Below are positions 1 to 64,000 of a stretch of 64,000 nt of DNA, in pieces (positions within the stretch are counted from its first letter, which is position 1; each line of letters opens with the position of its first letter). Origin of the DNA: Wocania ichthyoenteri Th78 (GTDB lineage Bacteria; Bacteroidota; Bacteroidia; Flavobacteriales; Flavobacteriaceae); assembly GCF_000789235.1 (NCBI RefSeq), contig NZ_KN525716.1:3020100-3084099 (forward strand). The letters run 5' to 3'. The position numbers and the translations under genes are program-made. The notes beneath the pieces were generated by a model. The model was given only the letters and a program-made list of their open reading frames with translations, ran no database searches and had not been told where the DNA came from.

Positions 1-1
1 T

Positions 2-835
2 AGTTTTGAAGCTCTAGATTTAGCAGAAGACAGAGGTTTGTTTTCAAACCTTTTAAAAGAAAATAATATTCCTTATCCAGAATTTGATATTGCTACAACT
101 GCTGATGAAGCTGCTGCAATTGCAGATGTGTTGGACTTTCCAATTTTAGTACGTCCATCATATGTATTAGGGGGGCAAGGGATGAAGATTGTAATCAACA
201 AAGAAGAGCTAGAAAAGCATGTTGTTGATTTATTAAGCAGAATGCCAGGGAACCAATTATTACTAGACCACTATTTAGATGGCGCTATTGAAGCAGAAGC
301 TGATGCGATTTGCGACGGTGAGGATGTTTATATTATTGGTATTATGGAACATATTGAGCCTTGTGGTATTCACTCAGGAGACAGTAATTCTTTATTACCA
401 CCTTTTAATCTTGGTGATTTAGTAATGCAACAAATTAAAGATCATACAAAAACTATCGCTTTAGCATTAAAAACAGTAGGTTTAATTAATATTCAATTTG
501 CAATTAAAGATGATACGGTTTACATTATTGAGGCCAACCCTAGAGCTTCTAGAACTGTGCCATTCATTGCAAAAGCATATGGAGAGCCTTATGTGAATTA
601 TGCAACAAAAGTGATGTTAGGTGAAAAGAAAGTAAAAGATTTTAATTTCCAACCAAAATTAGAAGGCTATGCGATTAAGCAACCTGTATTCTCTTTTAAT
701 AAATTCCATAACGTAAATAAGAAACTAGGACCAGAAATGAAAAGTACTGGTGAAAGTATTTTATTTATCGATGGCTTAAAAGATGATGCATTTTACGATT
801 TATATTCAAGACGAAAAATGTATTTGAGTAAATAG
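2..835 (+). CDS. carB: Carbamoyl-phosphate synthase large subunit, C-terminal part (5' end outside window)
   Basis: Carbamoyl phosphate synthesis for pyrimidines and arginine. The frame is open from base 2, so only about the last 278 residues are present. They cover the second ATP-grasp domain: the segment LVRPSYVLGGQGM near its start, the metal/ATP-binding stretch IIEANPRASRTVPF, and the signature LGPEMKSTGE near the end. In the E. coli enzyme about 170 more residues follow that signature and form the MGS-like allosteric domain that binds UMP and ornithine. Here the protein stops about 30 residues after it, so that domain is missing. The end looks natural, because a clean stop and a terminator follow. 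Family assignment is very secure. Confidence 0.96.
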   Translation, partial: SFEALDLAEDRGLFSNLLKENNIPYPEFDIATTADEAAAIADVLDFPILVRPSYVLGGQGMKIVINKEELEKHVVDLLSRMPGNQLLLDHYLDGAIEAEADAICDGEDVYIIGIMEHIEPCGIHSGDSNSLLPPFNLGDLVMQQIKDHTKTIALALKTVGLINIQFAIKDDTVYIIEANPRASRTVPFIAKAYGEPYVNYATKVMLGEKKVKDFNFQPKLEGYAIKQPVFSFNKFHNVNKKLGPEMKSTGESILFIDGLKDDAFYDLYSRRKMYLSK

Positions 836-848
836 TAATTTCAATAGA

Positions 849-876
849 AAAAGCCGCTTTAAGCGGCTTTTTTTTA
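849..876. terminator. Bidirectional intrinsic terminator between carB and the yceI-like gene
   Basis: The stem AAAGCCGCTT/AAGCGGCTTT is flanked by an A-run on the left and a T-run on the right, so it can serve both convergent genes. The T-run overlaps the stop codon of the minus-strand gene. Confidence 0.85.
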
Positions 877-1395
877 CTTCTTTTTCATATTAAATTCAAA
901 GGAAACCTCAATGGTTTCAGAAACTTTATTCTTAACTATTTTAGGTATTTTAATATCAAAATCGGTGGCGTTTACTGTAACCTTTCCTGAAATTTTAATC
1001 GTGCTATTTTCATTTAAAATGGTTAACGGAATAGTGGTTACCTTTAGGGTTTTTCCATGAAAATTTAAACTACCAGTTATAGAGTGTTTGTTTTTTATAA
1101 CATTTATTTTACCTTTAAAAGTCGCTTTTGGATAGGTGTCTGATTCAGCATAATTTTCATTAAAATGTTCTTCCATTAAAGCATTTTTAAAACGAAAACC
1201 TTTTACTAAAACTAAAGCTGCAAATTCGTTATTATCTTTATTATAGATAGCAGTTGTTGTAGTGTTTGTTGCTTTTACTTCTTCAAAGGACGGTACAGAG
1301 GCTTCAAATATAACAATCCCAGTTTTTGTTAAGTACTTACTTTGAGCAAAAGTATTAAAGCATAATAGGGTAAATAAAAAAGCAAAATATTTCAT
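874..1395 (-). CDS. YceI-family periplasmic protein
   Basis: The YceI family folds as a lipocalin-like barrel that binds isoprenoid-type lipids in other bacteria. The start is placed at the ATG giving MKYFAFLF, because a typical signal peptide ending in FAQ begins there. A longer frame adds 14 residues that spoil the signal. The body carries the YceI pattern: KATFKGKI, then SITGSLNFHGKTLKV, then ISGKVTVNATDFDIKIPK. It is the last gene of a minus-strand run with two CxxCH lipoproteins, a DUF5777 protein and a cupredoxin. YceI proteins often lie near cytochromes in this phylum. The ligand here is unknown. Confidence 0.88.
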   Translation of the reverse strand: MKYFAFLFTLLCFNTFAQSKYLTKTGIVIFEASVPSFEEVKATNTTTTAIYNKDNNEFAALVLVKGFRFKNALMEEHFNENYAESDTYPKATFKGKINVIKNKHSITGSLNFHGKTLKVTTIPLTILNENSTIKISGKVTVNATDFDIKIPKIVKNKVSETIEVSFEFNMKKK

Positions 1396-1454
1396 AATAT
1401 TAGAGTTTATATCTAAGCTAAACAAAAACATAACCAAACTTGTTTTAAAAAGTA

Positions 1455-1802
1455 TTAGTTTTCTAATAACCCATCATCTTTCCATTTTTGTATTAAATCT
1501 CTATTTGACTGTCCCATTAAACCACTCGGAGGCATTGGGTTTGTGGTGCTATTAATACGAGTAATTATTTTATCAACATCTGTTTTAACTTGAGAAAAAG
1601 TAGTAAAAGATACAGGTGCACCGTTAGTAGTAGGGGTGCCGTGGCAAGATGTACAATTACCACTCATAATATTTTTAACAGTGTTATTATAAGTTATTGT
1701 TGCTGGAGTAGGTGTAGGAGGTGTAACTTCATCACTATCACCTGAACAATTTAAGAGCAATAAAGAAATTGCAGAAACGTAAATTAAGTTTTTAAAATTC
1801 AT
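1455..1802 (-). CDS. Lipoprotein with a single CxxCH heme-binding motif
   Basis: A 115-residue protein with a lipoprotein signal (LLLLNCSG, lipidated Cys at about residue 19), then a Pro/Thr-rich linker and a CTSCH motif at residues 50-54 that should attach heme c covalently. Met residues in the MPPSGLMG segment could be the distal ligand. It resembles the small planctomycete-type or cytochrome c-like domains common in Bacteroidota. Its neighbour at 1827-2192 has the same layout and the same ending (W..DGLLEN), so the two are probably tandem duplicates. An electron-transfer role in the periplasm or outer membrane is inferred. Confidence 0.82.
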   Translation of the reverse strand: MNFKNLIYVSAISLLLLNCSGDSDEVTPPTPTPATITYNNTVKNIMSGNCTSCHGTPTTNGAPVSFTTFSQVKTDVDKIITRINSTTNPMPPSGLMGQSNRDLIQKWKDDGLLEN

Positions 1803-1826
1803 AGTATTATTTATTTAGAGTGATTA

Positions 1827-2192
1827 TTAATTTTCAAGTAATCCATCTGCTTCCCATTTTATAATTTGGTCAATTAAGTTTTGTGGTAATCTAGGACCAC
1901 CAAAAGGCATAGCCCCAGTATTACCAGCTTGCGCTGATATTCTACCTATTAAATTATTATTTAATACTCCGTTTTTTACGTTTTCATAAATAAGTAACGG
2001 CGTATTTGCTCCATTTACTGGAGGGGATTGATGACAATTAATACAATTATTATTAATGATAGTTTTAATATCATCATAGGTAGTTAAAACTGGATTTGGT
2101 TGTACATCTATTAAATCACTTTCACTTGAATTAGTACAACTAAAGGTTATAATTGTGCTAATAATTAAATACAAATATTTTTTCATCATCAT
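1827..2192 (-). CDS. Lipoprotein with a single CxxCH heme-binding motif (paralogue of the next gene)
   Basis: A 121-residue lipoprotein with Cys at about residue 18 in ITFSCTNS, a CINCH heme c motif at residues 49-53, and a downstream MPFGG that may supply the axial Met. The C-terminus WEADGLLEN is nearly the same as that of the gene at 1455-1802 (WKDDGLLEN), which supports tandem duplication. Three ATG codons lie in a row at the start, so the exact initiator is uncertain by one or two residues. It lies 6 bases downstream of the DUF5777 gene and is probably cotranscribed with it. Confidence 0.82.
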   Translation of the reverse strand: MMMKKYLYLIISTIITFSCTNSSESDLIDVQPNPVLTTYDDIKTIINNNCINCHQSPPVNGANTPLLIYENVKNGVLNNNLIGRISAQAGNTGAMPFGGPRLPQNLIDQIIKWEADGLLEN

Positions 2193-2198
2193 ATTGTT

Positions 2199-3044
2199 TT
2201 AAAATACTCTACTTAAGTTAAATCCGAAATAAAATTCTCCATCAAACCAATCGCCAGACCCTTGCCCTAAAAAACTATTAGTATTCATGCCTTGTGCATT
2301 TGTAAAATGCATTTGAAATACGTGACCTCCTGTTTCTAAATCTAGACCAATAGATAAAGGATTTTTAAAGGGTGAGTTACTAGCTCTATTTAAGTGTAAA
2401 CCATAATCGGCATTTAAAGACCAGCGCTTACCAAGTTTATAGCGACCACCAAGACCAAGCGCAAATTGCGAGTTGTTCTGTGCGTCAACCATAACATAAT
2501 TATCATGAAAAAAAGTTGGTGCAAGTTCAATTGAAAAATTAGTGTCTATCTTTCTAGATATTAATAATTGTGCAGTATACCCTAAACGATGTTTAAATTT
2601 TAATAGTGGCAAATTTGCTTTATCTAACGCTGTATTGATAAGAAAGGCATTAAAACCAACAATAGTAAATGGAGAGCCATTTTCTGCTTGTCTTAAAAGC
2701 CTATACTTAAATGATGTTTCGTAAATTTTTTGGAATGAACTTCTTGACACTCCAATATTTATGGCATCAGTTAATCCATAAACAAAGTTTAATCTAGTTA
2801 CAGCATCATCAAGACCAAAGAAACTATCAAAACCATTTTCTACACTTCCAAATCTATGTGCTACAATAAAAGTTAGTTCTTTTTTAGCAACAAGCTTAGT
2901 TGATTCAAAATTTACAATTTTTAAACCTTTAAAAGCCGCAGTTACATATTGTGCTCCAATGGAGTCTGAATCTATTTCATCTAATAAATCATTTTGAGCA
3001 AGGCAAAATATAGGAAACAAGAAAATTAAAAATATTGATTTCAT
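2199..3044 (-). CDS. DUF5777-type outer-membrane beta-barrel protein
   Basis: A 281-residue protein with a signal peptide ending LAQ. Alternating hydrophobic/polar strands and an aromatic C-terminal residue (FNLSRVF) point to an outer-membrane barrel. The pattern AHRFGSVENG..FFGLDDAVTRLNFVYGLTDAINIG matches my recollection of the DUF5777 family, which in flavobacteria accompanies c-type cytochromes and YceI. No enzymatic motif is visible. Given its place between a cupredoxin and two heme lipoproteins, it may anchor or expose these redox partners at the surface, but this is inference. Confidence 0.75.
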   Translation of the reverse strand: MKSIFLIFLFPIFCLAQNDLLDEIDSDSIGAQYVTAAFKGLKIVNFESTKLVAKKELTFIVAHRFGSVENGFDSFFGLDDAVTRLNFVYGLTDAINIGVSRSSFQKIYETSFKYRLLRQAENGSPFTIVGFNAFLINTALDKANLPLLKFKHRLGYTAQLLISRKIDTNFSIELAPTFFHDNYVMVDAQNNSQFALGLGGRYKLGKRWSLNADYGLHLNRASNSPFKNPLSIGLDLETGGHVFQMHFTNAQGMNTNSFLGQGSGDWFDGEFYFGFNLSRVF

Positions 3045-3048
3045 AGAT

Positions 3049-3624
3049 TTATTGTTTAATAAAACGTTTAGTATGATTAATACCTTCAGATGATACTTTT
3101 ACAAAGTATAAGCCTTTACTTAAGCCTGAAACATCAAGAGTTGTTTCTTTTACATTGCTTAAATACAGTTGTTTACCTAGCAAATCAACAACTCTAATTG
3201 TCCCTGTGTTTACCTCTTTTGGAAGCTTAAAAGAAATTAAAGAACTGGCTGGATTTGGTGAGAGTGAAAACCCCTTTAGCGCAAAGTCATTTACGCTAAG
3301 TGCACTTTGCACAGTTATAGTTCCTTTCATAGTCGAAGGATGAAAATTACATTGGTATGGGTTTGAACCAACGCTATTAAAGGTTTTAGAATATGTCATT
3401 CCATCTCCTGTTTTAGAACCACTATTAAAAGTTTCTGTGCTTCCTGGCAGGTTTGTTACAGTATGCGGAAAAGCGTCTGTCCAAGTCCAAATAACAGTAT
3501 CACCTTCATCAATAGTTAAATCTACATTGGTTCCTATGCCAATTTCCCAATTAAGATTGTGTGTAGTTTGTGCTTGAGTACTAAATATTCCTAAGAATAA
3601 TAAGACAAGTAGTTTTGTTTTCAT
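3049..3624 (-). CDS. Secreted cupredoxin (plastocyanin-like) with T9SS sorting domain
   Basis: Signal peptide of about 19 residues (STQAQ), then a plastocyanin/azurin-like domain with a type 1 copper site: His54 in FPHTV and Cys92, His95 and Met99 in YQCNFHPSTM. From about residue 110 a type A type IX secretion sorting domain follows (SLSPNPASSL, then VVDLLGKQLY and GLYFVKV, ending KRFIKQ). The protein should cross the outer membrane by T9SS and be released or anchored outside the cell. It is 4 bases upstream of the DUF5777 gene. Together with the two heme lipoproteins it suggests an extracellular or envelope electron-transfer chain. Confidence 0.9.
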   Translation of the reverse strand: MKTKLLVLLFLGIFSTQAQTTHNLNWEIGIGTNVDLTIDEGDTVIWTWTDAFPHTVTNLPGSTETFNSGSKTGDGMTYSKTFNSVGSNPYQCNFHPSTMKGTITVQSALSVNDFALKGFSLSPNPASSLISFKLPKEVNTGTIRVVDLLGKQLYLSNVKETTLDVSGLSKGLYFVKVSSEGINHTKRFIKQ

Positions 3625-3639
3625 TATTTTATTTTTTGA

Positions 3640-4038
3640 TTAGTTAATAATATAACATTGGTCTAATTTGACTTGTTCTAACAAATCGTCATAGCCTATA
3701 CAACGGCCTTTTATTTTTACTGATGTATTTAATTTTATTAATTGATTTATAATGCCATTAAATTGACAAAAAACCATGTCATTTAAAGTTATGTTATTTT
3801 CGTTAACTTCGGTAATCATGCCTAATACTTCGATGGTTTCATTAAGATATTTTTTTTCAGACGTAAGAGCGTCTAACTTAAATTTATCACTAATTGTTTG
3901 CGGAGTTGTAATGTATACGGCTTTTTCTGTTTCAATATCTCTATGATCTTGATATATATATTGATAGCCAATAAACACGCATAGGGTTAATAGCACTAAT
4001 AAAAAAAAACAATTATGTTTATTTTTGCTACTAACCAT
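3640..4038 (-). CDS. Membrane-anchored OB-fold protein (tRNA_anti-like)
   Basis: A 132-residue protein with one N-terminal membrane segment (about residues 10-26), followed by a periplasmic domain. The pattern KYLNETIEVLGMITEVNENNITL, then INTSVKIKGRCIGYDD, resembles the tRNA_anti-like OB-fold proteins of Bacteroidota. Those usually carry only one N-terminal membrane helix and have no known nucleic acid partner. It lies between the ECF sigma gene and the cupredoxin gene in the same direction. The function is unknown. The family call is by pattern only. Confidence 0.6.
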   Translation of the reverse strand: MVSSKNKHNCFFLLVLLTLCVFIGYQYIYQDHRDIETEKAVYITTPQTISDKFKLDALTSEKKYLNETIEVLGMITEVNENNITLNDMVFCQFNGIINQLIKLNTSVKIKGRCIGYDDLLEQVKLDQCYIIN

Positions 4039-4072
4039 TTATAGTGGAGGGTTAATTTATTTTTAGTCGTGG

Positions 4073-4732
4073 TTAAATATGTTTAATTACATTATTTACT
4101 AAGTTGTCACATTTTTCAAATCCAAACTCAAACACATTTGGTTTTTGCGATAATTCGTAAAGATTATTTTTTAGCATTTGTTTAGCACGATGGGTTCTAA
4201 CTTTTACATTGTTTGTTGAAATATTAAGGCAAATACTAATGTCTTTAATTTTCATGTTTTCAACTTCGCTAAGTATATAAACCACTTTATACTTTTCTGG
4301 AAGCTCGTCAATTACTTTTTCTAAAATCCATTTAGCTTCTTTTTGAATTATATTTTGCTCAGGATTCATGTTTTTTGAAGCTTCTACAAATGATTTATTA
4401 CTGTTGGTATTTGGGAGAATAAAAAGTTTACGCTGTTTAGCTTTTAACTCATGTAACGCTTCATTGATGCCTATTCTAATCAACCAAGTTGAGAATTCTG
4501 ATTTATTATTAAATTGATAAAGTTTCTCGTAAGCCTTTATATAAGTATTTTGCATAATGTCTTTAATAGCATTTTCATCCTTAATATAGCTCCGTATAAC
4601 TCTATATAGCTTTTGATTATTTCTGCGCATTAAAATTTCGTACAGTCCTTTTTCTCCGCTTAAAACTTTTTTAATAACATCAAAATCATGAATAGCATGG
4701 TTTTTATAATCACTTATTTTAATGGCTTTCAT
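4073..4732 (-). CDS. ECF-type RNA polymerase sigma factor
   Basis: A sigma-70 family protein of 219 residues. Region 2 is visible as NAIKDIMQNTYIKAYEKLYQF followed by FSTWLIRIGINEALHE. Region 4 is visible as LPEKYKVVYILSEVENM..KDISICLNISTNNVKVRTHRAKQML, the helix-turn-helix that reads the -35 box. It has no region 1 or 3 and is somewhat longer than a typical ECF factor, with about 30 extra C-terminal residues that include two Cys (CDNLV and EKCDN). It heads the minus-strand redox operon and has a 28-bp palindrome just upstream that looks like its own promoter, so it probably controls the cupredoxin/cytochrome genes. No anti-sigma factor is adjacent. Confidence 0.9.
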   Translation of the reverse strand: MKAIKISDYKNHAIHDFDVIKKVLSGEKGLYEILMRRNNQKLYRVIRSYIKDENAIKDIMQNTYIKAYEKLYQFNNKSEFSTWLIRIGINEALHELKAKQRKLFILPNTNSNKSFVEASKNMNPEQNIIQKEAKWILEKVIDELPEKYKVVYILSEVENMKIKDISICLNISTNNVKVRTHRAKQMLKNNLYELSQKPNVFEFGFEKCDNLVNNVIKHI

Positions 4733-4750
4733 GTGGTTATTTTTTCTTTA

Positions 4751-4808
4751 GATGAGATAATCAACAAATAGTTACAAAATTTTGTAACTATTTTAAAGTT
4801 TAAGTATC
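4751..4808. promoter_or_regulatory. Palindrome with apparent back-to-back ECF promoters
   Basis: A perfect 28-bp palindrome (4766-4793, half-site AAATAGTTACAAAA) lies between two divergent genes. Each strand carries TGTAAC. On minus, TGTAAC (4776-4771) is followed after exactly 16 bases by CATC (4754-4751). On plus, TGTAAC (4783-4788) is followed after 16 bases by TATC (4805-4808). This resembles ECF -35/-10 pairs of the TGTAAC-N16-CGTC type and suggests divergent, self-regulated promoters for the sigma and DoxX-like genes. It could also be an operator for a dimeric regulator. Confidence 0.5.
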
Positions 4809-4839
4809 AAAAGCACAGAATAACTTAAATAATGATATT

Positions 4840-5184
4840 ATGAATGAACAAACATTACTGAAGTATACCTTTGGTTTAGTGCCCATTGTGGCAGGATTAG
4901 ATAAATTTACGAATATTCTAGCAGATTGGAGCCAGTATTTAAGTTCTGGATTTCAAGAATTATTACCTTGTGACGCCTCAACCTTTATGATTATTGTAGG
5001 AATTATTGAAATTGCAGCAGGAATTCTAGTATTGATTAAAACCAAGATAGGTGCAATAATAGTTGCATTATGGCTAATGTTAATTGCCCTTACTTTAATT
5101 TTTAGCGGTCATTATTTAGACGTAGCTGTGCGAGACTTGGTTATGGCAATTGCAGCTTATGTTTTGTTTAAACTTAGTAAGTAA
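4840..5184 (+). CDS. DoxX-like small membrane protein
   Basis: A 114-residue protein with four hydrophobic segments (about residues 8-22, 46-65, 68-88 and 92-111), the layout of DoxX/DoxD-like proteins. The N-terminus has the family-like KYTFGLVPIVAGLDKFTNIL. DoxX proteins take part in thiol or sulfur-related redox processes in some bacteria, but the role here is not evident. It is transcribed away from the ECF sigma gene and its promoter may be under that sigma's control through the shared palindrome, which would make it part of the same response. Confidence 0.72.
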   Translation: MNEQTLLKYTFGLVPIVAGLDKFTNILADWSQYLSSGFQELLPCDASTFMIIVGIIEIAAGILVLIKTKIGAIIVALWLMLIALTLIFSGHYLDVAVRDLVMAIAAYVLFKLSK

Positions 5185-5206
5185 TTAAGAATGTTGTTAA
5201 TTTTAA

Positions 5207-5246
5207 TCGCATAACATATTAGAAAGGTTGTTATGCGGTTTTTTAA
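5207..5246. terminator. Intrinsic terminator between convergent genes
   Basis: The stem GCATAACA/TGTTATGC with a loop of about 15 bases is followed by a T-run (TTTTTTAA). It ends one base before the stop codon of the minus-strand thioesterase, so it may serve both genes. Confidence 0.7.
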
Positions 5247-5247
5247 T

Positions 5248-5787
5248 TCAACTAAATTCTATTTTAACGTTTTGTGTTTTAAGTAAGTCTAAATGGTCTT
5301 CAATTTTAAATTCTGAGGCTTTAAAATTATTAGATCTAGTTTTCGTTTGTTCTTGTCTGGTAATACTTCTTGAAAACCTACGGATGGATTCTTTTGAGTT
5401 TAAAATAATTCCAGGAACAGGAACATTATTTCCATCATCATCTTTAGCTACCATTGTAAAATATGAGGAGTTGCAATGTTTTGTTTCACCTGTTTGAATA
5501 TTTTCAGATTCTACCCGAACACCAATAACCATAGAGGTGCGTCCTGTGTAATTTATCGAGGCTTTAAGTGTTACCAATTCGCCAACATCTATAGAGTTTA
5601 AAAAATCAACCTTATTTACCGATGCTGTAACACAATAATGTCTGGAGTGTTTTGAAGCACAAGCAAATGCAATTTGATCCATTAAATTTAAAATATAACC
5701 ACCATGAATTTTACCACTAAAATTGGAGTGTGAAGGTAGCATGAGTTCTGAAATGGTAATTTGAGAATCTTTAATGTGTTTAAACAT
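5248..5787 (-). CDS. Acyl-CoA thioesterase, hotdog fold (YciA/BACH-like)
   Basis: Hydrolyses acyl-CoA to free acid and CoA. Hotdog-fold signature: ANFSGKIHGGYILNLMDQIA-type segment near residues 23-43 (here SNFSGKIHGGYILNLMDQIA), the helix that carries the catalytic Asp, followed by VTASVNKVDFLNSIDVGELV and TSMVIGVRVESEN. The length of 179 residues is usual for a single-domain cytosolic thioesterase. The gene starts 11 bases after the stop of rmuC is passed on the same strand, so the two may be cotranscribed. Substrate length cannot be deduced. Confidence 0.88.
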   Translation of the reverse strand: MFKHIKDSQITISELMLPSHSNFSGKIHGGYILNLMDQIAFACASKHSRHYCVTASVNKVDFLNSIDVGELVTLKASINYTGRTSMVIGVRVESENIQTGETKHCNSSYFTMVAKDDDGNNVPVPGIILNSKESIRRFSRSITRQEQTKTRSNNFKASEFKIEDHLDLLKTQNVKIEFS

Positions 5788-5798
5788 GGCTTTAAATT

Positions 5799-7169
5799 TT
5801 ATAAGTCGTCTTCTTCTGCGCGTTTTATTATAGCTTCAGAAAGTAAATTATCGTCTTCAACATTTGCTTTATCCTTCCATTTTTGACTAATCTTTTCTTT
5901 AGGACTAATCCCTAATTTCTCCAATTTGTCAATATCTTTGATTAAGTTTTGATTTCCAGTTAGTTTTTTCATTGCATCTTGATAAGCGGTGCCAGTTGAA
6001 TTAATCCTTTTTCCGACAGTTTCTAAATCGTCCAAAAGATTTTTGAATTTTCCATACAATGAAGTGGCATGTTTTGCTATATCTTTGGCATTTTCTTGTT
6101 GTTTTTCATTACTCCAAATAGTGTCAATAGTTCTTAATGTCGATAATAAAGTTGTAGGACTAACGAGCAGTATATTTTTACTAAATGCAGTATGAAAGAA
6201 ATTTTTATCTTCATTTTGAGCTAAATATAAAGCAGGTTCAATAGGAATAAACATCAACACAAAGTCTGGAGATTCAATTTTATATAAATCCTCATATTTT
6301 TTCGCACTTAAATCATTGATATGGCCTTTAATTGAATTTATATGTTGTGTTAGAAATCTCTTTTTTAATTCTTTGTCTTCAGAATTTACATATTGTTCGT
6401 ATGCTACTAATGATACTTTAGAATCGATGATCATTTTTTTACCTTGAGGTAAATTTATTATAACATCCGGAAGGACTCTTTTTCCCTCATCGTTAATTAA
6501 GCTTTGTTGCACAAAATACTCTCTATCTTTTTCTAAACCCGATTTTTCAAGAACACGTTCTAAAACCAATTCGCCCCAGTTTCCTTGAGTTTTATTATCT
6601 CCCTTTAAAGCTTTAGTCAAATTTGTAGCCTCTTTTGTCATTTGGAGATTTAAATCTTTTAAGTTTCCGAGTTGAGTTTTTAATGATTCATGTAAACCAA
6701 AGTTCTTCATATTTGAATCTTCAACTTTCTTTTCAAAAACTTGAATTTTTTCTTTTAAAGGATTCAATATGTTTTCTATATTTTCCTTGCTTTCTTTTTT
6801 AAAAGTATTAGATTTTTCTTCAAAAATTTCGTTAGCTAGTAGTTTAAAATCCTTCCGTAATTGTTCTTGGCGTTCTTCTATTTCGGCATCGCGTATTATA
6901 TTTAATTGTTGTAGATTTTCGTATTCAGTATTTCTTCTAGCTAATTCTGCATTTAAAAAATCTTTTTCTTTACGAATGTCTTCGCGTTCGTTTTCAATTT
7001 TACTTAAATTTTGTTTTAATTCATCAATAGTTTGATGCATTTGATTTTGGCGTTCCTCTAAAGTGCTTTGTTCACTTTTACTTTTTAACTTAGTAAATAG
7101 CATACCTAAATAAGCGCCAATGCTTCCAGCAATAAGAATAGCTATGATGAGAATAAGGTTATCGTTCAT
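5799..7169 (-). CDS. rmuC: DNA recombination protein RmuC
   Basis: RmuC proteins limit inversion and recombination at short repeats in E. coli. This one has an N-terminal membrane helix (about residues 4-26), a long coiled coil to about residue 140, and the conserved RmuC domain from about residue 190. The domain shows TQGNWGELVLERVLEKSGL, then LPDVIINLPQGKKMIIDSKVSL and FVLMFIPIEPALY, the restriction-endonuclease-like core with the D..SK pair. Length of 456 residues is normal. The gene is followed closely by the thioesterase. In a genome with many short dispersed repeats the function is apt, but no link is shown. Confidence 0.93.
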   Translation of the reverse strand: MNDNLILIIAILIAGSIGAYLGMLFTKLKSKSEQSTLEERQNQMHQTIDELKQNLSKIENEREDIRKEKDFLNAELARRNTEYENLQQLNIIRDAEIEERQEQLRKDFKLLANEIFEEKSNTFKKESKENIENILNPLKEKIQVFEKKVEDSNMKNFGLHESLKTQLGNLKDLNLQMTKEATNLTKALKGDNKTQGNWGELVLERVLEKSGLEKDREYFVQQSLINDEGKRVLPDVIINLPQGKKMIIDSKVSLVAYEQYVNSEDKELKKRFLTQHINSIKGHINDLSAKKYEDLYKIESPDFVLMFIPIEPALYLAQNEDKNFFHTAFSKNILLVSPTTLLSTLRTIDTIWSNEKQQENAKDIAKHATSLYGKFKNLLDDLETVGKRINSTGTAYQDAMKKLTGNQNLIKDIDKLEKLGISPKEKISQKWKDKANVEDDNLLSEAIIKRAEEDDL

Positions 7170-7226
7170 TTAAAATAGAAGTTTAACCAAAGATAATTTT
7201 TTTAGTTGGAAGACAGAAGTGTGAAG

Positions 7227-7886
7227 TTATAAGTTTTTCAAGGTGTTAATATCTTCTATAATACGTTGAATTTCTATATCGTTTGTGCCGTCATAAATAC
7301 CTCTAATTTGTTTTTTTTTATCAATTAAAATAAAGTTAGGCGTGTGGATAAAATCTTGTAAACCACCATCGCCTTGCTCAACAACTGCAAAATAGCTTTT
7401 TCGAGCAAGTTCATATATATGCTTTTTGTTTCCTGTAGTAATATTCCATTTACTGTCAATTACCCCTTTATTATTTGCGTATTCACGAAGTACAGAAACA
7501 CTATCTATTGTTGGAGTAACGGATAGAGATAATAGCATAACATCATTATTTTTTATAAAGGTTTGTTGAATTTTAGCCATGTTATTAGACATAATTGGGC
7601 AAATACTTGGGCATCGTGTAAAAAAGAAATCGGCAACGTATATTTTGTCTTTATATTCATTTTGAGTAATAGTGTCTCCGTTTTGATTTATTAAAGTAAA
7701 ATCTGATATTGTATGGTTGTTACTTGTACTATGTAAGTTTTTATCAACCAACTCTGGATTAAAATCGACTGGATTGTATACGGGTAATGTTTCGTTTGAA
7801 AAAAGAGATGTATACAAAATATAGATAATAATCAAAACTCCTAGAGCTGCTAGTATTACTTTTCGTTGACTTTTTTTGATGAGCAT
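7227..7886 (-). CDS. SCO1/SenC-family copper chaperone or thiol reductase
   Basis: SCO proteins deliver copper to, or reduce, the CuA site of cytochrome oxidase. A membrane anchor covers residues 11-29. The thioredoxin-like domain carries the copper-binding motif RCPSICP with Cys92 and Cys96, and the distal ligand His181 in IHTPNF, so all three copper ligands are present. The gene is 15 bases downstream of the first TPR gene on the same strand, and the three genes at 7227-11344 form an apparent operon. No cytochrome oxidase gene lies in the window, so a different copper client is possible. Confidence 0.92.
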   Translation of the reverse strand: MLIKKSQRKVILAALGVLIIIYILYTSLFSNETLPVYNPVDFNPELVDKNLHSTSNNHTISDFTLINQNGDTITQNEYKDKIYVADFFFTRCPSICPIMSNNMAKIQQTFIKNNDVMLLSLSVTPTIDSVSVLREYANNKGVIDSKWNITTGNKKHIYELARKSYFAVVEQGDGGLQDFIHTPNFILIDKKKQIRGIYDGTNDIEIQRIIEDINTLKNL

Positions 7887-7900
7887 ATGAATAGATATGA

Positions 7901-9631
7901 TTATAATACAGAATTATCAATCTCAATATCTGCATTTTTCCATGCTATATCAAATTCTTCTTTAATAGCTTTGGCTTCTTGCTCTTTTCCTTGTGCTTTT
8001 AGGCTTTTGTATAATCCTTTTAAAGACCATCCGTTTTGTCTAAGTACATTTAAATCTTCTTTGTATATTTTTTCGGCTGCTTCATACTTTTTAGCTTCTA
8101 ATAAAATATGTCCTAAGTTTTGTCTTGTTGGGATATGCCATGCAGCAGGCTCTGTATATGTTAAACCATCTTCAAACACCACAGCATTTTCAAGATGTTC
8201 TATGGCTTTAGTTATATTGCCTTTTAAGGCTTCTAATTCACCAGACACAACTTCGTATGCTATATTTGCAGAATGGATGGACGCATTATTTGCAGTAGCT
8301 ATTAAGGTTTCTAATTCTGGGTCTTTTTTTAAAGTTTCAATAGCACCCAATTCTTCTTGAGCTTCTTTTATATTTCCTTTTCTAATAAAAGCAATGCCTC
8401 TTGCGTAATGATGAATAAGCTTAAGGTGTTTAATCTCTGGATTAGGTGCGGGAATAGTTAAAACATCATTCCATTTTCCAAATCGAGTATAAGCTAACAA
8501 GGGTGTGGCTGCAAAATCCTGTAAAAATGGCATTTCTAAAAACTCGCCAACTGGCACTTTTTCTGCTGTTTTTTTAGCTGCATCAATAGCGATGTCACTG
8601 GCTCCTAACAAACTTGCAGATGACCATAAAAAGTGAATGTTATGTGGATAATACCCAAGCGGATATAAGCCTTGAGAAAAGCATTGAGATATATAATCCT
8701 CATCTGCTAAAATAGCTGCTTGATTAACTTTTACAGCATCTAAATATCTGCCAACTCTAATATAAATATGGGATGGCATATGTACAATATGTCCAGCTCC
8801 AGGCATTAAGGAAGCTAGTTTGTCGGCACTTTTTATCCCCATATCTGGATAAGGAAGTTCTACCATATGTATATAATAGTGATGTGCTCCGGGGTTTTCT
8901 GGTTTTAGTGTCATAGCCTTTTCTAATGCTGCTTTAGCCTCTTTTATATTTGGAGATGGGTTTCCTTCTTTATCCCAATAATTCCATGGTACCGTATTCA
9001 TAACTGATGCAGCATATAAAATTTGTACGTTATCATCTTCTGGAAATTTTTTCAACACTTTAGTCATGGCATGCATATAATCCATGTTTAACTCTGCTAC
9101 ATCTTTGGTTAAATCCTCACTATATCTAGCGGATAAGGCTTCTATAAGCGCTTGTTCTTTTGCACTAGATTTTGTTGATAATTGTTTAGCTTTTAGTATG
9201 GCTTCATTGATTTTGTTTTTACGGTCATCATTAGGTAATGGGTCATTAATGTTTGGGCCTAAAGCAAAGGCTTGCCCCCAATATGACATTGCTGAATTAG
9301 CATCTAACCGTGCAGCTTCCATAAAGGAGCGATGTGCTTCAGCATGATTAAAAGCATATGATAATTTTAAGCCTTGATCAAAAAAAGCTTGAGCTCTTTT
9401 ATTAGTAGTTGTAATGGTAAAATGAAGATCTCCTAGATTATTAAAAAGTGGTGAAATTTGTTTTGTTGTGTCAATATTTTCTAATAAAAATGCAGATGGT
9501 GTACATTTTATAAAATTCATTGCTAATTTAGGAGATGGTTCAGAAATAATTTTTGCTTGTTCGTTTAAAGTGTAGCAAACTATAATAGCTAAAATTATAC
9601 TAGTTATTAAGATGATTAGTTTTGATTTCAT
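7901..9631 (-). CDS. TPR-repeat exported protein with HMPSHI motif
   Basis: A 576-residue protein with an N-terminal hydrophobic segment (residues 5-20), probably exported or anchored. TPR-like helices run through the chain (for example AFNHAEAHRSFMEAARLDAN near residue 95). A central histidine cluster stands out: GAHHYYIHMVELPYPD at about residues 250-265, then GHIVHMPSHIYIRVG at about residues 279-293. The neighbouring TPR gene has the same pairing. The spacing suggests that these histidines line a pocket and perhaps bind metal, which would fit the copper chaperone next door, but no reaction is known to me for this family. Confidence 0.7.
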   Translation of the reverse strand: MKSKLIILITSIILAIIVCYTLNEQAKIISEPSPKLAMNFIKCTPSAFLLENIDTTKQISPLFNNLGDLHFTITTTNKRAQAFFDQGLKLSYAFNHAEAHRSFMEAARLDANSAMSYWGQAFALGPNINDPLPNDDRKNKINEAILKAKQLSTKSSAKEQALIEALSARYSEDLTKDVAELNMDYMHAMTKVLKKFPEDDNVQILYAASVMNTVPWNYWDKEGNPSPNIKEAKAALEKAMTLKPENPGAHHYYIHMVELPYPDMGIKSADKLASLMPGAGHIVHMPSHIYIRVGRYLDAVKVNQAAILADEDYISQCFSQGLYPLGYYPHNIHFLWSSASLLGASDIAIDAAKKTAEKVPVGEFLEMPFLQDFAATPLLAYTRFGKWNDVLTIPAPNPEIKHLKLIHHYARGIAFIRKGNIKEAQEELGAIETLKKDPELETLIATANNASIHSANIAYEVVSGELEALKGNITKAIEHLENAVVFEDGLTYTEPAAWHIPTRQNLGHILLEAKKYEAAEKIYKEDLNVLRQNGWSLKGLYKSLKAQGKEQEAKAIKEEFDIAWKNADIEIDNSVL

Positions 9632-9658
9632 GACATAAAATTATTAGTTTGAGTATTA

Positions 9659-11344
9659 CTAAATAGCTTGCTCAAGAAATATTTTAGCTTCTTTTATTTC
9701 GAGTCTTTCGCTATTAATACCATTGGTTAGTTCGATAAGTTGATTAAAATACAATGTGGCTTTGTCTATATTACCACTTTGTTTTGATGCTATAGCAGCA
9801 CCATAAATACCATTAAACCTGTTTGGACGATCTTTTAAATTTTCTTCGAAAGCAGCTAATGCTTCTTCTGGTTTATTCAATTCTAAAAGCATATCACCAA
9901 GTAATTCTATAGCAGGTAATACATCGCCTGGTGTAACAGGATGCTTACTTGTTTTTCGTTCTATATCTACAGCTTCTTGCATCAATTTAAGACCATTTTC
10001 TAAATCATTTCCTCTAAAGCTTAACCATGCCTGAGCAGTTATAATTTGAATTTTAACTTGCTTAACTTGAATGGCCTTTGTTTTATCATTTTGAGCAATA
10101 AGGTTTTGGTATAGGGTTTTTAAAATTTCAATTTTTTTCTCAACGGTATTAAAATCTTTTGTGTTTGCCGCACCTAAAGCAACAGCAAAGTGATGAATGG
10201 CTTCCTGCCAAGGGAATTTATTCCAATCCAATTCTATGTCTTGTAATTCTAAGTTAGTTGCGCGTTCCCAATCTTTATTCTCAAGAGCAAGTCTCGCAGG
10301 TATAGCTGCTAAAGGATAAGTAATAGCTGTTAACATGGTTGGATGGAATGTTCTTCTTTGTTTGATTAAATTATATTGTTCTTCCGCATTTTTATTATCC
10401 CCATTTTGAAGGTAAGCATATACTAAATAATCAATACCATGTAATTCTTCAAAATATGAACCAGACAATGCAGCAGCCTCAGCATAACATCTAGCGCTTT
10501 CTGTTGATTGTAAATTTGAATTTATAGACTCTTCCCATATTCCTAATCTAGTAAAAATATGTGAAGGCATATGTTGCGCATGAGCAGAAGAAGGAGCAAT
10601 ACTAGCATAACGTCTAGCTGTTTCTAAACCTTTTTGAGCTAAAGTGGGATTATCATAATTGTGAATAATATAATGAGCAATACCTGGGTGATTTGGGTTT
10701 TCTGCAAATAAACCTTCAAGAATTTTACCTGCTTTTCTTTCATTTATATAGTCTTTTCCAACACGATCTCTAGTAGAAAATAAAGCTAAGGAATAGAAAA
10801 TAGCAGCTTCAATATCTTCTGGATGTTTTAAATGTATAGCTTCCATTTTATCTTCAAAGCGTTTTGCTCTTGTTTTGTGGTCTATAGTTTTCCAATCGGT
10901 ATAAAAAGCATCAATAGCATTTATATAATCTCTTTGCTTATCATCCATCGATAATGCTTTTGCTATTTTTAATACTGCGGAGCCTTTTATTAAATCTTCT
11001 TCTGATGGTGGAAACCAAGCAGCATGATAAATGCTCATGGCTACACCCCAATATGCCATTGGGCAATTAGGATCCGCATCAATAACTTTAACAAAAGCTT
11101 TTTCAGATTCATTGTATTGAAATGAATGTAATAAAGCTACAGCTAAATCAAAAGTTTCTCTTGTTTCGTAATCGCATGATAGCGAAAATTTTAATTCTCC
11201 AAATTGTCCATCTCCACACAATAACAAATCACCTCTCAAGAAATCTATTGAAGCCAATGCAGAATTGGGTTTAGGATTTTTGTTTTTACAATTAAAGCAT
11301 AATAATAACCCAAAAACTAAGGCAAAAAGTTTTAATGAATTCAT
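9659..11344 (-). CDS. TPR-repeat lipoprotein with HMPSHI motif
   Basis: A 561-residue protein with a lipoprotein signal (LLLCFNCKN, Cys19), hence attached to a membrane. It is a distant paralogue of the gene just downstream. It shares CPMAYWGVAMS (the other has SAMSYWGQAFA), a GIAHYIIHNYDNP block at about residue 224, and HAQHMPSHIFTRLGIWEE at about residues 253-270. The C-terminal half has further TPR repeats (EEALAAFEENLKDRPN). It is first in the TPR-TPR-SCO operon. Function is unknown. Shared histidines between two diverged copies suggest that they are functionally constrained. Confidence 0.7.
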   Translation of the reverse strand: MNSLKLFALVFGLLLCFNCKNKNPKPNSALASIDFLRGDLLLCGDGQFGELKFSLSCDYETRETFDLAVALLHSFQYNESEKAFVKVIDADPNCPMAYWGVAMSIYHAAWFPPSEEDLIKGSAVLKIAKALSMDDKQRDYINAIDAFYTDWKTIDHKTRAKRFEDKMEAIHLKHPEDIEAAIFYSLALFSTRDRVGKDYINERKAGKILEGLFAENPNHPGIAHYIIHNYDNPTLAQKGLETARRYASIAPSSAHAQHMPSHIFTRLGIWEESINSNLQSTESARCYAEAAALSGSYFEELHGIDYLVYAYLQNGDNKNAEEQYNLIKQRRTFHPTMLTAITYPLAAIPARLALENKDWERATNLELQDIELDWNKFPWQEAIHHFAVALGAANTKDFNTVEKKIEILKTLYQNLIAQNDKTKAIQVKQVKIQIITAQAWLSFRGNDLENGLKLMQEAVDIERKTSKHPVTPGDVLPAIELLGDMLLELNKPEEALAAFEENLKDRPNRFNGIYGAAIASKQSGNIDKATLYFNQLIELTNGINSERLEIKEAKIFLEQAI

Positions 11345-11461
11345 TGGAATATAATTTAAAATTCGATTAGAAAATCATTGGTAAATAAGGAGAGAGCTGC
11401 TAAAAAATTGATTTTCAATTATGTAAAGTTAATAAAAATTAATATAGAAAAAGAAATAGTA

Positions 11462-12256
11462 CTACTTCTTGACTCTAAAACTACCTGTAGTTTCATCAAA
11501 AGCAATTAAATCTTTTGGGAATAATGAGTTGAAAGTTCCTTTTTTTATAAGGTTACACGGTTGGTTTGAAACCACTTCCTTATTAGTCATTACAATAAGT
11601 TTATCGCATAATTGAATGGCTAAATCTATTTCGTGAGACGAAAACAGAATGGTTTTATTAGTGTCTTTAGCTAATTTCTGAAGCAATTTTAATATGTATG
11701 CTTTATGATACATATCAAGATGCGTTGTAGGTTCATCTAAAATAATTAAATCGGTATCTTGTGCCAAAGCACGTGCAATCATTACCTTTTGTAATTGTCC
11801 GTCGCTTAATTCAAAACACTTTTTGTGCTTTAAATCATCAATATTTGTTTGAGTTAAAGATTTATTTATAATGGTTATATCATGTTCAGATAAATTACCA
11901 ATCCAACTTGTGTATGGTTGTCTGCCTAATGCAATCAGCTCAAAAACGGTTAAATTTTTAGATGCTATTTGCTCGGTTAAAACCAAGCTCATAACCTTTG
12001 CCAAATCAACAGCTTGATAAGCTGAAATATTCTTTTCATTAATAAAAATATGCCCCTTTAAAGGTTTTTGAACATTAGTTAAAGTTCTAATTAAAGTGGA
12101 TTTCCCTATACCATTGGCGCCAATTAAACCAACTAATTCACCTTTCTCTAACTCAATATTTATATTTGAAGCTACAGCAGTTTGTAGTTTCTTAGTTGAA
12201 TAACCAATAGTTAAGTTTTCTGTTTTTAGTATGATATGTGATTCATTTTTATTCAT
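11462..12256 (-). CDS. ABC transporter ATP-binding protein, probably cobalamin uptake (BtuD-like)
   Basis: The ATPase of an iron-siderophore/B12-type importer. Walker A is LIGANGIGKSTL at about residue 43, the signature is ELSDGQLQK, Walker B is DLIILDEPTTH, and the switch His is in LFSSHEID. Length (264 residues) fits FecE/BtuD proteins. It begins one base after the stop of the permease gene and ends a three-gene minus-strand operon. Because the facing TonB receptor is under a cobalamin riboswitch, vitamin B12 or a related corrinoid is the likely substrate. Heme or siderophore use cannot be excluded by sequence alone. Confidence 0.85.
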   Translation of the reverse strand: MNKNESHIILKTENLTIGYSTKKLQTAVASNINIELEKGELVGLIGANGIGKSTLIRTLTNVQKPLKGHIFINEKNISAYQAVDLAKVMSLVLTEQIASKNLTVFELIALGRQPYTSWIGNLSEHDITIINKSLTQTNIDDLKHKKCFELSDGQLQKVMIARALAQDTDLIILDEPTTHLDMYHKAYILKLLQKLAKDTNKTILFSSHEIDLAIQLCDKLIVMTNKEVVSNQPCNLIKKGTFNSLFPKDLIAFDETTGSFRVKK

Positions 12257-12257
12257 A

Positions 12258-13289
12258 TTAAAACACCATTTTTCGTTTTCTAACCAATAACCAAATCACC
12301 ACTGGGGCGCCAATTAAAGATGTAATAGCATTAATAGGTAAAGTGTAATCGCTATGTGGTAATTGAGCAATACTATCGCAAATTAACATGACAATGGCGC
12401 CTAATAAAAAAACAGCTGGTAATAATATTTTATGATTAGAGGTGTTAAAAATTTGTCGTGTTATGTGCGGAATTGCCAGACCAATAAAAGCAATTGGACC
12501 AGCAAAAGCTGTAATTGTGCCAGCAAGCAAACTTGTAGCAGCAATAATAATTAACCGACTTCTTTTTATGTTTAAACCTAAACTTGTAGCATAATTTTCA
12601 CCTAAAAGTAAGGTATTTAAAGATTTAATGGATATAATGCTTAATAGAATACCCAAACTAAAAATTATAGAAAAAATAAATAATTCATGCCAAGACAAAT
12701 TACCAAGACTTCCAAAACCCCAAAAAATGTATTGTTGTAATTGTTCGGCAGAACCAAAATATGAAAGGACACTTACTATGGCAGCCGTTATACTTGCAAA
12801 CATGAGTCCGATAATAAGAATAGCCATGGTATCTCGCACTTTAATTGAAACCATTAGAACAGCTAAGAGTACCAAAAAACTTCCTAAACTAGCTGCGATT
12901 ACAATGCCCCATTTAGATATAAAAAGCGATGCAAAAAGGCCGCCAAATAAACCAGAACCTAAAATAATTAATGCCACACCTAAACTTGCCCCCGAACTTA
13001 TACCCAGTACAAAAGGACCAGCCAACGGGTTCCTAAAAAGGGTTTGCATTAAAAGCCCAGAAATACCTAACCCAGAGCCCACTAAAATAGCAGTTATAGC
13101 CTTTGGTAATCTGTAATTTTGGATTATATGTTGCCATGCTTCTTGTGCTGTAGTATTACCTATAAGACCATTAAATACATCTTTTAAAGGAATATAAACC
13201 GAACCTAAACTTATGTTAGTTATAAAACAAACCCAAAGCACTATGATTAATGTTATAAATGGAACTTTATATGTTTTTGAAACTGACAA
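12258..13289 (-). CDS. FecCD-family permease, probably cobalamin uptake (BtuC-like)
   Basis: A 343-residue inner-membrane permease with about ten hydrophobic helices. The family pattern is clear: YRLPKAITAILVGSGLGISG near residue 60, then LFRNPLAGPFVLGISSGASLG, and near the end GPIAFIGLAIPHITR, which contacts the ATPase. The only good start is a TTG that immediately follows the TAA of the upstream substrate-binding gene, so translation is likely coupled. Two copies pair with two ATPase subunits in this class. Confidence 0.87.
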   Translation of the reverse strand: MSVSKTYKVPFITLIIVLWVCFITNISLGSVYIPLKDVFNGLIGNTTAQEAWQHIIQNYRLPKAITAILVGSGLGISGLLMQTLFRNPLAGPFVLGISSGASLGVALIILGSGLFGGLFASLFISKWGIVIAASLGSFLVLLAVLMVSIKVRDTMAILIIGLMFASITAAIVSVLSYFGSAEQLQQYIFWGFGSLGNLSWHELFIFSIIFSLGILLSIISIKSLNTLLLGENYATSLGLNIKRSRLIIIAATSLLAGTITAFAGPIAFIGLAIPHITRQIFNTSNHKILLPAVFLLGAIVMLICDSIAQLPHSDYTLPINAITSLIGAPVVIWLLVRKRKMVF

Positions 13290-14432
13290 TTATTCTAAAG
13301 GTTTTAAAAAGAATGGTTTATAGTCTTTTAATAATTCTGGATGGCAAATTTTAATAATGTCTTTTAACACCAAATCTGGTCTAGTCATGCCTAATTCATA
13401 ATATAAAACACCGCCTGTTTTACCTGTAGTATTTGTAATAGTATAAACATTTTTATTTTTAAACGCAGTAAACATGGTATTATGTGAACTTGTATTTTTT
13501 AGTGCTTTTAAACTTGTGTAATTTGATGGATTTAACCAAATATCGGCATCTTTAGCTTTTGTAAAAACGGTTTCAAAACTAAGTTTTAAACTTCCATAAC
13601 CTTTGCTGTCTTTCCACAGGTAATTGGTATTAGCGTCTTTTAATAATTGTGCTTCGGTACTTGTTCCGTTTGGCAAATACCAAATATCGCTATGCATAGC
13701 TCCACTTAAAATAGTGGGTTTGTTTTTTACAGTTTGTGCCAATTTTTTTGCTTCTAAGTAATTCTTTTCAATGGTATTAAAAATAGAATCTGCTTCTTTT
13801 TCTTTGTTGTAAAGTGCTCCAAAAAACTTAATCCATTCTGCTTTTGCTAATGGAGAACCCTCAACCCAATCACCATTATAAATTACTGGAATTCCTGATT
13901 TTTTAATGGTTTCAAACGTTTTATTATTACCATCAATACCAAATCCAATTACAACATTCGGGTTTAGCTCTAATAAAATCTCGGTGTTTATACTTTCATT
14001 TTTACCAAGTTCTCTTATTCTTTTGTTGTCAATATGAGTTCTTATTTTTTCTGAAGAAATAAAATCAGTTCCAGGAAATCCAACTAAAGTTTGTTCAACA
14101 TTTAACAATTCTAAAGCTGGAATGTGAGTAGTTGAAGTAACGACTATTTTTTTTATTGGATTAATAATAATACCATCAAATTCATCTTTCATAAAAGTTG
14201 TTTTCGCTGCATTTTTTTTATTAATTAAAACATAGCGGTAACTTTTTTCGGATTTAGGCCATGGGTTTTTAATTTCTAGTATTTTATAAGTGGAATAATT
14301 TTTAATAGAAAATCCATTGGCATATTTTAATTCGAGCTGATTGCTTTCAACAGTTTTAGTTAGTTGTTCTTTTGATTCATTTTTACAAGACAAAATGAAC
14401 AGTAGAACTAATAAGAGGGCATTTTTTTTCAA
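13290..14432 (-). CDS. ABC transporter substrate-binding lipoprotein, probably cobalamin (BtuF-like)
   Basis: A 380-residue lipoprotein (LLFILSCKN, Cys16) with the two-lobed periplasmic binding-protein fold of the B12/iron-siderophore class. Recognisable parts are IIINPIKKIVVTSTTHIPAL at the start of lobe 1, LELNPNVVIGFG before the long linker helix, and AEWIKFFGALYNKEKEAD. It is the first gene of the operon, transcribed away from the riboswitch-controlled receptor. The riboswitch lies only on the receptor strand, so the transporter's control is not apparent. B12 is inferred from context. Confidence 0.82.
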   Translation of the reverse strand: MKKNALLLVLLFILSCKNESKEQLTKTVESNQLELKYANGFSIKNYSTYKILEIKNPWPKSEKSYRYVLINKKNAAKTTFMKDEFDGIIINPIKKIVVTSTTHIPALELLNVEQTLVGFPGTDFISSEKIRTHIDNKRIRELGKNESINTEILLELNPNVVIGFGIDGNNKTFETIKKSGIPVIYNGDWVEGSPLAKAEWIKFFGALYNKEKEADSIFNTIEKNYLEAKKLAQTVKNKPTILSGAMHSDIWYLPNGTSTEAQLLKDANTNYLWKDSKGYGSLKLSFETVFTKAKDADIWLNPSNYTSLKALKNTSSHNTMFTAFKNKNVYTITNTTGKTGGVLYYELGMTRPDLVLKDIIKICHPELLKDYKPFFLKPLE

Positions 14433-14501
14433 AATTCAAATTTTATTCATTTCAAAAGTAATATTATTTAAAGTTTTAATATAAACATTAGGAGGAATGT
14501 T

Positions 14502-14509
14502 TACTTTTG
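14502..14509 (+). promoter_or_regulatory. -7 promoter element for the riboswitch-btuB transcript
   Basis: TACTTTTG matches the Bacteroidota -7 motif TAnnTTTG and lies about 15-20 bases before the start of the cobalamin riboswitch, so the transcript should begin near 14515. I see no convincing -33 TTG at the right spacing. Confidence 0.5.
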
Positions 14510-14524
14510 CAATGAAATTTGGTT

Positions 14525-14682
14525 TTGTTCACTTCACATGAACGGATTAAAAGGGAATCTAGTGAAATTCTAGAACTGTTCCCGCAACTGTAAGCTATAA
14601 AGCTTCATGTTTAACTTCTTGTCACTGGAATTTTATTTCTGGGAAGACCAACATGAAGACGCAAGTCAGGAGACCTGCCATT
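14525..14682 (+). promoter_or_regulatory. Cobalamin (B12) riboswitch
   Basis: The conserved cobalamin aptamer blocks occur in order: AAAAGGGAAT (14549-14558), GAACTGTTCCCGCAACTGTA (about 14573-14592), GTCACTGG, CTGGGAAGACC, and the B12 box AGTCAGGAGACCTGCC (14664-14679). It sits in the leader of the TonB receptor gene, 85 bases from its start codon. Two small hairpins follow (AAACTTT/AAAGTTT at 14700-14720 and ATGGT/ACCAT at 14725-14743). No T-run terminator is seen, so control of translation initiation is the likelier mode, as expected for repression of B12 receptors by adenosyl- or methylcobalamin. Confidence 0.95.
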
Positions 14683-14764
14683 TTCAAAACAAATAAGTTA
14701 AACTTTCGGGATAAAAGTTTGAGTATGGTTAACACCTTACCATTCCGAGTAATTATTCATTTAA

Positions 14765-16636
14765 ATGAAAAAAGTAAATGTTTTTGGACTCCTATGTTTA
14801 GGATTCTCTTTGGTTGGTTTTACACAACAACAAATCGATTCAACAAAAGTAGAGCAACTAGATGAAGTTGTTATTACCGATTCTCGCTTTAAATTAAAGC
14901 GTGAAAATTCAGGAAAAACGGTTATTAAAATTTCTAAAAAAGAGATTGAAAATAATCAAGGGCGAAGTATTGCAGAATTAATAAATACCAAAAGCGGTAT
15001 TGAAATTAATGGTAGCAGAAGTGCAGAAGGGCAGAATTTAGGTAATTTTATAAGAGGCGGAAATAACAGGCAGGTTTTGGTGCTTATTGATGGTATTCAA
15101 GTTAACGACCCATCTATTGTAGCAAACGATTTTGATTTACGATTATTAGATTTAAACACGGTTGAATCTATCGAAATTATTAAAGGTGCTGCAAGTACGC
15201 TTTACGGAAATGCTGCAGCAACTGCGGTAATTAATATTACGACTAAAGAATCATCATTAAAAGAAATTTCAGGAAGTTTTTTAACTGTTATTGGTACCAA
15301 TCAAACGCAAGACGATTTGAATTATAACGGTTCTAGTTTTACTAATAATGTATCGGTAAACGGAACAGTAAATAAGTTTGTATATCTAGCAAATTTTGGT
15401 AATAGATACGTAGACGGTTTATCGGCAGCAAAGTCAGATAATCCAGAGAAAGACCCTTTTTCAAGATTTAATACTAATCTAAAATTAGGTTATAAAATAA
15501 GTTATGCTTTTGAAATTAGTGCTTTTGCTAGTTACGATAAGTTTAAAACCGATATTGATGGTTTTCCTGCACCAACGTATACGTTAGCAGATACTAATGA
15601 TAAATATGTTTCTGAGCAAACACGTTTTGGAGTTTCACCAAAGTTTAATTACGAAAACGGAAGCATTCAAATTAATGCAGCTATTACAGAGGTTGATAGA
15701 GAATCTATTTCAGATTTTGGTTCTACACCAACCGACGCTAAAAGTTTGGTAATTGATGCCTTCAATAAATATGTATTTAATAAAACTTTTTATACCATAG
15801 TTGGTTTAAATTATTCAGATTATAAAAGTGAATTTGCTGCAGAGGAAAGTTACACGAATACAGACCCTTATTTGAATATGGTTTATGTATCAGATTTCGG
15901 ATTAAATATTAACGCTGGAACACGATTTAATAATCATAGTGAATATGGTTCGCATTTGGTTTATAGTTTAAATCCGTCGTACAGCATTCCTGTAAATTCT
16001 GGATATACTAAGGTTTTTGGGTCGTATGCTACATCCTTTATAGCACCAAATTTATCGCAGCTATTTGGTTTTTATGGAGCAAATCCAGATTTAGAGCCTG
16101 AAGAAAATGTAACGATTGAAGGTGGATTGGAGTTTTCTAATAAAAATGGATTTAGAGTAAATGGTGTGTATTTTAATAGAAAAGAAGAGAATACAATAAT
16201 CTATACAACGGGTTATGAAAATGCAACTACTAATGCTACGGTTCATGGTTTTGAATTAGAAGCACAAGTTGATGTTGTAAAAGATTTATCAATTTCTGCC
16301 AACTATACATTTACCGAGTTAAAAGAAGGGGTGCGATTGAGAATACCAAAGCATAAAGCCAATGCGAGTTTAGGTTATAGCTTTTGTGAAAACACATATG
16401 CCTCAGTAAATTATCAATTTGTTGGAAGTAGAACAGATACCAATTTTTCTACGTTTGCAAACGAAGAATTACAATCTTTTTCATTGATTGATTTATATTT
16501 TAGTCAGAAAATCATTAAAAATAAAGTGAAGCTTTTTACTAGTGTAACAAATGTATTTAACGAAGATTATTTCGAAATTTTAGGATATACTACAAAAGGA
16601 AGAAATGTGAATTTAGGATTGAATATTAATTTATAA
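14765..16636 (+). CDS. btuB: TonB-dependent outer-membrane receptor, cobalamin (BtuB-like)
   Basis: Imports cobalamin across the outer membrane using TonB energy. Signal peptide to about residue 20 (LVGFTQQQ), a TonB box-like stretch EVVITDSRF at about residue 34, and a plug domain (IAELINTKSGIEINGSRS, FIRGGNNRQVLVLIDGIQVND, VESIEIIKGAASTLYGNAA). From about residue 150 a 22-strand barrel runs to the C-terminus. Length of 623 residues matches BtuB proteins. The upstream cobalamin riboswitch makes B12 the clear substrate. It does not carry the CarboxypepD-like N-terminal domain of SusC receptors. No SusD-like or BtuG-like lipoprotein is next to it. Confidence 0.93.
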   Translation: MKKVNVFGLLCLGFSLVGFTQQQIDSTKVEQLDEVVITDSRFKLKRENSGKTVIKISKKEIENNQGRSIAELINTKSGIEINGSRSAEGQNLGNFIRGGNNRQVLVLIDGIQVNDPSIVANDFDLRLLDLNTVESIEIIKGAASTLYGNAAATAVINITTKESSLKEISGSFLTVIGTNQTQDDLNYNGSSFTNNVSVNGTVNKFVYLANFGNRYVDGLSAAKSDNPEKDPFSRFNTNLKLGYKISYAFEISAFASYDKFKTDIDGFPAPTYTLADTNDKYVSEQTRFGVSPKFNYENGSIQINAAITEVDRESISDFGSTPTDAKSLVIDAFNKYVFNKTFYTIVGLNYSDYKSEFAAEESYTNTDPYLNMVYVSDFGLNINAGTRFNNHSEYGSHLVYSLNPSYSIPVNSGYTKVFGSYATSFIAPNLSQLFGFYGANPDLEPEENVTIEGGLEFSNKNGFRVNGVYFNRKEENTIIYTTGYENATTNATVHGFELEAQVDVVKDLSISANYTFTELKEGVRLRIPKHKANASLGYSFCENTYASVNYQFVGSRTDTNFSTFANEELQSFSLIDLYFSQKIIKNKVKLFTSVTNVFNEDYFEILGYTTKGRNVNLGLNINL

Positions 16637-16648
16637 ATTTTATGCGGG

Positions 16649-16711
16649 GTCATTCTGAACTTGTTTTAGAATCCCACTCTAATGAGAATCTGAAATGAAT
16701 TCAGGTTGACG
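16649..16711. repeat. Dispersed intergenic repeat, family D copy 1
   Basis: An imperfect inverted repeat: GTCATTCTGAACTTG on the left and a decayed complement ending AATTCAGGTTGACG on the right. A longer and better preserved copy lies at 44497-44575. It sits just after btuB, before the terminator. Confidence 0.6.
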
Positions 16712-16725
16712 AAAAATAATATTAT

Positions 16726-16764
16726 AGACCTAACTGGTTTTTTAATCCAGTTAGGTCTTTTTTT
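16726..16764. terminator. Bidirectional intrinsic terminator
   Basis: A perfect 12-bp stem (AGACCTAACTGG/CCAGTTAGGTCT) with a T-run on the right. It sits between convergent btuB and the PP-loop ATPase gene, and the T-run reaches the latter's stop codon. Confidence 0.88.
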
Positions 16765-17488
16765 ATGGAATTAAATCGCAATACCAAACACCGTATTTCT
16801 CTGAATCACTTATGCAAACGGAATCACTATCTTCTGATTTTGGGTTGTTATATTCACGATACACTTTTTCGCCAACAGTAAATTCAATTGGGTTTTTAAA
16901 AATAGGCCCATCAAAACAAAAGGTGTGAAATTCTCCATTTTCGCCGCAAGGGTCAACACCTTTGGGTAAATTATTAATAAAGTTTTTATCTATTATTGTT
17001 CCTACAAAGTCTTTACCGAAGTATTTGGAGTTTGCGCAAACTATTATGGTTTTAAAGCCTAAATCTAAAAACTCGTTTAAGAGTTTTTTTGTATCTCGTT
17101 TCCAAATTGGAAATACTGATTTGATGTTTTGTTTGGCTAACTGTCCTTCTCTATAAACTCTTAAATCTTCTAGAAAAATATCGCCAAATGCGGTATGTGT
17201 AAAACCATCGTTTTTTAATCTAGAAATGGTTTCTAGCATTTTCTGTTCGTAAACTTCCATACTTGGCATTTCTGGAAGTTCTATTAAACTGGCTGGAATA
17301 TTTATGGCGTTGGTTTGAGCAATTAGTAATTCCTTTCTCAATCCGTGCATAGATACACGGTTGTAATGGCTATTAATTGTAGTGATTAATTCGTCAACCA
17401 AATAACGTTCATCTTTTAATAAATGATATAGTGCTAAAGCAGAATCTTTACCAGAACTCCAATTAAAATAGGTTTTGTTTTTATTCAA
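16763..17488 (-). CDS. Dph6-related PP-loop ATP pyrophosphatase
   Basis: A 241-residue member of the adenine-nucleotide alpha-hydrolase-like, diphthine-ammonia-ligase-related family (COG2102 type). The PP-loop is NWSSGKDSALALYHLL at residues 9-24. AFGDIFLEDLRVYRE near residue 107 is the family's second conserved block. Bacteria lack diphthamide, so the true substrate is unknown. Its position next to a cobalamin receptor suggests a role in corrinoid metabolism, and I recall this family recurring near B12 genes in Bacteroidota. It overlaps the end of the upstream S41 peptidase gene by 8 bases, so the two are likely cotranscribed. Confidence 0.82.
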   Translation of the reverse strand: MNKNKTYFNWSSGKDSALALYHLLKDERYLVDELITTINSHYNRVSMHGLRKELLIAQTNAINIPASLIELPEMPSMEVYEQKMLETISRLKNDGFTHTAFGDIFLEDLRVYREGQLAKQNIKSVFPIWKRDTKKLLNEFLDLGFKTIIVCANSKYFGKDFVGTIIDKNFINNLPKGVDPCGENGEFHTFCFDGPIFKNPIEFTVGEKVYREYNNPKSEDSDSVCISDSEKYGVWYCDLIP

Positions 17489-18980
17489 ATAAAATTCTTT
17501 TTATTAAATGGTCTGGAATGTCTTTATCGATATACATCTCATTTGAAAAAGGAAGTAAATCTTTACTGTTACCAGTAAACTTTATAAGATTTTCGCTTTT
17601 GCTACTCGTAGTAATTGAAGATCTTCCTGAACCATCAATAATACTAATTGCTCTTGCAAGTAAAGGTTCGTTCTCATCACCTAAAACTCCTAAATTTCTA
17701 ATGCTTTCACCTAGAATATTATTTTGGTCTGGAGAAAGTCCATCAAAATAATCAGTGACACCGTTAACATTTAATGATTTAAAAATAAGTGGTTGCATAG
17801 CGTATGTATGACTTGGGTTAGCACCAGATCTACTAAAATTTGGAGAATCGTACAATGTTCTTGACGCTTGATATTTTCCTGTTGTTGTTGTTCCTATCTG
17901 TACGACATCTATATATGGTGATAGGCTGTTAATTACTAATTCACTTGCTGATGCACTAGATCTAGTTGTTAGTATAAAAACTCTTGATAAGTTTAAGCTA
18001 TTTAAAGCAGCTCCATCGTTATTATTTACAAATCTATTTATTAATAATTCTGGGTTTTCATTTTCAAAAGCCTCTTGAAACTCAGCATTCCATTGTTCTG
18101 TGCTAAACACATCGCCAGTAAATTGTCCCGTAATCATACTTGATAATAATATAGCAGTATTTACCGAACCTCCAGGGTTGTATCTTAAATCGAGCACTAA
18201 CTCTGTTGCATTAGCACTTTTAAATGCACCAAATATATCGTTTAATTCTGCATTAAATTGATCGGTTCCTGTAAACCCATTATACATTAAATATGCCACT
18301 TTAGTGCTGCCGATGTCTAAAGTTTTGCTAAGTAAAACGGGGTTTTCTGTGTATTGTGCTTTAGATAATGCAATAGTTTCTGAGGTATTGGTAACAGAAT
18401 CGTCTGTTGTTTCTGGTGTGCCATTATCGGTATAGTTACCTATATTAATAATGTAATTTTCTGGGCTTAATAATGTTCTCCAATTATCTAAAGTAAGTTG
18501 TGTTCCGTTTACGGCATAAAAAATATCACCTCGTTTCACACCTTGGCTAGCTGCACTTGTATTTGGTAATACGTAACGCACATAACCGTAAATATTTGTA
18601 TCGGTTGAAGAAAAACGAAATGTACCAAATTCCATACCATTACTAGTAATAATACCACTAAAAAGTTGCTCTAAAGCAATATAATCGCTAACAATCCAAC
18701 TAAATCTATCAACGGTTTCGGGTTGGTATTTTAAGCTATTAAATAAATCATCAGGTGTAGAAAATGTATTTAAGTAATTGGCATAATCGCCATTTGAGGA
18801 AAACCTATCGTTAGCGAGGTCTGGTACATCATCCTTATAAAGATAAAACGTATTCATACCTTTCCAAACAAAATCGTTTATCTGGCTTGCAGAAATTTGG
18901 GTGTCATCATTATCTTCAAAACAGCCTACTGTGAAAGATGAAACTATAAATAGTAGAATAAGGGTTTTTAAATGTCGCAT
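17481..18980 (-). CDS. S41-family (C-terminal processing) peptidase, lipoprotein
   Basis: A 499-residue lipoprotein (SSFTVGCFED, Cys20). A Bacteroidota-specific N-terminal helical region (about residues 30-110) precedes a PDZ domain (YVRYVLPNTSAASQGVKRGD, about residues 133-152). The S41 peptidase core follows with LVLDLRYNPGGSV and TTRSSASASELVINSL, where the Ser in SASASE is the probable nucleophile, and TTTGK with the general-base Lys. It is probably held in the outer membrane facing the periplasm or the surface. The gene overlaps the PP-loop ATPase downstream. Confidence 0.9.
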   Translation of the reverse strand: MRHLKTLILLFIVSSFTVGCFEDNDDTQISASQINDFVWKGMNTFYLYKDDVPDLANDRFSSNGDYANYLNTFSTPDDLFNSLKYQPETVDRFSWIVSDYIALEQLFSGIITSNGMEFGTFRFSSTDTNIYGYVRYVLPNTSAASQGVKRGDIFYAVNGTQLTLDNWRTLLSPENYIINIGNYTDNGTPETTDDSVTNTSETIALSKAQYTENPVLLSKTLDIGSTKVAYLMYNGFTGTDQFNAELNDIFGAFKSANATELVLDLRYNPGGSVNTAILLSSMITGQFTGDVFSTEQWNAEFQEAFENENPELLINRFVNNNDGAALNSLNLSRVFILTTRSSASASELVINSLSPYIDVVQIGTTTTGKYQASRTLYDSPNFSRSGANPSHTYAMQPLIFKSLNVNGVTDYFDGLSPDQNNILGESIRNLGVLGDENEPLLARAISIIDGSGRSSITTSSKSENLIKFTGNSKDLLPFSNEMYIDKDIPDHLIKRILFE

Positions 18981-19136
18981 AGCATTATTTTATATAAGTA
19001 GTCTATAAAACCCTAAATTTACTTACATTATTGTTTAATAAAAAATAAACACTTGAAATTTCGTTGAATGTAATTTTATAACTTTTATAAATTAAGATGA
19101 AAATTAATGTTTTACTGAAACTTAATCTATAGATCC

Positions 19137-19239
19137 GCATAAGGGATTGAGCAATTGTTGGAACTCTTCGCAGAGAGCGACTTGTGAAAGTCCGACCCGA
19201 CGGTTGCAGAGGTACTCGAAGCACAGGGTTACGCCCAAA
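19137..19239. repeat. Dispersed intergenic repeat, family A copy 1 (18981-19338 has no gene)
   Basis: About 103 bases with the blocks AAGGGATTGAGCAATTG, GAAAGTCCGACCC and GGTTACGCCCAAAT. The same three blocks recur in order at 63292-63402. The two ends are roughly inverted (GCGTTAGGG-like against GGTTACGCCC-like). A short open frame crosses it on the minus strand but is an artefact of the repeat. The rest of the gap holds the ECF promoter below. Confidence 0.65.
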
Positions 19240-19261
19240 TATTTATTTTTTTTATTTGTGA

Positions 19262-19287
19262 TGTAACAAAACAAATAGATGGTCGTC
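19262..19287 (+). promoter_or_regulatory. Probable ECF sigma promoter
   Basis: TGTAAC (19262-19267), 16 bases, then CGTC (19284-19287). This is the classic ECF -35/-10 arrangement and lies 52 bases before the ECF sigma gene start, so the sigma factor probably drives its own operon. Confidence 0.55.
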
Positions 19288-19338
19288 GTAACATTAAACA
19301 GCCATAACTAAGCAGTTTTAAACTAAACCAAACCAAAG

Positions 19339-19848
19339 ATGACTCAGATAGAGTTTTTAAATATTGTAATGCCTTTTAAGGATAAAGTATTTCGTTTAGC
19401 AAAACGTTTACTAATATCGACTGAAGAAGCTGAAGATGCGACACAGGAGGTTTTGTTGAAATTATGGAATAACAAAAAGAAGATTGTTGAGTATAAAAAT
19501 GTGGAAGCTTTTTCGATGACGATGACAAAGAATTTTTGTTTTGATAAATTAAAATCTAAGCAAGCACAAAATTTAAAAATTGTACATAGTAATTATGAAT
19601 CGAAAGACACATCGTTACAGAAACAGGTTGAATTAAATGATAGTGTTAATTGGGTAGCAAAAATTATTGAAGATTTACCCGAACAACAACGCATGATAAT
19701 TCAACTACGAGATATAGAAGAATACGATTACGATGAGATTGCAAAAATGCTAGATATGAATAATACAGCAGTACGCGTAAACTTATCGAGAGCAAGAAAA
19801 ACAATACGAGAAAAATTAACTAATACACATAATTATGGTATTAAATAA
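19339..19848 (+). CDS. ECF-type RNA polymerase sigma factor
   Basis: A 169-residue sigma factor. Region 2 is [28 protein letters not shown] followed by [17 protein letters not shown]. Region 4 is [44 protein letters not shown]. The length is typical for the ECF class. The gene overlaps the next one by 14 bases, so translation is probably coupled. The four-gene plus-strand run to 21528 (sigma, single-TM protein, two DUF4252 proteins) has the arrangement of an ECF regulon with its anti-sigma factor. Confidence 0.93.
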
Positions 19849-20305
19849 TATAGAAAACTTACTAGAAAAGTACGAAAAGGGTGAGACATCACTAAAAGAA
19901 GAGCAAGTGTTGAAAAACTATTTTTCTAACGACACGGTTGCACCACATTTAGAAATGTATAAACCCATGTTCAACTATTTTTTGGTAAACCAACAAGAAC
20001 AATTTACTAAAGACGTGCCATTAAAAACTAAACGTACATTCAATTACAAATGGCTATCGGTTGCTGCAGTTGCTGTTCTTATGTTAGGATTTTATTTTGG
20101 TAAATCATTTAATAATGATTTAGGAACTTATGAAGATCCGCAATTAGCTTTTAACGAGTTTTCGAAATCTATGGAAATGATTTCCCAAAGTTTAAATAAA
20201 GGCACATCGACTGTTGGATATTTAAACGAAGTAAACAAAGGCACTTCGACACTTGGGTATCTTAACGAAATTGATAATGCAACAAGTATAATTTTTAAAA
20301 ACTAA
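19835..20305 (+). CDS. Single-TM protein, candidate anti-sigma factor
   Basis: A 156-residue protein with a cytoplasmic N-terminus ([24 protein letters not shown], like other flavobacterial anti-sigma-type proteins), one membrane helix at about residues 69-87, and a short periplasmic tail. The tail carries two 13-residue tandem copies of [13 protein letters not shown]. The 14-base overlap with the sigma gene and the topology point to an anti-sigma factor. It lacks the zinc motif HxxxCxxC of ZAS-type factors, so the class is uncertain. Confidence 0.65.
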
Positions 20306-20322
20306 TTAACATGTGCTGAAAT

Positions 20323-20350
20323 CTTGCACTGAGCTTGTCGAAGTGTGTTT
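20323..20350. repeat. Short dispersed repeat, family C copy 1
   Basis: CTTGCACTGAGCTTGTCGAA followed by GTGTGTTT. The core CACTGAGC-N4-TCGAAGTG is a small hairpin (CACT/AGTG). The same core occurs at 32677-32700, 33131-33156, 33750-33774 and 63361-63384. It lies between the anti-sigma-like gene and the first DUF4252 gene. Confidence 0.6.
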
Positions 20351-20371
20351 CAGTATCAAAAAAAAGAATTA

Positions 20372-20962
20372 ATGAACACAAATAAACTAAAAACAAGAAC
20401 AATGAAAAATAAATTAATAGTATTTGTAATGGCAATTATGTTATTGCCAATAACCGGAATGGCACAAAGCAATATTTTTGATAAATATAGCGACAATAAC
20501 GATGTGACTTATGTTAATATTAAACCAAAAATGTTTCAAATGATAGCAAAAATGGGTATTAATGTTGAAGATGAAGAAGCCAAAGCTTACATGGATATGG
20601 TAAAAAGTATTACCAGTTTTAAAACGATTGTAACCGATAATAAAGCCATATCTGCTGATATTGCCAAATGGGTTAAATCGCGTTCTGGAGGATTAGAAGA
20701 ATTAATGGAAGTGAAAGATGATGGTACCGAAGTTAAATTTTATGTGAAAGAAGGAAAAGATTCAGACCATGTTAAAGAGCTTTTAATTTTTGTAAATGGT
20801 ATTGATAAAATGATGGATGATAAAATTGAAATTAACGGGAAAGAGCGTAAAATTGAAACCGTAGTGGTATCGATGACAGGCGATATTGATTTGAATGAAA
20901 TCTCTAAGCTTACTAATAAAATGAATATTCCTGGAGGAAAACATTTAGAGAAAAAGAATTAA
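20372..20962 (+). CDS. DUF4252-domain exported protein
   Basis: An exported protein with a signal peptide ending ITGMAQ. The body follows the DUF4252 pattern (YVNIKPKMFQMIAKM, ELMEVKDDGTEVKFYVKEGKD, LLIFVNGIDK). ATG codons at 20372 and 20402 both fit. The second gives the cleaner signal peptide. DUF4252 proteins are typical of Bacteroidota and their function is unknown. They are frequently downstream of ECF sigma genes, as here. It is followed after 23 bases by a second, shorter relative. Confidence 0.82.
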   Translation: MNTNKLKTRTMKNKLIVFVMAIMLLPITGMAQSNIFDKYSDNNDVTYVNIKPKMFQMIAKMGINVEDEEAKAYMDMVKSITSFKTIVTDNKAISADIAKWVKSRSGGLEELMEVKDDGTEVKFYVKEGKDSDHVKELLIFVNGIDKMMDDKIEINGKERKIETVVVSMTGDIDLNEISKLTNKMNIPGGKHLEKKN

Positions 20963-20985
20963 TAAATAAGCAAACATCATCAATC

Positions 20986-21528
20986 ATGCAACGAACAGCA
21001 AAACATATCATATTAGTATTAATTGTAGCAGTAGTTTTTATAAGCTGTAACGATGGTAAAAGTTTACAAACTTATTTTGTAGACAATCAGGAAGCATCAA
21101 ATTTTATTTCGCAAGATATACCAATATCAATGGTAGAAATAGATGATTCTAAATTTACAGATGAGCAAAAAGAAGCTTATAAATCTGTAAAACGATTAAA
21201 CTTTTTAGGCTATAAAGTAGATGGTACAGAAGCCGAAACCTTTAAAGCAGAATTAGAAAAAGTAAAAACTATTTTAAGCAATAAAAAATATAATGCTTTA
21301 ATGGAATTTAGTGATAAAGGAAATAAAATTATTGTAAAATATATTGGTACAGATGATGAAGCAGATGAGGTTGTTATTTTTGGTAGTGCAAAAGAATTAG
21401 GATTTGGAATTGTTCGTGTATTGGGTAATGATATGAACCCAGATAAAATGGTAACCTTGGTAACTGCCATGCAAAAGGCAAATGTTGATGAAAATCAAAT
21501 TCAAGATATTATGAATTTCTTTAAGTAA
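20986..21528 (+). CDS. DUF4252-domain lipoprotein
   Basis: A 180-residue lipoprotein (VVFISCNDG, Cys22) related to the preceding gene: ISMVEIDDSKFTDEQ, then NALMEFSDKGNKIIVKYIG and VVIFGSAKELGFGIVRVLGND, the same hairpin-rich DUF4252 core. The two proteins probably act together in the envelope as the output of the ECF operon, one soluble or anchored by its signal and one lipidated. A strong terminator follows. No enzymatic motif is seen. Confidence 0.82.
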   Translation: MQRTAKHIILVLIVAVVFISCNDGKSLQTYFVDNQEASNFISQDIPISMVEIDDSKFTDEQKEAYKSVKRLNFLGYKVDGTEAETFKAELEKVKTILSNKKYNALMEFSDKGNKIIVKYIGTDDEADEVVIFGSAKELGFGIVRVLGNDMNPDKMVTLVTAMQKANVDENQIQDIMNFFK

Positions 21529-21549
21529 TTTATAGTAATTATGTTAATC

Positions 21550-21588
21550 AAAAAGGGTTGTTGAAAATTTTCAACAACCCTTTTTTTG
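21550..21588 (+). terminator. Intrinsic terminator of the DUF4252 operon
   Basis: Perfect 16-bp-arm palindromic stem (AAAGGGTTGTTGAAAA and complement) followed by TTTTTTT. Confidence 0.88.
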
Positions 21589-21603
21589 TTTATAAATGTA
21601 GTA

Positions 21604-21780
21604 TTATTTTCTTTTTTTTGAAATTTTGTGAACGTAAAAAATATTAATAATAACAGCTAGAAAAATAATAGTAAGTATGGTTAAAACAATAAAATTGTTA
21701 AGAATTTCTAATATTCCAGCAACAAAAATGCCACCAGCCATTAAGCCACATAATATTAAAGATTGTTTATCGCTTAACAT
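21604..21780 (-). CDS. Small membrane protein of 58 residues downstream of purB
   Basis: A short frame from ATG at 21780 to TAA at 21604. The protein starts MLSDKQSLILCGLMAGGIFV and has two hydrophobic helices (about residues 7-24 and 29-49) and a basic tail (HKISKKRK). This is a normal two-helix inner-membrane topology with the positive end inside. It begins 5 bases after the purB stop codon, so it is likely cotranscribed with purB. I do not recognise a family. The codon use and membrane topology argue that it is a real gene. Confidence 0.65.
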   Translation of the reverse strand: MLSDKQSLILCGLMAGGIFVAGILEILNNFIVLTILTIIFLAVIINIFYVHKISKKRK

Positions 21781-21785
21781 AAAAA

Positions 21786-23129
21786 TTAAATTCCAGTATA
21801 ATTACTAGGAGTAATACGTTTTAATTCTTCTTTTATTGTGTTGGAGACCTCTAAAGTATCAATAAAATTAGAAATAGATTCTTGATTTATTTTAGTATTG
21901 GTTCGCGTTAAACCTTTTAAAGCTTCATAAGGATTTGGATACCCTTCGCGACGTAAAATGGTTTGAATAGCCTCGGCAACAACAGCCCAATTATTTTCTA
22001 AATCTTGTGCAAATTTAGGTTCATTTAAAAGCAATTTATCCAATCCTTTTAAAGTCGATTTAAAACCAATTAAAGTATGTCCAAAAGGTACGCCAACATT
22101 ACGTAAAACAGTGCTGTCCGTTAAGTCACGTTGTAGTCTTGAAACTGGAAGTTTAGCTGAAAGGTGTTCAAAAATAGCATTAGCAATGCCTAGGTTACCT
22201 TCAGAGTTTTCAAAATCAATTGGGTTTACTTTGTGTGGCATTGCAGAGCTACCAACTTCACCTGCTTTAATTTTCTGCTTAAAATAATCCATAGAAACAT
22301 AGGTCCAAATATCTCTATCTAAATCTAGAATAATAGTGTTAATACGTTTAAGTGTGTCAAACAGTGCCGCCATATGGTCGTAATGCTCTATCTGCGTTGT
22401 TGGAAACGAATGTTGTAACCCTAGTTTTTCTTGTACAAATTTAGAACCAAAAGCTTTCCAATTAATGTTTGGATAAGCCACATGATGTGCGTTAAAATTA
22501 CCCGTTGCACCACCAAATTTAGCAGCACTTGGTATATCGTTCAATAAATTAAATTGTTCTTTTAAACGCACTACAAAAACTTCAATTTCTTTGCCTAAAC
22601 GTGTTGGAGAAGCTGGCTGACCATGAGTTCTGGCTAGCATAGGGATAGTAGACCAATCTTGAGATAAACTTTTAAGCTTTTCTAAAACTGCTAAATATTC
22701 TGGTACATAAACATCATTCATCGCTTCTTTAATACTTAAAGGCACAGCGGTGTTGTTTATGTCTTGCGAGGTTAAACCAAAGTGAATAAACTCTTTATAT
22801 TGAGATAAGTCTAAAGCATCAAATTTTTCTTTTATAAAATATTCAACTGCTTTAACATCGTGATTGGTTACACTTTCAATTTTTTTAATTGCCAAAGCAT
22901 CTTCAGTAGAAAAATCTTTGTAAATTGTTCTCAGATTTTCAAAAATATTATTATCAATTGTTTCAAGCTGCGGTAATGGAATTTCGCAAAGTGAAATAAA
23001 GTATTCAATTTCAACTAAAACACGATATTTTATTAGAGCTTCTTCAGAAAAATAAGCTGCTAATTCGTTTACTTTATTTCTATATCTTCCGTCAATTGGA
23101 GAGATGGCGTTTAGTGGTGATAATGACAT
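21786..23129 (-). CDS. purB: Adenylosuccinate lyase
   Basis: Catalyses two beta-eliminations in purine synthesis: SAICAR to AICAR, and adenylosuccinate to AMP. The 447-residue protein has the fumarase/aspartase superfamily blocks: TSQDINNTAVPL, ARTHGQPASPTRLGKE and the signature loop GSSAMPHKVNPIDFENSEGN (about residues 290-309) with the catalytic Ser. It is of the E. coli PurB type. A -7 element TATCTTTG lies just upstream on the minus strand. A HEAT-like gene precedes it on the same strand and a small membrane protein gene follows. Confidence 0.97.
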   Translation of the reverse strand: MSLSPLNAISPIDGRYRNKVNELAAYFSEEALIKYRVLVEIEYFISLCEIPLPQLETIDNNIFENLRTIYKDFSTEDALAIKKIESVTNHDVKAVEYFIKEKFDALDLSQYKEFIHFGLTSQDINNTAVPLSIKEAMNDVYVPEYLAVLEKLKSLSQDWSTIPMLARTHGQPASPTRLGKEIEVFVVRLKEQFNLLNDIPSAAKFGGATGNFNAHHVAYPNINWKAFGSKFVQEKLGLQHSFPTTQIEHYDHMAALFDTLKRINTIILDLDRDIWTYVSMDYFKQKIKAGEVGSSAMPHKVNPIDFENSEGNLGIANAIFEHLSAKLPVSRLQRDLTDSTVLRNVGVPFGHTLIGFKSTLKGLDKLLLNEPKFAQDLENNWAVVAEAIQTILRREGYPNPYEALKGLTRTNTKINQESISNFIDTLEVSNTIKEELKRITPSNYTGI

Positions 23130-23154
23130 GTTTTGTGTTGTTTTTAAGAAGTTG

Positions 23155-23162
23155 CAAAGATA
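23155..23162 (-). promoter_or_regulatory. -7 promoter element of purB
   Basis: Minus strand TATCTTTG, an exact TAnnTTTG match, 26 bases before the purB start codon. A -33 TTG is not evident. Confidence 0.5.
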
Positions 23163-23205
23163 GTTTTTTTAGACCGAAGACGTAAGTTTTTTATGGTTTT
23201 AAAGA

Positions 23206-23772
23206 TTAATGTTTCTTTATTTTTTTTAATATATGACGAGCTCTAGCCTTAAAACCCGAACTCTGCATCTGAAAATCACGTTCTAAAATAAGTGCTAATT
23301 CCGGATACACCCAATCATAATCTTTTCCAAATAAAAAAAGGGTATTCATTGAGTAGGCTTTTGGAGCAATTTTTTCATCATTAATCATATAATCAAAACA
23401 CACCTCTATAATACGCTCTTTATGGGTTTCTGTTAAAGCCTTTTTTATATCATTATCTGTTTTAAAAGTATAAGCTGTTGCTAAAAGCTCACATATTTTA
23501 GCTACTGGCCTAACAGCAGAATCTATATGAACTTTATGTATATTTTCAATAAAAGTGTCTAAATACGGAATTATAGTGTTTATATTATTGTTGCACATAA
23601 ACTCAAAAACCCAAGCGGCTCGTGGCGAAATTTTATCATCTACTCTAAATAGTATTTCTAATAATTTTGGAATTAAATCGGGGTTATTAATTACTAAATT
23701 GGCATAATATAAGCGCTTTTCACGAGAATGATTTACGTAATTTAATTCGTTATAAAGTTGCTCTGTAGTCAA
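23206..23772 (-). CDS. HEAT-repeat-like protein next to purB
   Basis: A 188-residue, all-helical, soluble protein with repeated helix pairs (LVINNPDLIPKLLEILFR, RAAWVFEFMCNNNINTIIPYL, RPVAKICELLATAY, PKAYSMNTLFLFGKDYDWVYPEL), consistent with HEAT or ARM-like repeats. Proteins of this type precede purB in flavobacteria and are sometimes mislabelled as adenylosuccinate lyase, although they lack any lyase motif. The function is unknown. It may be a scaffold or regulator linked to purine synthesis. It is separated from purB by 76 bases that contain a promoter motif. Confidence 0.72.
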   Translation of the reverse strand: MTTEQLYNELNYVNHSREKRLYYANLVINNPDLIPKLLEILFRVDDKISPRAAWVFEFMCNNNINTIIPYLDTFIENIHKVHIDSAVRPVAKICELLATAYTFKTDNDIKKALTETHKERIIEVCFDYMINDEKIAPKAYSMNTLFLFGKDYDWVYPELALILERDFQMQSSGFKARARHILKKIKKH

Positions 23773-23811
23773 ATGAATTTTAGTATTTTTAAAAATCTAA
23801 AATTAAGTAAA

Positions 23812-24285
23812 ATGCGAAAAATAAAAAAGATACTTTTAGTGTTACTTGTGGTATTTGTTGTGGCTCAATTTTTTAATCCAAATAAAAACGAAGGTGATTT
23901 AGCTTCAATTGATGCTTTTTTAGACGAAACGAATCCGCCAGAAAATGTAAAACTCATTTTAAAGAAAAGTTGCTACGATTGCCATAGCGATGTTACCCGA
24001 TATCCGTGGTATAATAATATTACACCAATTAACTATTGGTTAGCTAGTCATGTAAAAGACGGAAAGAAACATTTTAATGTGTCAAAATGGGAGGGAAATT
24101 CAGTAAAACGAAAAGACCATAAATTTGAAGAACTCATTGAAATGGTTGAAGCCAAAGAAATGCCTTTAAATTCTTATACATGGACGCATAGTGAAGCTAA
24201 ATTAACTGAAGTTCAAATTAACGAAGTTATAAATTGGGCAAAAAAAGTGCGATTAAAGTATAGTTTGGAACCAAAACCCGAATAA
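23812..24285 (+). CDS. Heme-binding domain protein (Haem_bd family)
   Basis: A protein of about 157 residues with an N-terminal membrane anchor (residues 5-21) and a periplasmic heme-binding domain. The signature is SCYDCHSDVTRYPWYNNITPINYWLASHVKDG, with a CxxCH motif (CYDCH), and the later EMPLNSYTWTHSEAKL. This matches the cytochrome P460-adjacent Haem_bd family common in Bacteroidota. The start is set at 23812 because it gives the membrane anchor directly and avoids overlap with the divergent HEAT-like gene. An upstream ATG at 23773 is possible. Confidence 0.85.
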   Translation: MRKIKKILLVLLVVFVVAQFFNPNKNEGDLASIDAFLDETNPPENVKLILKKSCYDCHSDVTRYPWYNNITPINYWLASHVKDGKKHFNVSKWEGNSVKRKDHKFEELIEMVEAKEMPLNSYTWTHSEAKLTEVQINEVINWAKKVRLKYSLEPKPE

Positions 24286-24290
24286 ATGTG

Positions 24291-24342
24291 AAATTCCAAA
24301 AAAATACAAATTCCGATGAGATGCGTTTTGCTTTTGGAATTT
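24291..24342. repeat. Long inverted repeat between two plus-strand genes
   Basis: Arms AAATTCCAAAA (24291-24301) and TTTTGGAATTT (24332-24342) are perfectly complementary with a 30-base loop. There is no T-run on the 3' side. A related ATTCCAA-rich stretch occurs near 32633-32660. It may act as a weak terminator or be a repeat remnant. Confidence 0.45.
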
Positions 24343-24374
24343 AGATTTTGAATATTTGATTTTTAGAATTTTTT

Positions 24375-25613
24375 ATGAATAAAAAATTATTAATCATTGG
24401 TTTTGTATGGCCAGAACCAAAAAGTTCTGCAGCAGGTAGTAGGATGATGCAGTTAATTGAGGTGTTTCAATCTGCAAATTATCAAATAACATTTGCAAGT
24501 GCTTGTGCTAAAAGTGATAATGCTTTCGATATGAAAACTATTGGAATTGAGCAAGTAAACATCAAATTAAATCATTCAAGTTTTGATGTTTTTGTAAAAG
24601 AGTTAAATCCAAATATTGTCCTGTTTGATCGTTTTATGACCGAAGAACAATTTGGTTGGCGTCTTGCAGAACAATGCCCAAATGCGCTAAGAATTCTTGA
24701 TACTGAAGATTTGCATGGTTTACGAAAAGGCAGACAACAAGCATTAAAAGAAGGTAAAGTTTTTAATACATCTTATTTATTTAATGATACCGCAAAGCGA
24801 GAAATTGCCAGTATTTATAGAAGTGATTTGAGTTTGATTATTTCGGAAGCTGAAATGAGACTTTTAAAAAATCAATTTAAAGTTGACGAATCTTTGTTGG
24901 TTTATTTACCTTTTCTGTTAGATAAAATTTCAAAAGAATATATTGAAAAGCTTCCAAAGTTTAACGAACGGGAACATTTTGTAACTATTGGTAATTTTTT
25001 GCATGAACCTAACTATAATGCCGTTTTGTATTTAAAAGAAACCATTTGGCCATTAATAAAAGAACAACTGCCTAAGGCAGATTTAAACATATATGGTGCA
25101 TATGCTTCACAAAAAGTAAATCAGTTGCATAATAAAAAAGAAGGCTTTTTAATAAAAGGTTTTGCTGAAGATGTAAGCGAAGTAATGCGGCAATCAAAAA
25201 TATGTTTAGCACCAATTCGATTTGGAGCTGGCTTAAAAGGAAAGTTGATTGATGCTATGCAAAACGGAACGCCATGTGTTACGACAACTATTGGAGCAGA
25301 AGGTATGTTTGGGAATTTAAGACCTAATGGGTTTGTAGAAGATAATCCACAAGGATTTGCTAATAAAGCTGTCGAATTATATAAAAATGAAGTTTTATGG
25401 AAAACAAAACAGCAAAACGGATTTGAAATTATTAATACACGATTTAATAAAGTGTGTTTTGAAAAAGATTTGATTTATAAAATAGAAGAAACTACTAAGA
25501 ATTTACACGAAAATCGCTTCAACAATTTTACAGGACAAATGCTGCAACACCATACACAACAGAGTACCAAATTTATGAATAAATGGATTGAGGAGAAGAA
25601 TAAAGCATCTTAG
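24375..25613 (+). CDS. Glycosyltransferase, GT-B fold (GT4-like)
   Basis: A 412-residue cytosolic protein without signal peptide. The N-terminal Rossmann half starts LLIIGFVWPEPKSSAAGSRM, a nucleotide-sugar enzyme type glycine-rich start. The C-terminal half has the GT4 order: TIGNFLHEPNYNAVLYLKE, LNIYGAYASQKV, LIKGFAEDVSEVMRQSKICLAPIRFGAGLKGKLIDAMQNGTP (the last part with the usual Ala/Gly-rich UDP-binding region). Acceptor and donor are unknown. It stands alone, with no polysaccharide cluster nearby. It overlaps the convergent sirtuin gene by four bases. Confidence 0.85.
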   Translation: MNKKLLIIGFVWPEPKSSAAGSRMMQLIEVFQSANYQITFASACAKSDNAFDMKTIGIEQVNIKLNHSSFDVFVKELNPNIVLFDRFMTEEQFGWRLAEQCPNALRILDTEDLHGLRKGRQQALKEGKVFNTSYLFNDTAKREIASIYRSDLSLIISEAEMRLLKNQFKVDESLLVYLPFLLDKISKEYIEKLPKFNEREHFVTIGNFLHEPNYNAVLYLKETIWPLIKEQLPKADLNIYGAYASQKVNQLHNKKEGFLIKGFAEDVSEVMRQSKICLAPIRFGAGLKGKLIDAMQNGTPCVTTTIGAEGMFGNLRPNGFVEDNPQGFANKAVELYKNEVLWKTKQQNGFEIINTRFNKVCFEKDLIYKIEETTKNLHENRFNNFTGQMLQHHTQQSTKFMNKWIEEKNKAS

Positions 25614-26287
25614 CTTTTTAATAAGTCAATAACCTTTTTTATCCCAACCGTAGCAGGTTCTACAATAACAGTTAAATTCTTTTTGTTGTCAACATTAGGT
25701 TTTGGGTCAATAAAATAAGTAGGTGTGTTTTTTGGCACATAATGCATTAAACTTGCTGCAGGATACACTTGCATGCTTGTGCCAATAATAATTAAAATAT
25801 CGGCAGTTTCGCAAATATCAATAGCCTTTGGAATCATAGGAACATCTTCACCAAACCAAACAATATGTGGTCGTAATTGGTATCCTTTTTTGCATATATC
25901 ACCCAAAATTAAATCGGTTGTCCAATGTTGTACGTCTTTGTCGTCAAATGTACTACGCACTTTTAATAATTCGCCATGTAAATGTATCGCATTAGTACTT
26001 CCGGCGCGCTCGTGTAAATCGTCTACATTTTGGGTAATTATAGTAACTTTAAACTCGTTTTCTAATGCTGCTAAATTGTAATGTGCTGTGTTGGGCTCAA
26101 CTTCAAACAATTGTCTTCGTCGTTGGTTGTAAAAATCTAACACCAATTCTGGGTTTGCTGAAAAACCTTCGGCAGTTGCCACTTCCATAACATTGTACCC
26201 TTCCCATAAACCATCAGCATCTCTAAAGGTTTTTATGCCACTTTCGGCACTCATACCTGCTCCTGTAAGTATAACGATATGTTTCAT
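25610..26287 (-). CDS. cobB: Sir2-family NAD-dependent deacylase (class III, CobB-like), reduced zinc site
   Basis: Removes acyl groups from lysines using NAD. The 225-residue protein shows GAGMSAESGIKTFRD (NAD binding), the TQNVDDLHERAGS block and the catalytic His in HLHGELLKVR. FYNQRRRQL (about residues 52-60) holds the Tyr-x-x-Arg pair of class III desuccinylase/demalonylase sirtuins. The zinc ribbon, which normally has four Cys, is nearly bare: the region between HGELLKVR and LRPHIVWFGE has only one Cys. The protein may therefore be structurally stable without zinc. Function as a deacylase is well supported. Acyl preference is inferred. Confidence 0.92.
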   Translation of the reverse strand: MKHIVILTGAGMSAESGIKTFRDADGLWEGYNVMEVATAEGFSANPELVLDFYNQRRRQLFEVEPNTAHYNLAALENEFKVTIITQNVDDLHERAGSTNAIHLHGELLKVRSTFDDKDVQHWTTDLILGDICKKGYQLRPHIVWFGEDVPMIPKAIDICETADILIIIGTSMQVYPAASLMHYVPKNTPTYFIDPKPNVDNKKNLTVIVEPATVGIKKVIDLLKS

Positions 26288-26308
26288 TTTATAAATATAC
26301 TAACTTTA

Positions 26309-26402
26309 GCGTCATTGCGAATCATGCTTTTGTATGATGTAGTAATCTTTTATTCAACTTCATATAAAAAGGTTACCACGTCACTTTGTTCCTCGTAATG
26401 AC
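26309..26402. repeat. Dispersed intergenic repeat, family E copy 1
   Basis: Ends are GCGTCATTGCGAA and CCTCGTAATGACA, which are complementary. The interior has AGTAATCTTTT and GGTTACCACGTC. A second copy is at 40559-40642. It fills the gap between the divergent sirtuin and trmH genes. Confidence 0.65.
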
Positions 26403-26419
26403 ATTTGTATTTTTGAAAG

Positions 26420-27076
26420 ATGACAGATTTCAAACTTTTAAAACATTTAGAAGGTTATTTAACCGAATCGCGTAAAGCACGTTTTGATGTTGTTTTATCG
26501 CAGCGTACCAAACATTTTACAGTGGCAACCGAAGATGTGTATCAATTGCATAATACAAGTGCTGTAATACGTAGTTGCGATGTGTTTGGGATACAGGAAG
26601 TAAATATTGTTGAAGAGCGAAACTCTAAGCGCATTGATAGAGAAATAGCAATGGGTGCTCAAAAATGGGTAGACGTAAATAGATTTCATTTAGTCAAAGA
26701 TTGTTTGCAAGACTTAAAAGAAAAAGGTTATCAAATAGTAGCGACAACACCACATACTAATGACTGTGAATTACATGATTTTGATGTAACTAAAAAATCG
26801 TGTTTTTTCTTCGGAAGAGAAACAGAAGGCTTATCTAAAGAGGTTATTGATGAGGCTGATTGTTTTTTGAAAATACCTATGGTTGGTTTTACTGAGAGTT
26901 TAAACATTTCGGTTTCAGCGGCAATTATCTTGCAGTATGTTACAGTAAAGTTGAAACAAACAAATGTTAATTGGCAACTAGCTGAGGAAGAAGTATTTAT
27001 GAAACGTTTAGATTGGTGTAAAAAAACAATTAAGAGTTATGACGATATTGTTGAGCGTTTTTACTCAAGCCAATAG
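26420..27076 (+). CDS. trmH: SpoU-family RNA 2'-O-methyltransferase (TrmH-like, tRNA Gm18)
   Basis: A 218-residue SPOUT methyltransferase that modifies ribose 2'-OH. Motif 1 (residues 25-57, HFTVATEDVYQLHNTSAVIRSCDVFGI) has the conserved NxxAxxR-like Asn/Arg. Motif 2 is KSCFFFGRETEGLSKEVID and motif 3 is IPMVGFTESLNISVSAAIIL, which form the trefoil knot that binds SAM. It lacks the L30-like N-terminal domain of RlmB and has the C-terminal extension of TrmH, so tRNA Gm18 is the likely target. Confidence 0.9.
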   Translation: MTDFKLLKHLEGYLTESRKARFDVVLSQRTKHFTVATEDVYQLHNTSAVIRSCDVFGIQEVNIVEERNSKRIDREIAMGAQKWVDVNRFHLVKDCLQDLKEKGYQIVATTPHTNDCELHDFDVTKKSCFFFGRETEGLSKEVIDEADCFLKIPMVGFTESLNISVSAAIILQYVTVKLKQTNVNWQLAEEEVFMKRLDWCKKTIKSYDDIVERFYSSQ

Positions 27077-27098
27077 TAATATTGTAATAAGTATAATA

Positions 27099-27848
27099 CT
27101 AATTTTTAGCTGCTGAATTTTCATACTCAGAAAGTATTTTAAAGAACTCTTTACTGTAATTGAATAATTTATCTAAAAACAAAATTTTATTTTCATCTAA
27201 AAGAAGTTTGTTGTTTATATTTTGAGCATCACAATAATCAAAAAATAATAGTCTGTACTCTTTGGGGACTTTTAAATCATCAATCAATAGTTTATTATTA
27301 AAAAAGTTACTGTTAGAAAATAAAGAATCTAGTTGTTTGTATGTTATCACAACTATAGGAGTTTCTTTTACTTTCTTGCTTTTAAAAAGTTTAGAGACAA
27401 GCCCAAATATTTTTATGAAATCTATATTTCCGTTTGGTGGTGGTTCGTATAAATGTGGATTGTTTTTTATATCATTTTTTAATTGTAAACCTAAATCTGC
27501 TGTATGGACTTTTTCATTAAACGTTTTGTTTTCTTTTGTAATTAATACTTCATCTAAATTGTTAACAATCTTTTTAAGTTCAATAACTAAGACCTCATTG
27601 AAATGATTTTTAATGATTTTTAATCTTTTCTCTTTATGGAATAAAGAAGTAAAAACCAACGTGTCATTCACAGAAGCAGATAATTTAAAATCACCTTTGT
27701 CGTCTGTATATGTAGTAATACGTTTGATTGTATTATATATTTTAGCACCTTTTACAGTTGATTCTTGATCATAAATTTTCCCTGTTATGTTTTGAGAAAG
27801 CATAAGTATAGGAAATAGAAAAATGATAGCGAATTTTAGTTGATGCAT
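27099..27848 (-). CDS. Carboxypeptidase-regulatory-like domain protein
   Basis: A 249-residue exported protein (signal ending LMLSQ). Residues 21-95 form a CarboxypepD-reg-like beta-sandwich: ITGKIYDQESTVKGAKIYN, YTDDKGDFKLSASVNDTLVFTSLFHKEK, then the characteristic LDEVLITK ending. The C-terminal part (about residues 120-249) has helices and no known motif. It is a paralogue in layout of the gene at 28029. Function is unknown. Proteins of this type may interact with surface receptors or remain in the periplasm. Confidence 0.68.
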   Translation of the reverse strand: MHQLKFAIIFLFPILMLSQNITGKIYDQESTVKGAKIYNTIKRITTYTDDKGDFKLSASVNDTLVFTSLFHKEKRLKIIKNHFNEVLVIELKKIVNNLDEVLITKENKTFNEKVHTADLGLQLKNDIKNNPHLYEPPPNGNIDFIKIFGLVSKLFKSKKVKETPIVVITYKQLDSLFSNSNFFNNKLLIDDLKVPKEYRLLFFDYCDAQNINNKLLLDENKILFLDKLFNYSKEFFKILSEYENSAAKN

Positions 27849-27971
27849 TACCGATTGTGGTTAATAGATATTTCAAATAAATACAATCTAAATATTCTAA
27901 GTGTTTTAATTAAGAGACTTTAACAGGGTAATTAGTTAAATATTAACAAATGGAGTATCAATTAATGGCAT

Positions 27972-28000
27972 AAAAAAAGAGAGAACATAATTGTTTTCTC
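27972..28000 (-). terminator. Intrinsic terminator downstream of the 28029 gene
   Basis: On the minus strand, AGAGAAAACA pairs with TGTTCTCTCT around a short loop and is followed by a run of seven T. Confidence 0.65.
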
Positions 28001-28028
28001 TTATAAAATTTGAATTATTACAGTATTA

Positions 28029-28805
28029 TTACAAACGTTTACTTCGTCCTCTACTTAATAATTTATATTCTTCGTAACATTCGCTAATAGCGTCTAGTAT
28101 TTGCAAATCGTTAGCGGTTTGTATAAACCCTTTTGAGTAGTTGCATTGACTTACAATTTCATCTAAATCTACACGATCTACTTGTAACAAAACGGTTAGC
28201 ATTTCTCTATCAAAACGCGATGCTAAAAGGTTTCTAATTTCATCATCCTGTTTCATCTTTTTTAGCTTACGCAACTCGTTGGGTTTTTTTCCAAACATGC
28301 GATATAAAAAATCGGCAGGATTAAAAATGGAGCCTAATATTTTAGTAACAGCTGTTGGTCTTCCAGCTTCGTAACCTGTACTTGGTAAGCCAGAAATACT
28401 ATATCTGTAATTGTTATTAACCGCTGGAACTTGTTTAATATCTACTTCTAAATAACCAGTTAATTTTAATTGATTTACAACAACTTCTTCAAGTGCCAAT
28501 GCTAATTCTGTAAGTTCAATTTTTGAGCTTCCAAATTTTAACCAATCATTAGTTACTCTAACTTTTATAGATTTAAAGCCTAAATAGGAAAAGTGTAGTG
28601 TGTCATTAGCTTTTGCAGAAATTTGAAACTCCCCTTTATTATTTGTTGTTGTTCCAATAACTTGATTAAGGTTAACAATGTTTACGCTTTCTAAGGCACT
28701 ATCATCAGCAGAATTAATAACAACACCAATTACTTTATCGGCATCTTGAGCCATACAAAACCCAGCCATTAATATAAAGGTAAAAAGGAATAAATAGTTT
28801 TTCAT
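28029..28805 (-). CDS. Carboxypeptidase-regulatory-like domain protein
   Basis: About 258 residues with a signal peptide (MKNYLFLFTFILMAG, ending CMAQ). It has the beta-sandwich segment VIGVVINSADDSALESVNIVN, then TTTNNKGEFQISAKANDTLHFSYLGFK and LEEVVVNQLKLTGYLEV. The C-terminal half is helical with LYRMFGKKPNELRKLKKMKQDD and RGRSKR at the end. The start at 28805 gives the cleanest signal peptide. ATG at 28820 is also possible and overlaps the TGA of a 24-codon frame upstream. Same layout as the neighbour at 27099. Role unknown. Confidence 0.7.
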   Translation of the reverse strand: MKNYLFLFTFILMAGFCMAQDADKVIGVVINSADDSALESVNIVNLNQVIGTTTNNKGEFQISAKANDTLHFSYLGFKSIKVRVTNDWLKFGSSKIELTELALALEEVVVNQLKLTGYLEVDIKQVPAVNNNYRYSISGLPSTGYEAGRPTAVTKILGSIFNPADFLYRMFGKKPNELRKLKKMKQDDEIRNLLASRFDREMLTVLLQVDRVDLDEIVSQCNYSKGFIQTANDLQILDAISECYEEYKLLSRGRSKRL

Positions 28806-28987
28806 CTGCATAAATTTCATTTTTTTCTATCGGTCAGATGTAATTCGCCATTAGAAATATTGGTTTGTATTAAATAATTAATAAGGCTCATTTCATAGTA
28901 TTAATTAGCTAACGCTAATTTAGTTGTAAAAGTACTAAACAAAACGTTAACCTTAAGCTTGTACTTTTTATTTTGACTTAATATTAA

Positions 28988-29032
28988 CAAAAAAAGTTTT
29001 GATTCTTGTAAAGACAGGAACCAAAACTTTAA
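28988..29032 (-). terminator. Intrinsic terminator of the DEAD-box helicase gene
   Basis: Long stem (AAAGTTTTGG on the minus strand paired with its complement, one or two mismatches) followed by a T-run on the minus strand, 38 bases after the helicase stop codon. The rest of 28806-29069 shows no gene that I would support. Confidence 0.75.
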
Positions 29033-29069
29033 TTGAATCCCGATATAAGTATCGAGAAACTTATTTTTA

Positions 29070-30932
29070 CTAGCGTCTAGAGCGTCTAGGTCTTGAAGGA
29101 CCAGAACTAGAACCAGAGTCTGAACGTCTTGGTCTATCTGAACCAGAGTTTGAATCACCTCCAGAACGTCTTGATTTAGAATACGAATCTCCGCCACCAC
29201 GTCTGTCGCTTCTGCTTCCAGAACCAGAACGTCGGTCTTCACGTCTTCCGCCGCCTCTTTTATCATCACGTCTTCCGCCACCGCGTTTGCCATCACGTCT
29301 ACCACCGCCACCGCGGTTTTCAGAAACTTCAACATTTACAAAGCGACCATCATGTTTGTAGTCTGTAAAGAAAGCTAGTACTTTTTCTTTTATTTCATTC
29401 TCCGTATTAAAAAATGAGAAACTATCTTTTACTTCCACTTTAAAAACATCATCTCTTCCAAGTTCTAAAACTTCTTTTAAGAAATCTTTCAGCTTCATCC
29501 AATCGAAACCATCTTTTCCGCCAACATTTATAAAGTAACGTGTAGAATCAGATTTCCCTCCAAAACCACGTCCGCCTTCTCGTCCACTATCTCTATCGAA
29601 AGAGCCTTCAGCTATATTTAAGTTTTTAGATTTATTATAATAATTATAAAAACGCGTAAACTCAACCGAGAAAAACTTCTTAATCAATTCATCTTTATCG
29701 GTATCAGCAAATAATTCATTGATACTCGATAAATGCTTATCAATTTCATGATTAATTTCTGTATTGTGAATTTTATTAGCAAGCGACATTAATTGTACTT
29801 CGCAAATATCTGCACCATCAGGAATGTCTTTTTTCTCAAATTGTTTTTTTATAATACGCTCAATACTTTTTATTTTGCGCACTTCACTTTTAGAAACTAT
29901 AACCATAGAAACTCCCTTTTTGCCTGCACGTCCTGTTCTACCAGAACGGTGTGTATAAGTTTCAATTTCGTCTGGTAATTGGTAGTTTATTACGTGTGTA
30001 ATATCATCAACATCAATGCCACGAGCAGCGACATCAGTAGCTACAAGCATTTGGATTTGTTGATTTCTAAACGATTTCATGACCAAATCACGTTGATTCT
30101 GACTTAAATCACCGTGTAAAGCTCCAGCGCTATAACCATCTTCAATTAAGTTTTCTGCAACTTTTTGAGTATCGCGTTTTGTACGACAAAAAATAACCGA
30201 AAAGATATCTGGATTAGCATCCGAAAGGCGTTTTAATGCTTGGTAGCGATCTCGTGCATTTACTAAATAGTATTCGTGAGAAACGTTGCTTGTACTTTCA
30301 TTTTTATTTCCAACAGTAATTTCCTGCGGATTATTCATGAATTTTTTAGCAATAGTTGCCACTTCTCTAGGCATAGTTGCAGAAAACAACCATGTGTTTT
30401 TATCTTCTGGCGTATGCGATAAAATATCGGTAATATCTTCTTTAAAACCCATGTTTAGCATCTCATCGGCTTCATCTAAAACTGAGTATTGAATTTTACT
30501 AATATCAACCAAACGGCGACTTATCATATCCTTCATACGACCAGGAGTCGCTACAATAATTTGTGCGCCTCGTTTTACTTCGCGTGCTTGGTCTGTAATG
30601 CTCGATCCGCCATAAATAGCAACCACATTTAAACCTTTACAATACTTACCATATTGTTTCATTTCGTTGGTGATTTGTAAACAGAGTTCACGCGTTGGAG
30701 ATAAAATTAAACCCTGCGTCGTTCTGCTATCAATATCAATTTTTTCAAGCATAGGGAAACCAAAAGCTGCTGTTTTTCCAGTTCCGGTTTGTGCTAATGC
30801 AACTAAATCGGTCTCCGATTTTAATAAAATTGGGATTGCTTTTTCTTGTACTTCACTTGGTTTTACAAAACCTAAATCTGTAATTGCTTGTAATAGGTCG
30901 TTATTAAGACCTAATTCTTGGAATGTGCTCAT
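29070..30932 (-). CDS. DEAD-box RNA helicase with DbpA-type RNA-binding domain and RGG-like tail
   Basis: A 620-residue ATP-dependent RNA helicase of the DeaD/CsdA class. Motifs in order: Q motif (FQELGLN..), AQTGTGKTAAFGFP, PTRELCLQI, VATPGRMKDM, DEADEMLNMGF, SATMP, ATDVAARGIDVD and HRSGRTGRAGKKG. A DbpA-like RNA-binding domain is at about residues 470-550 (TRYFINVGGKDGFDWMKLKDFL). The tail of about 65 residues is Gly/Arg/Ser/Asp-rich (GGGRRDGKRGGGRRDDKRGG), probably disordered and RNA-binding. Ribosome assembly and cold adaptation are its usual roles. A -7 element about 130 bases upstream implies a long leader. Confidence 0.95.
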   Translation of the reverse strand: MSTFQELGLNNDLLQAITDLGFVKPSEVQEKAIPILLKSETDLVALAQTGTGKTAAFGFPMLEKIDIDSRTTQGLILSPTRELCLQITNEMKQYGKYCKGLNVVAIYGGSSITDQAREVKRGAQIIVATPGRMKDMISRRLVDISKIQYSVLDEADEMLNMGFKEDITDILSHTPEDKNTWLFSATMPREVATIAKKFMNNPQEITVGNKNESTSNVSHEYYLVNARDRYQALKRLSDANPDIFSVIFCRTKRDTQKVAENLIEDGYSAGALHGDLSQNQRDLVMKSFRNQQIQMLVATDVAARGIDVDDITHVINYQLPDEIETYTHRSGRTGRAGKKGVSMVIVSKSEVRKIKSIERIIKKQFEKKDIPDGADICEVQLMSLANKIHNTEINHEIDKHLSSINELFADTDKDELIKKFFSVEFTRFYNYYNKSKNLNIAEGSFDRDSGREGGRGFGGKSDSTRYFINVGGKDGFDWMKLKDFLKEVLELGRDDVFKVEVKDSFSFFNTENEIKEKVLAFFTDYKHDGRFVNVEVSENRGGGGRRDGKRGGGRRDDKRGGGRREDRRSGSGSRSDRRGGGDSYSKSRRSGGDSNSGSDRPRRSDSGSSSGPSRPRRSRR

Positions 30933-31017
30933 TCTTGTATAAGTATTCGATTATATTATGCAGTGTTACATAAAGAAGTGAATCGACATACTTAAACCTA
31001 AACTTCTAGTAACACAT

Positions 31018-31067
31018 CCTCACTCTGAGGAATTTAAACTCTTATTGAGTTTCAAGCGGCAAAGATA
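31018..31067 (-). promoter_or_regulatory. Promoter motif and leader hairpin of the DEAD-box helicase gene
   Basis: On the minus strand TATCTTTG (31067-31060) is an exact -7 motif. Transcription from there gives a leader of about 120 bases before the start codon. A hairpin CCTCA/TGAGG (31018-31030) lies near the leader's start. Confidence 0.45.
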
Positions 31068-31083
31068 ACCTTTTATTTGACTT

Positions 31084-31111
31084 GTTATTCCTGCGCAGGC
31101 AGGAATCTCAT
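31084..31111. repeat. Short dispersed repeat, family F copy 1
   Basis: TTATTCCTGCGCAGGCAGGA followed by ATCT. The same TTCCT-N8-AGGAATCT unit occurs at 44388-44415. Confidence 0.5.
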
Positions 31112-31135
31112 TATAAGATGTTTAAATTTAATTTT

Positions 31136-31212
31136 TTGGGCGTTTTTAACACGCTTTCCGCTGTATCTTTTTCTCGTGCCTCAAAAAAGGATGCCGTTGC
31201 AATCGTTAACGC
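31136..31212. repeat. Dispersed intergenic repeat, family A copy 2
   Basis: TTGGGCGTTTTTAACACGCT at the left, CAAAAAAGGATGCCGTTGCA and ATCGTTAACGC at the right. It shares the ends and the AAAGGATGCC block with the copy at 59401-59577. It is the first part of a composite repeat region that fills 31077-31360, with no real gene in 30933-31389. Confidence 0.6.
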
Positions 31213-31281
31213 ACTTTTTTGTTAATTTATGGTTAAAAGCGAAATTCTTGGTACTTTTGGAAAGATTCGTTTAATATTGAT

Positions 31282-31360
31282 CGGATATAAACTGTCTGTT
31301 AATATGGTTTATATCCGCCGTTAAACGAAGTTGTAGTTTTTTTTCTGACAAAGTCAAGAA
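31282..31360 (+). repeat. Dispersed repeat, family B copy 1 (hairpin plus GTTAAACGAAG block)
   Basis: An 11-bp hairpin (CGGATATAAAC/GTTTATATCCG, 31282-31317) is followed directly by CCGTTAAACGAAGTTGTAG, an eight-T tract and CTGACAAAGTCAAGAA. GTTAAACGAAG (31320-31330) equals 11 bases in the loop of the IS110 leader hairpin (60981-60991). Confidence 0.65.
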
Positions 31361-31389
31361 ATTCAAATCTTGTTATGGAGTGTTCAGCA

Positions 31390-32622
31390 CTACTTCCTCA
31401 AATTCCCAATCCGTTCCAAAAGGGTAGGATGCGAATAATGCATAAACACATAAGCAGGATGCGGTGTTAAATTACTCAAGCTATTTTTAGAAAGTTTTTT
31501 AAGTGAAGTAATTAACGGTTCAGCTTTGTAGGTGTTTTTAGCATAATCATCCGCTTGGTATTCAAACTTTCTTGAGAATACATTCATAATTAAACCAGTA
31601 ATTTCAGAAATAGGAGAGTAGAGTAATCCAAAAGCAATCAAGCCAATATGAAAACTCGGAATTTCAACTCCCAAAGCTTGTGATAACAAAGGATTCGAAA
31701 TAAACAATGATAAAATATAAAGTGTCAATCCAGTCAATAAAATAGAAGCAAATAAGTTGAAAATAATGTGCTTCTTTTTATAATGCCCAACTTCGTGCGC
31801 TAAAACAGCAACAATTTCTTCGTCCTCTAAATCATTAATCAACGTATCGTAAAGCGTTACACGTTTTTCGCTGCCAAATCCCGAAAAATAGGCGTTTGCT
31901 TTTGTGCTTCGTTTAGAGCCATCAATAACAAAAATCTTGTCCAATTTAAAACCAACGGTTTTTGCATAGGCAGAAATTTTATCACGCAATGTGCCATCCT
32001 CTAAAGGGGTTTGTTTATTAAAAAGTGGTACAATCAATTTAGAATAAAACATATTCATAAATAATGTAAACACCGCAACTACTCCCCAAGCATACAACCA
32101 AAAGTGTTTTCCTGTAATGTTGTAAAACCAAATAATTAATGCTAAAATACCGCCGCCAACAATCGCCATCATCAACCAGCCTTTTAGCTTGTCTACGAAA
32201 AAAGTTTTAACGGTTGTTTTATTAAATCCAAATTTTTCTTCAATAATGAAAGTGCTGTAATACGAAAATGGTGTGGTTAAAATATCACTACCAATCATTA
32301 TTATTCCGAAGAAAATCAAAGCGATAATGATGGAGTTGTCGCTGTAACTTCTAGCTATATTATCTACAAACTCAAAACCATCAAAAAACAAAAAGCCTAA
32401 AGTTAAAAGGATAGAAAATGTTGAGGTTAGTAATCCGAATTTATAGTTTGTCGCTTTGTAATTTTGCGATTTTTTATATTCAGCATCGTCATAAACATCT
32501 TGTAATTCTTTAGGAAGTGCATCGTTAAAATGTTTGGCATTTAAAGCGTCTAGAATTTTATCAATTATAAAGTTGATAATGATAATTGCGATGATGATGT
32601 AAAATAATGTGTTTGCTGTCAT
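31390..32622 (-). CDS. M48-family membrane metallopeptidase (Ste24/CAAX prenyl protease-like)
   Basis: About 410 residues with several membrane helices, as in Ste24 proteins. The start at 32622 gives MTANTLFYIIIAIIIIN, a better membrane start than the longer frame. The zinc motif is in VAVLAHEVGHYKKKH (HEVGH), with the third ligand Glu in KFEYQADDYAKNTY. KANAYFSGFGSEKRVTLYDTL is the family block before the zinc site. In bacteria these proteases act in membrane protein turnover and stress. The protein's C-terminal HYSHPTLLERIGNL is the usual end of the family. Confidence 0.93.
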   Translation of the reverse strand: MTANTLFYIIIAIIIINFIIDKILDALNAKHFNDALPKELQDVYDDAEYKKSQNYKATNYKFGLLTSTFSILLTLGFLFFDGFEFVDNIARSYSDNSIIIALIFFGIIMIGSDILTTPFSYYSTFIIEEKFGFNKTTVKTFFVDKLKGWLMMAIVGGGILALIIWFYNITGKHFWLYAWGVVAVFTLFMNMFYSKLIVPLFNKQTPLEDGTLRDKISAYAKTVGFKLDKIFVIDGSKRSTKANAYFSGFGSEKRVTLYDTLINDLEDEEIVAVLAHEVGHYKKKHIIFNLFASILLTGLTLYILSLFISNPLLSQALGVEIPSFHIGLIAFGLLYSPISEITGLIMNVFSRKFEYQADDYAKNTYKAEPLITSLKKLSKNSLSNLTPHPAYVFMHYSHPTLLERIGNLRK

Positions 32623-32676
32623 AAAAAAGTAAAATTCCAATATTAAAATTCTAAAAAGCAAAAATAAAAACTATAT

Positions 32677-32700
32677 GTCACACTGAGCGCAGTCAAAGTG
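32677..32700. repeat. Short dispersed repeat, family C copy 2
   Basis: GTCACACTGAGCGCAGTCAA followed by AGTG. It directly abuts the end of the broken GIY-YIG gene. Confidence 0.55.
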
Positions 32701-32701
32701 C

Positions 32702-33017
32702 TTATTTACCTTTATACTTGTAATGAGTTGCATTTCTACATTCAGCCAATATTTGAAGCATATTAAAATCCCCGCTGATTAAAGCTTCTTTCTTTGCGCG
32801 TGTCCACCCTTTGATTTTCTTTTCAAAGTATATGGCTTGTAACACATTATTAAAAGTTTCATAAAATTTCATTTCTATCGGTCTTCTTTTGTAAGTGTAA
32901 CAATCTCTATATTTTCCATGAGTATGTTCTTTAGTTCGTTTTTCTAAGTCATTTGTGATTCCTGTATAATAAGAACCATCAGAGCCATTTTAGAATATAA
33001 ACGTAATAGAAATGCAT
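32702..33017 (-). pseudogene. GIY-YIG endonuclease-like gene broken by a frameshift
   Basis: Read on the minus strand from ATG at 33017, the frame gives MHFYYVYILK and then hits TGA after two more codons. In the next frame the protein resumes: NGSDGSYYTGITNDLEKRTK, HTHGKYRDCYTYKRRP, YFEKKIKGWTRAKKEALI, and ends at TAA 32702. Together these form a complete UPF0213/YhbQ-like single-domain GIY-YIG protein of about 104 residues, with YVYIL and YTGI at the right spacing. A one-base change near 32986-32992 (in the AAAATGG stretch) breaks it. No start codon suits the downstream part. A sequencing error is possible. Confidence 0.75.
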
Positions 33018-33130
33018 TTTGTAACCGTTTGTTTTAAATTGTTTTAGATAATATTTGCAATTATTAATATTTTGAATGAAGATAGCAAGCGTAGCTTAAC
33101 GAAGTGCATTGGTGTTTATAGTTTATATTG

Positions 33131-33156
33131 GTCTTCGACTGCGCTCAGACTGACAG
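33131..33156. repeat. Short dispersed repeat, family C copy 3
   Basis: GTCTTCGACTGCGCTCAGAC followed by TGACAG, which is family C in the opposite direction. It sits just after the stop of the rRNA methyltransferase gene. Confidence 0.55.
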
Positions 33157-33164
33157 TAGGAGTA

Positions 33165-33986
33165 TCATTTAAAACCCCGCTGTCTTTTCGCTTCAAAAAT
33201 AAGAATTCCAGCCGCTACCGATACATTCATGGAGTCTATTTCGCCCTGCATGGGAATAATAATATTTTGGGTTGAGTTTTCTAGCCATTCGTTACTTAAA
33301 CCTGTAGCTTCAGTCCCCATAACCATGGCTGTTGGTTTTGTGAAATCTTGGGTATGGTAATTAACCGAGGCTTGTAGCGCTGCACAGTAAATATTAATAT
33401 TTTTAGACTTTAAAAACCCAATAATTTCAGCGGTGCTGCCCGTTGCAATTTGATTGGTAAACACACAACCCACACTAGATCTTATAATATTAGGATTGTA
33501 TAAATCGGTCTTAGGATTGGCAATAATTACTGCATCTACATTGGCGGCATCGGCAGTTCGTAAAATGGCACCAATGTTGCCTGGTTTTTCTGGGGCTTCG
33601 GCTACTAAAATCAATGGGTTTTTGGTGCTAAATTCTATATCTGAAACCGTATGCTTTTTGCTTTTTGCTACGGCTAAAATACCTTCGGTAGTATCGCGAT
33701 AGGCGAGTTTTTGATAGACTTCTTTTGAAATTTTTATGGTGTTTATTGAGGTTTCGACTGCGCTCAACCTGACATCTTCCGTTAGATGTTTTAGGTCTTC
33801 AATAGGAAATAATTCAGGAAAAAATAAAATGGTTTCAAGCTCGTAATTTCCTTTAATGGCTAATGAGATTTCGCGTTCGCCTTCAATTAAAAACGTGCTG
33901 GTTTTTTTGCGTTCGCGCGACTTGTCTTTTAACTGTGCAAGTTGTTTTATAAAGGAATTTTGAATACTTGATATCTCTTTATTCAT
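33165..33986 (-). CDS. TrmH/SpoU-family RNA methyltransferase (RlmB-like) with an in-frame repeat insertion
   Basis: A 273-residue 2'-O-ribose methyltransferase. The N-terminal L30-like substrate-binding domain is visible (FLIEGEREISLAIKG), then the SPOUT knot: EAPEKPGNIGAILRTADAANVDAVII, VMGTEATGLSNEWL and IIPMQGEIDSMNVSVAAGIL. This architecture matches 23S rRNA methyltransferases. Between the two domains the residues VRLSAVET are encoded by a copy of family C (33750-33774), kept in frame. The protein is still full length. The target nucleotide is not deducible. Confidence 0.9.
   Translation of the reverse strand: MNKEISSIQNSFIKQLAQLKDKSRERKKTSTFLIEGEREISLAIKGNYELETILFFPELFPIEDLKHLTEDVRLSAVETSINTIKISKEVYQKLAYRDTTEGILAVAKSKKHTVSDIEFSTKNPLILVAEAPEKPGNIGAILRTADAANVDAVIIANPKTDLYNPNIIRSSVGCVFTNQIATGSTAEIIGFLKSKNINIYCAALQASVNYHTQDFTKPTAMVMGTEATGLSNEWLENSTQNIIIPMQGEIDSMNVSVAAGILIFEAKRQRGFK
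33750..33774. repeat. Short dispersed repeat, family C copy 4, inside a coding region
   Basis: GGTTTCGACTGCGCTCAACC followed by TGACA, read by the minus-strand methyltransferase gene as part of VRLSAVET. The other family C copies seen here are intergenic. Confidence 0.65.
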
Positions 33987-34069
33987 ATTAAGAGCAAAAG
34001 TAATTTATTTTAATGTAATTTTAAGATGTATTGTTCGACTTAAAAATCTAAAATTTATAATCAATTATA

Positions 34070-34858
34070 ATGAAAAACTTATTTTTAGTATTGCTAATAA
34101 TTTCACTTGTGTCTTGCAAACAAACCTCTGAAACAAAAAAGGAAAATACCCAACCCGAAGACGCTTCAGCTATTTTAAAAACATACCCAGAAAATATTTC
34201 AAAAATATTTAAAGCTCATGGTGGCATTGATCTTTGGAATACGATGGAGAGTTTAGTTTTTGAAATAGAACATCCTGAAGGGAACGAAGAAACCACAACT
34301 GCTTTAAAAAGCAGGAAATCCTTAATTGAGACTGATAAATTTAAGATTGGTTTTGATGGCGAAAAAGTTTGGCTAAAACAAGATACATTAGCTTATAAAG
34401 GCAATGCTAAATTTTACTATAATTTGATGTTCTATTTTTACGCGATGCCATTTGTTTTAGCTGATGATGGGATTGTTTATGAGGATGTTGAACCATTAAT
34501 TTTTGAAGATAAAACGTACCCAGGAATTAAAATTTCTTATAATGCTGGAGTGGGTGAGTCGCCAGAAGATGAATATGTCTTGTATTATGATTTCGAGACT
34601 AATAAAATGGTTTGGTTAGGTTATACCGTAACCTTTTTTTCAAAAGAAAAAAGCAAGGAATTTCATTTTATAAAATATAGCAATTGGCAAACTGTTGAAG
34701 GGGTTTTGTTACCAGAAACTTTAACGTGGTATAATTACGAAAATAATAAACCCACTACAAAACGCAACGATTTAAAGTTTGTTGGTGTTAAGCTATCAAA
34801 AGAGAAACCCTCAGATGCTTTATTTGAAATGGCTGATGGAGCGAAAATTGTAGAATAA
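34070..34858 (+). CDS. DUF6503-type lipoprotein
   Basis: A 262-residue lipoprotein (SLVSCKQTS, Cys16). The core has KIFKAHGGIDLWNTMESLVFEIE, a sequence start typical of the flavobacterial DUF6503 lipoproteins, then TDKFKIGFDGEKVWLKQD and EYVLYYDFETNKMVWLGYTVTF. The many beta strands suggest an LolA/outer-membrane lipoprotein-sorting-like sandwich, but that is a guess from pattern. It is a single gene, with a strong terminator after it. No catalytic residues are obvious. Confidence 0.75.
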   Translation: MKNLFLVLLIISLVSCKQTSETKKENTQPEDASAILKTYPENISKIFKAHGGIDLWNTMESLVFEIEHPEGNEETTTALKSRKSLIETDKFKIGFDGEKVWLKQDTLAYKGNAKFYYNLMFYFYAMPFVLADDGIVYEDVEPLIFEDKTYPGIKISYNAGVGESPEDEYVLYYDFETNKMVWLGYTVTFFSKEKSKEFHFIKYSNWQTVEGVLLPETLTWYNYENNKPTTKRNDLKFVGVKLSKEKPSDALFEMADGAKIVE

Positions 34859-34874
34859 TATTTAAATTAAGTTT

Positions 34875-34914
34875 AAAAAAAGAGGCTTCATAAATTTATG
34901 AAGCCTCTTTTTTT
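34875..34914. terminator. Bidirectional intrinsic terminator
   Basis: Perfect 16-base arms (AAAGAGGCTTCATAAA and complement) followed by T7, between convergent genes. Confidence 0.88.
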
Positions 34915-36220
34915 ATTGATTCTTATACTTTTCAGAATAACGTTTCCAAAGTTTAGTTTGGTGTGTTTCTATACTTAATAACCTACCATCGATAAAGGCA
35001 TGGGTTATTATATTAGTACGCATATCTAAAGCATCACCTTCACTAATAAATAATGTAGCACTTTTGCCAGATTCTAAACTACCATAATTAGCATCTATTC
35101 CTAATATTTTAGCAGGGTTTAAAGTAATAAGCTGTAAGGCTTGCTCTTTAGTTAAACCATGGGCAACTGTAGTGCCAGCATAAAAAGGTAGGTTTCTAGA
35201 GTTCATACGTTCCATTCTTCCACCAGACGCTACTTGTAAGGCAACAGTAACACCTTTGTCTATTAAAAGCGTTGCAGCTTTATACGGCAAATCATAATCA
35301 TCATCGTCATTATTTGGTCTAGAATGTACGCGTTGTAATAAGATTGCAATATTATTTTGCTTTAATAGGTTAGCAACTTTATAAGCTTCTCTGCCTCCAA
35401 CAATAACCATGTTTTTAACACCATGTTCTTTAGTGAAATTTATAGCATCAGTAATACCTTTTTCGTCATCAACATTTATATAAAGTGTTTTAGAACCGTT
35501 AAAAATACCTTGCAACGCTTCATAAGGTAAATTAGTTATAGGTTTTATTCCTTTGTTGTAAGCTTTACTTTCATTAAAATAGTTGGCTATTTCCGTAATT
35601 TGGTTTGTATATTCTTTATTTGATTTTAGTCCTGGTGCTTCACCAAGCCACCAACGACCACTAGTAAAACTATTAGGCCAATTTATATGAATACCATTAT
35701 CGGTTTTTATAGCAGCATCTTCCCAATTCCAAGCATCAAATTGAACAATTGATGAACTACCAGAAATACGACCACCACGAGGTGCGATTTGCCCTAAAAG
35801 AACACCGTTAGGTCGCATAGATTCTACAACTTTAGATTCGGCATTATAAGCAATTAAACTTCTTATATGCGGATTCCATGTACCCATTTCGGCATCATCA
35901 TCAGATGCTTTTACAGCATCAATTTCTACTAAACCTAAAGTTGAGTTTGGTATTATAAACCCTGGATATATGTGTTTGCCTTTTCCATCAATAATCTCAC
36001 CAACACGAGCAATTTTCATTAAAGCACTTCCAATGAAAGTTATTTTACCTTCATTAAACATGATAAGTGAATTCTCAATAACTTTACCATTACCTAAATG
36101 AGCAGTAGCTCCTTCAATAGTTATGGCCTTAGTTTGTTTTGGAGCTGGTGTTTGTTGTGCTATTACTACTGAAGAACACAACGTTAAAATGAGTATGAAT
36201 ATAAATTTTGAATTTTTCAT
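34913..36220 (-). CDS. Amidohydrolase-family protein, metal site degenerate
   Basis: A 435-residue exported protein (signal ending VIAQQ) of the imidazolonepropionase-like amidohydrolase superfamily. It has the N-terminal beta-sandwich (ITIEGATAHLGNGKVIENSL) and the C-terminal ITLNPAKILGIDANYGSLESGKSATLF. The first metal motif, normally HxH after PGFID, reads YPGFIIPNSTLGLVEI, so both histidines are absent. A metal-binding Asp near the end is also not seen. It lies 11 bases downstream of a 993-residue relative and is probably a non-catalytic or altered partner. The substrate may be a dipeptide-like or cyclic amide, but this is unknown. Confidence 0.8.
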   Translation of the reverse strand: MKNSKFIFILILTLCSSVVIAQQTPAPKQTKAITIEGATAHLGNGKVIENSLIMFNEGKITFIGSALMKIARVGEIIDGKGKHIYPGFIIPNSTLGLVEIDAVKASDDDAEMGTWNPHIRSLIAYNAESKVVESMRPNGVLLGQIAPRGGRISGSSSIVQFDAWNWEDAAIKTDNGIHINWPNSFTSGRWWLGEAPGLKSNKEYTNQITEIANYFNESKAYNKGIKPITNLPYEALQGIFNGSKTLYINVDDEKGITDAINFTKEHGVKNMVIVGGREAYKVANLLKQNNIAILLQRVHSRPNNDDDDYDLPYKAATLLIDKGVTVALQVASGGRMERMNSRNLPFYAGTTVAHGLTKEQALQLITLNPAKILGIDANYGSLESGKSATLFISEGDALDMRTNIITHAFIDGRLLSIETHQTKLWKRYSEKYKNQ

Positions 36221-36231
36221 TGAAATAAATT

Positions 36232-39213
36232 TTAGTGTTGGTGTTCGTTATCAATAGAATCGCAGTGTAAATCTTCTTTAACTTTCTTTTTAATGGGCTG
36301 CGTTTTTAAGCCTTTGTTTTTGGCTTGCATCATCATATTAAGAAGTTCACTTTTCTCTTTTTTAATTTTAGAACGCATCATTCTATCTTGCTCTAAATCA
36401 AAATATGTAACGCCTTCAATAAGTGTTTTTTCTGCTTTAGCATAAATTGAAAGCGGATGGTTTGACCAAAGTACTACATCAGCATCTTTACCTACTTTAA
36501 TGCTGCCAACACGACTATCAATATGTAAAAGTTTTGCAGGATTAAGCGTTACAAATTTCCAAGCTTCTTCTTCGCTAACACCTCCATATTTAACTGATTT
36601 AGCTGCCTCTTGATTTAAACGACGAGACATTTCTGCATCATCACTATTAATAGCTACGGTTACGCCTGCATTATGCATGATGGCGGCGTTATAAGGTATG
36701 GCATCATTTACCTCGTATTTATAGGCCCACCAATCGCTAAATGTTGAGCCGCCAACACCGTGAGCCTTCATTTTGTCGGCAACTTTATAACCTTCAAGAA
36801 TATGTGTAAACGTATTGATGTTAAAGTTGAATTTTTCAGTAACTTTCATAAGCATATTTATTTCACTTTGCACATATGAGTGGCAAGAAATAAAACGTTC
36901 TTTATTTAAAATTTCTGCAAGCACATCGAGTTCTATATCTTTTCTATAGGGCTTTCCACTTTTCTTTAAAGCATCATATGCTTTTGCTCTAGTGAAATAA
37001 TCCATGTAAACTTGCTCAACACCCATACGTGTTTGTGGGAAACGAACATTGTTTTGAGCACGTGTTTGTTTTACGTTTTCGCCTAAAGCAAATTTGATGA
37101 ATTTCGGGCTGTTTTTATAAATCAAATTATTTGCTGATTCTCCCCATTTTAATTTAATGATTGCGGAACGACCACCAATTGGATTGGCAGAACCATGTAA
37201 TATTTGAATTGAAGTAACACCACCTGCTAAATTCCTGTAAATGTTAATATCTGTTTCGTCAATAACATCTTCAATGGAAACTTCTGCTGAAGAATTTTGT
37301 CCACCTTCATTAATGGATGCTGCTGCAATATGAGAATGCTCATCAATAATTCCCGCTGTTAAATGTTTACCTTTTGCATCAATAACCTTGGCGTTGCTAT
37401 CAGATAGATTTTGACCAATCTTTGCAATTTTTCCATTTTTAATTAAAACATCGGTGTTTTTTAAAACACCATCACTTTCGTTGGTCCAAACCGTTGTGTT
37501 TTTAAATAGAAGCGTTTCTGCTTTTGGTAATTTTTCGAATCCATAAGAATTGTTAGGAAAAGTTATAGGAAATATTTTTTCTTCTTCTGATTCCTTTTCT
37601 TCTTTTGATTTAGAAATTGAAGCTATTTCTTTTTCAATATATTTCGCATAAAAAGGGAATTCGTTACCATTAGGCATAATCGCTTTTCCATTAAGATTTT
37701 TATTGGCATCTACATTGGCAACAACTCTAATAAATTCTTGTTTAGTAGAATCTACAGTTGTAAAAGCAATATTTATCCATTCATCTTTAAATGTTATTTT
37801 AGAACCACGTGTTTTTTCTGCAGAAGTAATTTTTACTTTTAATTTATTAGGTTCACCACTAATGTTCATTTTAAATGGATAGCTAGTTAAAGAAAATTCA
37901 TAATCTCCAGTAATATCTTCGGTGTTCATGTTTTCTAAAACGGTTTGTTTTCCTTGAACCCAATTTTCATAAAGTGTCGTTTTTTCTTCAAAAATATTGC
38001 CTGAAGTAATTAAAAAATTTGCTTGACTGCCGTTTTTAAGCGAACCAATCATATTAGACTTACCTAAAAGTTGCGCAGGAATTGTAGTTAAAGCTTCCAA
38101 TGCTTTTTCTTTAGAAAGACCATGTTTTATGGCCTTTATCAAATTAGATTTGAAGTCTTTAGACGATTTTAAATCATGAGTAGTTAAAGCAAAAATAACA
38201 TTGTTCTCTGCTAAAATTTTTGGATTTGTTGGTTTTTGATTCCATGCTCTCATATCTGCTAACGACAGCGTTGATGCTAGAAATGCATTTTCAACATCAT
38301 AAGCTTTTGGAAAATTTAAAGGAATAATTAGTGGGGCATTTGTGGCTTTTATATCATTTATACGTTCATATTCATCACCACCACCAAGAATAACATATTG
38401 TATGCCAGATTCATCACCAACTTTATCTGCTCTTAAAATACTTGCTCTACTGCCAGCATCAAAAATTTGAACTAAACTTTTGTTGTTATTTAAAGCTTCA
38501 ATTGATAAATCTTTGGTTTTACTCTGTCCTTTTGCATACCAATCGGCATCTAAATAAAGCTGCCTTAACAACGCTATGCTTCCCATTAAAGATCCAGGGT
38601 AGGATTGTCTTGAGGTTATACTTTTTCTAAAGGATAGATATTGTGCAGAACTTTCATCTAAAATTCTAGTTTCGTTGCCATCTTTATTGTTTAGCGCAAC
38701 AAGCGTTCCGCTACCTCGAACAATACCATCTTGAATGTGGGTGTTTACTACGCCAAAACCAGCTTTAAGTAATTCGGTAGCTGCTTTAGAATCATAATTA
38801 AACTTTTCACTTGCTTTATTTTCAGGCATGACGTGGTCATTCCAATAATACCCAGTTCTACTCGCATCGTATTGTGGCGTTCTACTATTGCTCGACGATC
38901 GCTTAGGTTTTTCAACACCAAAGCTAGAATACATATCGATAAAAGAAGGGTAAATACTTTTGCCTGAAACATCAATAACTACTGCGTTTTCAGGGATGTT
39001 TACAGAAACTCCAGAAGTCACTATTTTTCCATCTTTAATAAGTAAAGTTCCTTTTTGAATAACTTGTGTTGGAGTAATATAAATTTTGGCATTTGTAAAT
39101 GCGGTGTAATTTGTGTTTTTTGCTGTTACGCCATCATTTTTAGGAAAATAATCTTGCGCAAACAAAGACAAGCTACACAAAAGTGTGAAGATTAAAAATC
39201 GCTTTTTTATCAT
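36232..39213 (-). CDS. Tandem amidohydrolase fusion: degenerate N-half, intact C-half
   Basis: A 993-residue exported protein (signal ending LFAQ). It contains two amidohydrolase units. The N-terminal unit (about residues 30-420) reads IYPSFIDMYSSFGV at the metal-1 site, so the HxH is lost, yet it ends with the superfamily block LTTIPAQLLGKSNMIGSLKNG. A beta-rich linker follows (about residues 425-540). The C-terminal unit keeps the metal residues: AGIIDEHSHIA, SCHSYVQSE, NTFTHILEG and AINSDDAEMSRR, then TLNPAKLLHIDSRVGSIKVG. The C-terminus is His-rich (DSIDNEHQH). It is followed by the third, degenerate unit in its own gene. Confidence 0.85.
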   Translation of the reverse strand: MIKKRFLIFTLLCSLSLFAQDYFPKNDGVTAKNTNYTAFTNAKIYITPTQVIQKGTLLIKDGKIVTSGVSVNIPENAVVIDVSGKSIYPSFIDMYSSFGVEKPKRSSSNSRTPQYDASRTGYYWNDHVMPENKASEKFNYDSKAATELLKAGFGVVNTHIQDGIVRGSGTLVALNNKDGNETRILDESSAQYLSFRKSITSRQSYPGSLMGSIALLRQLYLDADWYAKGQSKTKDLSIEALNNNKSLVQIFDAGSRASILRADKVGDESGIQYVILGGGDEYERINDIKATNAPLIIPLNFPKAYDVENAFLASTLSLADMRAWNQKPTNPKILAENNVIFALTTHDLKSSKDFKSNLIKAIKHGLSKEKALEALTTIPAQLLGKSNMIGSLKNGSQANFLITSGNIFEEKTTLYENWVQGKQTVLENMNTEDITGDYEFSLTSYPFKMNISGEPNKLKVKITSAEKTRGSKITFKDEWINIAFTTVDSTKQEFIRVVANVDANKNLNGKAIMPNGNEFPFYAKYIEKEIASISKSKEEKESEEEKIFPITFPNNSYGFEKLPKAETLLFKNTTVWTNESDGVLKNTDVLIKNGKIAKIGQNLSDSNAKVIDAKGKHLTAGIIDEHSHIAAASINEGGQNSSAEVSIEDVIDETDINIYRNLAGGVTSIQILHGSANPIGGRSAIIKLKWGESANNLIYKNSPKFIKFALGENVKQTRAQNNVRFPQTRMGVEQVYMDYFTRAKAYDALKKSGKPYRKDIELDVLAEILNKERFISCHSYVQSEINMLMKVTEKFNFNINTFTHILEGYKVADKMKAHGVGGSTFSDWWAYKYEVNDAIPYNAAIMHNAGVTVAINSDDAEMSRRLNQEAAKSVKYGGVSEEEAWKFVTLNPAKLLHIDSRVGSIKVGKDADVVLWSNHPLSIYAKAEKTLIEGVTYFDLEQDRMMRSKIKKEKSELLNMMMQAKNKGLKTQPIKKKVKEDLHCDSIDNEHQH

Positions 39214-39295
39214 TATTTCGGTTAGTTAAAATTATCTTTCTAAAGATATAAATTAAGAATATAGTTATCGTTTATTAAGATTTATTTAACACTAA

Positions 39296-40363
39296 TTATA
39301 AAGAGGTATTCCCAAAATAATTAACTAATAAAGCCACCACATAACTGTAACTTTCCATGCCTTTGGTTTGACTATTAGCCTTTAAAAAGTTGCCATAAAA
39401 AAGTTTAAATATAGGTTCGGTTGGGTTTTGGTGTGCTTCCCAAAACGAGCGAACTTCTTCATAATTTTTTAATATACCTGTATTTACATCGACGACAATG
39501 GCTTCGTATAAAGCTTCATCTCGTCTATAAATTTCATTCAAGCAAAAACGTAATCCAAACGTATAACCTGTGTATTTAAAGTAAACATCATCGTTATTTA
39601 TAGTTGCTAAAAAACCAATAAAGTTTGCTTCATTTTCGGCAGCATAGCCTAATTGATGTGCAATTTCGTGTGCCGTAGTTGTGGGGAATTTATAAACAGG
39701 AATAAGGGCATCAACTTGTGCTTCATTAGTTAACGGATTCAAATAGCCACTAAAACCCATGTACGTTAATGGATAGCTGAATAACGATTTTTTTACACTT
39801 TTTGGATGATATTCTAAATGTGGAAACATCTCTTTTAAATTATCATAACCATTTTGAGTATGTTTGAAAATTTCAAATTTACTAAACGGAATATTAACTT
39901 TTAGGGTGTCGTTATTTGTTATTTGTAAATGATATGCATTCGATTTTTTAATCAATTTTTTAGCCACAAAAACTAACTGCTCGGTTGTGTAATCATGATT
40001 TAAATTCAGGTTTTTATGCAACGGAAGTCTATAGTAATTCAACCCCCAAAATAAATGAAACACAAAATAAAAAATTGATAAAACAGCAAATACATCAACA
40101 AACCACTGCTTGGTGTCTTTTTGTAATCGCTTCCTGTTTTTATACAGCCATCTTGCCGCATAAATAATAGCAAAAGCATAAATTAAATCACCAAACGAAA
40201 ACGGCAACCAACCCAAAACATATCTAAAAATTTTCGAAATAACCGGATATAAACCATTACTATAATAGGTTTCTACAAACTCAGGATAATGGGCTAATAA
40301 CTTAACTAGAGCATATTGCGGAATTAGTAGAAGCGCAATAATCGTTTTCTTATTCTTTAGCAT
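39296..40363 (-). CDS. DUF3810 membrane protein with a zincin motif
   Basis: A 355-residue protein with about three membrane helices in the first 110 residues, then a soluble domain. DUF3810 has no assigned function, but this domain contains TTAHEIAHQLGYAAENEANF at about residues 232-251. HEIAH is a canonical HExxH zinc motif and the Glu in AAENEA could be the third ligand of a gluzincin. A membrane metallopeptidase is therefore plausible. It is a single gene with no close partner. The first residues (LLIPQYALVKLLA) fit the family. Confidence 0.8.
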   Translation of the reverse strand: MLKNKKTIIALLLIPQYALVKLLAHYPEFVETYYSNGLYPVISKIFRYVLGWLPFSFGDLIYAFAIIYAARWLYKNRKRLQKDTKQWFVDVFAVLSIFYFVFHLFWGLNYYRLPLHKNLNLNHDYTTEQLVFVAKKLIKKSNAYHLQITNNDTLKVNIPFSKFEIFKHTQNGYDNLKEMFPHLEYHPKSVKKSLFSYPLTYMGFSGYLNPLTNEAQVDALIPVYKFPTTTAHEIAHQLGYAAENEANFIGFLATINNDDVYFKYTGYTFGLRFCLNEIYRRDEALYEAIVVDVNTGILKNYEEVRSFWEAHQNPTEPIFKLFYGNFLKANSQTKGMESYSYVVALLVNYFGNTSL

Positions 40364-40558
40364 CTTTCAAAAGTACATGAATTTTTTTATTTGAAATTTT
40401 AAAACGACAAATGAAAAAAATTATATGGACTAACGAAGTGATTACTGATGTGAAACAAAATTTAGTTTTTTACAGAAGAAAAGTAATAAAATTTTGTACC
40501 CAATGGCAGTTGTTTATTTATAAAGGTTTTTTCTTGCTTTTCACTATATGTTTTCTAC

Positions 40559-40642
40559 GTCATTGCGAAGAAAATTTCTAATTTTCTGTGGCAATCTTTT
40601 AAATCGAAAAGATTACTTCGTCGTATACTTCTCGTAATGACG
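40559..40642. repeat. Dispersed intergenic repeat, family E copy 2 (40364-40788 has no convincing gene)
   Basis: Ends CGTCATTGCGAAG and CTTCTCGTAATGACG are complementary. The interior has GGCAATCTTTT and GATTACTTCGTCG. The flanking part 40411-40581 carries a weak 56-codon frame that runs into the repeat, discussed under rejected items. Nothing else is seen in this gap. Confidence 0.68.
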
Positions 40643-40788
40643 TCTATTTGTTAAAGTAAAAAAGGATGCGTTTCAAATGCTTAGCATTCACCGAATCCTA
40701 ATTTGGAATAAATATAGTGAGGTAATCAGGAGTAGCTGCCAAAGTCTGTCTGTTTTTGTTACCTTTACGCAACTTAATAAATATCAAA

Positions 40789-42249
40789 ATGAGCTCAGAA
40801 ATAAGACAACTTCAGCCACAACAACTTTGGAATAAATTCGCCGACTTAAATGCAGTACCACGCGCCTCAAAAAAAGAAGAACGTGTAATTGCCTTTATGA
40901 AAGATTTTGGTAAAAACTTAGGTTTAGAAACCATTGAAGATGCCGTTGGAAATGTTATTATTAAAAAACCAGCAACCGCAGGAATGGAAGATCGCGTAAC
41001 CATAGTTATGCAATCGCATTTAGATATGGTGCACCAAAAAAATAACGATACCGATTTTGATTTTGATACTCAAGGTATCGAGATGTTTGTTGAGGGTGAT
41101 TGGGTAAAAGCTAAGGGCACAACTTTAGGAGCCGATAATGGTTTAGGCGTTGCCACCATTATGGCTATTTTAGAAAGTACCGATATTCCGCATCCAGCCA
41201 TTGAAGCTTTGTTTACCATAGATGAAGAAACAGGAATGACAGGAGCTATGGGATTAAAAGGTGGTTTGCTTAAAGGCGAAATCCTTTTAAATTTAGATAC
41301 TGAAGAAGATGACGAAATTGGTGTGGGTTGCGCTGGAGGAGTAGATGTTACTGCAACTAGAACGTACAGCGAAGAAGAAACTCCTGAGTTTAAAATAGGT
41401 TACGAAATTACTGTAAAAGGTTTACAGGGTGGGCATTCGGGAATGCAAATTCATGAAGGTTTGGGTAATTCAAACAAAATATTAAATCGGGTTTTATTTG
41501 ATGGTTTTGAGAATTTCGGATTGCGAATTTCTGAGATTGATGGCGGAAGTTTACGTAACGCTATTCCACGAGAAAGTAAAGCTATTGTTGTTATTGATGC
41601 AGTACACGAAGATGCCTTTTTGTTAGAAATAAAACAACACGCCGAAACTATTAAAACTGAACTTAAAACCATGGAACCGGATTTAGAAATTGTTATTTCT
41701 AAAACAGATACTCCAAGTAAAATAATGGATTTAGGTGTTCAAGAAGGTTTAACCAGAGCGTTGTACGCCGCTTTAAATGGGGTTTACAGAATGAGTGCCG
41801 ATATTCCTGATTTAGTAGAAACCTCTAATAATATTGCACGCGTTATTGTTAAAGATGGCAAAATTAAAATTAGTTGTTTAACGCGTAGTTCAGTGGAGAG
41901 TTCTAAAATGGATTTAGCAAATACACTTCGCGCCACGTTTGAGTTAACGGGTTGTGAAGTTGAATTCTCTGGGGAATACCCAGGTTGGACACCAAATATG
42001 GATTCTGCTATTTTAAAAGTGTTATCTAGAATTTATAAAGATATGAATGGCGAAGAAGCTCACGTTGCTGCATGTCATGCAGGTTTAGAATGTGGTATCT
42101 TAGGAACTAATTACCCAGAAATGGATATGATTAGTTTTGGACCAAATATAAAAGGTGCACACTCGCCAGATGAACGTGCGCAAATTTCATCAGCTCAAAA
42201 ATATTGGAAGTTTGTTTTAGAGGTTTTGAAGGAGATACCTTTGAAGTAG
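40789..42249 (+). CDS. pepD: Aminoacyl-histidine dipeptidase (M20 family, PepD)
   Basis: A cytosolic di-zinc dipeptidase of about 486 residues. The start at 40789 gives MSSEIRQLQPQQLWNKF, the usual family start. Zinc and catalytic motifs are SHLDMVHQK (His and Asp), TLGADNGLGVA (bridging Asp), TIDEETGMTGAMGL (Glu pair) and CHAGLECGIL and GAHSPDERA near the end. The middle lid domain has VKGLQGGHSGMQIHEGLGN. It cleaves Xaa-His dipeptides such as carnosine-like peptides and takes part in peptide use. Confidence 0.94.
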   Translation: MSSEIRQLQPQQLWNKFADLNAVPRASKKEERVIAFMKDFGKNLGLETIEDAVGNVIIKKPATAGMEDRVTIVMQSHLDMVHQKNNDTDFDFDTQGIEMFVEGDWVKAKGTTLGADNGLGVATIMAILESTDIPHPAIEALFTIDEETGMTGAMGLKGGLLKGEILLNLDTEEDDEIGVGCAGGVDVTATRTYSEEETPEFKIGYEITVKGLQGGHSGMQIHEGLGNSNKILNRVLFDGFENFGLRISEIDGGSLRNAIPRESKAIVVIDAVHEDAFLLEIKQHAETIKTELKTMEPDLEIVISKTDTPSKIMDLGVQEGLTRALYAALNGVYRMSADIPDLVETSNNIARVIVKDGKIKISCLTRSSVESSKMDLANTLRATFELTGCEVEFSGEYPGWTPNMDSAILKVLSRIYKDMNGEEAHVAACHAGLECGILGTNYPEMDMISFGPNIKGAHSPDERAQISSAQKYWKFVLEVLKEIPLK

Positions 42250-42283
42250 AATTAATATAATTGAGAAGGTTTTTTAATGCATA

Positions 42284-42356
42284 GATAAAGTTCCATTTTA
42301 ATGAACTTTATCGGCCATTAAACGAAAGTAGTTGAATCTTTTTACAAAGTCAAGAA
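42284..42356 (+). repeat. Dispersed repeat, family B copy 2
   Basis: A 10-bp hairpin (GATAAAGTTC/GAACTTTATC, 42284-42312) precedes CGGCCATTAAACGAAAGTAG, a short T-rich stretch and TTACAAAGTCAAGAA. The stem sequence differs from copy 1 but pairing is kept. TTAAACGAA (42318-42326) matches the IS110 leader loop. Confidence 0.6.
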
Positions 42357-42374
42357 CGTAAAGCCGAATTAAAA

Positions 42375-44102
42375 TCATTCCTTCTTTGAATAAACCACAT
42401 TACCATCAAAAATAGTCATCACTATTTCAGTGTTTAAAATTTCATTTTCATCTACTGTCATTAAATCTTGATTATAAATGGTAAAATCAGCTAGCTTACC
42501 TACACTGATTGATCCTTTTTTATCTTCTTCAAAAGCGCCATAAGCGGCATCTAAAGTATAAGATTTTAAGGCTTGTGCTCTTGTCATTTTTTGTTCTGGT
42601 TCGTAGCCGCCTTCAGGTAAGCCTTTCAGCGTTTTTCTACTTACACTGGCATAGAAACTAGCTATTGGATTAAGTGGTTCTACTGGAACGTCAGTTCCAT
42701 TCACAATAGGAATACCGCTTTTAAGCAACGCTTGCCACATATAAGCACCTTCTTTAATGCGTTTTTCTCCTAACCGGTCAATTGCCCAAGGTCTGTCCGA
42801 AGACATGTGTATCGCTTGCATTGCAGGAATTACGCCTAATTCTGAAAATCGCGGTATATCATCTGGGTGTAAATGTTGTGCGTGTTCTATTCTAAATCTA
42901 TGATTCGTTGCTTTTTCAGGTATATCGTTAAATGCCAATTCATATCTATCAAGAATTTCTTTATTGGCACGATCGCCAATTGCGTGGGCGCATACTTGAA
43001 AACCGTTTTTAAGACCATCTAAAGCTGTTTTTTTTACAAAATCCATTGGTAGTGTTTCATGTCCATAATGGTCTGGTCTATCTGTGTAAGGTTCTAAAAG
43101 CCATGCCCCACGTGAGCCTAAAGCGCCATCGCAGTTTAATTTTACCGATCTAATGGTTAAAAGGTTATCAGCATCAATTTCAGGGCCTTTTGTATACCAT
43201 TCTTCAAGTAATTCTTTATCCCAGCCAGTAAGCATTGCGTATATACGCGTATTCATTTTACCTGCTGATTTCATTTTTTCATACAGCGAAATGGTTTCTT
43301 TTGGAATACCAGCATCATGAAAACTTGTAATGCCATTTTTATGACAAGCACTAACTGCCAGTTCAAAAGCTTTAACATCTGTTTCTGGTGTTTTTTCTGG
43401 AATATGATTTACAATTAAAGATTGAGCGCGCTCGTTGAAAATTCCAGTTGGTCTGCCAAATTCGTCAACAATTACTTCTCCACCTTCAATATCATAATTC
43501 TTAATACCTTCTTTTTCTAAATTTTGTAGACCTGCAATTTCCATGGCCTTGGCATTTGCGAATCCTGCATGTCCACTAGCATGTCTTAAATAAACGGGGT
43601 TGTTAGGAGAAACTTCACTTAACATATAGTGTGTTTGAAAGCCTTTAACTGTTTCCCCAGATATAGAGTCCCACTTACTTTGATGCCAACCTCTGCCAGT
43701 AATCCATTCTCCTGGTTTTGCTGTTTTTACTCGTTCTGCTACGGCATCAACTATATCTTCATAGTTGGTGGTATTCATTAAATCAAGATTTAATTCATTA
43801 TAACCTAACCCCATGAAATGCCCATGTCCTTCAATTAAACCAGGTGTCATGGTTTTGCCTTTTAAATCGATAAGCTCAGTTTGATTGTTCTTATATTGTT
43901 CTGCCTCAATAAGCTTTCCAGTAAAAATAATTTTGTTGTTTTTTATGGCTACAGCTTCAACATTAGTAGAGGTAGAGTCTACGGTATAAATTGTGCCACC
44001 ATAGATAAGTATGGTAGCATATTCTTTTTTAGAATTAGAACACGCTACAACAAAAAGTAAAATTATAGCTAAACTTGAATAAAGAAAATTTCGTAATTTC
44101 AT
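42375..44102 (-). CDS. YtcJ-like amidohydrolase lipoprotein
   Basis: A 575-residue lipoprotein (LLFVVACSNS, Cys21). It belongs to the amidohydrolase 3 family with an intact metal site: MTPGLIEGHGHFMGLG (HxH near residue 93), FQVCAHAIGDRAN, RIEHAQHL and VNGTDVPVEPLNP with the metal Asp. The N- and C-terminal sandwich parts are present (ILIYGGTIYTVDST and LADFTIYNQDL). It is distinct from the fused amidohydrolases at 34.9-39.2 kb. Family members act on formamide-like or unknown N-acyl substrates. The substrate here is unknown. It is followed by a divergent-looking repeat region. Confidence 0.88.
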   Translation of the reverse strand: MKLRNFLYSSLAIILLFVVACSNSKKEYATILIYGGTIYTVDSTSTNVEAVAIKNNKIIFTGKLIEAEQYKNNQTELIDLKGKTMTPGLIEGHGHFMGLGYNELNLDLMNTTNYEDIVDAVAERVKTAKPGEWITGRGWHQSKWDSISGETVKGFQTHYMLSEVSPNNPVYLRHASGHAGFANAKAMEIAGLQNLEKEGIKNYDIEGGEVIVDEFGRPTGIFNERAQSLIVNHIPEKTPETDVKAFELAVSACHKNGITSFHDAGIPKETISLYEKMKSAGKMNTRIYAMLTGWDKELLEEWYTKGPEIDADNLLTIRSVKLNCDGALGSRGAWLLEPYTDRPDHYGHETLPMDFVKKTALDGLKNGFQVCAHAIGDRANKEILDRYELAFNDIPEKATNHRFRIEHAQHLHPDDIPRFSELGVIPAMQAIHMSSDRPWAIDRLGEKRIKEGAYMWQALLKSGIPIVNGTDVPVEPLNPIASFYASVSRKTLKGLPEGGYEPEQKMTRAQALKSYTLDAAYGAFEEDKKGSISVGKLADFTIYNQDLMTVDENEILNTEIVMTIFDGNVVYSKKE

Positions 44103-44163
44103 ATGGGTGGTTTTATGACCATGAAGTTACAATAATTCTATAAATTGATGCTTTAAAATTTAT

Positions 44164-44385
44164 TTATGGAACTGGGTCATATCCAGAACCACCCCAAGGA
44201 TGGCAACTAAAAATGCGTTTTATGGCTAACCAACCCCCTTTAAAAAAACCGTGTTTTTGTAAAGCTTGTTTGGAGTAATGCGAACAGGTTGGTTGAAATC
44301 TGCAAGTTGCAGGCGTTAATGGCGATATCAACGTTTGATATACTTTTATTAAAAACAAGAATGGTGCAATAAGTAGTTTTTTCAT
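44164..44385 (-). CDS. yidD: Membrane protein insertion efficiency factor YidD
   Basis: A 73-residue amphipathic protein that assists YidC-dependent insertion. The family core is complete: [20 protein letters not shown], then [15 protein letters not shown], then [17 protein letters not shown]. Three conserved Cys are present. It is usually near rnpA and yidC, but here it stands apart from them, which is common in Bacteroidota. Confidence 0.95.
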
Positions 44386-44387
44386 CT

Positions 44388-44415
44388 GTCATTCCTACGA
44401 AAGCAGGAATCTTTT
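44388..44415. repeat. Short dispersed repeat, family F copy 2
   Basis: GTCATTCCTACGAAAGCAGG followed by AATCTTTT. It begins two bases before the yidD start codon region, so it may overlap its leader. Confidence 0.5.
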
Positions 44416-44496
44416 TAATTGAAACTTAATTTTTATAAAATGGATTTCGCATCACATTTCGATTTAGCTCAATGTTTATGGAGTCAAATAGTGAAG

Positions 44497-44575
44497 CGTC
44501 AACCTGAACTTGTTTCAGATTCCCATTAGATTTATTATTCACTTTATGTGATTCTGAAACAAGTTCAGAATGACG
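44497..44575. repeat. Dispersed intergenic repeat, family D copy 2
   Basis: GCGTCAACCTGAACTTGTTT on the left pairs with GATTCTGAAACAAGTTCAGA and ATGACG on the right. The arm of about 17 bases is nearly perfect. It fills the yidD-cysS gap. Confidence 0.65.
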
Positions 44576-44587
44576 ATACAAAATATA

Positions 44588-46069
44588 TTAATTAGTCGTA
44601 AACGTCGTGCCGTCTTTACCATCTTTAAGTTGAATACCAACCGCTGCTAATTCGTCTCTAATTTTATCAGACAAAGCAAAATCCTTATTTGCTCTGGCTT
44701 CTTGTCTTAATTTAATTAACACATCAACGGCGCCAGAAAGTTTATCGGTTCCTGCTTCGTTTTTGCTTATGTTTTCTAAACCTAAAACATCAAAAACAAA
44801 AGTATTAATAGTATCTTTCAAAACTGATAAATCTTCAGCATTTAAAGTTTCAGTACCTTCTTTTATTTGATTGATATATTTAGCGGCTTCAAATAAATGT
44901 GCAATTAAAATTGGCGAATTAAAATCGTCGTTCATCGCATCGTAACAGTTCTGTTTCCATGCGTTAATATCAAGTGATGAGGTTTCTGAAGCTTTTAAAT
45001 CATCTAATAAATTTACAGCATCCATCAATCTATAAAATCCTTTTTCGCTTGCTGATAAGCCCGCATCGGTTAAATCTAAAACACTTCTGTAAGACGATTG
45101 AGCGTTAAAAAAACGAATGACACTTGGTGCATAAGCTTTACTAAAAATGCTGTTATTTCCAGAAAGTAACTCATCAGGATTTATAGTGTTTCCTGTAGAT
45201 TTAGACATGCGTTGTCCGTTCATTTCCAGCATATTGGCGTGCATCCAATAATTAACTGGAGATTTTCCTTTTGCTGCTTCATTTTGAGCAATTTCACATT
45301 CGTGATGCGGAAATTTTAAATCCATACCACCACCATGAATATCAAATTGTTCGCCTAAATATTTAGTACTCATTGCTGTACACTCTAAATGCCAACCAGG
45401 GAAACCATCGCTCCAAGGCGAAGGCCAACGCATAATGTGTTGCGGTTCGGCTTTTTTCCAAAGGGCAAAATCTTGAGGATTCTTTTTATCACTTTGTCCG
45501 TCTAACTCGCGTGTATTGTGAATTAAATCTTCAAGTTTGCGTTTGCTTAAAATACCGTAATCGTTAGTTTCGTTGTATTTGTGTACATCAAAATACACAG
45601 ATCCGTTTATTTCATAAGCAAATCCGTTGTCTATAATTGTTTCAATCAGCTCGATTTGTTCAATAATATGACCCGTTGCAGTAGGCTCAATACTTGGTGG
45701 TAAAAAATTGAATATGCTAAGCACATTATGAAAATCTACAGTATAACGCTGTACAACCTCCATAGGTTCAATTTGTTCTAAACGTGCTTTTTTAGTGATT
45801 TTATCTTCACCAATATCGGCATCATTTTCTAAATGACCAGCATCTGTAATATTGCGTACATAGCGTACTTTATAGCCCAAATGCTTTAAGTAACGGAAAA
45901 CCATATCAAAAGACATAAAAGTCCTCACGTTGCCCAAATGCACGTTGCTGTAAACTGTTGGGCCGCAAACATACATGCCAACGTAACCGTTGTTAATGGG
46001 TTTGAAAGTTTCTTTTTTACCTGTAAGTGTATTATATAGTTTTATCTGTTGATTTTGATATAACTGCAT
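44588..46069 (-). CDS. cysS: Cysteinyl-tRNA synthetase
   Basis: Class I synthetase of 493 residues that charges tRNA-Cys. The HIGH-type motif is [17 protein letters not shown] (HLGN near residue 42) and the KMSKS-type motif is [13 protein letters not shown]. Zinc ligands include Cys34 of the first motif, and CTAMS and HHECEIA downstream. The C-terminal helical domain is present ([24 protein letters not shown]). Complete and normal in length. folE is 32 bases upstream on the same strand. Confidence 0.97.
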
Positions 46070-46101
46070 TTTGGTTGGTTTGATTTTAAACGAACTTATA
46101 T

Positions 46102-46779
46102 TTAAAATTTCGTGTCTAATTTTATGTAATCTAAAAATTCTCTACGTGTTGCTTCTTCTTTGAATTTACCTCCAAATTCTGAAGTTACTGTGCTGCTTTC
46201 TATATCTCTTATGCCTCTAGAATTTACGCATAAATGTTTTGCATCTATAACACACGCCACATCTTTGGTGTTTAAAACGGCTTGTAATTCTTTTACAACT
46301 TGAATGGTTAAGCGTTCTTGAACTTGCGGGCGTTTTGCAAAATAATCGACGATACGATTCATTTTAGATAAGCCAACTACCGTTCCGTTTGAAATGTAAG
46401 CAATATGTGCTTTACCTACAATTGGCAATAAATGATGCTCGCAGGTTGAATATACTGTAATGTTTTTTTCAACGAGCATTTCGCCGTATTTGTATTTGTT
46501 TTCGAAAGTAGATGCTCTTGGTTTTTTCTTCGGATCTAAGCCACCAAAAATTTCTTTCACAAACATTTTTGCTACTCGATTTGGTGTACCGTTTAAACTA
46601 TCGTCGCTTAAATCTAAGCCTAAAGTTTCCATAATATGACGTACATCGTCCTTAATGATGTCTATTTTTTCTTCGTTAGAAAGCTTAAAAGCATCATTAC
46701 GTAATGGCGTATTTGATGAAGTTCCAATATGGTCGTCTCCTAAAGACTCAAATTCTTCTATGTTATTTTCAATTTTCAT
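46102..46779 (-). CDS. folE: GTP cyclohydrolase I (FolE, type IA)
   Basis: Makes dihydroneopterin triphosphate from GTP, the first step of tetrahydrofolate synthesis. The 225-residue protein has the zinc site [20 protein letters not shown] (Cys and His pair) and the third zinc Cys in [26 protein letters not shown] is the family signature. Zinc-type residues are complete, so it is FolE1 and not FolE2. It has a Bacteroidota-type N-terminal extension of about 35 residues. A -7 element lies upstream, and cysS follows. Confidence 0.97.
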
Positions 46780-46807
46780 CAGTCAAAAAAATCTTATTTT
46801 AAGTCTG

Positions 46808-46815
46808 CAAAGATA
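46808..46815 (-). promoter_or_regulatory. -7 promoter element of folE
   Basis: Minus strand TATCTTTG, an exact TAnnTTTG match, 29 bases before the folE start codon. Confidence 0.5.
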
Positions 46816-46899
46816 AACAAAACGCTTTTGTTATGTTTTGTATTAACAAACAATTAATTGTGGTGTATTGGTCTATTTTTTGAAGGCTTAATTACATTT

Positions 46900-46942
46900 A
46901 AAAGAAAAAGCTTGAATATGTTGTATTCAAGCTTTTTAAAAA
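46900..46942 (-). terminator. Intrinsic terminator of the FadL-like gene
   Basis: Stem AAAAAGCTTGAATA/TATTCAAGCTTTTT (46905-46937) with T-rich sequence following on the minus strand. Confidence 0.75.
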
Positions 46943-46959
46943 TATCGATTTTAAGTTTT

Positions 46960-48477
46960 TTAAATATTGAAACTTAGCGACAATGTTAGGTTAGAATTTG
47001 TTCTATCAATTAAAGCTGCATCTGTTAATCCAACATTGTAAAGTGGTGTTTCATTTGTTCTGTTTGATTGATCGTAAGTCACATCTAATTTTGTGTTTCC
47101 GAAGTTATAACCAACGCCAAAAGAATATCCTGTTAAATCGCCTACTGTTATACCATTTTTATATGGGCTTTCTTCAAAACGATAACCGCCTCTAAAACTA
47201 AATTGCTTGTGCTTGTACTCGCCACCCAATCTATATGTTGAAGCATCTGTAAGCATATTGCTAATGTTGTTGTTTACGTTAGTGTAATCATTCTCAGGTT
47301 TAAATTTTGTACTGCTATAATCTTTACGAGAATAATCGAAACTAATTAAGCCTTGGGTTCCAAAAACGTATGCTAAACTACCTGTAACTTTAGCTGGGGT
47401 TTGTAGTTTGTATTGTGGGTAAATATTTACTATTTGTGGATTTATTACTTGAGTTGCATTAGTTCCAGCATCATCTCTTTCGGTTGCTATATATTGAGTG
47501 GTTTCCTCTTCAATAGTGTACCATGTTGGAGAATCGTAAGTTAACCCAACTCTAAATTCTGGACTTAATTTTAAAATACCACCTAACTGAAAAGAGAATC
47601 CGTTTCCTGTTGTAGATAATGTATTTTCAAATTCAATATCGTTTATAATAGATCCTGCATTGGCGTTGTCTTCAAATAATAATGTTGAACGTTGATAATC
47701 TATAAAATGCGAATTTAAGTTTAACCCTAAATAAAGATTATCTTCATATTGAGCTGCCATATTAAAGGTTATTTTTCCATTATAACCAGTTGATGCGTAA
47801 GTGTAATCATGATTAAAATCACCATTTGCTAAATTTGAAGAATATGTTGTGTTTGCATCATTGTTTATATCATCTGGTTCTAAAATAAAGGATTCAAACC
47901 CTAAAAAGGCTTGTTGATTTGCAAAACCGTAGGCGTTACCTATACCTGCGTAAGCATCAGTAAGAGATTCACCATCTAAAGCTGAAATTTCATCTAACCT
48001 TAAGCCATCTGCATAATTTAAAAAATAAAGGTCTATAGATTGATTGTTGGTGTTTGTTCCGAAAGCAAACCAATTGTTATCAAAATCGTTAGTCTTTTCG
48101 TAAGCAATACCTATAGTAAATTTTCTCCAAGGAGAATTATCTCTACTTGCAAAAACAAATGCTGCGCCACCTTGATTGATGTCAAAATTAGAATCATTAG
48201 TACTTCCAGAGCCATTAAAGTATTGCGTATCATTTGTGGTTTCTAAAGTAGACAATGTAAAAGAGGCATGACTACTACTAAAAACCGCTGATCCTGCTGG
48301 GTTTAAACTCACCGCACTCATGTCGCCACCAAGCGCACCAAAAGCACCACTTAAGGCTCTAAAACGAGCTGTTCCTTGAATGTTGTCTTGTGAATAACGT
48401 AAAGCATCTGTTATATCTTGAGCGTATATTGTAGACATAGATAGGATGCCTATGAATAGTAAATTTAACTTTTTCAT
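46960..48477 (-). CDS. Outer-membrane transport protein, OmpP1/FadL family
   Basis: A 505-residue barrel protein with a signal peptide ending TIYAQ. The N-terminal hatch shows DALRYSQDNIQGTARFRALS and GAFGALGGDMSAVSLNPAGS, the FadL/TodX-like block that includes the conserved Asn-Pro-Ala. The C-terminal strand ends in SLSFNI. FadL-type proteins let hydrophobic molecules pass the outer membrane. Members in Bacteroidota are often called hemin receptors without proof. It is next to a low-complexity lipoprotein gene, 31 bases away on the same strand. Confidence 0.88.
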   Translation of the reverse strand: MKKLNLLFIGILSMSTIYAQDITDALRYSQDNIQGTARFRALSGAFGALGGDMSAVSLNPAGSAVFSSSHASFTLSTLETTNDTQYFNGSGSTNDSNFDINQGGAAFVFASRDNSPWRKFTIGIAYEKTNDFDNNWFAFGTNTNNQSIDLYFLNYADGLRLDEISALDGESLTDAYAGIGNAYGFANQQAFLGFESFILEPDDINNDANTTYSSNLANGDFNHDYTYASTGYNGKITFNMAAQYEDNLYLGLNLNSHFIDYQRSTLLFEDNANAGSIINDIEFENTLSTTGNGFSFQLGGILKLSPEFRVGLTYDSPTWYTIEEETTQYIATERDDAGTNATQVINPQIVNIYPQYKLQTPAKVTGSLAYVFGTQGLISFDYSRKDYSSTKFKPENDYTNVNNNISNMLTDASTYRLGGEYKHKQFSFRGGYRFEESPYKNGITVGDLTGYSFGVGYNFGNTKLDVTYDQSNRTNETPLYNVGLTDAALIDRTNSNLTLSLSFNI

Positions 48478-48508
48478 ATATATTAACTTTTTTCTTTTTT
48501 TTTAGATT

Positions 48509-49564
48509 TTATCCGCGTCTACCTCTTGAAGAACCACCTGAACTTCTGCTGCTTCCACTAGAACTTCTACTACTGCTTGAAGAAGACCTAGTTGATGTAC
48601 CTGAGCTTCTGCTGCTAGAGGATGATCTTGTGGCTGAAGAATTTGAACTTCTTCTGCTAGTTCCAGAATTATAACTGTTATTTGATGAAGATCTTGTGGC
48701 TGTTCTGTTTCTTCGTACTGCAGGAGTAGACGATCTTACGGATGAATTTGTAGATGGAGATGCTGTTGTAGAACGTCGTCTAACTACATTAGTGCCAACA
48801 CGAGAACTTGTCGAGTTATTTCTGTTTATAGTTGATGTAGAGCTCCCTCTTCTAGAAGAATAATACCTTGAATTATTAGAGTTTAAACTATTTGAGCGAG
48901 TTGTATAACTGTTACGTCTGCTAGCATTATAAGCAATACCTCTGCTATAATAACGACTATTTCCGTAATACCTGTTGTTTCTGTAAGGAGAACCATAATA
49001 CCTATAACCGTATCTATATCTATAAGGGTTGTATGCCCAACTATTGTAGTAACCACCATAATAACCACCAGCATAAAAAGGAGGACACCAAAAAGAATCA
49101 TAATACCCCCAATTATTCCAACCCCAACGGTTCCATCCATTCCAACCCCAGCTTAATCCTGAATTCCAACCCCAGTTGTTCCATCCGTTATCTATATAAT
49201 TTATGGTAACTTGATTGTTATCTTGACCCCAACCAGCATAACCTTGGTAATTGTCGTTAATAGAATCATTTTCAACGTAACCATTTCCAACATAAGAATC
49301 AATATCTGTAAATATAACATCATCAGCCATCTTTTCATATTCTAAAGACTTCGTTTTAAAATAGTTTTGGTAATAGTCGTTTTGTGAATTATTATTAACA
49401 GCTACAACAGTTTCTTCTTGTTGTACAGGCTTTTCTGAGGGACTATAAATACCATCATTGTCAACTCCTACGTATTGATAAGAACCACATGACGATAAAC
49501 CAATTAGCAAACCTAGTATTGCTAAAAATGGCATTTTTCTTTTTAAGTAGTTATTAAATTGCAT
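48509..49564 (-). CDS. Lipoprotein of low complexity (Trp/Tyr/Gly then Ser/Arg-rich)
   Basis: A 351-residue lipoprotein (GLSSCGSYQYVG, Cys26). After a charged segment to about residue 125 the chain turns Trp/Gly/Asn-rich (GWNNWGWNSGLSWGWNGWNR) and then Tyr/Arg-rich (YRYRYGYRYYGSPYRNNRYY). From about residue 205 to the end it consists of Ser, Arg, Thr and Asn, ending SSGGSSRGRRG. No domain is recognisable. The basic, disordered tail may bind polyanions or self-associate at the surface. It is divergent from proS, a neighbourhood I have often seen for such genes in flavobacteria. Confidence 0.7.
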   Translation of the reverse strand: MQFNNYLKRKMPFLAILGLLIGLSSCGSYQYVGVDNDGIYSPSEKPVQQEETVVAVNNNSQNDYYQNYFKTKSLEYEKMADDVIFTDIDSYVGNGYVENDSINDNYQGYAGWGQDNNQVTINYIDNGWNNWGWNSGLSWGWNGWNRWGWNNWGYYDSFWCPPFYAGGYYGGYYNSWAYNPYRYRYGYRYYGSPYRNNRYYGNSRYYSRGIAYNASRRNSYTTRSNSLNSNNSRYYSSRRGSSTSTINRNNSTSSRVGTNVVRRRSTTASPSTNSSVRSSTPAVRRNRTATRSSSNNSYNSGTSRRSSNSSATRSSSSSRSSGTSTRSSSSSSRSSSGSSRSSGGSSRGRRG

Positions 49565-49592
49565 ATCTCCAGAATTTTATTGTTGAACATAA

Positions 49593-49600
49593 CAAAAATA
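49593..49600 (-). promoter_or_regulatory. -7 promoter element of the low-complexity lipoprotein gene
   Basis: Minus strand TATTTTTG, an exact TAnnTTTG match, 29 bases before the start codon. Confidence 0.4.
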
Positions 49601-49663
49601 GTTAGTTTTGCTGAACTATTTTTATATTTAACATAGTCACAATATTTGTGCCAAAACAATAAT

Positions 49664-51142
49664 ATGAGCAAAAAATTGACGAGTAGAGCAGAGGATTACT
49701 CAAAATGGTATAATGAATTGGTTGTTAAGGCTGATTTAGCGGAGAATTCGGCAGTTAGAGGTTGTATGGTAATTAAGCCTTACGGTTATGCTATTTGGGA
49801 AAAAATGCAAGCAGAATTAGATAAAATGTTTAAGGAAACAGGGCATCAAAATGCTTATTTCCCGCTATTTGTACCTAAAAGTTTGTTTGAAGCCGAAGAG
49901 AAAAATGCTGAAGGTTTTGCAAAAGAATGTGCCATTGTTACACATTATAGACTACAAAATGACCCAGATAGACCAGGGAAATTGCGTGTAGATCCTGAGG
50001 CAAAATTAGAAGAAGAGTTGATTGTTAGACCAACTTCTGAAGCTATTATTTGGAATACTTATCGAGGTTGGATTCAATCGTATAGAGATTTGCCATTACT
50101 AATTAATCAATGGGCAAATGTGGTGCGTTGGGAAATGCGTACACGATTATTTTTGCGTACCGCAGAGTTTTTATGGCAAGAAGGACATACAGCACATGAA
50201 ACTAAAGCAGAAGCTATGGCTGAAGCTAAACTAATGAATAATGTATATGCCACTTTTGTTGAGAATTTTATGGCAATTCCAGTTATTCAAGGTTTAAAAA
50301 CCGAAAGTGAGCGTTTTGCGGGTGCTGAGGAAACCTTTTGTATTGAGGCTTTAATGCAAGACGGAAAGGCGTTACAAGCAGGAACATCGCATTTTTTAGG
50401 TCAGAATTTTGCCAAAGCTTTTGATGTTAAGTTCGCTAATAAAGAAGGAAAACAAGATTATGTTTGGGCAACGTCTTGGGGTGTTTCAACTAGGTTAATG
50501 GGCGCATTAATAATGACACACAGCGATGATAACGGGTTAGTGTTACCTCCTAGTTTAGCACCAAATCAAGTGGTTATTGTTCCTATTTATAAAAATGATG
50601 AGCAATTAGATGCCATTACCAATGTGGTAAATAGTATTATGAGTGATTTACGAGAAAAAGGGATTACAGTAAAATTTGATAATAGAACTACTCACAGACC
50701 TGGAGCTAAATTTGCGCAGCACGAATTACAAGGTGTCCCTTTACGACTAGCTATTGGTGCAAGAGATTTAGAAAACGGAACGGTTGAATTAGCAAGAAGA
50801 GATACTTTAACAAAGGAAACTGTTGAATTAAGTAATTTAATAGAAACCGTTGAAGGATTAATGACCGAAATTCAAGAAACATTATTTAATAAAGCTTTAG
50901 ATTTTAGGAATAATCATATTACTGAAGTTGATGCTTTTGATGAGTTTAAAGCCGTTTTAGAAACTAAAACAGGTTTTATTTCAGCGCATTGGGATGGAAC
51001 TGTGGAAACAGAAGATAAAATTAAAGAACTAACAAAAGCCACTATTAGATGTATTCCTTTGGAAACCAAGGAAGAAAATGGAGTTTGTGTATATAGTGGA
51101 AATCCTTCTAAACGTAGAGTATTGTTCGCAAAAGCGTACTAA
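49664..51142 (+). CDS. proS: Prolyl-tRNA synthetase, archaeal/eukaryal-like short type
   Basis: Class II synthetase of 492 residues, starting at ATG 49664 ([16 protein letters not shown]). An in-frame GTG six codons upstream is less likely. Motif 1 is [16 protein letters not shown], motif 2 is [17 protein letters not shown] and motif 3 follows [14 protein letters not shown]. It lacks the INS editing domain of E. coli-type ProS and ends with the KAY C-terminus that is typical for the archaeal/eukaryal type. Charges tRNA-Pro. Confidence 0.96.
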
Positions 51143-51175
51143 TATAATTTTTTTTGAAAAAAAATTATATAGTGC

Positions 51176-51205
51176 TTGCAACATTTAAAAATAGTTGTAT
51201 TTTTG
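51176..51205 (+). promoter_or_regulatory. Promoter P1 upstream of tRNA-Glu
   Basis: TTG at 51176-51178, 19 bases, then TATTTTTG at 51198-51205. Both elements match the Bacteroidota -33/-7 consensus at normal spacing. Confidence 0.7.
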
Positions 51206-51243
51206 CATCCGCAATGGAAACGTTGTGAGTTATTTGAAAGGTA

Positions 51244-51274
51244 TTGCAAGTTTAAGTTTTACTATTTATATTTG
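51244..51274 (+). promoter_or_regulatory. Promoter P2 upstream of tRNA-Glu
   Basis: TTG at 51244-51246, 20 bases, then TATATTTG at 51267-51274. Transcription would begin near 51281, about 11 bases before the tRNA. Confidence 0.7.
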
Positions 51275-51291
51275 CGCACTTAAAAACAAAT

Positions 51292-51363
51292 GGCCCGTTC
51301 GTCTATCGGCTAGGACGCCAGGTTTTCATCCTGGTAAGAGGGGTTCGATTCCCCTACGGGCTA
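51292..51363 (+). tRNA. tRNA-Glu (anticodon TTC)
   Basis: A 72-base cloverleaf: acceptor arms GGCCCGT/ACGGGCT (one G-U pair), D-arm with GGCTAGGACG, anticodon stem CCAGG/CCTGG around TTTTCAT with anticodon TTC, and T-arm GGGGTTCGATTCCCC. The 3' CCA is not encoded. rpsT follows 29 bases later and is probably cotranscribed. Confidence 0.97.
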
Positions 51364-51392
51364 CAATATTTTAATAATAGAAAAAAAACAAA

Positions 51393-51644
51393 ATGGCAAA
51401 TCATAAGTCAGCATTAAAAAGAATTAGAAGTAACGAATCTAAACGTTTAGTTAACAAGTATCAGCATAAAACAACTCGTAATGCAATTAAGAAATTACGT
51501 GAGTTAACAGATAAGAAAGAAGCTGAAACTATGTTTCCTTCAGTTGTGTCTATGTTAGATAGGTTGGCAAAGAAAAATATAATACATGCTAATAAAGCAG
51601 CTAACCTTAAATCTGGTTTAGCAAAACACGTTGCTGCACTTTAA
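51393..51644 (+). CDS. rpsT: 30S ribosomal protein S20
   Basis: An 83-residue basic protein that binds the 5' domain of 16S rRNA early in assembly. It has the S20 start [20 protein letters not shown] and the C-terminal [21 protein letters not shown]. It lies directly downstream of the tRNA-Glu gene, with an intrinsic terminator after it. Confidence 0.97.
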
Positions 51645-51670
51645 TTAGAATTAAAGTTTTATAATATTTG

Positions 51671-51700
51671 AAAGCTTCTCAGAAATGAGAGGCTTTTTTT
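51671..51700 (+). terminator. Intrinsic terminator of the tRNA-Glu/rpsT transcript
   Basis: Stem AAAGCTTCTCA/TGAGAGGCTTT (one G-T pair) followed by TTTT. Confidence 0.85.
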
Positions 51701-51782
51701 ATCGTGCTTATATAGCAAAAGTAATTTAAAGATAATAAATTTGCACTTATTACTAGTCAATTAACCATATAATTTTAATCTC

Positions 51783-52142
51783 TTGGAAAATAAAAAAGCA
51801 ATTAAATTAATAGATAAGATTCTTGAAAATCTTGATAAAACTGGTATTAACACAGATACTTTAATAGACGATATCAAAGAATTAAGAGAATATGCTTTAG
51901 AAGAGCAAATTCCTTTAGTAGTAAAGGTTCTTCGGCTAACTTATGAGCATGTTCAAGCAAACAACTCATTTCTTATCCCTATTCTAGATGAAGAGCCTTT
52001 GGTAGAAGATGAAGTTATTAAAACAACTGATGATAATTCTCCTGAGGAAAGCTTGAAGTATTTAATTTTACTTATAAGAAACCTTAATAATAAAGCAAAT
52101 ATTGCTGACTTAAAAGAATATAGAAATCTTTTAATGGCATAA
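51783..52142 (+). CDS. Conserved-type hypothetical protein upstream of rho
   Basis: A 119-residue acidic, helical, soluble protein without signal. It begins with TTG (LENKKAIKLIDKILENLDK as read, initiator Met) since no ATG is available. Two similar halves are apparent: TLIDDIKELREYALEEQIPLV and LKYLILLIRNLNNKANIADLKEY. I do not recognise the family. It is flanked by rpsT's terminator and a strong terminator shared with rho, so it is an independent transcript. Confidence 0.6.
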   Translation: MENKKAIKLIDKILENLDKTGINTDTLIDDIKELREYALEEQIPLVVKVLRLTYEHVQANNSFLIPILDEEPLVEDEVIKTTDDNSPEESLKYLILLIRNLNNKANIADLKEYRNLLMA

Positions 52143-52182
52143 TGGACAAATATGGGATAGCATATTTTTTTTGAAATAATCT

Positions 52183-52230
52183 AAAAAAAGCGGTCATCTA
52201 AAAATATTTTTAGATGACCGCTTTTTTTTT
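52183..52230. terminator. Strong bidirectional terminator between convergent genes
   Basis: Perfect palindrome with 23-base arms, including GCGGTCATCTAAAAA and its complement, flanked by A7 and T8 or more. Ends 20 bases before the rho stop codon. Confidence 0.92.
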
Positions 52231-52249
52231 ATTTATAAGAATTTCTTAA

Positions 52250-53890
52250 TTATCCATTCATAGAAATTAAAAACTCTTCATTGTTTCTTGTTTGTTTAAA
52301 ACGTTCGTTAATAAATTCCATAGCTTCAACAGGATTCATATCAGCAAGGTATTTACGCATTACCCACATACGTTGAATGGTGTTTTCATCTAATAAAATA
52401 TCATCCCTACGCGTGCTAGATGAAGTAAGATCGATAGCAGGGAAAATTCTACGGTTAGAAATTTTTCTATCTAATTGTAACTCCATATTACCAGTTCCTT
52501 TAAATTCTTCGAATATAACTTCATCCATTTTAGAACCTGTTTCTGTAAGCGCCGTAGCTATAATAGTTAGCGACCCACCGTTTTCAATATTACGGGCAGC
52601 CCCAAAAAAGCGTTTTGGCTTGTGTAATGCATTAGCATCTACACCACCAGAAAGAATTTTTCCAGAAGCTGGTTGTACGGTATTATAAGCTCTTGCTAAA
52701 CGTGTGATGGAATCTAAAAGAATCACTACATCGTGTCCGCATTCTACCAAACGTTTTGCTTTTTCTAAAACAATATTTGCAATTTTTACATGCTCGTGTG
52801 CTTCTTTATCAAAGGTTGAAGCAATAACTTCACCACGAACATTACGTTGCATATCGGTTACCTCTTCAGGACGCTCATCAATCAGTAAAATCATTTGATA
52901 AACTTCAGGATGATTCGCTGCAATGGCATTGGCAACGTCCTTTAGTAACATGGTTTTACCTGTTTTTGGTTGCGACACAATCATTCCACGTTGCCCTTTA
53001 CCAATAGGTGCAAACAAATCCATAATTCGTGTTGAAATGGTACTTTGTTTTTCGGCTAAATTGAATTTTTCCTGTGGAAATAAAGGTGTTAAATGCTCGA
53101 AAGATACGCGATCTCTAACCACATTTGGACTCTGTCCATTAATTTTACTAACCTTAATTAAAGGGAAATATTTTTCGCCTTCTTTTGGCGGTCGTACATG
53201 TCCTAAAACGGTATCTCCAGTTTTTAAACCAAATAAGCGTATTTGCGATTGCGATACATAAATATCGTCTGGAGATGATAAATAATTATAGTCTGATGAG
53301 CGTAAAAATCCATACCCATCTTGCATAATATCTAAAACACCTTCACTTTCAATAATAGCATCAAATTCAAAATCTGGTTCGCGATATCGATTTCTGCTAT
53401 CTTTATTACCTTTATCTATATTACCGTTTTTTTGATTTTTGTGTTGATTTTTATGCGGCTGATTATTATCTCTTTTTTGATGAGGTTTTTGCTGATTATC
53501 CTTTTGGTTATCGTTTGAAGGTCTAGGATTAGGTTTGTGAATTGGTTTTCTTTCCTCTTTCTTTTCTTGAGTACCCTCTGCTGGCTTTACTTCAGGAGTT
53601 TTGCTCTCTTTTTGAGGCTTTTCTTCCTGTTTAGTAGGTGTATTTTTAACAGGTTTTTGTACGCGCTGTCTAGGTTTCCTAGATTCTGGCTTTTTTTCTG
53701 TTGATACCTCAGATTCCTGTTTAGGTTCTATTACTGCAGTTACAGCTTTTGGGTCGGCAGCTTGTTGATCGAGTATTTGATAAACTAAATCTAATTTTTT
53801 TAACGAACGGTATTTTGGGACGTTTAATTTTTTTGCAATCTCCTGTAAATCAGTGAGTTTTTTTTCTTTTAATTGTGAAATTTCAAACAT
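52250..53890 (-). CDS. rho: Transcription termination factor Rho with polar N-terminal insertion
   Basis: RNA-dependent hexameric helicase of 546 residues. A short Rho N-domain ([22 protein letters not shown]) is followed by about 120 residues rich in Lys, Pro, Gln and Asn (about residues 55-170), then the cold-shock-like RNA-binding domain ([21 protein letters not shown]) and the RecA-type core. Walker A is [12 protein letters not shown], Walker B is [13 protein letters not shown], the Q and R loops follow. E. coli Rho (419 residues) lacks the insertion, which in Bacteroidota is common and may help condensation or RNA loading. Confidence 0.96.
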
Positions 53891-53967
53891 TGATGTTTAA
53901 TTGAATAAGTATGTTGAGTATAATTTTTGATATAATTCTGAAAATGATTTCTTTAATTTGAAGAATT

Positions 53968-53990
53968 AACAACCTGCAATAGTGGTTGTT
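53968..53990 (-). promoter_or_regulatory. Hairpin in the rho leader
   Basis: AACAACC/GGTTGTT around a 9-base loop, 78 bases upstream of the rho start codon. Rho genes are often self-regulated in their leaders. No leader peptide was identified. Confidence 0.3.
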
Positions 53991-54057
53991 GGGAATCATT
54001 ACTGCAATTATACAACTTTATTTTAATTTTTAGCACTAATTTTATAAAAGAAACTAT

Positions 54058-54065
54058 TATTTTTG
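54058..54065 (+). promoter_or_regulatory. -7 promoter element of the DUF4293 gene
   Basis: TATTTTTG, an exact TAnnTTTG match, 22 bases before the ATG at 54088. Confidence 0.45.
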
Positions 54066-54087
54066 CGGTCTAGTTTTTAAAGGGCTT

Positions 54088-54498
54088 ATGTTACAACGTA
54101 TACAAACTATATATCTTTTAATCGCAGCAGGAGTATCTGCTGGGTTAATTTATGTGTTCGAATTATGGGTAACATCTGATGATATAAAGTTGTTTGCTTA
54201 CGATAATGTATATCTGCTAGCAACATTTTTAGTATCAGCATTTTTATCAATTATATCAATATTTAGATACAAAACCAGGAAGTCTCAATTTATGTTGGGA
54301 CGCCTGAACATCATATTAAACTTTTTTTTACTAGGATTTTTTGTATATCAATCTCTAAACATATCTGGAGAAACGGCGGTTTCTGAGAAAGGTATTGGGA
54401 TGTTTCTCCCTATTGTTTCTATCGTGTTTTTGGCATTAGCCAATAAGGCCATCAAGAAGGATGAAGATCTCGTAAAATCTGTAGATCGATTACGATAA
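54088..54498 (+). CDS. DUF4293 membrane protein
   Basis: A 136-residue protein with four membrane helices (about residues 5-24, 44-61, 71-89 and 105-121), starting MLQRIQTIYLLIAAGVSAG, which is the DUF4293 start. The family is limited to Bacteroidota and is often adjacent to rho, as here, where the two genes are divergent. No function is known and no polar motif stands out. The C-terminus is charged and cytoplasmic (KKDEDLVKSVDRLR). Confidence 0.88.
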   Translation: MLQRIQTIYLLIAAGVSAGLIYVFELWVTSDDIKLFAYDNVYLLATFLVSAFLSIISIFRYKTRKSQFMLGRLNIILNFFLLGFFVYQSLNISGETAVSEKGIGMFLPIVSIVFLALANKAIKKDEDLVKSVDRLR

Positions 54499-54528
54499 AC
54501 CTAACATCTTAGTAGTATTAGTGCGTTA

Positions 54529-54557
54529 AAACCCAAAGTGAAAACTTTGGGTTTTTT
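54529..54557 (+). terminator. Intrinsic terminator of the DUF4293 gene
   Basis: Stem AACCCAAAGT/ACTTTGGGTT followed by TTTT. Confidence 0.85.
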
Positions 54558-54572
54558 AATCCTAATTATTGC

Positions 54573-54605
54573 ATAAAAAAGCCTAGACTTATATCTAGGC
54601 TTTAT
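54573..54605 (-). terminator. Intrinsic terminator of the FKBP gene
   Basis: Stem AAAGCCTAGA/TCTAGGCTTT with a T-run on the minus strand. It is placed tail to tail with the previous terminator. Confidence 0.82.
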
Positions 54606-54626
54606 AATTTTTACTTAAAAGGATTG

Positions 54627-55055
54627 CTATTTTATTTCAACAAGTTCTAGATCGAATATTAAATCTTGCCCTGCTAACGGATGATTAGCATCAACAACAA
54701 TATAATCGTCATTAACTTCGGCTACACGAAATTGTACCTCAGAACCATCAGGATTCTTTGAAGCTAATCCCATACCAACTTCAGGAGTAATTTCCTGTGG
54801 TAATTGGTCTTTTTTCACTTCGTGAAACATCTCCTTTTGTATATCGCCATACGCTTCAGCTGCAGGAATATTGATTGTTTTTTTCTCGTTTAATTCCATA
54901 GCAATAATACCTTTTTCAAAACCAGGAATTAGCATCCCTTTCCCTAAAGTAATCTCTAAAGGCTCTCTTTCTAGCGAACTGTCAAAAATTTGACCATTGT
55001 TTAATTTACCTGTGTAATGCACTTTTACAGTATCATTTTCTTTTACTTGACTCAT
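54627..55055 (-). CDS. FKBP-type peptidyl-prolyl isomerase, SlyD-like
   Basis: A cytosolic isomerase/chaperone of about 142 residues. The start at 55055 gives MSQVKENDTVKVHYTGKL. FKBP core: HYTGKLNNGQIFDSS, LGKGMLIPGFEKGIIAMELN, INIPAAEAYGD. An IF (insert-in-flap) domain follows (about residues 70-125, with FRVAEVNDDYIVVDANHPLAGQDLIFDLELV), so it is SlyD-like. The metal-binding His/Cys tail of E. coli SlyD is absent, so it probably lacks the nickel role. Confidence 0.92.
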   Translation of the reverse strand: MSQVKENDTVKVHYTGKLNNGQIFDSSLEREPLEITLGKGMLIPGFEKGIIAMELNEKKTINIPAAEAYGDIQKEMFHEVKKDQLPQEITPEVGMGLASKNPDGSEVQFRVAEVNDDYIVVDANHPLAGQDLIFDLELVEIK

Positions 55056-55222
55056 AATGTTTACTTTTTTTAATTGGTGCAAAACTACAATTTATGAAAT
55101 GACTGCCAACATATTAACTGATAAATGCTGAGGTTTAGGAAAAAATTAATTTAAACATGCTTGTAAAAATGCGAGCTTAGTTAAAAGGACTTATAAATGA
55201 AAGGTTTTTATGATAATGCTTT

Positions 55223-55714
55223 TTATAATGGAAATTCTATAACTTCTAAATTATCAATTTTACTACCATCAATAGTAAACCTAAGCATGGTTCTTACTTT
55301 ATGAAAACCATGTTTACCGACAGCACCAGGATTCATGTGTAATAAATTTAATTTTTTATCAGGTATTACTTTTAAAATATGCGAATGCCCACTTATAAAA
55401 AGCTTAGGCGGATTCAGTCTTATTTCATCTCGTACCCTAACATTATAAGCTTTTGGGTAACCGCCAATATGGGTTATCCAAACATCAACATCTTCGCACA
55501 TAAAGCGGTTGTTTTCAGGAAACTCTAATCGTGTTTTGGCATCGTCAATATTACCATAAACACCACGTAAAGGTTTTTGTTTTTTTATAGCATCGGTTAC
55601 TTTTAAATCGCCAATATCACCTGCATGCCATACTTCATCTACTTGTCTTACATACTTTAAAATGTCGCTGTCAATATAGCTATGTGTATCAGAAAGGAGT
55701 AATATTTTTGTCAT
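55223..55714 (-). CDS. Metallophosphoesterase of the YfcE/MJ0936 family
   Basis: A 163-residue calcineurin-like phosphodiesterase. Metal motifs are LLSDTHSYID (DxH), WHAGDIGD (GD), GVYGNIDDA (GN-D) and THIGGYP, SGHSHI (GHxH). The family has cyclic or bis-phosphate phosphodiesterase activity in vitro, with uncertain natural substrates. It is followed on the same strand by nothing close. glnN lies upstream with a repeat region in between. Confidence 0.92.
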   Translation of the reverse strand: MTKILLLSDTHSYIDSDILKYVRQVDEVWHAGDIGDLKVTDAIKKQKPLRGVYGNIDDAKTRLEFPENNRFMCEDVDVWITHIGGYPKAYNVRVRDEIRLNPPKLFISGHSHILKVIPDKKLNLLHMNPGAVGKHGFHKVRTMLRFTIDGSKIDNLEVIEFPL

Positions 55715-55780
55715 TTATTGTTGCTGTAATATTTATTGGTAAAATTTTAACTAATTGTTTTCATTTGAAGATGAATTTTT

Positions 55781-55850
55781 ATTGACTTTGTCAGAAAAAA
55801 ATCGCTAACTTAGTTTACCGACGGCTCGACCCTTTTCGGGGTAACACCCA
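55781..55850 (-). repeat. Dispersed repeat, family B copy 3 joined to part of family A
   Basis: On the minus strand the order is: a decayed family A end with GGTGTTACCCC and AAAGGGTCGAGC, then GCCGTCGGTAAACTAAGTTA, GCGA, a T-tract and CTGACAAAGTCAA. The plus-strand CGCTAACTT (55803-55811) is identical to the second guide-like arm in the IS110 leader loop (61004-61012). Lies between the phosphoesterase and glnN. Confidence 0.6.
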
Positions 55851-55860
55851 AAAAGAGACG

Positions 55861-58047
55861 CTATCTTGTAAACAACAATTCTCTGTACTTTGTTAATGGC
55901 CAAATCTCATCGTCTATAAGTAATTCTAATTTATCGCAATGATAACGAATATCTTCAAACAGTGGTTTTACATTAAAACAATAGGCGTGCGCTTTTTTCT
56001 CTGCATCTTCAATGGCATTGGCTTGTTTTCTTTCATTAATCATTTTGGTAACATTGGCGTTTATACCTTCTATATGACTTGATATATCTTCAATTAAATT
56101 GATTTGCTCTTTAGAAACTTCTTTAAATTTTTTATCGAAAATCTCTTTTAAACCTTTAACATTTTCAATTAAAGTATTCTGATATTTAACAGCAGTTGGA
56201 ACAATATGATTACGCGCTATATCTCCTAAAACACGACCTTCTATTTGAATATGCATAATGTATGCTTCAATTTCAATCTCGTAACGTGCTTCGGTTTCAA
56301 TTTTACTCATTACATTCATGTCTTCAAATAATGCAATAGTCTCTTTAGATACTCTAGATTTTAATGCCTCTGGTGTGGTTTTATTATTACTTAATCCTCT
56401 TTTCTTTGCTTCTTTTTCCCAAGCTTCACCATAACCATTACCTTCAAATAAAATACGCTTAGAAGATTTAATATACTCTCTTAAAACATTAAAGACAGCT
56501 TCGTCTTTCTTTAGGTCTTTTTTATCTATTAATTTATCAACTTCTACTTTAAAGTCTTTTAATTGTTTGGCTACTATAGTATTTAAAACTGTCATTGGGT
56601 TTCCACAATTAGCTGTTGAGCCCACAGCTCTAAACTCAAATTTATTTCCAGTAAATGCAAACGGTGATGTTCTATTTCTATCTGTATTATCCAACAAAAC
56701 ATCAGGAATTTTGCCAACCACGTTTAGTTTCAATTCAGTCTTTTCTTGAGGCGATAACTTGCCTTTGGTAACACCTTCTAACTCTTCTAAAACCTTAGTT
56801 AACTGTTCGCCAATAAAAACAGAAATAATTGCAGGCGGTGCTTCGTTAGCTCCTAATCTATGGTCGTTACTAGCCGACGCTATGGTTGCTCTTAAAAGCG
56901 CTTCATGCTCATTGACAGCTTTTATGGTATTAATAAAAAAGGTTAAAAACTGTAAATTACTCATTGGTGTTTTTCCTGGAGCCAGTAAATTAACACCAGT
57001 ATCTGTTGATAATGACCAATTGTTATGTTTGCCAGAACCATTTATACCTGCAAAGGGTTTTTCATGGAATAGGACTTTAAAATCATGACGAGAAGCTATG
57101 CGATTCATAATATCCATTAATAAAGAATTATGGTCGACTGCCAAATTAGCTTCTTCATAAATAGGTGCTAATTCAAACTGATTTGGAGCCACTTCGTTAT
57201 GCCTTGTTTTTACTGGAATTCCTAAAAGCATACATTCTGTTTCTAACTCACGCATGAAATTTAGGGCTCTACTAGGAATTGAACCAAAATAATGATCGTC
57301 TAATTGCTGCCCTTTTGCCGATGAATGCCCTAATAATGTTCTGCCAGTCAAAGTAATATCTGGACGACTTGCTGCTAATGTTTTATCAATTAAAAAGTAC
57401 TCTTGTTCCCATCCTAAAGAAGATGTTACCTTTTTTACGTTTTTATCAAAATATTTACAAACCGCAGTTGCAGCTTCATCAACAGCATGCAATGCTCGTA
57501 ATAATGGTGTTTTATAATCTAAAGCCTCACCTGTATACGCCACAAAAATAGTAGGGATACAAAGTGTTGTACCATATATAAATGCTGGCGAGGTTGGATC
57601 CCAAGCGGTATAACCACGAGCCTCAAAGGTATTTCGGATTCCACCATTTGGAAAACTTGACGCATCTGGTTCTTGCTGCACTAATTGGCTACCTCCAAAT
57701 TTTTCGATAGCCATACCGTTACCAATAGTTTCAAAAAAAGCGTCGTGTTTTTCTGCAGTTGCTCCAGTTAGTGGCTGAAACCAATGCGTATAATGTGTAA
57801 CCCCCTTAGATAACGCCCAATCTTTCATTGAAGAAGATACTTGATCTGCTATGGCTCTATCAATTTTTTTACCATACTGAACCGCATTCATAACCCCAAC
57901 AAATGCGTCTTTTGTTAAATACTGACGCATGGTATTTTCGTTAAAAACGTTCTTACCAAATAAATCAGAGCGACGCTCTTTTTCTTCTAAAGGAATAGGC
58001 TTAGATGAAAGTGATTTTTTAATAGCATGAAATCTTAAAGTTGACAT
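55861..58047 (-). CDS. glnN: Glutamine synthetase type III
   Basis: Assimilates ammonia into glutamine. The 728-residue length is the GSIII hallmark and is much longer than GSI or GSII. It shows the GSIII-specific LSKGVTHYTHWFQPLTGATAEKHDAF start region, the EQEYFLID metal block, KTRHNEVAPNQFELAPIYE, HEKPFAGINGSGKHNNWS and NRTSPFAFTGNKFEFRAVGS. It is transcribed divergently from a GSII gene, 267 bases apart, so the two isoenzymes may share control. A -7 element lies upstream. Confidence 0.97.
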   Translation of the reverse strand: MSTLRFHAIKKSLSSKPIPLEEKERRSDLFGKNVFNENTMRQYLTKDAFVGVMNAVQYGKKIDRAIADQVSSSMKDWALSKGVTHYTHWFQPLTGATAEKHDAFFETIGNGMAIEKFGGSQLVQQEPDASSFPNGGIRNTFEARGYTAWDPTSPAFIYGTTLCIPTIFVAYTGEALDYKTPLLRALHAVDEAATAVCKYFDKNVKKVTSSLGWEQEYFLIDKTLAASRPDITLTGRTLLGHSSAKGQQLDDHYFGSIPSRALNFMRELETECMLLGIPVKTRHNEVAPNQFELAPIYEEANLAVDHNSLLMDIMNRIASRHDFKVLFHEKPFAGINGSGKHNNWSLSTDTGVNLLAPGKTPMSNLQFLTFFINTIKAVNEHEALLRATIASASNDHRLGANEAPPAIISVFIGEQLTKVLEELEGVTKGKLSPQEKTELKLNVVGKIPDVLLDNTDRNRTSPFAFTGNKFEFRAVGSTANCGNPMTVLNTIVAKQLKDFKVEVDKLIDKKDLKKDEAVFNVLREYIKSSKRILFEGNGYGEAWEKEAKKRGLSNNKTTPEALKSRVSKETIALFEDMNVMSKIETEARYEIEIEAYIMHIQIEGRVLGDIARNHIVPTAVKYQNTLIENVKGLKEIFDKKFKEVSKEQINLIEDISSHIEGINANVTKMINERKQANAIEDAEKKAHAYCFNVKPLFEDIRYHCDKLELLIDDEIWPLTKYRELLFTR

Positions 58048-58084
58048 TTTGTATAATTTTAGATGTTACAACAAACTTTTGACG

Positions 58085-58092
58085 CAAAAATA
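58085..58092 (-). promoter_or_regulatory. -7 promoter element of glnN
   Basis: Minus strand TATTTTTG, an exact TAnnTTTG match, 38 bases before the glnN start codon. Confidence 0.45.
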
Positions 58093-58268
58093 AGCACCAA
58101 AAGCAATAAAAGCATGAAACAAAAAAAATATTATTAACAATTTTTCAGTTTTATGATGAAATTATACTCATAACACAAAATAAACCCGTAAAAAATAGGG
58201 GTTAAATAAAAATAATATACATGTTAATTAAAACACCCCTATAAAACACACCGTATTCTATAAAATTT

Positions 58269-58276
58269 TATATTTG
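58269..58276 (+). promoter_or_regulatory. -7 promoter element of the GSII gene
   Basis: TATATTTG, an exact TAnnTTTG match, 39 bases before the ATG at 58315. No matching -33 element is evident, so an activator may be required. Confidence 0.45.
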
Positions 58277-58314
58277 TCTAAATTATTTAGTATTGTATTT
58301 ATAAACTATTCATT

Positions 58315-59325
58315 ATGGCAAAATCAAAATTAGAGTATATATGGCTAGATGGTCATGAACCAACTCAAAACATGAGAAGTAAAACTAAAGTTGAAGAAGA
58401 TTTTAGTGGTAAATTAGAAGATTGTGCAATTTGGTCTTTTGACGGTAGTTCGACTGAGCAAGCATCTGGAGGCGCTTCTGATTGTTTACTAAAACCTGTA
58501 GCTATTTACCCAGATCCTACAAGAAAAAACGGATTTTTAGTTATGTCTGAAGTTTTAAGCGCAGATGGAACACCACACCCATCTAATGCTAGAGCTGCAA
58601 TTGATGATGATAATGATGATTTCTGGTTTGGTTTTGAGCAAGAGTATTTTTTAATGGATGCTAAAACCGATTTACCTCTAGGTTTCCCACGTGGTGGATT
58701 CCCTGGGCCTCAAGGTAAATATTATTGTTCTGTAGGTGGACGATATACTTGGGGTAGAGATTTTGTTGAAGAGCATGCTGATTTATGTATTGAAGCTGGA
58801 TTAAACTTTGAAGGAATTAACCAAGAAGTTGCTCCAGGACAATGGGAATTTCAATTATTTGCTAAAGGCGCTAAAAAAGCTGGAGACGAAATTTGGGTTG
58901 CACGTTACTTATTAGACAGATTAACTGAAAAATATAATTACTATATTGAATACCACCCTAAACCAGTAAAAGGTGATTGGAACGGTTCTGGTATGCACGC
59001 CAACTTCTCTAACACCACTTTAAGAACTTGTGGTTCTAAAGAAACTTATGAAAAAATATGCGAAGCATTTAGACCTGTAACAGAAGAACACATAGAAGTT
59101 TACGGTGAGTTTAATGACGAACGTTTAACTGGTTTACATGAGACTGCTCACGTATCTGATTTCTCTTATGGTGTTTCAGATAGAGGTGCATCAATTCGTA
59201 TTCCTATTATTACTGTCGAAAAAGGCTGGAAAGGCTGGTTAGAAGATAGACGTCCTGCATCAAACGGAGATCCGTATAAAATTGCTGGAAGAATCATTAA
59301 AACTGTTAAATCTGCTAAAATATAA
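58315..59325 (+). CDS. glnII: Glutamine synthetase type II (eukaryal-like)
   Basis: A 336-residue glutamine synthetase of the type II, eukaryote-like group. It has the beta-grasp half (KLEYIWLDGHEPTQNMRSKT, IWSFDGSSTEQA), the metal block FGFEQEYFLMD, GINQEVAPGQWEFQ, WNGSGMHANFS and the C-terminal RGASIRIPI with the catalytic Arg. GSII enzymes occur in plants, animals, some actinomycetes and rhizobia, and in Bacteroidota alongside GSIII. The divergent arrangement with glnN suggests differential use of the two enzymes at different nitrogen supply. Confidence 0.96.
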   Translation: MAKSKLEYIWLDGHEPTQNMRSKTKVEEDFSGKLEDCAIWSFDGSSTEQASGGASDCLLKPVAIYPDPTRKNGFLVMSEVLSADGTPHPSNARAAIDDDNDDFWFGFEQEYFLMDAKTDLPLGFPRGGFPGPQGKYYCSVGGRYTWGRDFVEEHADLCIEAGLNFEGINQEVAPGQWEFQLFAKGAKKAGDEIWVARYLLDRLTEKYNYYIEYHPKPVKGDWNGSGMHANFSNTTLRTCGSKETYEKICEAFRPVTEEHIEVYGEFNDERLTGLHETAHVSDFSYGVSDRGASIRIPIITVEKGWKGWLEDRRPASNGDPYKIAGRIIKTVKSAKI

Positions 59326-59351
59326 TTATTTTAGATTAACATTTTTGTTCA

Positions 59352-59388
59352 TAAAAAACGCTAACATTAATTTGTTGGCGTTTTTTAT
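59352..59388 (+). terminator. Intrinsic terminator of the GSII gene
   Basis: Stem AAAAAACGCTAACA/TGTTGGCGTTTTTT (one G-T pair) with a T-run. Confidence 0.85.
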
Positions 59389-59400
59389 ATAATAAAATAT

Positions 59401-59577
59401 TTGGGCATTACCACCAAAAAAGGTTAGTACTAGGAGTTTATCCTGATCGGAGTTGAAGGGCTATATCTTTTTTCGTCATAGCTAGGAAAAACGACGTGGC
59501 TTATCCATTAAATTTTAGTTTTCAAAAAAGTACATTTCCCCATTCAAAAAAAGGATGCCACTGCAACCCCTAACACA
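59401..59577. repeat. Dispersed intergenic repeat, family A copy 4
   Basis: About 177 bases starting TTGGGCATTACCACCAAAAA and ending AAAAAAAGGATGCCACTGCA then ACCCCTAACAC. The internal GGGCTATATCTTTTTTCG is also a family block. This is the longest copy seen. The gene-free stretch 59326-59738 holds this copy and an AT-rich part with nothing recognisable. Confidence 0.65.
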
Positions 59578-59738
59578 CCTATTTACCAGCCTATTTTTTT
59601 AAATTGAACGTTACTTCTTGTTTTTGGAGAGGTTTATTTAATACTTAGCATGAAAGCAATAGCGGGTTAAATACACCTGCTTTTTGGTAAAAAAACTCAA
59701 ATAAATACAAAAAAGCGGTTCGAATTAAACCCAAATCG

Positions 59739-60233
59739 CTAGTGCTTTTCATAGGATGCCTTGTTGGCAATAGTCTTTATTTTTTTCATTTGTGCATAAA
59801 AATTTCTCCATTCTGTAGTATCGTATATCAAATTTGATTCTTTTATAAGCTCATCTTCAATCCTAAACCATTCAGTTCCTGTATTTGATTCTAGACCTTT
59901 CACAAATGATTTAAAATTATAGAAGACAGCTACCCAATTTCCATTCTCGGCAATATTAATAATCTCTATTCCTATAATTACAGCACCAATTTGTTTAGAT
60001 AATACAATAAATTCTTCTTTAGAATTAAGTTCAACCATTGGGTTCTTAAACTTATAATCATCTGCCAATAAATCAAAAGACTCTTTAATCTGTTCTGGGT
60101 TATTAAATCCATTTAAAAACTTGGTTGCAATCTCTTTGTTTGTCATAGTAGTACTTTTAATTTGTTGAGCATTACTTTGAATTGAAAATATAGTCAATCC
60201 AATAATAAATACGTGTTTTATTAATTTCATCAT
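59739..60233 (-). CDS. Exported NTF2/SnoaL-like protein
   Basis: A 164-residue protein with a signal peptide (IQSNAQQIK) and a small alpha/beta barrel-like domain of the NTF2-like superfamily: TNKEIATKFLNGFNNPEQIKE then WVAVFYNFKSF and TGTEWFRIEDELIKESNLIYDTTEW. These folds bind small molecules or act as isomerases. No catalytic pair is evident. It is 73 bases downstream of a Crp/Fnr-type regulator gene on the same strand and could be its target or partner. Confidence 0.7.
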   Translation of the reverse strand: MMKLIKHVFIIGLTIFSIQSNAQQIKSTTMTNKEIATKFLNGFNNPEQIKESFDLLADDYKFKNPMVELNSKEEFIVLSKQIGAVIIGIEIINIAENGNWVAVFYNFKSFVKGLESNTGTEWFRIEDELIKESNLIYDTTEWRNFYAQMKKIKTIANKASYEKH

Positions 60234-60306
60234 TTCATTTTAATTATATGATGAGACAAAATTGCAACAGATTAAAGAGTATATTCTTGGTAAAAACCAA
60301 GATTTC

Positions 60307-60867
60307 CTAAATTTTAACTGTATTTATTAATTTACTATAGTTTGTAGGATCGATTCGTAAATATGAAGCAATATCTTTCTGTGAAACCATATTTGTCAAA
60401 TGCGGGCTTCTTTTTACAAATTTTTTAAAACGTGTTTGGGTGTTGAAAGCCATTAATTGGTGATGTCTTTCTATAATGCCTATTAAAAACTGTTCTGTGA
60501 TGATTCTAAATAGGGTTTCAAGTTCTCTATGCTCTTTTATTAACTGAGCATGTTTAGAGTAAGGTATTCGTAAGAATGTGCTGTCCGTAATCGTTTCAAG
60601 ATAGTATTTGGAAGGTGTTTGTGTAAAAAAAGATTCTACTATACCGCTAAATGAAGGCGCATAGGCAAAAAACATAACGTGTTGTTTTCCTTCATTTAAG
60701 TAGTATGACTTTTGAATTCCATCTTTTACAAAATATAGATAGCGTTCAGTTCTACCACATTCAGTAATAATTGATTTCCTTGGAACTGAATATTCTGACC
60801 AATGAGAAATGTATTTTTCTAGAATCTCAGTGCTGATATTATAAAACGATGATAAGTATTTTTTCAA
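60307..60867 (-). CDS. Crp/Fnr-family transcriptional regulator
   Basis: A 186-residue regulator. The cyclic-nucleotide-binding fold covers about residues 20-115 (SVPRKSIITECGRTERYLYFVKDGIQKSYYLNEGKQHV). The C-terminal helix-turn-helix is VSQKDIASYLRIDPTNYSKLINTVK. The Fnr-like iron-sulfur Cys cluster is absent. The protein ends soon after the recognition helix, as is usual for this short Bacteroidota subgroup. An IS110 element is inserted 49 bases upstream of its start codon and may have displaced or supplied its promoter. Confidence 0.85.
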   Translation of the reverse strand: MKKYLSSFYNISTEILEKYISHWSEYSVPRKSIITECGRTERYLYFVKDGIQKSYYLNEGKQHVMFFAYAPSFSGIVESFFTQTPSKYYLETITDSTFLRIPYSKHAQLIKEHRELETLFRIITEQFLIGIIERHHQLMAFNTQTRFKKFVKRSPHLTNMVSQKDIASYLRIDPTNYSKLINTVKI

Positions 60868-60884
60868 TTGGATATTTAATTATT

Positions 60885-60917
60885 GTCAACGACTTGACGT
60901 TTTAGTGTTAAACGACT
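60885..60917 (+). repeat. Left half of a split family B repeat at the IS110 insertion
   Basis: Hairpin GTCAA/TTGAC (60885-60898) followed by GTGTTAAACGACT. This is the family B arrangement of hairpin then GTTAAACGA. The remaining half of the repeat is found at 62121-62156, on the other side of the element. Confidence 0.55.
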
Positions 60918-60957
60918 TAAGTTTACTTTTAATAAATTTAATTATTAATCAGAAAGA

Positions 60958-61100
60958 ACAAAAGAGAAGAATAAGGTTAAGTTAAACGAAGAGACTTAGA
61001 TCTCGCTAACTTTGATAATCCCTTCTCTTTTACTACTCAAAATTCGTTCAGTTCTGTGAGACCTAGATTTCGATTTCAAGTTGTTGAAATGAAAGTAGCC
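60958..61100 (+). ncRNA. Candidate bridge RNA (seekRNA) of the IS110 element
   Basis: The 5' non-coding part folds well. A 10-bp stem AAAAGAGAAG (60960-60969)/CTTCTCTTTT (61022-61031) encloses a loop with two guide-like arms: GTTAAACGA (60981-60989), identical to the left flank 60907-60915, and CGCTAACTT (61004-61012), complementary with one mismatch to the right flank 62124-62132. A second structured part (CTACT/AGTAG, 61033-61098) contains TCAGTTCT (61048-61055), identical to the element's right end (62112-62119). This is the target-loop and donor-loop layout known for IS621 bridge RNA. Transcript ends are guesses. Confidence 0.55.
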
Positions 61101-61126
61101 ATGTTCTTTCCAAAAATTCAGTTCTT

Positions 61127-62092
61127 ATGAATAAAGATAGAAAAATTTATGGTATTGACATTAGTAAAGGTGTTTTTGATCTGTATAACGATACGGCAGG
61201 ACATCTTGATTTTAAAAATGAAGAAAAGGGATTTAAGGCCCTATTAAAATCGTTGCCCAAAGACGCATTAGTGGTTATGGAAGCTACAGGTTGTTATCAT
61301 TATAGACTAGCCCAATACTTGCACAATAACAAGGTTTTAGTGTCAGTAGTTAATCCATTATCTGTAAAGCGATTTATCCAAATGAAACTGGCAAAAGTAA
61401 AAACGGATAAGAGTGATGCTAAATTTATTTTTGATTATGCAACAGTAAATGAAGTTCCTTTGTACAGAGCTTTAACCGAGTTGCAAAGTGAATGCCTTCA
61501 GTTGTATCAGTTATTGGATGTTTATATAAAGCAGAGTACGGTAACCAAGAATAAATTGCACGGTGAAAAAGTCTTGGGCATTCCATCAAAGGCTGTTTAT
61601 AATTCACTTAACCGAACTCTGAAGCATTTACAAAAAGAGATCTTGATTATAGAAAACAGGCTTTTAGAGTTGGTAAAACAAGAACAGCAAGAGCAATTAA
61701 CTCTACTTCAAACCATACCAGGTATAGGCCTTAAAACAGCTTTGTTTTTAGTGGTTACTACTAATGGCTTTGAAAAATTTGAAACGGCTTCTCAACTTTG
61801 TAGTTATGCTGGGATTACACCAACGATACGGCAATCAGGAAGTAGTTTGAGGGGAAAAAGTAGAATAAGTAAAGTTGGTAATAGAAAACTTAGGCGATTA
61901 CTTTTTTTATCAGCGTTTTCAGCATGCAGGTACAATAAAGCATGTAAAGCAATTTTTGATAGATTGGTTTTGAAAGGTAAAAGTAAAAAGTTAGCATTAA
62001 TAGCAGTAGCAAATAAATTGTTAAAACAGGCATTTGCTATTGCAAAATCAAGATTACCTTATGACGAAAACTTTGTTTCAAAATTAGTTTAA
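61127..62092 (+). CDS. IS110-family DEDD transposase/recombinase
   Basis: A 321-residue recombinase that moves the element by RNA-guided strand exchange. The N-terminal RuvC-like DEDD domain shows YGIDISKGVFDLY (first Asp), ALVVMEATGCYHY (Glu) and KTDKSDAKFIFDYA (Asp pair). A coiled-coil linker spans about residues 120-190. The C-terminal Tnp domain has TIPGIGLKTALFLV, then GSSLRGKSRISKVGNRKLRRLL, where the catalytic Ser lies. The frame is intact and of normal length, so the element may be active. Confidence 0.95.
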   Translation: MNKDRKIYGIDISKGVFDLYNDTAGHLDFKNEEKGFKALLKSLPKDALVVMEATGCYHYRLAQYLHNNKVLVSVVNPLSVKRFIQMKLAKVKTDKSDAKFIFDYATVNEVPLYRALTELQSECLQLYQLLDVYIKQSTVTKNKLHGEKVLGIPSKAVYNSLNRTLKHLQKEILIIENRLLELVKQEQQEQLTLLQTIPGIGLKTALFLVVTTNGFEKFETASQLCSYAGITPTIRQSGSSLRGKSRISKVGNRKLRRLLFLSAFSACRYNKACKAIFDRLVLKGKSKKLALIAVANKLLKQAFAIAKSRLPYDENFVSKLV

Positions 62093-62120
62093 AAAAGACT
62101 TGTTTTTTAACTCAGTTCTT

Positions 62121-62156
62121 CTTAAGTTATCGTTTTTTTTATCACAAAGTCAAGTA
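62121..62156 (+). repeat. Right half of the split family B repeat
   Basis: CTTAAGTTATCGTTTTTTTT then ATCACAAAGTCAAG. It matches the latter half of copies 1 and 3 (T-tract followed by ACAAAGTCAA). Confidence 0.6.
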
Positions 62157-62203
62157 TACATTATATTACCAATTAGTTACAGAAAAAAGGAATGTATTAC
62201 AAA

Positions 62204-63154
62204 TTAAAACTTGTTTTTAGTAAACACTAAAAACATAAATATACCGTAAGCAAATACTAAAAGGAATCCTTTTATTCTGCTTATTTGCATACGTTTTGGT
62301 ATAAAAATTAGCGGTATTAAAATGGCCGAAAACCCAAGCATCCAAAAAACATCGCTAGATAATATTTGAGTTTCAGTTACTGGGATGGGTTTTATCATTG
62401 CAGTCAATCCCAAAACAGATGCAATATTAAATATATTAGAGCCTATTAAATTCCCTAAAGAAATGGCTTTTTCTTGCTTTGCTGCTGCAATAACCGATGC
62501 TGCCAATTCTGGGACACTTGTACCTATAGCTATTAAAGAGACCCCTATAACCGCTTCGCTAACCCCAACAGCCATAGCTATTTCTTTTGCACCATCAACT
62601 AGCCATTCACTACCTAAATATAAAGCTGTAGCACCAATAACCAACCATATAAAAATTTTAAAATTTGATACTACAGCTAAACTGTCATCTACTTCTTCTA
62701 CGGTAGTATCTTTTTTAGTACTTCTTATTAATATAAATAAAAACACGATAAGCCCTGTAAACAGAATTGCACCTTCGATAGCTGTTAGTAAACTATCATT
62801 TTTAAGGAAATAGTACAAAACTACAGAAAACAACATCATTACCGGCCAGTTAAGTTTGTAAAACGATTTATCGACCGAAATAGCACCAACCATAGCCGTA
62901 ATACCTAACACTAAACCAATATTAGCAATATTAGAACCCACAACATTATTAATGGCTATTGCTGGCGAACCAGAAAGCGCAGCTTGCAAACTCACCAATA
63001 ATTCTGGTGCAGAGGTTGCAAAGGAAACCACCGTCATCCCTATTACCATTTTAGATATACTAAACTTAAATGATAAGGCTACAGACGATCGTACTAAAAA
63101 CTCACCTCCTATTACTAACAGTAAAAAACCAAGGACAACCAAAAGTATGCTCAT
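62204..63154 (-). CDS. Calcium/sodium antiporter (CaCA family, YrbG-like)
   Basis: A 316-residue inner-membrane exchanger with ten or so helices and an internal duplication. The two alpha repeats are VVSFATSAPELLVSLQAA with GSNIANIGLVLG in the first half, and IAIGTSVPELAASVIAA with GSNIFNIASVLGL in the second half. These bind Na+ and Ca2+. The acidic loop between halves (about residues 155-175, KKDTTVEEVDDS) is typical. It likely exports calcium using the sodium gradient found in marine flavobacteria. It is adjacent to the IS110 element but intact. Confidence 0.93.
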   Translation of the reverse strand: MSILLVVLGFLLLVIGGEFLVRSSVALSFKFSISKMVIGMTVVSFATSAPELLVSLQAALSGSPAIAINNVVGSNIANIGLVLGITAMVGAISVDKSFYKLNWPVMMLFSVVLYYFLKNDSLLTAIEGAILFTGLIVFLFILIRSTKKDTTVEEVDDSLAVVSNFKIFIWLVIGATALYLGSEWLVDGAKEIAMAVGVSEAVIGVSLIAIGTSVPELAASVIAAAKQEKAISLGNLIGSNIFNIASVLGLTAMIKPIPVTETQILSSDVFWMLGFSAILIPLIFIPKRMQISRIKGFLLVFAYGIFMFLVFTKNKF

Positions 63155-63291
63155 AATTATTTTTTATGCGAAGATAAATGAAAGTGAAAAGTGAAAAACG
63201 AAAAGTGAAATTTTTTTTAAAAAACTTAAAATTTAGTTAAACAACTATTATTTTAGTTGTATAACTACAAATATAGTTATATGTTTGTGTT

Positions 63292-63402
63292 GCGTTAGGG
63301 ATTGAACGGCATGTTTGAGCTCGACGACGCAGGAGGAAGCGAGTAGTGAAAGCCCGACCACTTGCACTGAGCGTAGTCGAAGTGTTGTGGTAACGCCCAA
63401 AT
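63292..63402. repeat. Dispersed intergenic repeat, family A copy 5 with an embedded family C unit
   Basis: Starts GCGTTAGGGATTGAACGGCA and ends GGTAACGCCCAAAT, with GAAAGCCCGACC inside, in the same order as copy 1. CTTGCACTGAGCGTAGTCGA (63361-63380) is a family C unit lodged inside. It fills the gap between the divergent antiporter and BlaI-like genes. Confidence 0.68.
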
Positions 63403-63429
63403 AATTAAACTTAAAAAAAACTGATACTA

Positions 63430-63789
63430 ATGCAAAAGCTAACAAACAAAGAAGAAGAAATTATGCATATTTTATGGAAGCTTGAAAAGGCTTTTGTAAA
63501 GGATGTTCTTGCAGAAATTACAAACGATAAACCGCATTACAACACTCTGTCGACTATTATAAGAAATTTGGAATATAAAGGTTTTGTAGCTTACAATGCC
63601 TACGGAAAGACGCACCAATACTACCCTATTGTTACTAAAGAGGATTATAAAAAACGGTTTATGACTGTGGCTATTGATAATTACTTTAACAACTCGTATA
63701 AAAATATGGTATCGTTTTTTGCGAAAGAAGAAAAAATAAGCGTGGACGAGCTTAAGGAGATTATTGCATTAATTGAGAAACAAAAATAA
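63430..63789 (+). CDS. BlaI/MecI/CopY-family transcriptional repressor
   Basis: A 119-residue winged-helix repressor. The family start is clear: LTNKEEEIMHILWKLEKAFV, then DVLAEITNDKPHYNTLSTIIRNLEYKGFV. The C-terminal dimerisation helices follow (NMVSFFAKEEKISVDELKEIIALIEKQ). Such repressors control beta-lactamase or, in Bacteroidota, mostly unknown envelope-stress genes, and are inactivated by the partner M56 peptidase. The partner gene starts 2 bases after the stop here. Confidence 0.93.
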   Translation: MQKLTNKEEEIMHILWKLEKAFVKDVLAEITNDKPHYNTLSTIIRNLEYKGFVAYNAYGKTHQYYPIVTKEDYKKRFMTVAIDNYFNNSYKNMVSFFAKEEKISVDELKEIIALIEKQK

Positions 63790-63791
63790 CC

Positions 63792-64000
63792 ATGGAATAT
63801 TTACTTAAAGCCAGTGCTGTTATTGCTATTTTTTACGTGTGTTATAAATTGTTTTTACAGCGTGATACGTTTTTTCAGTCTAACCGTTGGTTTTTGTTAA
63901 TAGGACTAATTACTGCTTTTACGTTGCCTTTTGTGGTTATTCCTATTTACATTGAATATACACCAATGCCTATTGAAAATTTTGTAATTAATGATGCTTC
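63792..64000 (+). CDS. M56-family (BlaR1-like) sensor peptidase, N-terminal part
   Basis: The frame runs off the window end after about 69 residues. It begins MEYLLKASAVIAIFYVCYKL, followed by FLQRDTFFQSNRWFLL, the characteristic start of Bacteroidota M56 proteins, with two membrane helices visible. The HExxH zinc motif is expected further on and is not in the window. The protein senses a signal and cleaves the BlaI-type repressor encoded just upstream. Confidence 0.88.
   Translation, partial: MEYLLKASAVIAIFYVCYKLFLQRDTFFQSNRWFLLIGLITAFTLPFVVIPIYIEYTPMPIENFVINDA

What the first reader, a model, noticed from the sequence alone, without database searches (positions are those of the whole stretch)
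60958..61100. Bridge-RNA-like leader of an IS110 element whose loop arms match a dispersed repeat in this chromosome
The 5' end of the element folds into a 10-bp stem whose loop holds GTTAAACGA (60981-60989) and CGCTAACTT (61004-61012). The first equals the left flank of the element (60907-60915) over 9 of 9 bases. The second is complementary to the right flank AAGTTATCG (62124-62132) in 8 of 9, and fully complementary to AAGTTAGCG of family B copy 3. The first arm extended to GTTAAACGAAG is 11 of 11 in family B copy 1. This is how IS621-type bridge RNAs specify their target. It suggests a guide adapted to a multi-copy chromosomal repeat, giving the element many safe intergenic landing sites. 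Caveat: AAGTTA/TAACTT in the arms can also pair with each other, so part of the similarity may be structural.
Basis: partly seen in the sequence, partly recalled or inferred. Interest (0 to 1): 0.85.

Follow-up and report, generated by a model that had tools for sequence, protein, structure and literature searches.

The report
RNA-guided jumping gene targets cassette sites
A small jumping gene in a marine bacterium carries its own guide RNA, and many of its relatives use such guides to insert at the junctions of arrays of swappable gene cassettes that look like a little-noticed integron-type system.

Summary
Window 60916-62120 is an IS110-group element. Its leader folds into two covarying internal loops (39 homologues; 15 of 31 pairs changed on both sides; 0 of 500 shuffles as good). 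The first loop carries target guides, the second a copy of the element's own right end. In 71 distinct guide/flank pairs from 86 relatives, the left guide matches its own flank at 7.48 of 10 positions, against 5.64 (sd 0.15) shuffled. This is bridge-RNA targeting, a known mechanism.

The target is new to me. 49 of 84 relatives tested insert beside the 3' box of ~134-nt attC-like palindromes. These form one-gene cassette arrays near a XerA/integron-integrase-like recombinase. In seven chosen arrays, 117 of 117 sites share one orientation. The two ends of a cassette are perfectly complementary in 85 of 100 cases, the two ends of one palindrome in 3 of 111: the integron signature. Sites occur in 132 of 149 genomes of the family. 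The recombinase lacks the region I recall as IntI-specific, so I say integron-like.

The window copy and one sister form a clade re-aimed at a dispersed attC-like repeat, family B. Activity is inferred.

The parts
60916..62120 (+). IS110-group insertion sequence (ends ^CTTAAGTTT ... CAGTTCTT^)
   Evidence: ends set by comparison with relatives and by uninterrupted sites in relatives
61127..62092 (+). IS110 DEDD transposase/recombinase, 321 aa
   Evidence: Pfam DEDD_Tnp_IS110 1.7e-18 and Transposase_20 1.4e-22; NCBIfam NF033542 'IS110 family RNA-guided transposase' 215.2 bits, cut-off 140
60952..61126 (+). bridge-RNA region as aligned: target loop then donor loop
   Evidence: consensus structure and compensatory changes
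60960..61031 (+). target-binding stem-loop; outer stem 60960-60969 with 61022-61031; inner hairpin 60991-60994 with 61001-61004
   Evidence: helices 1-3
60980..60989 (+). left target guide AGTTAAACGA
   Evidence: 9 of 10 identical to own left flank; class-wide test
61004..61011 (+). right target guide CGCTAACT (reads AGTTAGCG)
   Evidence: alignment register with relatives; only 3 of 8 match this copy's own right flank in that register
61033..61098 (+). donor-binding loop; left donor guide TCAGTTCT 61048-61055 equals right-end sequence 62112-62119
   Evidence: helices 4-6; register test
60907..60915 (+). left target half GTTAAACGA
   Evidence: family B copies
62121..62154 (+). right target half and conserved family B tail (CTTA + AGTTATCG + T run + ATCACAAAGTCAAG)
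31271..31358 (+). family B copy: attC-like short palindrome plus conserved tail
   Evidence: weak match to the site model R1 at 31271-31328, E 0.13
55776..55825 (-). partial family B copy (3' arm and tail) after the 3' end of the 55861-58047 gene

Best explanation
The leader encodes a bridge RNA. [quoted passage not shown] Its second loop pairs with the element's own ends. The DEDD recombinase uses it to move the element as a circle into matching DNA. In most of this lineage the guides read the invariant part of attC-like cassette sites (inner box TATACAC / TATAGCC / TATATAC plus T-GTT) and skip the variable bases of the cassette end, so one guide fits very many cassettes. The sites belong to an integron-like system of Flavobacteriaceae: one-gene cassettes whose own two ends are complementary, near a XerA/integron-integrase-like tyrosine recombinase. 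The window copy and its sister (support 100/99) carry changed guides, GTTAAACGA^AGTTAGCG in the window, and so aim at family B, a dispersed shortened attC-like repeat. Shown here: ends, guides, covariation, guide-flank match, site anatomy, cassette-end complementarity, position of the insertion. Inferred: expression of the RNA, strand exchange, that this recombinase moves the cassettes, and that the site is recognised as a folded strand.
For: RNA: 98.4% of cells paired; 89 double-sided changes against 18.9 shuffled and at most 14 in slid versions; 0 of 500 shuffles. Guides: 71 distinct pairs, 7.48 of 10 against 5.64 sd 0.15 (largest of 20,000 shuffles 6.31); collapsed to 33 guides 7.55 against 5.41 sd 0.22. 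Two guides in one genome each fit their own flank: L001 9 and L002 8 of 10 in G000; L152 9 and L153 9 of 10 in G016. Donor loop: TCAGTTCT register 7.29 of 8 over 21 distinct pairs, against 1.4-2.2 at other registers. Target: 49 of 84 elements have the partner arm YAAC-N3..11-inner box upstream, against 6.2 (max 12 of 50 runs) after shuffling and 5 for a reversed box. Of 50 elements scanned (of 97 distinct copies), 22 have an R1 site ending in the element, 21 of them at exactly the same base, and 43 of 43 other sites counted share the element's orientation. Cassettes: 117 of 117 sites in one orientation relative to the recombinase; 87 of 110 intervals carry their longest ORF in the recombinase direction, with the stop a median 7 nt before the next site. 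Cassette ends complementary in 85 of 100 against 3 of 111; 23 of 32 IS-interrupted cassettes likewise. Tree: L001 and L070 together at 100/99, nested among TATAC-guided elements.
Against: The window copy is the least tidy case: 4 extra bases (CTTA) at its right junction, 3 of 8 right-guide matches in register, no recognisable palindrome left of it (no R1 match at 60850-60915). Guide positions -10 and -1 and right positions 6-8 match poorly; the right guide is nearly invariant among relatives, so its match to TGTT cannot be tested by covariation. Right donor guide and core dinucleotide not settled. 13 of 50 elements show no R1 site at the junction or in the held flank. In this genome's own array only 4 of 8 scorable cassette-end pairs are perfect. 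Sites are common without a strong recombinase homologue (84 of 100 genomes), and G123 has the recombinase but no site within 100 kb. No RNA or recombination data.
Confidence: 0.85

Rival explanations
1. The leader is an ordinary structured 5' region (for example translational control of the transposase), and the match to the flanks is shared AT-rich sequence or descent.
For: In the window alone the 9-mer match and the fold are weak; the arms can partly pair with each other; the shuffle does not keep relatedness.
Against: Guide and flank change together in 71 distinct pairs; two copies in one genome carry different guides, each fitting its own flank; the second loop matches the element's own end.
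Confidence: 0.04
2. The attC-like palindromes are passive dispersed repeats (REP- or MITE-like) and not recombination sites; the IS simply likes palindromes.
For: Family B copies are dispersed singletons; many sites lie away from the recombinase; sites occur in genomes without a strong recombinase match; only 4 of 8 cassette-end pairs are perfect in the own array.
Against: Uniform orientation, 117 of 117, and mostly one co-directional ORF per interval ending at the site; complementarity between the two ends of a cassette but not within one palindrome, 85 of 100 against 3 of 111, which a passive repeat does not predict.
Confidence: 0.1
3. Family B is unrelated to the cassette sites, and the guide drifted to any frequent repeat.
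For: R1 scores of family B copies are weak (four best E-values 0.0023, 0.007, 0.13, 0.38); many copies have YAAT rather than YAAC at the 5' arm.
Against: Same box order (GGATATG ... TTATATCC, GTTAAACG); one copy (L056/L244) is a full R1 site, E 1.2e-15, followed by the family B tail.
Confidence: 0.3

Closest known systems
IS621 and other IS110-group elements with bridge RNA (Durrant et al. 2024, PMC11208160, passages read)
   Same: DEDD recombinase, guide RNA in the left end, target loop before donor loop, guides with the reported polarity, insertion into multi-copy palindromes (IS621 in REP)
   Different: Bacteroidota; target is an attC-like cassette site or its dispersed derivative; a CT core is not evident at the junctions
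ISKpn4 / ISPst6 / ISPa25 (IS1111 type, attC-targeting; PMC11187229, passages read; Tetu & Holmes 2008 and Post & Hall 2009 seen only as references)
   Same: guide-RNA insertion sequences that sit at one end of integron attC sites
   Different: those are IS1111-type with the non-coding region downstream of the gene; here it is upstream (IS110 type), and the cassettes lie near a recombinase that is not a canonical IntI
Integrons / chromosomal integron cassette arrays
   Same: single-gene cassettes, GTT/AAC boundary, two-box palindrome with unequal spacers, cassette ends complementary to each other
   Different: recombinase without the region I recall as the IntI additional domain, with an extra ~95-aa N-terminus, and reading in the same direction as the cassettes; attI and Pc not looked for
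XerA / XerC-like recombinases
   Same: best NCBIfam hit NF040815, 221.8 bits over a 220 cut-off; best PDB sequence hits 4a8e and 5hxy
   Different: lies near cassette arrays; extra N-terminal domain. Fold comparison does not decide: by E-value XerA is first, by query TM-score the integron integrase 2a3v (0.45-0.53) is above XerA (0.37-0.42), but lambda and Tn1549 integrases reach 0.53 too

Membership tests
IS110-group element with bridge RNA | DEDD domain plus Transposase_20 | tested here: met
IS110-group element with bridge RNA | long non-coding region upstream of the gene | tested here: met
   211 bp, 60916-61126
IS110-group element with bridge RNA | two internal loops with structure kept by covariation | tested here: met
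IS110-group element with bridge RNA | target guides follow the flanks across relatives | tested here: met
   left guide clear; right guide nearly invariant, positions 1-4 match in 89-96% of 53 pairs, position 5 in 52%, 6-8 in 18-46%
IS110-group element with bridge RNA | donor guides match the element's own ends | tested here: inconclusive
   left donor guide fits; right donor guide not resolved
IS110-group element with bridge RNA | shared core dinucleotide (CT in IS621) | tested here: inconclusive
   in the TATAC-type junctions target and donor share at most a T
IS110-group element with bridge RNA | expressed RNA, circular intermediate, guided insertion | not testable with these tools
   no transcriptome or assay
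Integron | attC: two-box imperfect palindrome with AAC/GTT boundary | tested here: met
   the 35 aligned sites were picked by a pattern that demanded YAAC and TGTTR, so their invariance proves nothing; among 117 matches of the model, AAC and GTT were both found at the expected place (+-2) in 111
Integron | array of single-gene cassettes, gene followed by the site | tested here: met
   87 of 110 intervals co-directional, 9 against, 14 without an ORF of 60 aa; stop to site median 7 nt
Integron | the two ends of a cassette are complementary to each other | tested here: met
   85 of 100 perfect at 5 variable positions, control 3 of 111; own array alone 4 of 8
Integron | IntI integrase with the additional domain (its position in the profile is recalled) | tested here: not met
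   no match to profile positions 180-239 of TIGR02249; 209.5 bits under the 265 cut-off
Integron | integrase gene next to the array | tested here: met
   first site 0.5-3.9 kb from the gene in the seven arrays, which were chosen for that nearness; site within about 12 kb on the 3' side in 5 of 6 further genomes, none near in G123
Integron | attI and Pc | not tested
   not looked for
IS1111-attC group | IS1111 type: non-coding region downstream | tested here: not met
   guide region lies upstream of the gene

The most novel reading that the evidence does not exclude
Most Flavobacteriaceae carry an unrecognised integron-like system: attC-like sites and one-gene cassettes moved by a XerA/IntI-like recombinase that lacks the IntI additional domain. 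An IS110 lineage lives on it by writing the invariant box of the site into its bridge RNA, and has at least once been re-aimed at a dispersed derivative of the site.
Probability: 0.6. Interest if true: 0.9.

Novelty: new variant of a known kind. Interest (0 to 1): 0.74.

Why it matters
Bridge-RNA targeting is known. Here dozens of natural guide/target pairs, including two differently aimed copies in one genome and a re-aiming that can be placed on a tree, give a ready data set on how such guides evolve. The target leads to a cassette system that the integron survey whose passages I read (PMC9024848) reports almost nowhere in Bacteroidetes. If its recombinase moves these cassettes, integrons would have a second kind of integrase, and Flavobacteriaceae a large hidden accessory-gene pool.

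Tried and rejected
Direct repeats in the window gave only chance-like families among the 20 shown; family B had to be found by pattern. Rfam: at gathering only a cobalamin riboswitch and a tRNA in the window; over 60850-61130 at a lax threshold only an antisense SpF43 hit, 27.9 bits under a cut-off of 70; three array loci match no Rfam family at gathering except one Flavo-1. An IntI search in the own genome gave only below-cut-off recombinases (none of 14 control genomes was over the cut-off either). CTTA after GTTAAACGA looked like an excision footprint (3 of 16 own copies counting the interrupted one, 0 of 26 sister copies, Fisher p 0.049). I leave it open, because in one copy (L235) the opposite arm carries the matching bases. 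Papers: all ten searches are. Their listings showed no integron of this kind in Flavobacteriaceae and no IS110 of this lineage, but subscription papers and preprints are not held. Passages only were seen of PMC11208160, PMC11187229, PMC9024848, PMC8618304 and PMC2426708.

Full report
What is there. That genome shares a genus with G006, whose element and flanks are identical to those of Wocania arenilitoris, so it very likely belongs to the Flavobacteriaceae. The gene 61127-62092 is an IS110 recombinase. The genome holds one more intact copy of the same lineage, 73% identical (C1:997743-998702, locus L002), two distant IS110 genes and a left-end remnant at C1:2929548-2929626.

Ends. Relatives from public genomes (29 loci), loci from 397 genomes of the family (56 with a match at 1e-60, own included) and 47 further stretches gave 103 element copies, 97 of them distinct. 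Most begin CTTAAGTTT and end CAGTTCTT, or close variants; for 8 of 88 no right end was found. Uninterrupted sites such as TTATAGCCATTGTTGTGC agree with the insertion point. By this register the window element is 60916-62120.

The RNA. An alignment of 39 leaders (of 43 non-redundant ones, four left out by me: L092 stayed in, L140, L139, L151 and L153 were dropped) gives six helices. 98.4% of cells pair, 15 of 31 pairs change on both sides, and no shuffle of 500 reaches any of the five measures; slid versions have at most 14 double-sided cells against 89. The order is target loop, then donor loop. For the names and polarity of the guides I saw passages of PMC11208160.

Guides follow flanks. Of 97 distinct copies, 5 had no left end found, 4 had gaps in the guide and 2 were under 40% identity, leaving 86 copies and 71 distinct guide/flank pairs. 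Copies with misjudged ends (for example L140-L142, L129) were kept. Own pairs match at 7.48 of 10 positions, shuffled pairs at 5.64, sd 0.15; mutual information peaks at position -5 (1.27 bits). Positions -10 and -1 hardly follow. On the right side positions 1-4 match in 89-96% of 53 pairs, position 5 in 52%, positions 6-8 in 18-46%; this guide is nearly invariant, so covariation cannot test it. Shuffling keeps composition but not relatedness. The best control is therefore two guides in one genome: L001 (GTTAAACGA) and L002 (TATACACG) in this genome, L152 and L153 in G016, each with 8-9 of 10 against its own flank. The donor loop repeats the element's own right end in one register only. It mostly follows changes there: C to A in L045-L047, C to T in L034, L035, L037 and L097. 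L075 does not follow, a T/A difference stays unmatched in several copies, and the distant L151 and L152 fit poorly.

The target class. Upstream of the insertion, 49 of 84 elements have the partner arm YAAC-spacer-inner box, mostly 118-125 nt away; shuffled flanks give 6.2. 41 rows of uninterrupted sites were listed, one of them empty, and 35 were aligned. They are about 134 nt long: YAAC near the 5' end, TATG, then TTATA-box, T and GTT near the 3' end. The search pattern demanded several of these letters. A covariance model of them (R1) finds 42 sites in this genome and up to 137 in others at E 0.01 (14 of 15 genomes), and at least one in 132 of 149 genomes of the family at 1e-6 (at most 22 candidates scored per genome). 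I scanned 50 distinct elements (of 97). 22 have an R1 site ending inside the element, 21 of them at exactly the same offset; 15 more have another site in the held flank; 13 have none, the window copy among them. Two of the 15, L042 and L048, also have a match ending at about the junction that the script did not score, since their left ends had not been set. All 43 other sites that could be oriented point the same way as the element.

The cassette arrays. In this genome a 388-aa tyrosine recombinase (C1:1157320-1158483) is followed by 12 sites within 13 kb. Homologues at 1e-70 occur in 49 of 149 family genomes, one per genome. In seven array regions that I chose for lying next to the recombinase, all 117 sites are antiparallel to its gene. 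Median spacing is 822 bp. Of 110 intervals, 87 have their longest ORF in the recombinase direction, 9 against it and 14 have none of 60 aa; the stop lies a median 7 nt before the next site. In six further single-contig genomes with the recombinase, 5 have a site within about 12 kb on its 3' side in the expected orientation. By my count from the listing, 30 of 81 sites fall within 50 kb there; G123 has none of its 13.

The integron signature. In integrons the two ends of one cassette are complementary, because they formed one site in the circle (recalled). Of 117 sites, 111 had both AAC and GTT located. At the five variable positions, the facing ends of neighbouring sites, that is the two ends of one cassette, are perfectly complementary in 85 of 100 cases (mean 4.59). 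The two ends of one palindrome are so in 3 of 111 (mean 1.85, random pairs 1.83). Duplicated cassettes make these counts not fully independent. In this genome's own array, 4 of 8 scorable pairs are perfect. For element-interrupted sites with a following site in the flank, the cassette to the right keeps its complementary ends in 23 of 32. So these IS110 copies sit at cassette boundaries, and their guides spell the invariant box and T-GTT while ignoring the cassette-specific bases.

The recombinase. It scores 221.8 bits with NF040815 (XerA; described as 'site-specific tyrosine recombinase/integron integrase'), 209.5 with TIGR02249 integron integrase (cut-off 265), 187.5 with XerC and 183.2 with XerD. 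The part of the integron profile at 180-239 has no counterpart; I recall that the additional domain lies there. The catalytic residues, as I recall them, are invariant in 30 homologues. A model with mean pLDDT 83.8 and pTM 0.61 resembles XerA best by E-value. By query TM-score the integron integrase 2a3v is above XerA, but lambda and Tn1549 integrases score as high. That it moves the cassettes is inferred from position only. 84 of 100 genomes without a homologue at 1e-70 also have sites, and one of 49 with it has none.

Family B. 40 of the copies listed, plus two window sites, were read. Typical sequence: YAATG, GGATATG ... TTATATCC, GTTAAACGAAGTT, T run, CTGACAAAGTCAAG. It keeps the box order of the cassette sites with a shorter middle. 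R1 sees some copies weakly (E 0.0023, 0.007, 0.13, 0.38), and one copy is a full R1 site, E 1.2e-15, followed by the family B tail. The conserved tail of 11 of 12 copies checked is not overlapped by an ORF of 70 aa or more, though in one of these (L057) an ORF covers the palindrome. Of 15 other copies here, the 18-base guide matches a median of 14 bases. On the tree L001 and L070 stand together, 100/99, inside the TATAC-guided elements, most simply one switch of guide.

Known and new. Bridge-RNA targeting, REP targeting and attC targeting by IS1111-type elements are published (PMC11208160, PMC11187229, passages). IntegronFinder 2.0 (PMC9024848, passage) says that only integrase-only elements had been found in Bacteroidetes before, and adds one complete integron in Salinibacter, besides those of Chlorobi and Ignavibacteriae. 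Bacteroidota are listed among phyla with integrons in PMC8618304, and the Bacteroidetes/Chlorobi group among those with intI genes in PMC2426708 (passages). My ten searches listed no description of these arrays, but the library lacks subscription papers and preprints. I file the element as a member of the IS110 group and the cassette system as integron-like, not as an integron, because the IntI feature was not met.

Noticed in passing
window 31152-31213: A second dispersed repeat (~60 nt, next to family B copy 1) with dozens of hits in the four genomes of the genus.
   Followed up: no
L249, L250, L255, L257-L259, L262, L263, L267; left flank of L070: A ~24-nt mini-repeat (ACTGAAATAAATTCAGCACATGTG-like) inserted at two different positions inside family B copies.
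   Followed up: no
window 62121-62124; L235; L244: Extra CTTA after GTTAAACGA in 3 of 16 family B sites of this genome and 0 of 26 in sister genomes: excision footprint, natural variant, or copying between the palindrome arms.
   Followed up: partly
L166 (C1:1157001-1177000): The own array holds four ORFs of 205 aa, two of 278 and two of 196 aa at repeated spacing, as if cassettes had been duplicated; sequences not compared.
   Followed up: no
recombinase places: 23 of 49 recombinase genes lie on the minus strand within 5 kb of the first base of a contig, 3' side towards the break, as expected if repeated cassette sites break assemblies.
   Followed up: no
L167 11775-11859 (-): Flavo-1 RNA (RF01705, 59.1 bits) inside a stretch with cassette sites.
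   Followed up: no
window 14503-14696 (+): Cobalamin riboswitch, 113.4 bits.
   Followed up: no
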